Position numbers and translations under genes: made by a program. The notes under the pieces are model-generated. The model worked only from the letters and a program-made list of their open reading frames with translations. It had not been told where the DNA came from and ran no database searches. 36,049 nucleotides of DNA from an uncultured Opitutia bacterium. Its GTDB lineage: Bacteria > Verrucomicrobiota > Verrucomicrobiia > Opitutales > Opitutaceae. The DNA lies in the NCBI GenBank assembly GCA_903830425.1, contig CAIKTR010000088.1, positions 1 to 36,049 on the forward strand, written 5' to 3'. Within the stretch, counting starts at the first letter, position 1, and each line of letters opens with the position of its first letter. This document shows positions 1-36,049 of this stretch, piece after piece.

Positions 1-114
1 GATCGCGGCGCCGGCAGCCAGGGCCCGGCCGCGGCGCGGCGCCAGGGCGCCGACGGCGGCGGCCAGCAGCGGCAGCGCGGGGATGAGCCAGAGGTAGTGA
101 ACGGGAAGCGTCAT
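1..114 (-). CDS. nuoL: NADH-quinone oxidoreductase subunit L, N-terminal fragment (cut by window edge)
   Basis: Only the first 38 codons are inside the window, read leftward from ATG at 114. They encode a hydrophobic N-terminus (MTLPVHYLWLIPALPLLAA and onward) typical of the first transmembrane helix of NuoL, the large antiporter-like proton-pumping subunit at the distal end of the complex I membrane arm. The identification rests on this start and on position: it begins 4 nt after the nuoK stop, where nuoL normally follows nuoK. Nothing can be said about the rest of the protein. Confidence 0.85.
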   Translation of the reverse strand, partial: MTLPVHYLWLIPALPLLAAAVGALAPRRGRALAAGAAI

Positions 115-118
115 GGGA

Positions 119-427
119 TCAGCCTTTCAGCCGCACGGCATCCTGGAGCCGGATGGATTGCTGGTGCCGGTAAACCGCGATGACCAGCGCCAGGCCCACC
201 GCCGCCTCGGCGGCCGCGACGGCGAGAGAGAACAGCACGAACACGACCCCGGTGGAGGCCGGCCCGCCGCTGAAGCGCCAGAAGGCGATGAAGTTGAGGT
301 TCGCCGCGTTCAGCATCAGCTCGACCCCGAGGAGGACGAGGATGGCATTGCCCCGGGTCAGCGCGGCCGCGAGGCCCACGCTGAACAGGCCGCAGGAGAG
401 CAGCAGGCAGAGGGTCAGCGGAGTCAT
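119..427 (-). CDS. nuoK: NADH-quinone oxidoreductase subunit K
   Basis: This 102-residue protein has three predicted transmembrane helices and is the normal length for NuoK, a small membrane-arm subunit of complex I. The stretch GVELMLNAANLNFIAF at about residues 34-49 contains the conserved membrane glutamate (Glu36) needed for proton translocation in the family. A second acidic residue lies in the third helix (AAAEAAVGLAL). The start at 427 was chosen because it gives the canonical length and overlaps the nuoJ stop by 4 nt, a sign of translational coupling. nuoL starts a few bases downstream. Confidence 0.96.
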   Translation of the reverse strand: MTPLTLCLLLSCGLFSVGLAAALTRGNAILVLLGVELMLNAANLNFIAFWRFSGGPASTGVVFVLFSLAVAAAEAAVGLALVIAVYRHQQSIRLQDAVRLKG

Positions 428-942
428 GAGTGGTCCTCCGGGCGCGGGGCCGGCGCGGGCGCCGCGATCAGGACGGCGCCGAGGAGCGCGACCGTGAGGA
501 TGACCCCGGTCACCAGCAGCGCCGCGGCGTGGGGGCCCGCCAGCAGCGCCCCGAGGTCCTTGACGGTGAGCTGCGGCGCCCGGGTGGCGGCACCGCTGAA
601 GCGGGTGGTGAGCACGGCCAGGCCGAGGATCGAGGCGACCATGCCGGCCGCCATCAGGCCGGCGGCGACGCGGAGGACGGTGACGGCGGGCACGCTGAGC
701 TCGGCGTCGCGGGCCGGCCGCGTGAGCAGCACGGCGAAGAGCACCACCATCGAGATGGCGCCGACGTAGACCAGGATCTGGGCGAAGGCGACGAACTCCG
801 CGCCGGCCCAGAGGTAGAACGCGGCGATGCCGCACCAGCTGAGCACCAGCAGCAGGGCGCTGTGGATGAGGTTGCGCAGCACCATGGCCACCGCCGCGCT
901 GGCGAGGATGAGGAGGGTGATGAGCAGGAGCGCGAGGATCAT
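424..942 (-). CDS. nuoJ: NADH-quinone oxidoreductase subunit J
   Basis: This 172-residue protein has about five transmembrane helices and matches NuoJ (ND6-like), a proton-arm subunit. The segment AQILVYVGAISMVVLFAVLL at about residues 54-73 is the family signature around the conserved third helix with its pi-bulge. The ATG at 942 overlaps the nuoH stop by 4 nt, and the stop overlaps the nuoK start by 4 nt, so J is embedded in a tightly coupled H-J-K string. A much longer frame runs upstream of this start but lies antisense or out of frame to nuoH and nuoI, so it was not used. Confidence 0.95.
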   Translation of the reverse strand: MILALLLITLLILASAAVAMVLRNLIHSALLLVLSWCGIAAFYLWAGAEFVAFAQILVYVGAISMVVLFAVLLTRPARDAELSVPAVTVLRVAAGLMAAGMVASILGLAVLTTRFSGAATRAPQLTVKDLGALLAGPHAAALLVTGVILTVALLGAVLIAAPAPAPRPEDHS

Positions 943-2150
943 GAGGAGGCGTAGCGGTAGACGCGCGGGGCGACCCCGCGCGAGAGGCGGCGGCCGAGGA
1001 GCACGAAGGGTCCGGCCACGAGGGCGAGGGCCACAGCCCAGCGGACGAGCTGCAGGCCGCCGGTCCAGCCCGCGGTGAGCGACCAGAAGGCGGCGGTGCC
1101 GAGGTTGATCAGGGCGAGCGGCACGAGGAATTTCCACGCCAGCCGGGTCAGCTGGTCCATGCGCAGGCGCGGCAGGGTGGCGCGGATCCAGATGAACCCG
1201 AGCAGCAGCGTCAGCAGCTTGGCGCCGAACCAGGCGTAGGACGGGATGCACTCCAGCGCCGCGCACGGGGCCTGCCAGCCGCCGAGGAAGAGGGTGACGG
1301 CCATGCCGCAGAGCGCGCACATGCCGAAATACTCCGCCATGAAAAAGAGCGCGTACTTGAAGCCGGAGTACTCCGTCAGGTGGCCGGCGATCAGCTCGCT
1401 TTCCGCCTCGGGCAGATCGAAGGGGGAGCGGTTCGACTCGGCGAGCGCCGCGATCATGAAGATGACAAACCCGGCGAAGCCCCAGGGGGTGAGCACGAAC
1501 CAGTGCGGCAGCACGCCGAGGGTCCAGCCGCCCTGGGCGGCGACGATGGCGGTGGTCGAGAGGGTGCCGGCGAGCATGACGACCGGGACGAAGGCGAGCA
1601 GGAGCGGCAGCTCGTAGCTGATGAGCTGGGCGAGGGCGCGCATGGCCGCGAGCAGGGCGTACTTGTTCCGGCTGGCCCAGCCGGCCATGAAGATGGCGAG
1701 CTCGGTGGCGGCGCCGGCGGCGAAGAAGTAGAGCACGGCGGCGTCGAGCTCGACCGCCACCAGGTGGCGGCCAAACGGGATCACCGCAAAGCCGAGGAGC
1801 GAGAGGGCGACGAGCACGACCGGCGCGAGGTAGTGCAGGACCGGGTCGGCCTGGCGCGGGACGACATCCTCCTTGGTGAGGGCCTTGACGCCGTCGGCGA
1901 AGGGCTGGAGCAGGCCGAACCACCCGGTGCGGTTGGGGCCCGGGCGATTCTGGATGCGGCCGAGAATCTTGCGTTCCGCCAGCGTGAGGTAGGCGAAGAG
2001 CAGGCCGAACACCGCGAGGATGGCGACGATCGTGATCAGCCCCGTGGCCAGCCACTGCAGGGAGGCCGGGAGGAAGCCCGTGACCCAGTCGCGCAGCTGG
2101 AGCGGCGCCAACTCGAGCCAGCGGTCGGGCGGGACGGCGGCGGGGGTCAT
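939..2150 (-). CDS. nuoH: NADH-quinone oxidoreductase subunit H
   Basis: A 403-residue polytopic membrane protein of the NuoH/ND1 family, which joins the membrane arm to the peripheral arm and forms part of the quinone-access chamber. Diagnostic stretches are LAERKILGRIQNRPGPNR near residues 56-74 and the acidic loop ESNRSPFDLPEAESELIAG near residue 237, followed by EYSGFKYALFFMAEY. It is slightly longer than the E. coli protein (about 325 residues), with extra sequence at the N-terminus and in loops. Its start overlaps the nuoI stop by 4 nt. In this operon nuoH follows nuoI, which is the reverse of the common H-I order. Confidence 0.96.
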   Translation of the reverse strand: MTPAAVPPDRWLELAPLQLRDWVTGFLPASLQWLATGLITIVAILAVFGLLFAYLTLAERKILGRIQNRPGPNRTGWFGLLQPFADGVKALTKEDVVPRQADPVLHYLAPVVLVALSLLGFAVIPFGRHLVAVELDAAVLYFFAAGAATELAIFMAGWASRNKYALLAAMRALAQLISYELPLLLAFVPVVMLAGTLSTTAIVAAQGGWTLGVLPHWFVLTPWGFAGFVIFMIAALAESNRSPFDLPEAESELIAGHLTEYSGFKYALFFMAEYFGMCALCGMAVTLFLGGWQAPCAALECIPSYAWFGAKLLTLLLGFIWIRATLPRLRMDQLTRLAWKFLVPLALINLGTAAFWSLTAGWTGGLQLVRWAVALALVAGPFVLLGRRLSRGVAPRVYRYASS

Positions 2151-2761
2151 GCGGCGGGCCCTCCGGTGGCCGGCTTGGCCGGGGGCGTCGGCGCCGCGGA
2201 CTTGGCGGCGGCGGCGGCCTTGGCCTTGTCCTCGGCCGCCTGCCGGTCGGCGGCGAGCCGGCGGTCCACCTCGGCGGCCTCGGTCGGGTGGATCTGGTGG
2301 TAGTAGCTGTTGGGCTTGGCGAGCTGCTCCCGCGTGAGCAGCAGCGAGCCGAAGCGCTCGGTGGTCGCGATCGCGAAGACCTGGTCCATCTTGATGGACT
2401 CAAACGGGCAGACCTCGACGCAGATCTGGCAGCTCATGCACACGGAGGTGTCGATGACAAAGACCGCCGGGAAGATCTGCTGCTTGCCGGCGGCATCGGG
2501 CTTCTTGTCCTTGCTCTTCTCGATGTAGATGCACTGCGGCGGGCATTCCTTCTCGCAAATCTGGCAGGCCACGCAGCGGAGCGTGCCCATCGGGTCCTCC
2601 GCGCTCTCCGACACGAGGAAAGGGAAGTTGCGGTAGGCCTCGGGCAGCTGCGGCTGCACCTCCGGATATTCCAGGGTCGGCAGCCGCGCCGGATCATGGA
2701 AGCTGCCCACGAGGTTTTTCGCGGTGACCGCGAGACCTTGGAGTAATCCGGTGCCGAGCAT
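2147..2761 (-). CDS. nuoI: NADH-quinone oxidoreductase subunit I (two [4Fe-4S] clusters)
   Basis: A 204-residue iron-sulfur subunit that carries clusters N6a and N6b between the flavin side and cluster N2. Two ferredoxin motifs are visible: Cys63, 66, 69 and 73 (CVACQICEKEC) and Cys108, 111, 114 and 118 (CMSCQICVEVC). The sequence ends in a 40-residue Ala/Lys/Pro-rich tail that is unlikely to be structured. The gene starts 36 bp after nuoD, the largest gap in this operon, and overlaps nuoH by 4 nt. nuoE, F and G, which usually separate nuoD from nuoH/I, are missing here. Confidence 0.96.
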   Translation of the reverse strand: MLGTGLLQGLAVTAKNLVGSFHDPARLPTLEYPEVQPQLPEAYRNFPFLVSESAEDPMGTLRCVACQICEKECPPQCIYIEKSKDKKPDAAGKQQIFPAVFVIDTSVCMSCQICVEVCPFESIKMDQVFAIATTERFGSLLLTREQLAKPNSYYHQIHPTEAAEVDRRLAADRQAAEDKAKAAAAAKSAAPTPPAKPATGGPAA

Positions 2762-2797
2762 GGTGAAAGGGGGGGGGCGGGTGAAGCGGGCGGCGGG

Positions 2798-3970
2798 TCA
2801 GCGGTCGACCTCGCCGAGCACAATGTCGACGCTCCCGAGGATGATCACGGCGTCGGCCACGGTGTGGCCGAGGCACAGGTCCTCGAGGATGGTCAGGTTG
2901 ATGAAGGAGGGCGGGCGCACGCGGTAGCGGTAGGGGTTGGGGCTGCCGTCGCTGATGAGGTAGAAGCCGATCTCGCCCTTGGGCCCCTCGATGCGGCCGT
3001 AGGCCTCGCCCGCCTTGGGCCGGAAGCCGCGGAGCTTGGCCTTCGGGTCCATGATCGGGCCGTCCGGCAGCCGGGCCAGCGCCTGGCGGAGGATCTGGAT
3101 GGACTCGCGCATCTCGAGGATGCGGACCATGTACCGGTCGTAGGTGTCGCCGTGGTCCCCGAGCGGCACGCGGAAGTCGAACTGGGGGTAGGCGCCGTAA
3201 CCGTCGACCTTGCGCAGGTCGTGGGCCACGCCGGAGGCGCGGAGCACGGGGCCGGTGACGCCCGCGCTGATGGCCAGCGGCGCCGCGAGGCGGCCGACCC
3301 CCTGGGTGCGCGCCATGAAGATCTCGTTGCCGGTGAGCAGGGCCTCGAACTCGTCGAGGAAGGCGCCGTAGCCGTCCGTCAGCTGCTGCACCCCGGCCAG
3401 CCAGTCGGCGCTCGGGTCCACGCGACAGCCGCCGAAGCGCTGGAAGTTGCACATCATGCGGGAGCCGCTGAGCGACTCGAAGAGGTCGAGAATCTTTTCG
3501 CGCTCGCGGAACGCGTACATCAGCGGGGTGCCGCTGCAGCCGCAGTCCTGCAGGAGGAAGCCGGCCAGGCAGCTGTGGTTGAGCAGGCGGGTGAGCTCGG
3601 CGAGGATGACGCGGAGGTATTCCGCGCGGGCGGGGACCGCGAGGCCGGCGAGCCGCTCGACCGCGAGGGCGTACGCCCAGTTGTTCGTCATCGAGTTCAG
3701 GTAGTCGAGCCGGTCGGTGTAGGGCATCGACGCCAGGTAGCTCGTGTTCTCGCCCAGCTTCTCGTGGTTCCGGTGCAGGTAGCCGAAGACGGGCTTGAGC
3801 TTCACGATGGTCTCGCCGTCGAGCGTGACGATCATGCGGAACACGCCGTGGGTGGACGGGTGGTGCGGCCCCATCGAGACCTCGAGGAGGTCGCCGTGGA
3901 ACTCGTCGTGCACGGCCCGGACTTGGGAGCCGGCCGGCGGGGCGAGGAAGCTGGAGTCGGGGGCGCTCAT
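2798..3970 (-). CDS. nuoD: NADH-quinone oxidoreductase subunit D
   Basis: The 390-residue 49-kDa-type subunit that forms the quinone-binding pocket next to cluster N2. The N-terminal motif [13 protein letters not shown], with its conserved histidines, and the C-terminal half through [27 protein letters not shown] match the family over the full length. The frame is open further upstream, but ATG at 3970 gives the expected N-terminus and a 4-nt overlap with nuoC, so that start was used. NuoC and NuoD are separate proteins here rather than the fused CD protein of E. coli. Confidence 0.97.
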
Positions 3971-4617
3971 GGCTTGGCTGCCGGCGCGGGCGCCGGATAA
4001 TGCCGCTTGGCCTTGGCGAGCACCGCGCCGTGCGGGGTGGGCTCCCATTCGTAGTCGTCGGGCTCGACGTAGTCCCGGCGCATCGGGTGGTCCTGGAAGC
4101 CGTCCCACATCAGGATGCGGCGCAGGTCGGGGTGGCCCTCGAAGCGGACGCCGAAAAGATCAAACACCTCGCGCTCCTGGAACTCGCAGGCGCGCCAGAC
4201 GGGGGTGAGGGATGGGAGCGTGACCTGGTCGGTGCGGTTGCCCGTGCGCAGGCGCAGCACGAGGGGGCCGTGGCGGAGCGCGATCGAGTAGAGGTGGTAG
4301 ACCACCTCCAGGCAGCCGGGCTCGAGGCGGCGGGACTTCTGCTCGACCACCTTGGCGGGACCGCCGGCGGGATCGGGCACCGTGGTCTTGGTCGTCTCCA
4401 CGACCTCCTTCTCGGGCCAGTCCACGCCGGTGACGTTCGAGCACTGGTCGAGCCGCAGGGCGGGGTCGTCGCGCAGGAACTGGGCGATCTCCCGGGCGGT
4501 CGCGGCTCCCAGCAGCAGGGAGTGCTGGCCGGACGGCGACGGGTTCGAGCGCACCTCCACGGTGGCGCCGGGAAAGCGGGCGAGCAGGCGGTCGCGGATT
4601 TGTTCGACGGTCTCCAT
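3967..4617 (-). CDS. nuoC: NADH-quinone oxidoreductase subunit C
   Basis: A 216-residue protein matching NuoC (30-kDa subunit), a peripheral-arm scaffold that contacts NuoB and NuoD. The signature [25 protein letters not shown] at about residues 146-170, followed by a [13 protein letters not shown]-like C-terminal element, is decisive. The middle (about residues 75-100) contains a lysine-rich loop, [21 protein letters not shown], that looks like a lineage-specific insertion. It lies 10 bp downstream of nuoB and overlaps nuoD by 4 nt. Confidence 0.95.
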
Positions 4618-4627
4618 GGCGCGTGGG

Positions 4628-5317
4628 TCAGGCTTTGTCCGGGCGGACGATGGGCTGGGGCGGCTGCCACACGGTGGGATTTTGGGTGGGGACGAGGTCG
4701 TGCGCGCCGAACTCGGGGATCGGGCAGTTGCATTCGACGTCGGAGCGCAAGTGGCGCGGCGCGTCGGGGCCGGTGAGGGGCTGGCCGCGGATTTTCGCCT
4801 GAAGCTGCACGAGACCGTGGAGGAGGGCCTCGGGCCGCGGCGGGCAGCCGGGGATGAAGATGTCCACCGGAATAAAGCGGTCGATGCCCTTGAGCACGTT
4901 GTACCCCTGCTTGAAGGGCCCGCCGGAGATGGCGCAGGCGCCCATCGCGATGCAGTATTTCGGCTCGGGCATCTGGTTCCACAGGCGGATGACCTGTGGG
5001 GCCATTTTTTTCGTGACGGTGCCGGAGACGATCAGGAGGTCGGCCTGGCGGGGCGACGGGCGGAAGACCTCGGAGCCGAACCGGGCGATGTCGAACCGGG
5101 CCATGGAGGCGGCGATCATCTCGATGGCGCAGCAGGCCAGGCCGAAGTTCAGCGGCCAGACCGAGTGGCTACGGCCCCAGTTGTAGAGTTCCTCAATGCT
5201 GGTCAGGAGGATGCCCTGACGTCGCAGGTCGTCGCGCTGAGCAGGGGTGATAGGTTCCGAGGCCGGGGTGGCCGCGGGCGCGGCGGCGGAGTCGGGCGGG
5301 AGGGCGGCGTCGCTCAT
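4628..5317 (-). CDS. nuoB: NADH-quinone oxidoreductase subunit B (cluster N2)
   Basis: A 229-residue subunit that holds the terminal [4Fe-4S] cluster N2, which reduces quinone. The four ligands are visible: adjacent Cys62-Cys63 ([10 protein letters not shown]), Cys128 (MGACAISGG) and Cys158 ([12 protein letters not shown]). The ATG at 5317 was chosen because it lies immediately next to the nuoA stop (5319) and gives a normal core preceded by an Ala/Pro-rich extension of about 30 residues. The longer upstream frame runs antisense to nothing real and overlaps nuoA. Confidence 0.97.
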
Positions 5318-5318
5318 G

Positions 5319-5690
5319 TCATTTCCACTCCAGGTGACCGCGGTGCCAGGCCCAGACGAGTCCCTCGGCGAGCAGCAGGATGAAGGCGAGCATGGCCAGC
5401 AGCGCGCCGGTGGGCAGGCCGGTAAAGGCGACGGCGAAAGGAAGGAGGAACAGCACCTCCACGTCAAAAATCAGGAAGAGGATGGCATACAGGTAATAAT
5501 GCGCCTTGAACTGGATCCAGGAGTCCCCGGCCGGCGGGAGGCCGCACTCGTAGACGTCATTTTTCATCGGGCTGGGCTTCGCCGGCTGGAAAAACCAGAA
5601 CCACAGCTGCGCAACACCCAGGAGCACGATCGGAAACGCCAAGGCCACCCCCAGAAAGAGGGCGAGGAATGCGTAGGGGTGGGTCGTCAC
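5319..5690 (-). CDS. nuoA: NADH-quinone oxidoreductase subunit A
   Basis: A 123-residue membrane subunit with three transmembrane helices. The conserved loop [43 protein letters not shown] is diagnostic of NuoA/ND3, including the flexible Cys-containing loop near the quinone site. This is the first gene of the operon. The apparent start codon is GTG at 5688-5690 with no obvious Shine-Dalgarno in front. An in-frame ATG further down would cut off part of helix 1, so GTG is preferred. Confidence 0.95.
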
Positions 5691-5712
5691 GTGAAAGAAA
5701 AGAGAAAATCCA

Positions 5713-5739
5713 GTATTAGGACGGGCAGTCGAGGCTCAA
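5713..5739 (-). promoter_or_regulatory. possible promoter of the nuo operon
   Basis: On the minus strand, TTGAGC (5739-5734) and TAATAC (5718-5713) are separated by 15 bp, just upstream of nuoA. The -10-like hexamer is good, but the spacing is shorter than the preferred 17 bp and the implied leader is only about 15 nt. This is a tentative call in the 152-bp gap between the SNF2 gene and nuoA. Confidence 0.25.
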
Positions 5740-5842
5740 TCGTGAACCCGACCTGTTTTTTGCCGCAAGCTGCGCATTAATTGTCTTGGCTGGCTCAGGG
5801 ATGAAAAATGGGGGCCTGGCCGGTGGCGCCGTCGGGCCGGGG

Positions 5843-8338
5843 CTAGGTCCGGAGCAGGGTCCGCAGATCGGCCAGGGAGAGCTTGGTGGTGGCGGCATCG
5901 CTGGCCTCGAACACGTCGGCGAGCAGGGCGCGCTTGCTGTCCTGCAGGGCGAGAACCTTCTCCTCCACGGTGCCCGCGGCGATGAGCTTGTAGCTGGTGA
6001 CCAGGCGGGTCTGGCCGATGCGGTGGGCGCGGTCCGTGGCCTGGGCCTCGGCGGCGGGATTCCACCAGGGGTCAAAATGAATGACCGTGTCGGCGCCGGT
6101 GAGGTTGAGCCCGGTGCCCCCGGCCTTGAGCGAGATCAGGAACACGGGCACCTCGGCTGAGTCCTGAAAGCGATCGACGGCGGCCTGCCGGGCCCGCGGG
6201 GTCATGGAGCCGTCCAGGTAGCAGTGCGCGGTGCCCTGGGCCTCGAGCTCCGCGCGCAACAGCGCGAGCAGGGAGGTGAACTGGGAGAAAACGAGGACGC
6301 GGTGACCGTCGTCGATGGCCTCGGCGAGCAGTTCGCGGAAGGCGTCCAGCTTGGCGGAGTCGGGGTAGGGCGGCGGTTCCCCGCCAGCCGGGACCGGGGC
6401 GAGGTCCGACCCGGTCGGCACCAGCCGGGGATCGCAGCAGACCTGGCGGAGGCGCAGGAGCTGGGTGAGCGCGGCGAACTGCAGGCGGGATTCGCTGGCG
6501 CCGCCGGCGGCGAGGCTGAGCAGCTCCCGCTCGCCCGCCTGCTGCAGGTCGCGGTAGAGCGCGGCCTGGGCGGGGGTGAGCTCGCACCAGACGGTCTGCT
6601 CGAGCTTGGGGGGTAGTTCGGGGGCGACCGCCTGCTTGGTGCGGCGGAGGATATAGGGTGCGACCTGGGCGCGGAGGCGCTGGTCGAACCAGGCGCGCTC
6701 CTCGCCGCGAAGGCCGGACGGCATCGGCGCGAGGTAGCCCGGCAGGAGGAACTCGAACAGTGAGCGCAGATCCTCCAGCGAGTTTTCCAGCGGCGTGCCG
6801 GTGAGCAGGAAGCGGCTCGCGGCCTGGAGGGAGCGGAGCGCCGTGGCGTTCTGCGACCGGCGATTCTTGATGTGCTGCGCCTCGTCGGCGATGATGAGGG
6901 TGAAGCCGACCTGGGCGAAGAGGTCGCGGTCGCGGGCGAGGGTGCCGTAGGACGTGATGACCAGGTCGAACGCGGCGGCGTCCCCGGCGGCGGGAAGCCG
7001 GCGGGCGCCATGGTGGACGAACACGCGGAGGCCGGGGGCAAACCGGGCGGCCTCGCGCCGCCAGTTTTCCACCAGGGAGGCGGGGCAGATGACGAGGGAG
7101 GTCGCCGCCGGGGCCGATGGGGCCGGCGGGGGGGCGTCCGCCGGTTCCCCGGGCGCCTGCAGGGCGCTGAGGAGGGCCAGGGCCTGCAGCGTCTTCCCCA
7201 GGCCCATTTCGTCGGCGAGGATGCCGCCCAGCTGCTGGCGGTGCAGGTGCCAGAGCCACGCCGCGCCGATGCGCTGGTAGGGCCGGAGCTGGGCGGTGAG
7301 GTCCGCGGCCGCGGGCGCCGGGGTCAGGATCGAGAGGTTGCGCAGGCCGGCGCTGCGCTCGCGCCAGGCATCGGGCGGCTGGAAGCCGGGCGAGAGGGCC
7401 TCGATGATTTCCTGCGCCTCGGCCGTGCGCGCGCCGCTGACCCGCTGGGTGCGGCGGGCCGCGAGGGTGGCGTTGGGCTCGCCGGCGAGGGCGCGCTGGG
7501 CCTCGGCGAGCCGGGTCAGCTGGGCGGCGTCGAGCAGGAAGACCTGACCGTCCGACTCGATGTAGTTGCGGTTGCCCGCGACGGCGGTGCGGACCGTGGC
7601 TTCGTCGGCGGCGCCGGCGCGCAGCCCGAGGGTCACCTCGAAGCCCTCGCCGTCCGCCGTGGCGCTGCAGGCGATCTCGGCGGGACGGAGATGGGCCGTG
7701 TGCCGCTCAAAGTGGGGCGTGAACTGGGCGTCGAGGCCGGTGCGCAGGCGGGTCCCGTGGGCGGCGAGAAAATTCAGGGTCTTGTGCCGGTCGCGGAGCC
7801 ACCATTTTCGGCTCACGGGTTCGAGGCTGAAACCGCTGGTCTTGAGCAAATCGAGCGCCGCGGCATAGGCGGGGTGTTCGCGCGAGGGCAGCGTGATGGC
7901 GAGGTAATGCTCCGTGCCATCCACCAGCAGCGGCGTGGGGGCGTCGTCGCGCGGCCGGGAGCGCTGGCCGGTGGTCGCGGGCCGGGGGCCGGTGGGCGCG
8001 GGGCGCGGCCCCGGGGCCGCCGGTGGGGCCGCCTCCCGGAGATGCTCGGAGACCCCCATGAGGGTGGGTCCGATCCAGAGCAGGGGGACGGCCGGGGCGC
8101 TGGCCGGGAAAAAGACCGGCTGCCGGGTTAGGACGGCAATCAGTTCGCGCAGTTGGGCGCGGGAGAGTTGGAGGATGAAGGGCGGCAGGGCGGCGGCGCC
8201 GCACCACCGCTGGAGCAGGGCGAGCGCCGGCAGGAACTCCGCGGGCGGAGCGGCGGCGGCATCGAGTTCGACCTTCACGGCAATGGCGTCGCGGGGGGCG
8301 GCGGCAGCCAGGTTGGGCGGAAGGAGCAGGCGAAGCAT
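5843..8338 (-). CDS. SNF2/SWI2-family DEAD-box-like helicase
   Basis: An 831-residue superfamily 2 ATPase of the SNF2 (RapA/HepA-like) type, which moves along double-stranded DNA or displaces DNA-bound proteins using ATP. Motif I LADEMGLGKT lies near residue 375 and motif II ADEAQHIK near residue 484. TGTPLENSLEDLRSLFEF follows, and the C-terminal helicase lobe has FSQFTSLL (about 685) and the motif VI segment ATDRAHRIGQ (about 770). The first 330 residues are poorly conserved and may hold a SWIM-less accessory region. ATG at 8338 was chosen over upstream codons because MLRLLLPPN begins the compact domain and the sequence before it is low quality. It lies upstream of the nuo operon on the same strand, but 152 bp apart and probably unrelated in function. 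Confidence 0.93.
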   Translation of the reverse strand: MLRLLLPPNLAAAAPRDAIAVKVELDAAAAPPAEFLPALALLQRWCGAAALPPFILQLSRAQLRELIAVLTRQPVFFPASAPAVPLLWIGPTLMGVSEHLREAAPPAAPGPRPAPTGPRPATTGQRSRPRDDAPTPLLVDGTEHYLAITLPSREHPAYAAALDLLKTSGFSLEPVSRKWWLRDRHKTLNFLAAHGTRLRTGLDAQFTPHFERHTAHLRPAEIACSATADGEGFEVTLGLRAGAADEATVRTAVAGNRNYIESDGQVFLLDAAQLTRLAEAQRALAGEPNATLAARRTQRVSGARTAEAQEIIEALSPGFQPPDAWRERSAGLRNLSILTPAPAAADLTAQLRPYQRIGAAWLWHLHRQQLGGILADEMGLGKTLQALALLSALQAPGEPADAPPPAPSAPAATSLVICPASLVENWRREAARFAPGLRVFVHHGARRLPAAGDAAAFDLVITSYGTLARDRDLFAQVGFTLIIADEAQHIKNRRSQNATALRSLQAASRFLLTGTPLENSLEDLRSLFEFLLPGYLAPMPSGLRGEERAWFDQRLRAQVAPYILRRTKQAVAPELPPKLEQTVWCELTPAQAALYRDLQQAGERELLSLAAGGASESRLQFAALTQLLRLRQVCCDPRLVPTGSDLAPVPAGGEPPPYPDSAKLDAFRELLAEAIDDGHRVLVFSQFTSLLALLRAELEAQGTAHCYLDGSMTPRARQAAVDRFQDSAEVPVFLISLKAGGTGLNLTGADTVIHFDPWWNPAAEAQATDRAHRIGQTRLVTSYKLIAAGTVEEKVLALQDSKRALLADVFEASDAATTKLSLADLRTLLRT

Positions 8339-8622
8339 GTGCGGAGCAGGATGTTTCCGCGAATAAACCCCCTCCGACGCAACCCTGAAAACCGACCGGG
8401 CAGCCTGTGTTCCCGCTCGCCGGGCCGGGCTGCGGTACCACGCGCACACCCGGTCAAAGACCGCCTGCCCGCAAACGAGCCATGGGGAACAGCCAGTTGG
8501 CCAGTTAGATAGGGATCTGGGGCCGGTAGTGCGTTTTGCATGGCACCTGGAGTTCCGCCGAAAAGACGGGATTAGTTTTGGGCGTGGCTGAACCCGCGGA
8601 GAGGGGCTGGGTCAGGGCGGGC

Positions 8623-9099
8623 GTGAATAACACCACTCATATCAACCAGCCGTGGCGCGCCCTGCTCCTTGCCGGAGCGGTGCTCGTGCTCGGCAGCCTG
8701 TTGCCGGCAACGCTTGGCGCGACGGAGCGCTGGGAGACGTTAGAGGCGATCCACTGGATCGAGAACCCGCTCAACACGGAGCGGCCGGGGCGTTATGGCG
8801 AACTGGGGGCCTACCAGTTCCGCGCGGCGACCTGGCGCATGCACACGACGGTGCCGTTTGCACAGGCGACGGACCGGCGCATTTCGGACGAGGTGGCCAT
8901 CCGCCATTATGAATGGCTGCGGGCCGGGTTGGGGCGGGCCGGGATCGAGCCGACTCCCTACACCATCGCGCTGGCGTGGAACGGCGGACTGTCCACCGTG
9001 GTGCGGGGTCGGGTCCGGCCAGCGACGCGGGACTACGCCGAACGGGTGCAGAACATTGCGGGGCACCTGCGCCACTCGCAGGTCGCGAGCAATCCCTAG
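8623..9099 (+). CDS. small secreted lysozyme-like / transglycosylase-like protein
   Basis: From a GTG at 8623 the product is 158 residues. It begins with a signal-peptide-like segment: hydrophobic residues at about 13-32, ending PATLGA before TERWETL. The mature part resembles the lysozyme-like fold of lytic transglycosylases, with a glutamate in AIHWIENP that could be catalytic, then GELGAYQFRAATW (the GxxGxYQ-like element) and YTIALAWNGG further on. It would act on peptidoglycan outside the inner membrane. An in-frame ATG at 8536 adds 29 residues that would place the hydrophobic segment too far in, so GTG is preferred, with moderate certainty. It is convergent with the HAD gene and divergent from the SNF2 gene. 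The 284-bp gap upstream shows no convincing promoter on either strand. Confidence 0.7.
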   Translation: MNNTTHINQPWRALLLAGAVLVLGSLLPATLGATERWETLEAIHWIENPLNTERPGRYGELGAYQFRAATWRMHTTVPFAQATDRRISDEVAIRHYEWLRAGLGRAGIEPTPYTIALAWNGGLSTVVRGRVRPATRDYAERVQNIAGHLRHSQVASNP

Positions 9100-9119
9100 G
9101 CGCGGCCCGGGCGCCCGGC

Positions 9120-10133
9120 CTACTCCAGAAAGGAGTCCTGCTTGGGCGTCTGGGCGGCCTCGCTGGCGGGCGGGGCGTTGAGATGACGCGGCGGACGGGA
9201 GGCTTTCTGGGCCACCGCGGTTTCCCGATCCGCCACGATGCGGTCGCACATCTGATGGAGGTGCATCCGGAGCCACTGGGTCGTGTTGCTGCCGGGGGTG
9301 TAGTCGGCGGGACCGTAGTGATCGATGCGGCCGGACTGGCGCAGGCGGTCGTTCTGGGCGAATTCGGCGGCATCCTCCGGATTATAGACGGCGTAGGCGC
9401 GGCCGCCGCCGCCCTTGACGACGGAAAAGCTCGGCACATCGCTCGGACCGTCGGCGATGTAGATCATGTTCTGGAAGGGGATCCGGCGGTCCTCCGCCCG
9501 CAGCGTCGAATTGACGTCGATCGCCGGGTTCTTGTTCGTGCCCTTGTTGATCTCAAAGATGGCGCGGGTCTTGGTCGTGTTGTCGATCACGAGGCCGATC
9601 TGCGCGATCTCGGCCTCGGCGCTGAGGGAGAGTTCCTTCTGCTTGAGGAAGCCGGGCTGGAGGGGGTTCTCGATGAACTCGCAGGCCCAGACCCCGTCGA
9701 TGTGCGGCGCAATGGCGCTGCCGCGGATCATGGCGGCGATCCCGGTGCTGACGATGTAGTGCTCCAGCGCGATCTCGTGCTTCTGGTACTCGGGCTTCTC
9801 GCGGACGAACGCCTGGGCACGGCCAAAAAAATCGGGCAGCCCCGGGTAGAACCCGATCTCGGCGCCGCATTCGTGCAGGATTTTATTGTTCAGGCCCTTG
9901 AGCGGCCCGGCCAGCGTGTAGGTGAGCAGGTGGTTGAGATAGCTGATCTCGGGCGACAGGTTGTACCCGCGCTGGCGGTAGTGCTCGGAGAGCTTGTTGG
10001 TCTCGTTCCAGAAATTGGCCTCGTTGACGCCGTAGCGGCGGAACAGGGGCGTCTGCATGTAGCCCGGGATAAGAGTCTTGTCGAAATCCCAGATACAGGC
10101 GATGATGTTTTGAGTGAAGAGCGTCGTGGCCAT
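9120..10133 (-). CDS. HAD-superfamily phosphatase
   Basis: A 337-residue protein with the haloacid dehalogenase signature. Motif I is DFDKT at residues 16-20, with nucleophile Asp16 and acid/base Asp18. A motif IV-like YIADGPSDVPSF near residue 232 carries the metal-binding aspartates. The long insertion between them (about residues 25-180) is a large cap domain that would set substrate choice. No signal peptide is present, so it should be cytosolic. The last 40 residues are Ala/Pro-rich and probably disordered. The substrate cannot be predicted from sequence. It is transcribed divergently from prfA across 117 bp. Confidence 0.85.
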   Translation of the reverse strand: MATTLFTQNIIACIWDFDKTLIPGYMQTPLFRRYGVNEANFWNETNKLSEHYRQRGYNLSPEISYLNHLLTYTLAGPLKGLNNKILHECGAEIGFYPGLPDFFGRAQAFVREKPEYQKHEIALEHYIVSTGIAAMIRGSAIAPHIDGVWACEFIENPLQPGFLKQKELSLSAEAEIAQIGLVIDNTTKTRAIFEINKGTNKNPAIDVNSTLRAEDRRIPFQNMIYIADGPSDVPSFSVVKGGGGRAYAVYNPEDAAEFAQNDRLRQSGRIDHYGPADYTPGSNTTQWLRMHLHQMCDRIVADRETAVAQKASRPPRHLNAPPASEAAQTPKQDSFLE

Positions 10134-10151
10134 GGCTGAGCAACCCCGCTA

Positions 10152-10163
10152 GGCGGATCCGCC
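10152..10163. repeat. 12-bp perfect palindrome between divergent HAD gene and prfA
   Basis: GGCGGATCCGCC is a perfect palindrome 19 bp upstream of the HAD start codon and 88 bp upstream of prfA. It could be an operator or part of an mRNA leader hairpin, but GC-rich palindromes of this size arise by chance in such DNA. Confidence 0.3.
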
Positions 10164-10250
10164 GGGCGATGTTGCGCTGAGCGAAGCCGCTCCGCGCGGC
10201 CCACGCAATTCGCAAATCATCCCGTCCGCCCTCCCTCCCTTTACCGTTCC

Positions 10251-11369
<1,119 letters not shown>

Positions 11370-11370
11370 C

Positions 11371-12219
11371 ATGCTCACGGTCCTGGAGGTCATCAAGAAG
11401 ACCACGGAATTCTTCGCCGCGAAGGGCCTCGAGTCCCCGCGCCTGAATGCCGAGCTGCTGGTGGGGCACGCGCTCGCGCTCAAGCGCATGCAGCTCTACC
11501 TCCAGTTCGAGCGGCCGCTGTCCGCCCCGGAGCTGGAGTCCATCCGGACGCTGGTCCGGCGGCGCGGGCTGCGGGAGCCGGTCCAGTACATCCTGGGGGA
11601 AACCGATTTCTTCGGACTCAAGCTGAAGGTCGACCGCCGCGCCCTGATTCCGCGGCCGGAGACGGAGCGGCTGCTCGAACTGGTCACCGGGCGCCTCGGG
11701 GCGCCCCCGGCGGCGATCCTGGACCTCGGGACGGGCAGCGGGGCCATTGCCCTGGCCCTGGCCAAGCACTATCCGGCGGCGCGGGTGACCGCGGTGGACC
11801 TGAGCGCCGAGGCTCTGGCCCTCGCGCAGGAAAACACCGCGGCCTGCGGCCTGGCCGGTCAGCTCACCCTGCTGCAGTCCAGCTGGTTTGACGGACTGCC
11901 GCCGGGCGGGTGCTTCGACCTGATCGTTGCCAATCCGCCGTATCTGTCGGCGGAGGAGACGGCGCTGGCCGCGCCGGAAGTCCGCGCGCACGAGCCGATG
12001 CAGGCGTTGACTGCGGCGGAGGACGGCCTGGCGGACCTGAGGAAAATTCTGGCGGACGCGGCCCGGTTTCTCGCCCCGGGCGGGATGCTGGCGCTCGAGA
12101 CGGGGATTGCCCAGCATGCCGCGCTCGCGGCGCTGGCGGTCCCGGCCGGGTTTTTGCGCACGGAATCGCTACCCGACCTGACGGGCCGCGACCGGTTCTT
12201 CCTCGCCTGGCGGGAGTAA
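11371..12219 (+). CDS. prmC: peptide chain release factor N5-glutamine methyltransferase
   Basis: A 282-residue SAM-dependent methyltransferase that methylates the glutamine of the GGQ motif in release factors. A helical N-terminal substrate-binding domain (about 1-85) is followed by a Rossmann methyltransferase domain with the SAM motif ILDLGTGSGAIALALA at 116-131 and the catalytic NPPY at 188-191. It starts 1 nt after the prfA stop, so the two are surely co-transcribed and probably translationally coupled, which is the usual arrangement. It ends 32 bp before the convergent protease gene. Confidence 0.97.
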   Translation: MLTVLEVIKKTTEFFAAKGLESPRLNAELLVGHALALKRMQLYLQFERPLSAPELESIRTLVRRRGLREPVQYILGETDFFGLKLKVDRRALIPRPETERLLELVTGRLGAPPAAILDLGTGSGAIALALAKHYPAARVTAVDLSAEALALAQENTAACGLAGQLTLLQSSWFDGLPPGGCFDLIVANPPYLSAEETALAAPEVRAHEPMQALTAAEDGLADLRKILADAARFLAPGGMLALETGIAQHAALAALAVPAGFLRTESLPDLTGRDRFFLAWRE

Positions 12220-12251
12220 GCCCGACGCGGCCGTCACCGGGCTGGGTGGTG

Positions 12252-14474
12252 CTAGCCCTGGCGGTCCAGCAGCGCGGTCAGCGGGGCGTGCGGGTCGGCC
12301 GTGAAGGGCTTTTCCTGCCCGAGGACGATGGCGTCGTTCACCACGCGCAGGCTTTCGCGCAGGAACACATCCACCTTGGCGTAGGCCCCGTCCGCATCGG
12401 TGCTCAGTTCGCTCTCGTAGTCCTCGCCGTCGGTGGGCGTGGCGGCCTCGGCCTTTTTCGGCGCCTTGATCCGGGGGGCGGGGGGCGGGCCGAGGCGGTA
12501 CTCGCGATAGGGGAAGTCATGCTTGGCCAGCGCCAGTTTTTCCGCCTCGAGCGCCTTGCGGAACGTCTCGTCGGCCGCCTTCTGCTGGCGGCGGGCCTCG
12601 AGGTTCAGCGAGACGAGCTTCTGGTCCTGGCGCATCTTGAACCAGTCGATGCTCTTCCGGAGGTAGAGGAACTCCTCGAGCTTGGCCTGGCGCGCGGCGC
12701 TGGCCGCCCGCAGGGGCTGGACGATCTTGGCGTCGAGGGCGCGGCCCTCAAACTGGCTGGTCGGGATCTCGTCCCAGGCCAGGGCATGGGGCAGGGCGCC
12801 TTCCCCGATGGGCAGGAGCTCGTCGATGGACGGCAGAACGATGTCGGGCACGACGCCCTTGAGCTGGGTGGAGGAGCCGTTGGGCAGGTAGTATTTCTGG
12901 ATGGTGAGCTTCACGGCGCCGGTCTTGCCCGGCGAGCGGGCGAGCTGGGGCACCAGGTTTTTCATCTCCCAGACGCTCTGCACGGAGCCCTTGCCGTGGG
13001 TCGAGCTGTCGCCGATGACGATCGCGCGGCCGTAGTTTTGCAGCGCGCCGGTGACGATCTCCGAGGCCGAGGCGCTGAAGCGGTCCACCAGCACGGCGAG
13101 CGGGCCGTCGTAGGCAATCCCGCGGTTGGTGTCGCGGTCGACCTGGATTTCACCGAGAGAATTTTTCACCTGCACGACCGGGCCCTGGCTGATGAAGAGC
13201 CCGGCGAGGTCGATCGCCTCGGTGAGGTAGCCGCCGCCGTTGTGGCGCAGGTCGAGGACCAGGCCGCGGATGCCGGCGCCCTTGAGCTGGGCGATGAGCT
13301 CGGCGACGTCCTTGGTGGCGCTCGGCTTGTTCGCGCTGTCGGAGTCGGCCGGACCGTAAAAAGACGGCAGGCTGATGACGCCGAGCGGGACGGGCTGGCC
13401 GGCGGGGCCGGGCACCTGGAAGACGGCGGCGTGGGCGCGGGCGTCGTTGAGCTTCACGATGTCGCGGGTGATGGTGATGAGCTTGCGGACGGACGGATCG
13501 GGGGCGTCGGCGGGCTGGACGGTGAGGGTCACCTTCGTGCCCTTGCTGCCGCGGATGCGCTCGACGATCCGGCGGAGCTTCATGCCGATGACTTCCACCG
13601 GCTCGGCATCGACCTGGGCGACGGAGAGGATCTTGTCGCCGGGCTTGAGCTGCTTGCTGAGGTCGGCGGGGCCGCCGGGAACGATTTCCTTCACTGTGCA
13701 GTAGTCGTCCTCGACGCTGAGCACGGCGCCGATGCCGACGAGCTCGAGCTTCATCTGGATGCCGAAGTCCTCGAAGGTCTCGGCGGAGAAGTAGGTGGAA
13801 TGCGGGTCGTAGAGCCGGGCGACGTTGGCGAGGAAGAGTTCGGCGATCTCGTTGCCCTCGATCTCGCCCAGGTTCTTGAGCATGCGCTCGTAGCGCTTGT
13901 GGACGGCCTGCTTGGCCTCGGGCAGGGTCTTCTTGTTCATCAGCTCCGCGATCAGCTCGTACTTGAGCCGCTGGTGCCAGAGGGCATCGGCGGCCGCGGC
14001 GGTGGCGGGCCACTCTGCCTTGGTGCGGTCGAAGCGGTAGCTGTCCTGGCCGGTGAGCTCGATGTTCTGGTCGAGCTCGGTGAAAATCCAGTTGATGCGG
14101 GCGGCGGTCCGGGACTCGTAGGTGGTGAAAATCTCGTAGGCGGCGTCGATGTTGCCGAGGCCGCTGAGGTTCCAGTAGACGTTCTTGCCGTAGCGGGCGC
14201 CGAACCCGGCCTTGTCGCTGGCGAGGAAGAACAGCCGCTGGCCGTCGAGGTCGGCCATGAACTCCGGGATGACCTCCGCAAAGTCGGTGCTGCGGACGGA
14301 ATCGCGGTTGTAGTGGGCCTGCTCGAGGAGTTGGACGAGGGTGCGGGCCTCGACGGTGAGGGCGGACGAGCTGGAGAGCTTCTGGTCGCTCCGGGCCAGC
14401 AGCGCCGAGGGGACGGAGAGGGCCAGAAGGGCGGCACCGAGGGCGAACGGCCGGAGGAGGGCGGGACGAATCAT
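12252..14474 (-). CDS. prc: tail-specific (C-terminal processing) S41 protease
   Basis: A 740-residue exported serine protease of the Prc/Tsp type, which degrades proteins from their C-termini in the periplasm. The N-terminus (MIRPALLRPFALGAALLALS) is a signal peptide. A PDZ domain lies at roughly residues 235-330 (KEIVPGGPADLSKQLKPGDKI). The catalytic Ser/Lys dyad is in RFSASASEIVTGAL (near residue 468) and STHGKGSVQ (near 493), preceded by the oxyanion-loop LRHNGGGYL. A long helical C-terminal domain follows, as in E. coli Prc. The start at 14474 places the signal peptide at the N-terminus; the frame upstream is open but not signal-like. No terminator with a T-run was seen at the convergent 3' end. 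Confidence 0.95.
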   Translation of the reverse strand: MIRPALLRPFALGAALLALSVPSALLARSDQKLSSSSALTVEARTLVQLLEQAHYNRDSVRSTDFAEVIPEFMADLDGQRLFFLASDKAGFGARYGKNVYWNLSGLGNIDAAYEIFTTYESRTAARINWIFTELDQNIELTGQDSYRFDRTKAEWPATAAAADALWHQRLKYELIAELMNKKTLPEAKQAVHKRYERMLKNLGEIEGNEIAELFLANVARLYDPHSTYFSAETFEDFGIQMKLELVGIGAVLSVEDDYCTVKEIVPGGPADLSKQLKPGDKILSVAQVDAEPVEVIGMKLRRIVERIRGSKGTKVTLTVQPADAPDPSVRKLITITRDIVKLNDARAHAAVFQVPGPAGQPVPLGVISLPSFYGPADSDSANKPSATKDVAELIAQLKGAGIRGLVLDLRHNGGGYLTEAIDLAGLFISQGPVVQVKNSLGEIQVDRDTNRGIAYDGPLAVLVDRFSASASEIVTGALQNYGRAIVIGDSSTHGKGSVQSVWEMKNLVPQLARSPGKTGAVKLTIQKYYLPNGSSTQLKGVVPDIVLPSIDELLPIGEGALPHALAWDEIPTSQFEGRALDAKIVQPLRAASAARQAKLEEFLYLRKSIDWFKMRQDQKLVSLNLEARRQQKAADETFRKALEAEKLALAKHDFPYREYRLGPPPAPRIKAPKKAEAATPTDGEDYESELSTDADGAYAKVDVFLRESLRVVNDAIVLGQEKPFTADPHAPLTALLDRQG

Positions 14475-14611
14475 GGGGGAAGTAAGATAGCCAATGGGGG
14501 CAAATGTTTCACGCCGACCGGACAAATCACGGACCGGGATCAACCGGGCCCGGCCGCGCGGGCTCACTTAAACGGGTGAAACCGGCGCGCTGTCGAGCCG
14601 ACTTTGTGCGA

Positions 14612-15496
14612 CTAATGCCGGCTGAGCAGGTCCTTGGCCTCGTCGAGCCGGCGCTTTTCCTCGGCGGTGAGGGCGCCGAAACCCTGGCTGTTGATCTTGT
14701 CGAGGATGCGGTCCACCTCGACGCGCAGCTCCTCCTTTCGGCCGAGGTTGACCTGGAAGGGGGCGGCGGCGGCGGCCTGGGCGGCCTTTTTGGCCCAGCG
14801 GGGCAGTTCGATCCCGGCGCGCCGGGAGGGGAGGCGCCAGTTGAGTTCATGCCCGTACCGGAAGTAGAGCCAGCCGGCGGCCATGCCGCCGAGGTGGGCG
14901 GAATGCGCGAAACCGAAGGGCGAGACGGCGCCCAGGACCTCGTAGAACAGACACCCGGTGAGGTCGATCAGGACCGCGGCGATCGCCACGTGCTTGGGCT
15001 TGAGCGTGACCGGCACGACGAAAAACAGGAGGAAGGTCACCGGCTGGTGGGGGTGGAAACACGCGAACACCACGAAGAGGCCGAACACCCCGGCCGACGC
15101 CCCGACGAGGGTGCCGCCAAGCTGCCAGTTGACCGCCGCCCAAACCGCGCCGCCCGCGATCACGGCCGCCGCATAGAGGCCGAGGAAGCGCCCGCGCCCC
15201 AGCATCGGCTCCAGGACCCGGCCGATAAAATAGAGCCCGAGCAGGTTCGAGAGGATGTGCAGCAGGTTGCCGGGGTCGTGCAGAAAGCCGTATGTCAGCA
15301 GCGTCCAGCCCCACCCGTGGCGCAGTCCGCTCCCGGTGAGGCCCAGCAGGTGTTCCATCAGGCCCGGCGAGGCGAACACCCGCGAGGCGGCAATTTGCAG
15401 CACAAAGCCGGCGATGATGGCGGCGACCAGCCAGGCGAGCACCGAGGCCTGTTCGCGGGGATAGGGGTCGCGCAGGTAGGTTCGATCCGAAGACAT
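14612..15496 (-). CDS. rhomboid-family intramembrane serine protease
   Basis: A 294-residue polytopic membrane protein with six predicted helices. The rhomboid signature is complete: LLHILSNLLGLYFIGRVLEP (helix 2 with conserved His/Asn), the catalytic serine in VGASAGVFGL (Ser134) and the catalytic histidine in AHSAHLGGMAAGWLYF (His201). About 70 residues of soluble C-terminal tail end in a helical segment (VDRILDKINSQGFGALTAEEKRRLDEA), seen in rhomboids of Bacteroidetes and Verrucomicrobia. It would cleave transmembrane substrates within the inner membrane. The ATG at 15496 is preferred over one 33 nt upstream because the latter adds no conserved sequence. It is divergent from the ferredoxin gene. 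Confidence 0.92.
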   Translation of the reverse strand: MSSDRTYLRDPYPREQASVLAWLVAAIIAGFVLQIAASRVFASPGLMEHLLGLTGSGLRHGWGWTLLTYGFLHDPGNLLHILSNLLGLYFIGRVLEPMLGRGRFLGLYAAAVIAGGAVWAAVNWQLGGTLVGASAGVFGLFVVFACFHPHQPVTFLLFFVVPVTLKPKHVAIAAVLIDLTGCLFYEVLGAVSPFGFAHSAHLGGMAAGWLYFRYGHELNWRLPSRRAGIELPRWAKKAAQAAAAAPFQVNLGRKEELRVEVDRILDKINSQGFGALTAEEKRRLDEAKDLLSRH

Positions 15497-15636
15497 CGGG
15501 CGGAGGATGGAACTGCCGGGGACAAACACAAGCCGGCACCCGATAAAATCCGGCGGGATCCGGCCGGGCCGTCGCCCGCCGATTCCCGGGCCGGTCGGTC
15601 GGCCTCCAAAATGGAATGGGGCCGTCGCCAGACCGC

Positions 15637-15664
15637 TTGACAGCGGTTTTATTTACTCTTTGTT
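15637..15664 (+). promoter_or_regulatory. probable promoter of the ferredoxin gene
   Basis: A perfect -35 hexamer TTGACA at 15637-15642 is followed after 16 bp by a weak -10 candidate, TTTGTT (15659-15664), only 10 bp before the ferredoxin ATG. The leader would be nearly absent. The -35 match is strong and the -10 is not. Confidence 0.4.
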
Positions 15665-15674
15665 CGCCCGAATC

Positions 15675-15911
15675 ATGGCCAACAAAGCAGAAAAATGGGC
15701 GCAAAACGCCGGAGGCAAATTTTACGTCGACCAGCAATGCATCGACTGTGATCTCTGCCGCGAGACCGCCCCCGCCTTCTTCACCCGCCACGACGAGGGC
15801 GGCTATTCGTTCGTCCACAAGCAGCCGACCGCTGAGGACGAAATCGCCGTCTGCATGGAGGCCCTCGAGGGCTGTCCGGTCGAGGCGATCGGCAACGACG
15901 GCGAGGCCTAA
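15675..15911 (+). CDS. [4Fe-4S] ferredoxin, single cluster
   Basis: A 78-residue soluble electron carrier. The cysteines are arranged CIDCDLC (three Cys spaced 2 and 2) followed, some 40 residues later, by a Cys-Pro (GCPVEAIG). This supplies four ligands for one [4Fe-4S] cluster, as in Desulfovibrio-type single-cluster ferredoxins. The segment between the two motifs (PAFFTRHDEGGYSFVHKQPTAEDE) replaces the second cluster motif. The start at 15675 places the Cys motif about 20 residues in; the frame is open upstream but there is no conserved sequence. It is a monocistronic unit with its own promoter and terminator. Confidence 0.93.
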   Translation: MANKAEKWAQNAGGKFYVDQQCIDCDLCRETAPAFFTRHDEGGYSFVHKQPTAEDEIAVCMEALEGCPVEAIGNDGEA

Positions 15912-15934
15912 GCCCGCCGCGCCGCCAGGACCAG

Positions 15935-15957
15935 CCCCGGCTCCCGCTGGGGTTTTT
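15935..15957 (+). terminator. intrinsic terminator after the ferredoxin gene
   Basis: A 7-bp GC-rich stem, CCCCGGC (15935-15941) with GCTGGGG (15946-15952, one G-T wobble), has a 4-nt loop and is followed directly by five Ts. It starts 23 bp after the ferredoxin stop and has the standard shape of a Rho-independent terminator. Confidence 0.75.
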
Positions 15958-16059
15958 CGTTCCCGCGTTCCGCGCCTCCACGGGCTTGGTTAAGGGGATT
16001 TAGCTATCTGGCTAACCCGAGCTTGTTTTCCCGGCCTCGCCTGCTAGCGCTGTCGGGTG

Positions 16060-17907
16060 ATGAAGGCACCCTATTATCTGGCAGGCTGGGGGCTCGGCGC
16101 GCTGCTGGGCGGCCAATGGCTCTGCGGCCAGTCGGCGCCGGTGCGCCTGCCAGAGGTGGCGGTCTACTCGACCCGGGTGGCCAACCAATCGCCGGCCGGG
16201 GCCTTCGCCATGCCGCTGTCGGCGCTGCGGTTTGAGCCGCAGGTGGACGTCCAGGCCCGCAATTTGGCCGAGGCCCAGGCGGATGTGACTCTGCGGGGCG
16301 GTACCTTTGAAGGCACGGGGTTCCGACTCGGAGCGCTCTCCCTCGTCGACCCGCAGACCGGGCACTACGCCGCCGAGCTGCCGGTGGCCCCGGCCCTGCT
16401 GGGGGCGCCGGAAATCCTCACGGGCGCGGCCCACGCCTGGCTGACGACCAACTCGACGGTGGGCGCGGTGGCGTATGGCTGGAAGCCGGTACGCACGGGT
16501 GGCTCCCTGGCGGTGGCGGCGGGCACGGATGGACTGAACCGGCAGGAGTTTTACCAGGGCTATGCGAGCGATGCGGTGTTCCTCGGGCAGCGACTGGCCG
16601 CGGATGTGGCGTGGGGACGCTCGGAATCGGACGGCGCCGTGCCGTTTGGCGACAGCCACCTGGAGCGGGTGAACGTCCGGCTGCAGCTCGCGAGCGCCGC
16701 GGCGCAGACCGATCTCTTTGCGGGCTATCAGGCCAAGTTCCTGGGCTGGCCCAATCTCTACACGCCCTTCAATTCGATGGAAACCGACCGCCTGCAGACC
16801 CTGCTGGTGGCGCTGAACCACCGGCGCGATCTGGGCGGCGGCAATTTTATCGAGGCCGGCGCCTATCATCGGCGCAACAAGGATGACTACGCCTTCAACC
16901 GGTTCGCGCCGCTGGGTGCGCTCCACCCGTTCCAGCACACGACCGGGGTCAACGGCGCGGCGGCGGGCGGGCGGCAGCGGCTGGGTGAGCTGTTCCTGAA
17001 CTATCACGGCGAAGTCCTGGCGGATGAGCTGAGGTCGACGTCGTTGACGGCGGGGCGCTTCAGCTCGCGCACCTTGGGCAAGCTGGCGGTGGTGCCGGAG
17101 ATCGTCTGGCGGCAGGCGGACGGCGCAGACGTCACCCTGCAGGCCGGGGCGGCGTGGGACCAGTCGAACCACGACGGAGCGGCGGTTTCGCCGGTGCTGG
17201 CGGTGGCCCGCGATTCGCGCTCGTCCCCCGTCCAGCGCGTCCACCTGAGCTACGCGACCGTCACCCAGCTGCCGAGCTACACGGCGCTCAACTCCAGCGC
17301 GGTGGCCGGGCTCTTCCGCGGCAATCCCACCCTCGGCCGGGAGACGAGCCACAACCTGGAATTGGGCGCCAGCGGAACGCTCGACGGCTGGGCGGCGCAG
17401 GCCGCGCTATTTTACCGTCAGGATGAGGATTTGGTCGACTGGACCTTTCGTCAGGGCGTGACCGCGCGGACGGCCAACCGGATGAACCTGGCGACGTCCG
17501 GCGCGGAGCTGGTGGTCCGGCGTCCCTGGGCGGCCGGCGAGTGGGTGCTCGGCTACACCGTGCTGGCCAAGTCGCCCGACTATCGCGGGGCGCCGGTAGA
17601 CGCCAGTTTCTACGCGCTCAACTATGCGCGGCACCGCCTGACGGCGGCGTTCACCGTGCGCCTGGGGCGCGAATTCGAGCTGCGCTGCGACAACGCGCTC
17701 CGCCGGCAGGCGGACAATTTCCTGCGCACCACGGGGGGCGACGAGGCGGTCATCAGCTCACTGGGGCTCACCTACCGGCCGGCCAAGGGAAGGGGAGGCG
17801 AGTTCACGCTGCTGGCGGACAATCTCTGGAACTCCCGTTTTCAGGCGGTACCCGCGGTGCCCGCCGCCGGCCGCCAGATTTCGGCAGGCGTGGCCCGCCG
17901 GTGGTGA
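16060..17907 (+). CDS. TonB-dependent outer-membrane receptor
   Basis: A 615-residue outer-membrane protein. An N-terminal signal peptide (MKAPYYLAGWGLGALLGGQWLCG) is followed by a plug domain at about residues 30-140, containing RNLAEAQADVTLRGGTFEGTGF and VDPQTGHYAAELPV. The remaining sequence is beta-barrel and ends in an aromatic residue (VARRW), as expected for recognition by the Bam complex. Size and plug resemble the BtuB-like vitamin/siderophore receptors more than the very large SusC type. The substrate is unknown. The frame offers GTG at 16057 and ATG at 16060, and ATG was taken. No riboswitch was found in the 148 bp before it, and no transport genes are adjacent, so TonB and a permease must be supplied from elsewhere. 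Confidence 0.85.
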   Translation: MKAPYYLAGWGLGALLGGQWLCGQSAPVRLPEVAVYSTRVANQSPAGAFAMPLSALRFEPQVDVQARNLAEAQADVTLRGGTFEGTGFRLGALSLVDPQTGHYAAELPVAPALLGAPEILTGAAHAWLTTNSTVGAVAYGWKPVRTGGSLAVAAGTDGLNRQEFYQGYASDAVFLGQRLAADVAWGRSESDGAVPFGDSHLERVNVRLQLASAAAQTDLFAGYQAKFLGWPNLYTPFNSMETDRLQTLLVALNHRRDLGGGNFIEAGAYHRRNKDDYAFNRFAPLGALHPFQHTTGVNGAAAGGRQRLGELFLNYHGEVLADELRSTSLTAGRFSSRTLGKLAVVPEIVWRQADGADVTLQAGAAWDQSNHDGAAVSPVLAVARDSRSSPVQRVHLSYATVTQLPSYTALNSSAVAGLFRGNPTLGRETSHNLELGASGTLDGWAAQAALFYRQDEDLVDWTFRQGVTARTANRMNLATSGAELVVRRPWAAGEWVLGYTVLAKSPDYRGAPVDASFYALNYARHRLTAAFTVRLGREFELRCDNALRRQADNFLRTTGGDEAVISSLGLTYRPAKGRGGEFTLLADNLWNSRFQAVPAVPAAGRQISAGVARRW

Positions 17908-18037
17908 CAGTGCTCCCGAGCGACCGAGGCCGTCCGCGCCTGCCCGGGCCGACCGGTGTCACGCGCAGGATTGACGGCAGCCTCAGGCCTGCAAAGAAAG
18001 CTCCCCGCATCCCGCACCTCATCCAACCTTCCCTCGC

Positions 18038-18484
18038 ATGATCATCGCCGATATTGCCAAGATCCCCGGTCGCACGTTCCCCGCCCGACGCATGGGCCGC
18101 GGCCTGGTGGGCCAAGCCGGCCAACCCATCCCGGCCAAGGGTTTCACCATGGGCTACGTGGTGCTTGAGCCCAACGGCGGCCAGGTGCCCTGGCACAACC
18201 AGGAGCAGGAGGAGGTGTACATGGTGCTGCAGGGCCGCGGCGAAATCTGCGTCGGCACCGAGCGCTCCGAGATCACGGCCGGCCAGGCGGTCTTCATGCC
18301 GCCCACCCAGTTTCACCAGCTGACCAACATCGGCGACACCCCCCTGCACATGATGTATGTCTACTGCCCGGGTGGGGACGTGGCGCACTGGCGGCAGGAA
18401 CTGGATGGCTCCCTGCCGCCCGCCGGCGTGGGCGCGACGCCGCCGCTGCCCGCCGGGGCCCAGCCGCAGCACCTCAAGCCGTAA
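18038..18484 (+). CDS. cupin-domain protein
   Basis: A 148-residue single-domain cupin. The first motif reads GGQVPWHNQEQEEVYMVLQG, with His53, Gln55 and Glu59 in the metal-ligand positions. The second is PPTQFHQLTN, with His93. The second histidine of motif 1 is replaced by Gln, which is seen in some active cupins but alters the metal site. The last 35 residues are Ala/Pro/Gly-rich. It lies 99 bp upstream of a Gfo/Idh/MocA oxidoreductase, and such pairs are common in carbohydrate catabolism, where cupins act as isomerases, dioxygenases or binding proteins. The exact role is unknown. The 130 bp upstream hold no strong promoter. Confidence 0.85.
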   Translation: MIIADIAKIPGRTFPARRMGRGLVGQAGQPIPAKGFTMGYVVLEPNGGQVPWHNQEQEEVYMVLQGRGEICVGTERSEITAGQAVFMPPTQFHQLTNIGDTPLHMMYVYCPGGDVAHWRQELDGSLPPAGVGATPPLPAGAQPQHLKP

Positions 18485-18583
18485 TTTCCCGCCGGCGCAC
18501 GGCCAGGCCACCGGGCTGGGCCGCGCTAATCCGCGGCTTGCGCCACCCCTCACACCCCTTCAATACCCTTTCTCTCCACACCA

Positions 18584-19732
18584 ATGACCACGCATAAAGT
18601 CGGCATCATCATGAACGGCGTCACGGGACGCATGGGCACCAACCAGCATCTCCTGCGCTCGATCAAGGCGATCATTGACCAGGGGGGGATCAAACTCGGT
18701 GACGCCGAGGTGATCATGCCCGACCCGATCCTGGTCGGACGCAGCGAGCCCAAGCTCGCCGCGCTGGCCGCCCGCGCCGGCGTGAAGCGCTACACCACCA
18801 ATCTCGACAGCGCGCTCGCGGACCCGGCCAACCAGGTCTATTTTGATGCGACGCTGACCGGCCAGCGCCCCGTGGGGGTGCGGAAGGCCATCGCCGCGAA
18901 GAAACACATCTACTGCGAAAAACCGACCGCCACGACCTCCGCCGAGGCCCTGGCCCTGGCCCGCGAGGTCACCGCCGCCGGCCTGAAAAACGGCGTGGTG
19001 CAGGACAAGCTCTGGCTCCCCGGCCTGCTCAAGCTGAAGTACCTCATCGACACCGGCTTTTTCGGGAAAATCCTCTCGGTGCGCGGCGAGTTTGGCTACT
19101 GGGTCTTCACCGGTGAGACCGAAAAGCTGCAGCGCCCGTCCTGGAACTACCGCAAGGAGGACGATGGCGGCATCATCGTCGACATGCTCTGCCACTGGCA
19201 GTACGTCATCCAGAACCTGTTCGGCGAGGTGAAGTCGCTGTCCTGCCTCGGCGCCACCCACATCCCGCAGCGCTGGGACGAGGCCGGCAAGCCCTACGCC
19301 TGCACGGCCGACGACTCCGCCTATGCGACGTTCGAGCTCAAGAACGGCGTCATCTGCCACTTCAACTCCTCCTGGGCCGTGCGGGTGCGCCGCGACGACC
19401 TGCTGACGCTGCAGGTGGACGGGACCCACGGCTCGGCGGTGGCCGGCCTGCGCAACTGTGTCATCCAGCATGGCGCGATGACGCCGCGCGCGGTGTGGAA
19501 CCCGGACATCGACAGCCCGATCAAGTTCTTCGACGGCTGGGTGACGCAGCCCACGAACGATGTGTTCGACAACGCGTTCAAGGTCCAGTGGGAGCTTTTC
19601 CTCCGGCATGTGGTCAAGGGCGATCCGTTCCCCTGGAACCTGCTGCAGGGGGCGAAGGGCGTGCAACTGGCGGAACTCGGGCTCAAGTCGTGGGCCGAGC
19701 GCCGCTGGCTGGACGTGCCGAAGCTCGACTGA
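18584..19732 (+). CDS. Gfo/Idh/MocA-family NAD(P)-dependent oxidoreductase
   Basis: A 382-residue soluble dehydrogenase of the glucose-fructose oxidoreductase family, which oxidises or reduces hydroxyl groups of sugars and cyclitols. The N-terminal Rossmann fold has a glycine-rich loop, GVTGRMG, at residues 12-18. The nucleotide-site lysine is in CEKPTAT (EKP at 112-114). An active-site-like GGIIVDMLCHW supplies the Asp-x3-His pair typical of the C-terminal domain. The substrate cannot be read from sequence. It follows the cupin gene in the same direction and is followed by a 12-bp inverted repeat. Confidence 0.92.
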   Translation: MTTHKVGIIMNGVTGRMGTNQHLLRSIKAIIDQGGIKLGDAEVIMPDPILVGRSEPKLAALAARAGVKRYTTNLDSALADPANQVYFDATLTGQRPVGVRKAIAAKKHIYCEKPTATTSAEALALAREVTAAGLKNGVVQDKLWLPGLLKLKYLIDTGFFGKILSVRGEFGYWVFTGETEKLQRPSWNYRKEDDGGIIVDMLCHWQYVIQNLFGEVKSLSCLGATHIPQRWDEAGKPYACTADDSAYATFELKNGVICHFNSSWAVRVRRDDLLTLQVDGTHGSAVAGLRNCVIQHGAMTPRAVWNPDIDSPIKFFDGWVTQPTNDVFDNAFKVQWELFLRHVVKGDPFPWNLLQGAKGVQLAELGLKSWAERRWLDVPKLD

Positions 19733-19775
19733 GACGGCGCCGAGCCGACGCGGTGGAAAGTCCCGTCCCCTTTCC

Positions 19776-19810
19776 AAACGCGCGATTAGCGCTGGCAAAT
19801 CGCGCGTTTT
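19776..19810 (+). terminator. 12-bp perfect inverted repeat, probable terminator
   Basis: AAACGCGCGATT (19776-19787) pairs perfectly with AATCGCGCGTTT (19798-19809) around a 10-nt loop, 43 bp after the oxidoreductase stop. Only four Ts close the structure, so termination may be weak. Symmetry of this quality could also serve as an operator for the protease gene 81 bp downstream. Confidence 0.55.
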
Positions 19811-19890
19811 GGCTAAGGTGTGCCCGGGTCGCACCGCAGATATATTCCGCGCCACGGAACCCAATCTCCAATCCCTGAATCCTATCCGCC

Positions 19891-20613
19891 ATGAATGCAC
19901 CGCTCCTCCTCGCTTTGGTTGACCGCAGTTCCTTTATTTCCCCGGGCGTTTTCATGATCATGTTTGTGCTCGTCTTTGTTTTCGCGATCTACGCCCAGAT
20001 CCGCGTCTCCAGCGCCTACGGCAAGAATTCGCAGATCCTCTCCCGCGGCCAGATCACGGGGCGGGAGGCGGCGCAGGCCGTGATGGCCCACGCGGGCATC
20101 ACGGATGTCGAGATCACCGAGACGGAAGGGCATTTGACCGACCACTACGACCCGATGAGCAAGCGCCTGGTGCTTTCGTCGGAGAACTACCGCGGCACCA
20201 GTCTGGCGGCGCTGGGCGTCGCGGCCCACGAGGCGGGTCACGCCATTCAGCACAAGGAGGGCTACGCGATGCTGAACTTCCGCATGCTGCTGGTTCCGGC
20301 GACGCAGGTGGTCTCGAAAATCCTGCCGTTCATCATTCTCGCCAGCTGGTTTCTGGTGCGCGGGCTCACGGGCATCGTGCTGGATGTGGCGATCATCTGC
20401 TATGCGGTGCTGTCCCTGTTCCAGCTGATCACGCTCCCGGTCGAGTTTGACGCCAGCCGCCGGGCGAAGGTGCAGCTGGTCGGGCTCGGCATTCTCGACC
20501 AGGACGAGATGCCCGGGGTGAACCAGACGCTGAATGCCGCGGCCCTGACGTATGTCGCCGCCTTCGTCGGCGCCCTGCTGAACCTGCTCTACCTGCTGTC
20601 CCGCCGCGAGTGA
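19891..20613 (+). CDS. neutral zinc metallopeptidase, YugP family
   Basis: A 240-residue integral membrane protein matching the YugP (peptidase_M_neutral, PF04298-like) family. One N-terminal helix (about 17-35) precedes the zinc motif HEAGH at residues 113-117, where His113, Glu114 and His117 are the ligands and base, and LPVEFDASRRA supplies a probable third ligand near Glu185. Two further helices lie at about 135-180, with one at the C-terminus. The natural substrate of the family is not established. It is a separate unit closed by a strong terminator. A TATATT hexamer at 19841-19846 could be its -10, but no matching -35 was found. Confidence 0.92.
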   Translation: MNAPLLLALVDRSSFISPGVFMIMFVLVFVFAIYAQIRVSSAYGKNSQILSRGQITGREAAQAVMAHAGITDVEITETEGHLTDHYDPMSKRLVLSSENYRGTSLAALGVAAHEAGHAIQHKEGYAMLNFRMLLVPATQVVSKILPFIILASWFLVRGLTGIVLDVAIICYAVLSLFQLITLPVEFDASRRAKVQLVGLGILDQDEMPGVNQTLNAAALTYVAAFVGALLNLLYLLSRRE

Positions 20614-20635
20614 GCGGGGCGCGGACCGCGTTCCC

Positions 20636-20662
20636 AGCCGGCACCACGGGTGCCGGCTTTTT
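20636..20662 (+). terminator. intrinsic terminator after the YugP-like gene
   Basis: A perfect 10-bp stem, AGCCGGCACC (20636-20645) with GGTGCCGGCT (20649-20658), has a 3-nt loop and a run of Ts to 20662. It lies 23 bp after the stop and 36 bp before the end of the convergent regulator gene. The T-run is on the plus-strand side only, so it acts mainly for the protease gene. Confidence 0.9.
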
Positions 20663-20697
20663 ATTGCGGGTGGGGGCCGCGCAACCGCGCCGCCCGT

Positions 20698-21648
20698 TCA
20701 GGCGTTGAGCCGGGTAGGCGGCAACGTCCGCCGCAGCTCATCGAGCTGTGCGCCCAATTGGGCCAAGTCGGCCGGTTGCAGCGCGCCGATTTTCTGGCAG
20801 GTCTCGCGGTAAGCGGGCACCGCGCGTCCGCCCACGATCAGTCCGACCTCGGGCGGCAGGAGCGTGCGCAACCGGCTGAGCTCACCCGCCAGCCGCGCAT
20901 CGTCCTCCGGATAGACCAGGCTCAAGGCCACGGCCCGCGCTTGCTGCTGGCGGGCGGCCCCGGCGATCTCGGCGGCCGGTAAACTGGCCCCGAGGTAGGT
21001 GATCCGCCAGCCGAGGTTCGCGGCGAGCGCGCCGACGAGCAGCGCGCCGAGTTCGTGCAGCTGTCCGGCCGGGGTGGCGACGATCAAGACCGGCTCGCCG
21101 CCTCCCGGGGCGAAGGTCCGCGCCGCGTGGCCGAGGTAGTGGCGGAGGACGGCAGTCGCGAAATGTTCGTGGGCAACGGTGATCGTGCCATCACGCCAGA
21201 GGTCGCCGATGGCCTGAGCCAGCGGGGCGACGAGCTGCTGCAGCATGCCCTGACCGCCGAGCGCGGTGGCGGCCCGCTCGAGGGACGCCTCCAGCTTTGC
21301 GGCGTCGAGTGCCTGCACGGCGGCAAGGCATTCGGCGAGCAAGACCGCAGGCGAGACCGTTGCGGCCGACCCAGGGCCGGGGCGCGCACCCAGGGGAGGG
21401 GATTCGCGAGCGATCTTTTTGAGGCGAGCGAGGGGCAGATTCGCGACCCCGCTGATGCTCTGCCCCGACTGGGTGATTTGCCGGAGCAGGGTCAACCGCT
21501 CGATTTGTTCTGCCGAATAGCGGCGGCGGTTGGTGCCGGTACGTTCCGGGGTGACTGCCCCGTAGCGTTTTTCCCAGATCCGGATGACATGGGCGCTCAG
21601 CCCGCTGCGTTGAGCGACTGCCTTGATGGAAAAGTGGGAATCGCTCAT
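20698..21648 (-). CDS. MerR-family regulator with cobalamin-binding domain (CarH/LitR type)
   Basis: A 316-residue protein with three parts. A MerR-type winged helix lies at about residues 5-72 (FSIKAVAQRSGLSAHVIRIW, then NRRRYSAEQIERL). A four-helix B12-capping domain lies at about 100-175 and a Rossmann-like B12-binding domain at about 185-310. The light-sensor hallmarks of CarH are present: Trp151, then nine residues, then Glu161-His162 (the W-x9-EH motif), and His198 in the GQLHELG motif as the lower cobalt ligand, with LSLVYP (about 242-247) and VGGRAV (about 272-277) lining the cofactor. The acidic residue often found two before the ligand His is Gln196. In characterised CarH proteins, AdoCbl builds a DNA-bound tetramer in the dark that light destroys. 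It is divergent from a lipid-modifying cluster, which I infer it represses. A fair TATAAT lies at 21705-21700. Confidence 0.88.
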   Translation of the reverse strand: MSDSHFSIKAVAQRSGLSAHVIRIWEKRYGAVTPERTGTNRRRYSAEQIERLTLLRQITQSGQSISGVANLPLARLKKIARESPPLGARPGPGSAATVSPAVLLAECLAAVQALDAAKLEASLERAATALGGQGMLQQLVAPLAQAIGDLWRDGTITVAHEHFATAVLRHYLGHAARTFAPGGGEPVLIVATPAGQLHELGALLVGALAANLGWRITYLGASLPAAEIAGAARQQQARAVALSLVYPEDDARLAGELSRLRTLLPPEVGLIVGGRAVPAYRETCQKIGALQPADLAQLGAQLDELRRTLPPTRLNA

Positions 21649-21652
21649 AAAC

Positions 21653-21674
21653 TAGACAATAAGTAGACATATTG
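21653..21674 (+). promoter_or_regulatory. tandem 11-bp direct repeats, candidate CarH operator 1
   Basis: Two adjacent 11-mers, TAGACAATAAG (21653-21663) and TAGACATATTG (21664-21674), share an identical TAGACA core spaced exactly one helical turn. They end 5 bp before the regulator's start codon, so they lie within its leader, where binding would suit autoregulation. CarH is described as binding head-to-tail on repeats of about this length. The link to this regulator is inference. Confidence 0.55.
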
Positions 21675-21778
21675 TTCAGCGCGGAGTAAATAACAAAATA
21701 TTATATAACAGTTAAAAGCCGCAGATAGTAATGATAGATAACAGGTAAATTATAACGCAGCAAACTTACGCTAAGACA

Positions 21779-21800
21779 TAGACAAAAGCTGGACATCTAT
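21779..21800 (+). promoter_or_regulatory. tandem 11-bp direct repeats, candidate CarH operator 2
   Basis: TAGACAAAAGC (21779-21789) and TGGACATCTAT (21790-21800) repeat the pattern of site 1 with T(A/G)GACA at the start of each 11-mer. The second core resembles a -35 hexamer, so binding here could block RNA polymerase on the plus strand toward the lipid cluster. Confidence 0.5.
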
Positions 21801-21950
21801 GGCGCCGCATCTATGGATCTTCAAGCGATGACGATATCCGTAGAGCCATATTTTACTCTTCGCGTGGGTTCCCTAGCTGCGCCGAGCAAAGGCGGAGCGT
21901 CCCACGATGCCGTTGATACTGGGAAAATTTAGACGTGCGCTGCGCTTTTC

Positions 21951-23486
21951 ATGGCTGACAACAAACTGATCCTGGTCACGGGTGCCACCGGCTACGTTGG
22001 CGGGAGGCTCGTGCCCCGGTTGCTGGAGGGGGGGCATCGCGTGCGTTGCCTCGTGCGCGACCCGGCGCGCCTGCAGGGCCGGTCCTGGCTGCCGCAAGTG
22101 GAGGTGTTTTCAGGCGATGTGCTGAAGGCGGAGTCCCTGCCGGCAGCGATGCAGGGGGTCGACGCGGTTTATTACCTCGTGCACAGCATGGGTGGCGGGA
22201 GCGATTTCTCGGAACGGGACTTGCTCGCGGCCCGCAATTTCGCCGCGGCGGCCCAAGCCGCCGGCGTGCAGCGGATCGTCTATCTCGGGGGACTGGGGGA
22301 TCCGCAGGCGGAGTTGTCGCCCCATCTGCGTTCGCGGCAGGAAACGGGCGCGGCGCTGCGCGAGGCGGGGGTGCCGGTCACGGAGTTCCGCGCTGCGGTC
22401 ATCGTCGGGTCCGGCAGCCTCTCGTTCGAGCTGATCCGCTATCTCACGGAGCGGTTGCCGGTGATGATCTGCCCGCGCTGGGTGTTCACCCGCGTGCAGC
22501 CGATCGCGATCCGCAACGTGCTCGACTACCTGGTGGCCGCGCTGGATTCCGCCCCCAGCGCCGGCCGCGTGCTCGAAATCGGCGGGCAGGACGTGCTCAC
22601 CTACGCCGGCATGATGATGGGCTACGCCCAGGCGCGGGGGCTGCAGCGTCGGCTGGTTTCCGTGCCCGCGCTCACGCCGCGGATCTCCTCCTACTGGGTG
22701 CACTTGATCACCCCCATCCCCTCGGTGATCGCGCGGCCGCTCATCAAGGGGCTGGGCAACGAGGTCGTCGTGCGCGACGACACGGCCCGCCGGCTTTTTC
22801 CGGCGATCGAGTTGCTGGATTACGCCACGGCGGTGCGGCTGGCGCTGGGCAAGATCGAGACGCGCGGGGTCGAGACGGCGTGGAGTGACGCGCTCACCTC
22901 CAGCCAGGGAGAAAAGACGCCGGTGCTCCTCCTCACGAGCGACGGCATGATCATCGAGCGCCGCCGGCGGGTGGTGGCCGCGGAGGCGGGCGCGGTGTTC
23001 CGGAGTTTCGCCCGCCTGGGCGGCGCCCGGGGCTGGCTCTATCTCGACTGGACCTGGAAAATCCGCGGCATGATCGACCGCGTGTGCGGCGGGGTGGGGA
23101 TGCGGCGCGGGCGGCGCGATCCGGAAGACTTGCGGGCGGGCGATGCGCTGGACTTCTGGCGCGTCGAGGCGGTCGAGCCGGGACGTCTCGTCCGGCTCCG
23201 CGCGGAGATGCGCGTCCCGGGCCGGGCGTGGCTGGAGTTTCAGGCGACGGCCCAGCCGGACGGAACGACGGTGCTCACGCAGACCGCCTTCTTCGATCCG
23301 AAAGGCCTGCCCGGTCTGCTCTACTGGTATCTGCTCTATCCCATCCACCGCCTGATCTTCAGTGGACTCATCCGCAAACTCGCGGTGCAGGCCGCCACCC
23401 CAGCGCCGGAGGGAACTCAGACCGTCCCGGCGCCCCCGTCCAGCGAGGCCCGCCCCCCCCGTTCGCCCACCGGCAACGCATGCTGA
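21951..23486 (+). CDS. SDR-family NAD(P)-binding protein with DUF2867 domain
   Basis: A 511-residue two-domain protein. The N-terminal half is an atypical short-chain dehydrogenase with the nucleotide loop GATGYVGGRL at residues 11-20. It has YYLVHSMGGG instead of a standard YxxxK catalytic centre, so it may be a binding or unconventional redox protein. The C-terminal part (about 340-480) resembles DUF2867, with WYLLYPIHR-like hydrophobic segments near its end (LLYWYLLYPIHRLIF). Proteins with this fusion are found in light- and singlet-oxygen-induced gene clusters of Proteobacteria, from memory. It is the first gene of the cluster, 302 bp from the divergent regulator and 87 bp before the oxidoreductase gene. 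The C-terminal 25 residues are Pro-rich. Confidence 0.88.
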   Translation: MADNKLILVTGATGYVGGRLVPRLLEGGHRVRCLVRDPARLQGRSWLPQVEVFSGDVLKAESLPAAMQGVDAVYYLVHSMGGGSDFSERDLLAARNFAAAAQAAGVQRIVYLGGLGDPQAELSPHLRSRQETGAALREAGVPVTEFRAAVIVGSGSLSFELIRYLTERLPVMICPRWVFTRVQPIAIRNVLDYLVAALDSAPSAGRVLEIGGQDVLTYAGMMMGYAQARGLQRRLVSVPALTPRISSYWVHLITPIPSVIARPLIKGLGNEVVVRDDTARRLFPAIELLDYATAVRLALGKIETRGVETAWSDALTSSQGEKTPVLLLTSDGMIIERRRRVVAAEAGAVFRSFARLGGARGWLYLDWTWKIRGMIDRVCGGVGMRRGRRDPEDLRAGDALDFWRVEAVEPGRLVRLRAEMRVPGRAWLEFQATAQPDGTTVLTQTAFFDPKGLPGLLYWYLLYPIHRLIFSGLIRKLAVQAATPAPEGTQTVPAPPSSEARPPRSPTGNAC

Positions 23487-23573
23487 TCCCGTCCCCTCCG
23501 GGGTCGTCCGGCCCGGCAGGCGGAGACCGCCGCCGTCGCTGGGCATGAGGGCCCGCCTGCACCCACCGATCCT

Positions 23574-24911
23574 ATGCACTCCATCGCCATCATCGGCTCC
23601 GGCATCTCCGGCCTCGGGGCCGCGTGGTTTCTGCACCGCGAGTTCGACGTGACCGTGTTCGAGGCCGCCGACTACCCTGGCGGCCACACCTGCACCGTGA
23701 CCGTCGACGAGGGCGGGCGCGCGGTGCCGATCGACACCGGGTTCATGGTGTTTAACCACGTCACGTATCCGCATCTCACGCGTCTCTTCCAGGTGCTCGG
23801 CGTGTCCACCAAGCCCACCGGCATGTCGTTCGGCGTGCAGCACCGGCCCCGCGGGCTGGAGTACTCCGGCAACAGCCTGAACCACCTCTTCGCCCAGCGC
23901 CGCAATCTCCTGCGGCCCTCGTTCTACCGCCTGCTTCGGCAGATTGACCGGTTCAACCGCGAGGCCACGGCCGCGCTCGACGATCCGGCGGTCGGCCCGA
24001 TGAATCTGGACGATTACGTTCGCCGCGGCGGCTACGGCGACGACTTCACCCAACTCTACCTCCTGCCGATGTGTTCGGCGGTTTGGTCCACGCCGCCGGA
24101 GAAGATGCGGCGATTTCCCGCGGCGACCCTCCTGCGCTTCCTGCACAACCACGGCTTGCTCGGGCTGGACACGCAGCACCAGTGGTGGACGGTGGAGGGC
24201 GGGGCGCACCGTTATGTGGAAAAACTCACCGCGCCGTTCCGTGACCGGATCCGCCTGCGCACCCCGGTGCGCGGCGTGCGGCGCCTCGCCGCTGGCGGGG
24301 TGGAGATCACGACGGAGACCGAGGCCGCGCACTTCGACAAGGTCATCCTCGCCTGCCACCCGCCGACCACCCTCGCGCTGCTCGGCGCGGGGGCCACGGC
24401 CGAGGAGCGCCACGGGCTGGCCCCTTTTCACTACCAGCCCAACACCGCCACGCTGCACACCGACGAGGCCGTCATGCCCCGGACGCGCCGGGCCTGGTCG
24501 GCGTGGAACTACCGGCTCGATGCCCCCGCCGCCCCAGCTGGGGATGCACCCGGAGTGGGTGCCGCCAACCTGAGCGTCTCCACGCACTACTGGATGAACC
24601 GGCTGCAGGGCGTCTCCGACCAAGTGAACTATTTTGTTTCCATCGGGGGCGGGCATCTGACCGCCCCGGAGCAGACGCTGCGCACGCTGGACTACGAACA
24701 CCCACTGTTCGACCTCGCCGCGGCGCAGGCGCAGCCCGGCCTCGCCGGCCTCAATGCCAGTGCCCGGGGCCGGACCGAGACCTACTTTGCGGGCGCCTGG
24801 CAGCGCTACGGTTTTCACGAGGACGGACTGCTCTCCGCCGTGAATCTCGCCACGCTCCTCCTCGGCCGTGATCCCTGGACCTCCGCGGGGGTAGTCGGGC
24901 CAAGCCCATGA
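23574..24911 (+). CDS. FAD-dependent oxidoreductase of the amine-oxidase/desaturase fold
   Basis: A 445-residue flavoprotein. The FAD-binding loop IIGSGISGLGAAWFL lies at residues 5-19, with the ribose-binding Glu in VFEAADYPGGH (about 28-38). The rest of the sequence matches the large phytoene desaturase/amine oxidase family, for example MCSAVWSTPPEKMRRFPA and QHQWWTVEGGAHRYVEKL. Relatives sit beside DUF1365 and Cfa-like genes in many bacteria, and one is reported to dehydrogenate methylated fatty acids in furan fatty acid synthesis. The same role here is an inference. Residues about 318-332 (PAAPAGDAPGVGAAN) look like a short insertion coded by two back-to-back hairpins. The stop overlaps the DUF1365 start by 4 nt. 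Confidence 0.88.
   Translation: MHSIAIIGSGISGLGAAWFLHREFDVTVFEAADYPGGHTCTVTVDEGGRAVPIDTGFMVFNHVTYPHLTRLFQVLGVSTKPTGMSFGVQHRPRGLEYSGNSLNHLFAQRRNLLRPSFYRLLRQIDRFNREATAALDDPAVGPMNLDDYVRRGGYGDDFTQLYLLPMCSAVWSTPPEKMRRFPAATLLRFLHNHGLLGLDTQHQWWTVEGGAHRYVEKLTAPFRDRIRLRTPVRGVRRLAAGGVEITTETEAAHFDKVILACHPPTTLALLGAGATAEERHGLAPFHYQPNTATLHTDEAVMPRTRRAWSAWNYRLDAPAAPAGDAPGVGAANLSVSTHYWMNRLQGVSDQVNYFVSIGGGHLTAPEQTLRTLDYEHPLFDLAAAQAQPGLAGLNASARGRTETYFAGAWQRYGFHEDGLLSAVNLATLLLGRDPWTSAGVVGPSP
24532..24562. repeat. two back-to-back palindromes inside the FAD oxidoreductase gene
   Basis: CCCCAGCTGGGG (24532-24543) is a perfect palindrome followed 2 bp later by GCACCC and GGGTGC (24546-24551 and 24557-24562) around a 5-nt loop. 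Both fall within one poorly conserved loop of the protein and keep the frame. The first 12-mer recurs in the histidine kinase gene at 28070-28081. Confidence 0.5.
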
Positions 24912-25777
24912 ACCCGGCCGTCACCGCCTCCGCGCTCTACGAGTGCACCGTCCGGCATGAGCGCTTCGCCCCCCAGCGCCATCTCTTCGCGTACCGACTG
25001 TTCTACTTTGCGCTCGATCTCGACGAACTCGACACGCTGCCGGACCGTCTCGCGTTGTTCTCCCTCCGGCGAGTCAACTGCTTCCAATTTCGCGAATGCG
25101 ACTTCCTGCCCACCGGTGAGCCGCTGCACCACCCGACGGGAGCGGCGCCGGCGCTGACGGCGGCCAGCGAACCTGCGTCGCTGAAATCCCGGGTGCGCGC
25201 TTTTTGTTCCGCCCACGGCGCGGACTTTGGGCCGGATGGTCGCGTGCTGTTGATTACGATTCCACGCGTCTTCGGCTTCCAGTTCAACCCGGTCTCCTTC
25301 TACTACTGCTTCGACGCCGCCGGCCGGCCCGTCGGGGCGATTGCCGAGGTGACGAACACCTATCGCGAGGTGAAGCTGTATTTCGTCCCGCCGTCCGCCG
25401 GCTGGAACGGCGTGTTCCACCTGCACACTCCGAAGCAGTTCTATGTGTCCCCGTTCTTCGGACTGGAGCTGATGTTTGACCTCACGCTGCGCGTCCCGGG
25501 CGAAAAACTTTCGGTGCGGATTGACGACCACGACGGCGGCCGTTGCGTGCTGCACACCACCCTCACCGGCGCGCGCCGGCCCCTGACCGACGCCCGGCTC
25601 GCCTGGTTCCTGCTGAAGTATCCGCTGGTCACGCTCCGGATCGTGGCGCGCATCCATTGGCAGGCTTTCCGGCTGTGGCTCAAGCGCGTGCCCTACTTCC
25701 CGAAGTCTGACGGGGCCGCGGCGCAGCGCGACCTGTACCGCCCGCACGCGTCCATCGCCGACCATTCCTCCCCATGA
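24908..25777 (+). CDS. DUF1365 family protein
   Basis: A 289-residue protein matching DUF1365 over its length. It has the N-terminal YECTVRHERFAPQRHLFAYRLFYFALDLDEL, the central FGFQFNPVSFYYCFD (about residues 120-134) and VTNTYREVKLYFV, followed by HTPKQFYVSPF. The family has no established reaction but is almost always next to a Cfa-like methyltransferase and an FAD oxidoreductase, which is the case here. No signal peptide is present, and a C-terminal hydrophobic stretch (WFLLKYPLVTLRIVARIHWQAFRLWL) may associate with membrane. It overlaps both neighbours by 4 nt. Confidence 0.93.
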   Translation: MNPAVTASALYECTVRHERFAPQRHLFAYRLFYFALDLDELDTLPDRLALFSLRRVNCFQFRECDFLPTGEPLHHPTGAAPALTAASEPASLKSRVRAFCSAHGADFGPDGRVLLITIPRVFGFQFNPVSFYYCFDAAGRPVGAIAEVTNTYREVKLYFVPPSAGWNGVFHLHTPKQFYVSPFFGLELMFDLTLRVPGEKLSVRIDDHDGGRCVLHTTLTGARRPLTDARLAWFLLKYPLVTLRIVARIHWQAFRLWLKRVPYFPKSDGAAAQRDLYRPHASIADHSSP

Positions 25778-27090
25778 ACTCGACCGAACACCTGGCGCCC
25801 CGGGGCGCCACCGCTCCGACGACTTCCGGCGGCTTCTACCAGCGTCTGACCCTCCGGGCCCTGGCGCAGATGCACCGCGGACAACTCCAACTCGTCCTGC
25901 CCGACGGGACGATCCATCGCCTGGGCCAACATGACCGCGCGCCGTGGCACGCCACCACCCGGGCGCCCGCCGCCCTGGTCATCCCGGAAACCGCGACGAT
26001 CCAGGTCCGCCGCCCCGCCTTCTTCGAGCAGTGCGTGCTGCACGGCGACATCGGTTTTGCCGAGGCCTTCATCGCCGGCGATTGGGAAACGCCCGATCTG
26101 GCCGCGGTCATCGCTTGGTTTGTGCTCAATGTCGACCGCTCGCCCTCGCTCTCTGGTTCCCGCGCGAAGGCGCTCGGGGTCAACCTGCTCCGCGCCGCCA
26201 ACCGGCTGGGTCACCTGATTCGCCCCAACTCCCGGAGCAAGGCCGTCCGGAACATCCGGGAGCACTACGACCTCTCCAACGATTTCTTTCGCCTCTGGCT
26301 CGACCCCTCGATGATGTATTCCGCCGCCCGCTGGGCGCGCCCCGAGTTCACGTTGGAGGAGGCGCAACGGGCGAAAAACGAATCGCTCTGCCAAAAGCTG
26401 CGGCTCACCGCCACGGATCACGTGCTCGAGATCGGCACCGGCTGGGGCGCCTGGAGCCTGCACGCGGCCCGGAACTTTGGCTGCCGCGTCACCACCCTGA
26501 CGCTCTCGCAGGAGCAGTACGATCTGGCGCGGCAACGCATCGCCGCCGCCGGCCTCGCCGACCGCATCGACGTGCGCCTGCAGGACTACCGGGATCTCCC
26601 CGCGGGCGAGCAGTACGACAAGCTCGTCTCGATCGAGATGCTGGAGGCCGTCGGCCATCGTTACCTCGAGGCGTGGTGTCGCGTCGCGGCCCGCGCCCTG
26701 AAACCCGACGGACTGATGGCGCTGCAGTACATCACCTGCGCCGACTCCCGCTACGAGGAACTCCGCCGCGGGGTGGACTTCATTCAGAAGCACATCTTTC
26801 CCGGCGGGCTGATCCTCTCGGTGAACCGGCTCAACGACCTGCTCGCCGCGACGGGAGGCTTTGTCCTCCACTCGCTCGAGGATCTGGGCCAGGACTACGC
26901 ACGCACGCTCCGTGTCTGGCGCGGGGAGTTCAACCGGCAGTCCGCGGCCGTGCAGGAGCTGGGGTTCGACGACCGCTTCCAGCGCAAGTGGAACTACTAC
27001 CTGTCCTACTGCGAAGCCGCCTTCGCCCTGCGCAACATCAGCGTCGTGCAAACCGTGCATACGCGCCCCAACAACCTGTCCTATTCCTGA
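25774..27090 (+). CDS. Cfa-like SAM-dependent fatty-acid methyltransferase
   Basis: A 438-residue member of the cyclopropane-fatty-acyl-phospholipid synthase family, which transfers a methyl group from SAM to the double bond of a membrane lipid acyl chain. The SAM motif is VLEIGTGWGAWSLHAA at 217-232. The conserved active-site Glu is in SIEMLEAVGHRYLEAW (Glu291) and a Tyr in LGQDYARTLRVW (Tyr375). Two bicarbonate ligands of E. coli Cfa, Cys139 and His266, correspond here to Ala184 (YSAARW) and Gln318 (MALQYIT). Such a site is seen in UfaA1/UfaM-type enzymes, which make methyl-branched rather than cyclopropane products. The alignment was made by eye. It is the fourth gene of the cluster. Confidence 0.93.
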   Translation: MNSTEHLAPRGATAPTTSGGFYQRLTLRALAQMHRGQLQLVLPDGTIHRLGQHDRAPWHATTRAPAALVIPETATIQVRRPAFFEQCVLHGDIGFAEAFIAGDWETPDLAAVIAWFVLNVDRSPSLSGSRAKALGVNLLRAANRLGHLIRPNSRSKAVRNIREHYDLSNDFFRLWLDPSMMYSAARWARPEFTLEEAQRAKNESLCQKLRLTATDHVLEIGTGWGAWSLHAARNFGCRVTTLTLSQEQYDLARQRIAAAGLADRIDVRLQDYRDLPAGEQYDKLVSIEMLEAVGHRYLEAWCRVAARALKPDGLMALQYITCADSRYEELRRGVDFIQKHIFPGGLILSVNRLNDLLAATGGFVLHSLEDLGQDYARTLRVWRGEFNRQSAAVQELGFDDRFQRKWNYYLSYCEAAFALRNISVVQTVHTRPNNLSYS

Positions 27091-27111
27091 ACCCGACGGC
27101 TCCCTCCTCTT

Positions 27112-27507
27112 ATGCTCTGGCTATTACGTTTTCTCTTTCTCGGCGTGCTTGGCGCGATGCTCTGGGTGACCACCCGGGCCAGCCTGCACCAGTCGATCTA
27201 CGCCATTCCGCGCGAGGTGCTCACGCATCCGTGGTTCCTGGCCACGCTCTTCGACGCCTACTGCGGCTTTCTCACCTTCTACCTCTGGCAGGCCTGGAAG
27301 GAGCAGAGCCTGGCGGCCCGGGTGCTGTGGTTCATCGCGGTCATGCTGCTGGGCAACCTGGCCATGGCGCTCTATGTGCTCGCCGAGCTTTTTCGCATCC
27401 GCACGTCCTCCGAGCTCGCCGAGGTCATCACCCGCCGCAATCCGGGACGGCTCCCGCTGCCGGCCGCGCTGGTCGCGGCCGCCTTGGCCGTCTATCTGCT
27501 GGCCTGA
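27112..27507 (+). CDS. small membrane protein, DUF1475-like
   Basis: A 131-residue protein with about four transmembrane helices. It resembles DUF1475 (LWVTTRASLHQSIYAIPREVL, then PWFLATLFDAYCGFLTFYLWQAWKEQ), a small family of unknown function found with lipid-modifying clusters. It follows the Cfa-like gene by 21 bp and is probably the last gene of the operon. No terminator was recognised in the 88 bp between it and the convergent tRNA. Confidence 0.75.
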   Translation: MLWLLRFLFLGVLGAMLWVTTRASLHQSIYAIPREVLTHPWFLATLFDAYCGFLTFYLWQAWKEQSLAARVLWFIAVMLLGNLAMALYVLAELFRIRTSSELAEVITRRNPGRLPLPAALVAAALAVYLLA

Positions 27508-27595
27508 ACGACAGCCTGCGTCTGGCACCCTCCGGTCAGCCCGCTGGCGGCCCACGGGGCGTGTTCCTAGGGGTGACGGACCGCTGCGGGCAAAC

Positions 27596-27683
27596 TGGCG
27601 GAGAGGGAGGGATTCGAACCCCCGGAGCCTTGCGGCTCAGCGGTTTTCAAGACCGCCGCGATAGACCACTCTGCCACCTCTCC
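27596..27683 (-). tRNA. tRNA-Ser (anticodon UGA)
   Basis: An 88-nt cloverleaf on the minus strand. The acceptor stem GGAGAGG (5' end at 27683) pairs with CCTCTCC, the discriminator is G, and CCA is encoded (27598-27596). The anticodon loop CTTGAAA gives UGA, which reads UCN serine codons, and the long variable arm expected of class II tRNA-Ser is present (GAGCCGCAAGGCTC). The T-loop is the standard GGTTCGAATCC. It is convergent with the lipid cluster. Confidence 0.97.
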
Positions 27684-27854
27684 GGACGAGCGCAGGTATT
27701 GCGACCGGCTCCGGAAATAGGAAGGCGATTGTCGCGCATGTTCAAGAAAGGACATTGCTGCAAAAAGCACACCCGGGTGAGCCCGGCCCACAAGCCCAGC
27801 CTGCCCGCGAGGCCCCACGCCCTGCTTTCGAGCGATACGTGCAAATAGTGCTCC

Positions 27855-27864
27855 AGTCTAGACT
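27855..27864. repeat. 10-bp perfect palindrome upstream of the histidine kinase gene
   Basis: AGTCTAGACT is a perfect palindrome 59 bp before the kinase start, in the 240-bp gap after the tRNA. It could be an operator for the two-component genes. The rest of this gap (27684-27923) shows no clear promoter; a weak TTGAAC on the minus strand may belong to the tRNA. Confidence 0.35.
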
Positions 27865-27923
27865 ACCGGATTTCCAGTAGTTTCCACCCTCGGAATAATT
27901 CTGATTCATGCGATATCGGCAGC

Positions 27924-28922
27924 ATGGACGCGGCGATTCTGAGTGCGATTCTGGCTGACGATCTCCCGGCTGTTCCGGCCATTGCCAGTCTGTTGACCGG
28001 TTTCGAGGCGGTCCTGTTCACGATGACGCAACAGCTGGTCCGCCTGGCGAGACAGACGGAAAACGAGCCCCAGCTGGGGCAACGGAAACTCCCTGAAGAG
28101 TTGGCAAGCGGAGGGGCCGCGACGCTCGCCGGTCCGGCGGGGGAGCGGGACGCGATACACGATGAGACCGTGTGGCGGGCCCGGATCGCGCAACTTGGCG
28201 AGTTGACGGCGGCGATCGCGCACGAGCTCCGGCAACCGCTCGCCGCCATGGCGCTGAGTGCCCAGGCGGCTCGCCATTATTCCTCGCCGACCCTGAGCCG
28301 GCGGGCGCTCGTCGGTGAATTGCTCGACGACATCATCCAGGCCGGCCGGCAAGCCGACGCGGTGGTCCAGCGACTGCAGGGCCTGCTGCGCCGCGAGCCG
28401 GTCCGCCAGGGTCCGGTCGATCTCAATGAGGTCGTAACGCTCACCCTGGTGTCGCTCCAGCGTGAGTTGGTCCTGAGTGGGGCGGGCTGCCGGGTCCAGT
28501 TGCAGGAGAATTTGCCGCGCGTGTCAGGCGATCCAGTCCAGCTCGGGCAGGTCGTGGCTCATTTGGTGGTCAATGCGTGTGACGCCATGGCGTCGGCCCC
28601 GGCCGCGGAACGCCTGGTCATGGTGCGCACCTGGCGTGGATCGGCGGGTGAGGCCTGTCTCGCGGTGGGGGACCGGGGAATGGGCCTGGCTCCGGAAGTG
28701 CGGGACACGCTGTTTCAGCCCGTGCCCACCGCCAAGCCGGGTCGGCTCGGTCTGGGCCTCGCCTACTGCCGGACCATCGCCGTGGCGCACGGCGGGACGA
28801 TCGCTGGTGAAAACCACCCGGACGGCCCTGGGTCCGTCTTCACGCTGACCTTGCCCGCACCGGTTCCAGCACCCGAGTCCTCCCCGCATGACCCCGCCGA
28901 GCACCATATTTATCGTGGATGA
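27924..28922 (+). CDS. soluble sensor histidine kinase (FixL/NtrB-like core)
   Basis: A 332-residue histidine kinase with no transmembrane segment. The dimerisation/phosphoacceptor helix carries His100 in ELTAAIAHELRQPLAAMAL. The ATP-binding lobe shows the N box HLVVNACDAM (Asn217), the G1 box VGDRGMGL (Asp250) and the G2 box GLGLAYC (about 275-282). The first 85 residues do not resemble a PAS or GAF sensor and look largely helical or low-complexity, so the input is unknown and might be another protein. The kinase core is of the type paired with FixJ-like regulators. Its 3' end overlaps the regulator gene by 35 bp, so the two are surely co-transcribed. Confidence 0.9.
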   Translation: MDAAILSAILADDLPAVPAIASLLTGFEAVLFTMTQQLVRLARQTENEPQLGQRKLPEELASGGAATLAGPAGERDAIHDETVWRARIAQLGELTAAIAHELRQPLAAMALSAQAARHYSSPTLSRRALVGELLDDIIQAGRQADAVVQRLQGLLRREPVRQGPVDLNEVVTLTLVSLQRELVLSGAGCRVQLQENLPRVSGDPVQLGQVVAHLVVNACDAMASAPAAERLVMVRTWRGSAGEACLAVGDRGMGLAPEVRDTLFQPVPTAKPGRLGLGLAYCRTIAVAHGGTIAGENHPDGPGSVFTLTLPAPVPAPESSPHDPAEHHIYRG

Positions 28923-29514
28923 CGATGTGCGCGTGCTGAAGGCGCTGCGTCACCTGCTCCAGACCGCGGGTTATGCCGTGCGGGACTTCGCTGCGCCGGA
29001 AATATTTCTCCGGCAACACGACCTGGCCCGTCCGGGCTGCGTGATCTGTGACATGGCGATGCCCGGCATGAACGGACTGGCGCTGCACCGGGCGCTCAAG
29101 GTCCAGGGGTGCCGGCGCCCCTTCATTTTTCTCACGGGCCACGGCACGATCCCGGGCTCGGTGCAGGCCATTCAGGAAGGAGCGGTCAGCTATCTCACCA
29201 AGCCGGTCGACGCCGCGGTCCTGTTCCCAACGCTGCGCACGGCGCTCCAGCGCGACGCGGAGGTGCGGGCCATGCAAGTGCAGCTCTCCTCCCTGACCGT
29301 GCGGGAGCGGGAGGTGCTGGCGCACATCGCCACGGGGCAACTCAACAAGCAGATTGCCGGCAGCTGCGGCGTGGCGGAGCGCACCATCAAGTTTCATCGG
29401 GCGAACCTCATGCGGAAACTCGGGCTCACCACGGCGGCCCGGCTGGGCGGCTGGGTGATCCAGTCCGGGTTGCTGGGCCCGGACTTGGCCCTGGGCGTCA
29501 AGGCCGTGTCGTAA
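28888..29514 (+). CDS. FixJ/NarL-family response regulator
   Basis: A 208-residue regulator. The receiver domain (about 5-125) has acidic pocket residues in FIVDDDVR, the phosphoacceptor Asp55 in CVICDMAMPGMNG, Thr83 and Lys105 (LTKPVDAA). A LuxR-type helix-turn-helix follows at about 134-190 (LTVREREVLAHIATGQLNKQIAGSCGVAERTIKFHRANLMRKL). Phosphorylation by the upstream kinase should promote DNA binding. Targets are unknown; the lipid cluster and regulator region upstream are candidates by location only. Confidence 0.95.
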   Translation: MTPPSTIFIVDDDVRVLKALRHLLQTAGYAVRDFAAPEIFLRQHDLARPGCVICDMAMPGMNGLALHRALKVQGCRRPFIFLTGHGTIPGSVQAIQEGAVSYLTKPVDAAVLFPTLRTALQRDAEVRAMQVQLSSLTVREREVLAHIATGQLNKQIAGSCGVAERTIKFHRANLMRKLGLTTAARLGGWVIQSGLLGPDLALGVKAVS

Positions 29515-29559
29515 GATGACGACGAGCCCGACACCGGACGGTTTGCGGCGGCGGGGTGG

Positions 29560-29578
29560 GGCGCCGACATTCGGCGCC
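29560..29578. repeat. 8-bp inverted repeat after the response regulator gene
   Basis: GGCGCCGA (29560-29567) and TCGGCGCC (29571-29578) pair perfectly around a 3-nt loop, 46 bp after the regulator stop, but no T-run follows. It may be an mRNA 3'-end stabiliser or chance pairing. The rest of the 175-bp gap to the next gene holds nothing I recognise. Confidence 0.3.
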
Positions 29579-29689
29579 GGCCGGCGATTTGAAATTGCCC
29601 CGGCTGCCGGTGCCGCCTTGGCTTTTGGCCGCGCGGGCGATCCTCTCCCGTCTCGGTTCCTTACCCCCAGCCCGATTCGCCCCCATCCC

Positions 29690-30448
29690 ATGCTAGAATT
29701 GTATTACGGCTTTTACGCGACCCGCCTCTATCTTCCCTGGTCGTCGCTCTCGCGGCGCTGGCGGAGATTCGCCCGCCGGGTCCGGGGGAAAAAAGACCGC
29801 TTCCTGCAGGAAGCCCGGCTGGCGCAGGTTTCGTGGCGGCAGTGCACGGCTCCGCGGACCGTCCGCGTCTGGGAGCATCGCAAGGAAAACGGCAACGTCC
29901 GGATCAGCGAGCTCGGCATCCTCGCCAATCTGGCACGGAACTGCGCGCCGGGGTCCGCGATATTTGAAATCGGCACCTTCGACGGCCGCACCAGCATCAA
30001 CCTGGCGATGAACTCGCCGGCGAGCTGCCCCGTGTACACCCTGGACCTGCCGCCGGATGTGGCGACCAAGTTTGCCATCGCCGAGGGCGAGCGGCACATG
30101 GTCGACAAGCCGCGCTCGGGCGCACGCTGCGAGCGATACCGCGACAGCCACCCGGAGGTCGTCAACCGGATCCACCAGCTGTACGGCGACTCGGCCGCCT
30201 TCGACTACACGTCCTACCGCGACTCTTGCTCGCTGGTGTTCGTGGATGGCTCGCACGCCTATGACTATGCCCTCTCCGATACGCGGGCGGCCATGAGCCT
30301 CGTGGCCCGGGGCGGGGTGATCATCTGGCATGACTATGGGATTTGGGAGGGCGTCAACCAGGCGCTGGAGGAACTGGAGGCGCGGGAGCAGCTGGGTTTG
30401 AAAAACATCCGCGGCACGAGTCTGGTGTACTGGCGCCGGCCGGACTAG
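29690..30448 (+). CDS. class I SAM-dependent methyltransferase (methyltransferase_24-like)
   Basis: A 252-residue protein. A basic N-terminal region (about 1-60, with SLSRRWRRFARRVRGKK) precedes a Rossmann-type methyltransferase domain with the SAM motif IFEIGTFDGRTSINLA at about 92-107 and acidic residues in LVFVDGSHAYDYALSDTRAA. RGGVIIWHDYGIWEG follows. This pattern fits the methyltransferase_24 group, which includes sugar and small-molecule O-methyltransferases. The start at 29690 was chosen because upstream sequence is low-complexity and the leader just before this ATG is pyrimidine-rich, as for other genes here. Substrate unknown. The DUF2851 gene follows 29 bp downstream. Confidence 0.82.
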   Translation: MLELYYGFYATRLYLPWSSLSRRWRRFARRVRGKKDRFLQEARLAQVSWRQCTAPRTVRVWEHRKENGNVRISELGILANLARNCAPGSAIFEIGTFDGRTSINLAMNSPASCPVYTLDLPPDVATKFAIAEGERHMVDKPRSGARCERYRDSHPEVVNRIHQLYGDSAAFDYTSYRDSCSLVFVDGSHAYDYALSDTRAAMSLVARGGVIIWHDYGIWEGVNQALEELEAREQLGLKNIRGTSLVYWRRPD

Positions 30449-30477
30449 CCCCGTGCGGGCCAAGCGAGGGGAGGCTC

Positions 30478-31710
30478 ATGAGCTGGCACCTGCTGCAACC
30501 GGAGGGGCGCCCGCCGCCGGCGGCCGGGGTGGCCGAGTTTCAGGGGCTCTACGGCGCGTACTCCTTCTCGGAAAAGCTGCTGCAGAAGATTTGGCTGCGG
30601 GGTGAGTTTGACCGTGCCAACCTGGTGACGCTGGACGGGCGGCGGCTGAGCGTCCGGCATCCGGGCAAATGGAACCTGCTCGGCGGACCGGATTTCAAGG
30701 GCGCCCGCCTGTCCTTTGATGGCGGGCCGGAGGTCACGGGCGAGGTGGAACTCCATCTGCGCGCGGAGAGCTGGGCGGAGCACGGGCATGCCGCCGACCG
30801 GGCCTACGACGGGGTGGTGCTGCATGTGGTGCTGTTCCCGCCGGACCCCGGGCATGTCACGCGGACCGCCCATGGCCAGAGCCTCGCCGTGCTGGCGCTC
30901 CTGCCGCTGCTGAATCACGATCTTGAGCAGTTTGCCGCAGAGGAGGCGGTGGAAGCGCTGGCCAATCGGCCGGCCTCGCGGATTCAGGATGAACTGGGCC
31001 GCCACTCCCGCGACGAATTGGCTGGGCTCCTCCGCCGCCATGCGGAGCGGCGCTGGCGACAGAAAGTGCATTTCGCGCAGGTGCGGGTGCAGCGTCTGGG
31101 TTGGGAGGCCGCCTGCCATCAGGCGGCCCTCGAGATCCTCGGCTATCGTTTCAACCGCGCCCCCATGCTGCGGCTCGCCGCCGCGTGGCCGCTTGGTCGC
31201 TGGGCGCAGGGCCGACTCGAGGTCGAACGACTGGTGGGTGCGGAGGAGACGGCCTGGAGCCTGCAAGGCGTCCGGCCGGCCAATCATCCCCGCCTCCGGC
31301 TGCGGCAATATGCGGCCTGGACCCAGGCGAGGGCGGATTGGCCGGCGCGACTGGCGACGCTCGGCCGGGTCTGGCCGGTCCTGCCGCTGGCAGCGACCAC
31401 CGGGACCACCCGGGCCACCCACCGCCTGGCGGCCCTGCGCCAGGGCCTGGCCATCGAAATCTGCGCGGCGGCGGTCGGGGGCACACGATTGGACAACCTG
31501 GTGTGCGACGGATTCCTCCCGCTGGTGGCCGCGGCGAGTGGTCGTGACCTGGGCGGGATGTGGTTTCACTGGTATCCCGGCGACTGGCCGCCAACCCTGC
31601 GGCGGGCCTTGCGCAATTTGGGCGCGACCGGCGGACGGGGTCAGCCGTTTGCCCATGGGCTGGGGCAGGGGTTATTCGGCTGGTTGCTGGAACAGGAGGC
31701 CCAGCGGTGA
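30478..31710 (+). CDS. DUF2851 family protein
   Basis: A 410-residue protein matching DUF2851, an uncharacterised family common in Bacteroidetes and Verrucomicrobia. The N-terminal half has IWLRGEFDRANLVTLDGRRLSVRHPGKWNLLGGPDFKGARL, a conserved block of the family, with ELHLRAESWAEHGHAADRAYDGVVLHVVLF after it. The C-terminal half ends in GFLPLVAAASGRDLGGMWFHWYPGDWPP. No signal peptide or membrane segment is seen. The ATG at 30478 has an excellent Shine-Dalgarno, GAGGGGAGG, 4 bp upstream, which sets the start and is unusual in this window. It ends 18 bp before the promoter of nusA. Confidence 0.88.
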   Translation: MSWHLLQPEGRPPPAAGVAEFQGLYGAYSFSEKLLQKIWLRGEFDRANLVTLDGRRLSVRHPGKWNLLGGPDFKGARLSFDGGPEVTGEVELHLRAESWAEHGHAADRAYDGVVLHVVLFPPDPGHVTRTAHGQSLAVLALLPLLNHDLEQFAAEEAVEALANRPASRIQDELGRHSRDELAGLLRRHAERRWRQKVHFAQVRVQRLGWEAACHQAALEILGYRFNRAPMLRLAAAWPLGRWAQGRLEVERLVGAEETAWSLQGVRPANHPRLRLRQYAAWTQARADWPARLATLGRVWPVLPLAATTGTTRATHRLAALRQGLAIEICAAAVGGTRLDNLVCDGFLPLVAAASGRDLGGMWFHWYPGDWPPTLRRALRNLGATGGRGQPFAHGLGQGLFGWLLEQEAQR

Positions 31711-31728
31711 GCGGGAAGGGACAGGGGC

Positions 31729-31758
31729 TTGACAAAATTTGGAGCGACTAGGTAGATT
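31729..31758 (+). promoter_or_regulatory. strong promoter of the nusA-infB operon
   Basis: A perfect -35 TTGACA (31729-31734) and -10 TAGATT (31753-31758) with 18-bp spacing lie between DUF2851 and nusA. Transcription would start near 31765, leaving a leader of about 70 nt that contains the paired hairpins. Confidence 0.75.
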
Positions 31759-31775
31759 GTCCGACTCACAAACCC

Positions 31776-31816
31776 TCACTTTCGAGAAAGTGGGCCCTGC
31801 GGCCCGCTTTTTTTTT
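31776..31816 (+). promoter_or_regulatory. nusA leader attenuator: antiterminator and intrinsic terminator sharing one arm
   Basis: The terminator is a 10-bp stem, AAAGTGGGCC (31787-31796) with GGCCCGCTTT (31801-31810, one G-T pair), a 4-nt loop and Ts to 31816. An upstream hairpin, CACTTT (31777-31782) with AAAGTG (31787-31792) around loop CGAG, uses the same AAAGTG arm, so only one can form. No open reading frame for a leader peptide lies in the leader. Together these features suggest control by premature termination. The trigger, possibly NusA itself, is inference. Confidence 0.7.
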
Positions 31817-31835
31817 CCCTTAATCACAACCTTTT

Positions 31836-33062
31836 ATGAGCAGCGAAATTCTTTCAGTCCTGGAATACATGGAGAAGGAGAAAGGTATTCCCCGTGCCGA
31901 CATGATCGCCACGATCGCCAACGCGCTTAAAACCGCGGCGCAAAAAGGAGTTAACTCCGGTCAGGAGCTGAAGATCGACATCAACCCGAAGAACGGCCAG
32001 CTCCATGCCTGGTCGCTGCTCAAGGTCGTCGATTCGGTCAGCAATCCCCGGGCCGAAATCCATGTCGAAAAGGCCCAGGTCGTGAAGCCGGGCGTGCTGA
32101 TCGGCGAGTTTGTGGAGAAGGAGATCGATCCGTCCACGCTGGGCCGCATCGCCGCCCAAACCGCCCGCCAGGCCGTCATGCAGCGCCTCCGCCAGTTCGA
32201 GAAGGACCGCATTTACGACGATTTCAAGGACCAGGTCGGCAACATCGTCACGGGCACCGTCCGCCGCCGCGAGCGCAACGACCTCTACGTCGACCTCGGC
32301 AAGGCGGAGGCCGTCATGCCCGGCAAGGAGCAGGTCCCCGGCGAGGAATACCAGCCGGGCGAGCGCATCCGCTGCCTGCTGCTCTCGATCGATTCGACCC
32401 CGCGCGGCCCCGAGATCATTCTCACGCGCGCCAGCCCGAAATTCGTCCGCCGCCTCTTTGAACTCGAGGTGACGGAGATCGCGGATGGCACGGTGAAGAT
32501 CGAGGCCTTTGCCCGCGAGCCCGGCTACCGCACCAAGATCGCGGTGACCAGCGCGGATCCCAAGGTGGATCCCGTCGGCGCGTGCGTCGGTGCGCGCGGC
32601 GCCCGCGTGAAGACCATTGTGCGCGAACTCGGCGGGGAGAAAATCGACATCATCCGCTATTATGCCGATCCGAAGGAGATGATCATCGAGGCGTTCAAGC
32701 CGGCCACGCCGCGCGAGATTTTGATCGACGACAAGAACCATCGGATCGTCCTCAAGGTCGCGACCGACGATCTGGCGATCGCGATCGGCCGCAAGGGCCA
32801 GAATGCCCGGCTAACCTCCCGCCTGATCGGCTGGCGCCTCGACATCGAGGAGTTCCATGCCGCCGGCGACGATCCGCGGGGCAACGCGATCGCGCTGCTG
32901 TTCAAGACCTACGAGTTCGACGCCGCCCTTTCCGGCCGGCTGGTCGACATGGGCATCAACTCCCCGGCGGCCTTCGAGGGCGTCGAGGCCGACGACCTGG
33001 TGAGCGCGGGCTTTACCGCCGAGGAAGCGCAGGGCATCATTGCGCGCGTCACGAAGAAATAA
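31836..33062 (+). CDS. nusA: transcription termination/antitermination factor NusA
   Basis: A 408-residue NusA. An N-terminal RNA-polymerase-binding domain (about 1-125) precedes an S1 domain (about 132-200: [29 protein letters not shown]), KH1 and KH2 (about 205-345, with [24 protein letters not shown] and [17 protein letters not shown]). A short C-terminal helical region ends [18 protein letters not shown]. It stimulates pausing and intrinsic termination and takes part in antitermination. No Shine-Dalgarno precedes ATG at 31836. Its own leader carries an intrinsic terminator, consistent with autoregulation. The usual rimP gene is absent upstream. Confidence 0.97.
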
Positions 33063-33092
33063 TCCCGGTATCCCCCCTCCGCCTACTACCTG

Positions 33093-35492
33093 ATGAGCAT
33101 CCGCATCCACGAACTCGCCAAGCGCCACCACATGGAGGGCAAGGACATGCTGGCCCTGCTCAAGGAGCGCGGCTACGTTTCCGCGGACACCAAGTCGGTT
33201 TCGAGCACCGTCAGCAAAATCTACGAGCAGGAGATTGACCAGGAATTCGCCGCGAAGGCCGCCGCCGCCAAGCCGGTGGTCGCGCCGGTCGTCGAGCCGG
33301 TCGAGGCGCCCAAGCTGAAGATGCCCACCGGGGCGTTCGTGAAGTCGGCCCAGGACATTGTCCGCGAAAAGGAAGCCCGGGCCGCCGCGCTCAAGCCCGC
33401 TCCGATGGCGCCGCCGCTGCCGCCGCGCAATGCGCCGGTGAGCCCGCAGTTGCTCCGTCCGGCGGTCGTCGTCTCCGCGCCGAAGGCCCCCGCGCCCGTC
33501 GCTCCCCCTCCCGCGCCCCCGGTCTCCCGGCCGGCCTCGCCGCCCCCGATTCCGGCGCCGGTCGCCAAGGCCCCGTCAGCCCCGTCGGCGCCGCCGCCGC
33601 TGCCGCCGCGCAGTGCCCCCCTCGCCCCGCCGCCGCTGCCCGGCACCTCTTCACCCGCCCCGCTGCCTCCCGCTGCGGTGGTCGCCTCCGTGCCCAGCGT
33701 GCCGGGCGACATCAAGACCATCCACCTCAAGCCGCCGATCGTGGTGCGCGATTTTGCCACGGCGCTCGGGCTCAAGCCGTTCAAGCTCATTTCCGAGCTG
33801 AACCAGGCGGGCGGCTTCGCCTCGATGAATTCCAACATCGAGGAGGCCGTCGCGGTCAAGGTGGCCGAGAAGCACGGCTTCATCCTCGAGATCAAGCACC
33901 GCGGCGATCCCGCCGCCCAGCAGAAGGACAAGGACAAGAAGGAGGCGAAGCCCGAGGAGGATGAGTCCAAGTTCCTCGTCCCGCGTCCCCCGGTCGTCTG
34001 CATCCTCGGCCACGTGGACCACGGCAAGACCTCCCTGCTCGATGCCATCCGCAAGGCCAACGTCGCCGCGGGCGAGGCCGGCGGCATCACCCAGCATATC
34101 GGCGCCTACCAGGTGGAGTTCAACTCCCGCAAGATCACCTTCCTCGACACCCCGGGCCACGCCGCCTTCTCGAAGATGCGCGCCCGCGGCGCCAACGTCA
34201 CCGACATCGCCGTGCTGGTGGTGGCGGCGGACGACGGTTTCATGCCCCAGACCGACGAGGCCCTGCAGCACGCCCAGACCGCCAAGGTCGCGCTGATCGT
34301 GGCCGTCAACAAGATGGACGTGAAGGGGGCCAACCTCGACCAGGTGAAGGCCCAGATGCAGCAGCGCAACATTGCCCCCGAGGATTGGGGTGGGGAGACC
34401 ATCACGGTCCCGGTCGCCGCCATCAAGGGGCAGGGCATCGAGAGCCTGCTCGAGATGATCCTGCTGCAAGCCGATGTGCTCGAGCTCAAGGCCAATCCCA
34501 AGGCCGAGGCCAGCGGCATCATCATTGAGTCCGAGATCGATTTCGGCCGCGGCCCGCTCGCGACCGTGATCGTGCAGCGTGGTACCCTCCACGTCGGCGA
34601 CGCCATCGTCAGCGGCACCACCTACGCCAAAGTGCGCGCGATGTTCGACGACCAGGGCGCGAACCTCAAGGTCGCCACCCCGGGCATGCCCGTGCGGGTC
34701 ATCGGCTGGTCCGGCACGCCGGACAGCGGCGCCGGCTTCAAGGCGGTGAAAAACAACCGCGAGGCCGAGAAGCTCGCCGAAGAGGAGCAGTTCCGCCTCA
34801 AGCAGGTCGTCACCACCGCCGCCGCCGTGCCGAAGGAGGTCTCCGTTGAGCAGCTCTTCGCCAACATCGCCGCGACCCAGGCCAAGGTGCTCAAGCTCAT
34901 TATCAAGACCGACGTCTTTGGCTCGGCCGAGGCCATCCGCTCGGTGCTCGACGGCATCCAGAGCGCCAAGGTCTCGCTGGAGATCGTGGGCATCGATGTC
35001 GGCATCGTCACCAAGAACGACGTGCTGATGGCCGGCGCCGCGGGCTCCGTCATCGTGGGCTTCCACACCAAGCTCGAGAACGGCGTCGTGTCGCTGGCGA
35101 AGCACCATGGCGTGCGCGTCGAGACCTACGAAATCATCTACGAGCTGGGCGACAAGGTCCGCGAGATGATGGCCGACATGCTGGATCCCGACCTCAAGGA
35201 GACGAAGACCGGCGTGGCGGAGGTCCGCCAGGTGTTCCCGCTCGCGAAGGGGTTCGTGGCCGGTTGCCTCGTCACCGAGGGCAAGATCAACCGCAACGCC
35301 TCCGCGCGCCTGCGCCGCGGCAAGGAAATCGTGCACGAGGGCAAGATCGGCACGCTCAAGCGCTTCAAGGACGACGCCAACGAGGTGCGCGCCGGCCTCG
35401 AGTGCGGCATCAAGCTCGACGACTTCAACGGCTACCAGGCCGGCGACCTCATCGAGTGCTACGAGGTCCAAAAGGTCCGGGCTTCGCTCTAA
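33093..35492 (+). CDS. infB: translation initiation factor IF-2
   Basis: A 799-residue GTPase that delivers fMet-tRNA to the ribosome. A short N-terminal IF2N-like domain ([28 protein letters not shown]) is joined by a long Pro/Ala-rich linker (about residues 60-205) to a second IF2N-type element and the G domain. GTP motifs are [11 protein letters not shown] (about 306-316), LDTPGHAAF, and VNKMDVKG. Domains II to IV follow to the C-terminal SIF2 region ending EVQKVRASL. The linker's Pro richness is lineage typical rather than functional. It lies 30 bp after nusA with no Shine-Dalgarno. Confidence 0.98.
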
Positions 35493-35565
35493 GCGTCTCC
35501 GCGCGCCCCGCGGAGCTGCCTTCGCCGCTGGACGCCGTGCGTCCGCCCGCCAAACTCACCCTCCG

Positions 35566-35928
35566 ATGTCCAACCGCACGCTCCGCGTCAACGAGCTGAT
35601 CCAGCGGGAAATCAGCGCCATCCTCCGGCAGCAGCACCAGAGCGAGGCGGTCGCCATCACCATCACCGAGATCCGCGTGGCGCCCGACCTGCGCGATGCC
35701 CGCGTGTTCGTCTCCATCGTGGGCAGCGACGAGGCCGTCGAGCTGAAGCTGCGGTGGCTGCGCCGCCAGGCCCCGTCCATCCGCCGCGAACTCGGCACGC
35801 GCATCGTCCTGAAGTACCTCCCGCGGTTCACCTACGTGCTCGACCAGTCCGCCATCCGCGGCTCGCGGCTGCTGCGCCTGCTCGACGAGGTGGCCCCGGC
35901 GGCGCCCACGCCCGAGGAGACCCCATGA
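35566..35928 (+). CDS. rbfA: ribosome-binding factor A
   Basis: A 120-residue KH-like protein that assists late 30S maturation at the 5' end of 16S rRNA. The core matches the family: RVNELIQREISAILRQQ near the N-terminus, then ITEIRVAPDLRDARVFVSIVG and IRRELGTRIVLKYLPRFTYVLDQSAIRGSRLLRLLDE. It lies 73 bp after infB, the canonical order, and its stop overlaps the next start by 4 nt. Confidence 0.96.
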   Translation: MSNRTLRVNELIQREISAILRQQHQSEAVAITITEIRVAPDLRDARVFVSIVGSDEAVELKLRWLRRQAPSIRRELGTRIVLKYLPRFTYVLDQSAIRGSRLLRLLDEVAPAAPTPEETP

Positions 35929-36049
35929 GCGCCTTTTATCCCGCCCTGACCGCCGATTTCAGCCGCCTGCTGGCCCGCCTGCGCGGGCACCGCGTCGCCG
36001 TGATCGGGCATGCCCGGCCGGACGGCGACTGCATCGGCTCCCAAATTGC
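35925..36049 (+). CDS. nrnA: DHH-family phosphoesterase, N-terminal fragment (NrnA-like)
   Basis: The first 41 codons are present, cut by the window edge. The motif VIGHARPDGDCIGSQ is the first metal-binding block of DHH phosphoesterases (NrnA, a nanoRNase and pAp phosphatase). In many bacteria nrnA follows rbfA, and here it overlaps the rbfA stop by 4 nt (ATGA). The symbol rests on motif and position; the catalytic DHH itself lies outside the window. Confidence 0.8.
   Translation, partial: MSAFYPALTADFSRLLARLRGHRVAVIGHARPDGDCIGSQI

Follow-up and report, generated by a model that had tools for sequence, protein, structure and literature searches.

CarH operators comprise three repeats in Thermus and four in Bacillus megaterium, and in myxobacteria the -35 element TTGACA lies within one repeat. 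The published repeats are 11-bp units of the form nAnnTnnACAn (PMC8156234), also given as nnnnTnnACAn (PMC9304148). Sites with just one or two perfect repeats are bound by CarH of B. megaterium and of myxobacteria, and for the dimer of the Cystobacter protein (CarHCfu) two tandem repeats are enough to give a stable complex (PMC9304148). A light signature composed of the motifs GxxW, EH, GxxH and GxxxP has been reported for AdoCbl photoreceptors (PMC11796333). In Pseudomonas, the light regulon controlled by LitR includes an SDR, an FAD oxidoreductase and ufaM (PMC9758184). The furan fatty acid pathway, in which UfaO carries DUF1365, has been linked to singlet-oxygen stress (PMC7380195).

Our literature search found no paper mentioning CarH together with Verrucomicrobi and cobalamin. 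The window analysed here is the whole 36,049-nucleotide stretch of contig CAIKTR010000088.1 from an uncultured Opitutia bacterium (assembly GCA_903830425.1). It very probably contains a known kind of switch in a phylum for which we found no prior description, with two pairs of tandem repeats as the dark-bound sites of the regulator.

The regulator, the divergent gap and the lipid operon

The locus consists of a regulator gene and a divergent operon, separated by a gap of 302 bp (21649-21950). Its features are as follows:

20698-21648, minus strand: CarH/LitR-type regulator (MerR DNA-binding domain, B12-binding_2 helical bundle and B12-binding Rossmann domain)
21649-21659, plus strand: putative proximal operator repeat 1, aaacTAGACAa (nAnnTnnACAn), directly next to the start codon of the regulator gene
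21660-21670, plus strand: putative proximal operator repeat 2, taagTAGACAt
21775-21785, plus strand: putative distal operator repeat 1, gacaTAGACAa
21786-21796, plus strand: putative distal operator repeat 2, aagcTGGACAt, in which TGGACA is a candidate -35 of the lipid operon
21951-23486, plus strand: SDR/NmrA-like NAD-binding protein with DUF2867, first gene of the divergent operon
23574-24911, plus strand: FAD-dependent amine-oxidase-like protein, a possible UfaD counterpart
24908-25777, plus strand: DUF1365 protein of the UfaO type
25774-27090, plus strand: cyclopropane-fatty-acid synthase/UfaM-like methyltransferase (CMAS)
27112-27507, plus strand: DUF1475 membrane protein, which ends the conserved set

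The Pfam domains of the regulator are PF13411 (residues 6-70), PF02607 (104-173) and PF02310 (188-284), and its best PDB match is Thermus CarH (3whp/5c8d, E 4e-25) over residues 5-298, almost its whole length. It harbours the Wx9EH motif of AdoCbl recognition (W151-x9-E161-H162), of which W151 and E161 are invariant and H162 nearly invariant in the orthologue alignment, as well as a cobalt-ligand-type His (H198) conserved in the orthologues. All four motifs of the light signature are present, namely G148DLW151, E161H162, G195QLH198 and G220ASLP224. Against the NCBIfam CarH equivalog NF052513, the protein scores 114 bits, far below the cut-off of 400, and we therefore describe it as a homologous CarH/LitR-type protein rather than as a member of that equivalog. 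The same genome encodes a photolyase and an ATP:cob(I)alamin adenosyltransferase, the latter as a fragment at the end of a contig. A clear orthologue of the regulator is missing from ten further genomes of the genus, G015, G059 and G085 among them. The locus is thus patchily distributed, by gain or by multiple losses.

An earlier note, made from the sequence alone, had described two tandem pairs of 11-bp T(A/G)GACA repeats in the gap, one of them in the regulator leader; this observation is confirmed. The proximal pair has TAGACA cores at 21653-21658 and 21664-21669 and is situated 4-21 nt ahead of the start codon of the regulator, and the distal pair has TAGACA at 21779-21784 and TGGACA at 21790-21795, all on the plus strand. 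The 11-mers adjoin directly in both pairs, with a step of exactly 11 bp inside each pair and 126 bp from pair to pair. Each of the four units conforms to the nAnnTnnACAn half-site published for CarH and has its A at position 2. Each site holds two perfect repeats, and the degenerate repeats flanking them are weak, with one or two of the four core bases.

Other repeated elements were found in the gap. A 20-nt direct repeat (21697-21716 and 21730-21749, 80% identical, 33 bp apart) sits in the AT-rich middle, across the likely promoter of the regulator, and just 3' of the distal pair CATCTATGG is present twice (21794-21802 and 21808-21816, 14 bp apart). We also considered DNA looping between the two pairs. 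Their spacing of 126 bp corresponds to 12.0 turns in the window, but the distances in relatives (about 100-137 bp) hold no helical phase, and looping was rejected.

Two copies of the motif TRGACA-N5-TRGACA exist in the window, against zero in 100 shuffles; the 3.51-Mb genome as a whole likewise has two, with none for the reversed control. Relaxing the motif to TNGACA-N5-TNGACA still yielded only two matches genome-wide, both inside this gap. For a further count we used the TnnACA core, which was taken from publications independently of the earlier reader's choice and was not fitted to this site. When the gap was shuffled with its dinucleotides preserved, two TnnACA-N5-TnnACA pairs arose in 3 of 100,000 cases; for its AT-rich 152 bp, the figure was 15 of 100,000. 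Based on these counts and on their near-uniqueness in the genome, the repeats are not a product of chance, in agreement with the earlier note. A survey of 16 genomes of the family gave 18 TWGACA-N5-TWGACA sites, of which 16 are located in the gap beside the regulator gene. The 3.5-kb photolyase locus has no TnnACA tandem pair, and no further TNGACA pair was detected genome-wide; this locus was thus ruled out as a second target in this genome.

Domain searches showed that the CMAS, FAD amine-oxidase and DUF1365 genes are adjacent, and the same FAD/DUF1365/CFA module occurs in 10-11 loci of relatives. By analogy with described pathways, the operon is probably devoted to furan- or cyclopropane-type fatty-acid modification. 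The lipid operon is followed by a tRNA-Ser (TGA) gene at 27596-27683 on the minus strand, through which a spurious ORF reads.

Conservation of the repeats and promoter architecture in relatives

Orthologues were collected from part of the family and from 80 contigs, nearly all of Verrucomicrobiota, and pairs were counted over the 300 bp upstream of 75 related regulators, mostly from that phylum. We found 117 TnnACA pairs at an offset of 11, compared with 0-9 at the other offsets up to 15; on the window's strand, further peaks appear at 19 and 30. Only 6 pairs at offset 11 are seen on the opposite strand. With the TnGACA core, the corresponding number is 44, and none occurred in 327 control stretches. 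At least one perfect tandem pair is found on the window's strand in 60 of the 75 loci (five loci for the other strand), and 37 loci have two or more. Across the phylum, the repeats ahead of the orthologues keep the same 11-bp register, TnnACA core and strand.

The proximal pair of relatives usually begins 4-6 nt from the regulator start codon. At this position, at least seven of the eight core bases are present in 58 of 76 upstream regions, the window included, versus 1 of 75 at a control position. The distal site of most relatives has three to five repeats. Eleven loci have kept the regulator together with all or part of the FAD/DUF1365/CFA module, and ten of these hold at least one perfect tandem pair; the footprinting that the earlier note had proposed as a check thus supports its claim. 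In other relatives, the divergent gene codes for a fasciclin protein, a CrtI-family phytoene desaturase, a sigma factor or an SRPBCC protein, and the repeats are still there. Since they persist where the divergent genes differ, the repeats track the regulator and not the target.

The neighbours themselves are diverse. Secreted fasciclin-domain proteins are commonly encoded divergently from the CarH orthologues (L037, L049, L058 and others), including in the betaproteobacterium Eleftheria (L134). Phytoene desaturases are the classic output of CarH, and CrtI-type enzymes are encoded divergently from orthologues with the same operator plan in L041, L050, L055 and L071. The L041 gene (4229-5779, minus strand) scores 543 bits against TIGR02734 (cut-off 238), and those of the other three loci were placed only by their Pfam amine-oxidase domain and N-terminal likeness. 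Judging from these gene arrangements, light probably controls carotenoid synthesis in some Verrucomicrobiota. RpoD-like sigma factor genes, confirmed with Pfam, are divergent from the regulator in L074 and L090, with similar loci in L070, L072, L073 and L088, hinting at a light-induced sigma cascade. Contig CALQJI020000016.1 (L036) bears the label Klebsiella pneumoniae, but its CarH locus is verrucomicrobial, with 65% identity to the query, and it is probably a mislabelled MAG. No tandem pair was found upstream of the plasmid-borne alphaproteobacterial, Comamonas and Caballeronia homologues.

For promoter anchoring, we used 42 loci with TTGACN and a repeat-like unit 11 bp upstream, selected without regard to the downstream sequence. 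Perfect repeats follow the -35 TTGACA at +19 in 25 of these loci and at +30 in 20. Furthermore, A24 and T28 are conserved among the 42 loci, corresponding to a -10 element at a 17-bp spacer. Because the -35 TTGACA is itself one repeat and A24 and T28 mark the -10, the distal array of relatives overlies a sigma-70-like promoter, with one repeat forming the -35 and a further one extending into the -10.

In the window, the claim of the earlier note that the distal pair overlaps a -35-like element holds in a weak form. TGGACA (21790) shares five of six bases with TTGACA and could be the -35 of the lipid operon, which makes the overlap plausible, but no promoter passed a sigma-70 scan of the gap and no recognisable -10 follows TGGACA. 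Another reading of the alignment would match AAGACA (21773) with the TTGACA of relatives.

These features suggest that verrucomicrobial CarH proteins might use a distinct operator plan. It would comprise a two-repeat site abutting the regulator's own start codon, where the ribosome-binding site would lie, and a distal array whose 11-bp repeats shift register by 3 bp behind the -35 (steps of 11, 8, 11 and 11), one repeat being the -35 and another providing the first bases of the -10; the identity of the repeats may track residue 27 of the regulator. Taken as a whole, we regard this proposal as evenly balanced between right and wrong. In loci L045-L085, WEQRY orthologues are found with TnYACA repeats, and WEKRY or WERRY orthologues with TnRACA. 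As a raw count, residue 27 of the recognition helix and the third repeat base (K/R with purine, Q with pyrimidine) give 48:1 versus 1:10 (Fisher p 1.6e-9). A tree from which the DNA-binding domain was left out shows only two changes and one supported independent pair. Just one or two evolutionary changes are thus involved, and the correspondence is a lead only. If true, residue 27 would be a readable specificity code. A universal residue-27 rule was rejected, as it is contradicted by Thermus CarH, which has R27 with TGTACA/TATACA.

A proposed light switch and its alternatives

We hold it to be highly probable that the two tandem pairs are CarH-type operators of the adjoining B12 photoreceptor repressor, whose dark AdoCbl form would repress both its own gene and the lipid operon, and that light would derepress both. 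We infer the binding by this regulator, the dependence on B12 and light, the repression and the lipid product from the features of the locus. Points against this reading are the two repeats per site, fewer than at most known operators, the lack of a recognisable -10 after TGGACA, the low score against the CarH equivalog and the patchy occurrence of the locus. The operator assignment made by the earlier note is supported by the conservation of register, core and strand in the orthologues. A search by the same rule ahead of carH of Thermus thermophilus HB8 (pTT27), run as a positive control, recovers the three-repeat operator, TGTACA-TTGACA-TATACA at 11-bp steps.

One MerR-type DNA-binding domain would contact each 11-bp unit, and each pair would accommodate one head-to-tail CarH dimer, i.e. 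half of the AdoCbl tetramer, a dimer of head-to-tail dimers. In the dark, the AdoCbl-loaded regulator would occupy the proximal pair, between its own promoter and start codon, and create an autoregulatory block. On the distal pair, it would occlude the promoter of the SDR - FAD oxidoreductase - DUF1365 - CFA/UfaM - DUF1475 operon. Exposure to green, blue or UV light would break the Co-C bond, the tetramer would dissociate and the DNA would be freed. A membrane fatty-acid modification of the methylated, furan or cyclopropane type, protective against photo-oxidation, would then be turned on.

It is possible but unlikely that the adjacent regulator does use the repeats as its operators but acts independently of light, for example as a B12-independent CarA-like or a LOV-partnered class II LitR-like repressor. 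There are precedents, as CarA binds the same operator without B12 (PMC8156234) and PmlR2 is switched by its LOV partner and not by B12 of its own (PMC9758184). Furthermore, our regulator has Q at the position two residues ahead of the cobalt-ligand-type His, where Thermus CarH has E. Nevertheless, Wx9EH, whose absence is said to explain the B12 independence of CarA, is present here and near-invariant in the orthologues, and both the complete light signature and the cobalamin adenosyltransferase of the genome also count against this reading. Very improbably, the sites belong to another DNA-binding protein, e.g. the LuxR-type response regulator encoded at 28888-29514 or an unseen global regulator. 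LuxR-type regulators use short repeats too, but the repeats follow the regulator gene across differing divergent genes (fasciclin, CrtI, sigma factor, SRPBCC and lipid module) and are almost absent elsewhere in the genomes. Lastly, TAGACA and TGGACA each share five of six bases with TTGACA, itself a repeat in relatives, but it is barely credible that the distal pair is a mere run of -35-like hexamers and the proximal pair a chance occurrence. The exact 11-bp register, the constant position of the proximal pair beside the start codon, on the opposite strand from the regulator gene, and the TCCACA or TATACA cores of repeats in sister lineages are not features of promoters.

A CarH-type switch at this locus would extend direct B12-based light control, with operators readable from sequence, to the Verrucomicrobiota. 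It would tie light to a membrane fatty-acid module here, and to carotenoid, fasciclin or sigma-factor genes in relatives. The analysis also provides defined sites of 17-22 bp for footprinting and, for green-light optogenetics, a collection of natural operators from across the phylum.

Comparison with known systems

The UfaM-UfaD-UfaO furan fatty acid pathway of Rhodobacter sphaeroides shares the CFA-type methyltransferase and the DUF1365 protein with the lipid operon; it is under the control of ChrR (PMC7380195), and the FAD protein of the window is a putative UfaD equivalent. The lipid cluster also resembles the light-inducible LitR region of Pseudomonas, with its SDR, FAD oxidoreductase and UfaM (PMC9758184). 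The class II LitR proteins PplR1 and PmlR2 of Pseudomonas likewise have two sites, one over a -35 and one in a leader, a layout that would also fit the window, and the relatives of the window share with them an 18-20-bp step from the -35 to the next repeat. In contrast, the Pseudomonas sites are of the form T(G/A)TACA-N12-TGTA(C/T)A, with an 18-bp step, and the switch is a LOV protein (PMC9758184).

The CarH operators of B. megaterium and myxobacteria have TnnACA at 11-bp steps with the -35 TTGACA as one repeat, like those of the window's relatives. They differ in having three to five contiguous or degenerate repeats and in targeting carotenoid genes (PMC9304148). The Thermus operator consists of three contiguous repeats at one site facing carH, whereas the window has two separate two-repeat sites facing the divergent operon, and the middle bases of its repeats, AG or GG, are unlike those of Thermus. 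Nevertheless, both are composed of 11-bp tandem direct repeats with a TnnACA core, and the distal pair of the window, TAGACAAAAGCTGGACA, is identical to Thermus DR1-DR2, TGTACAAAAGCTTGACA, at 14 of 17 positions.
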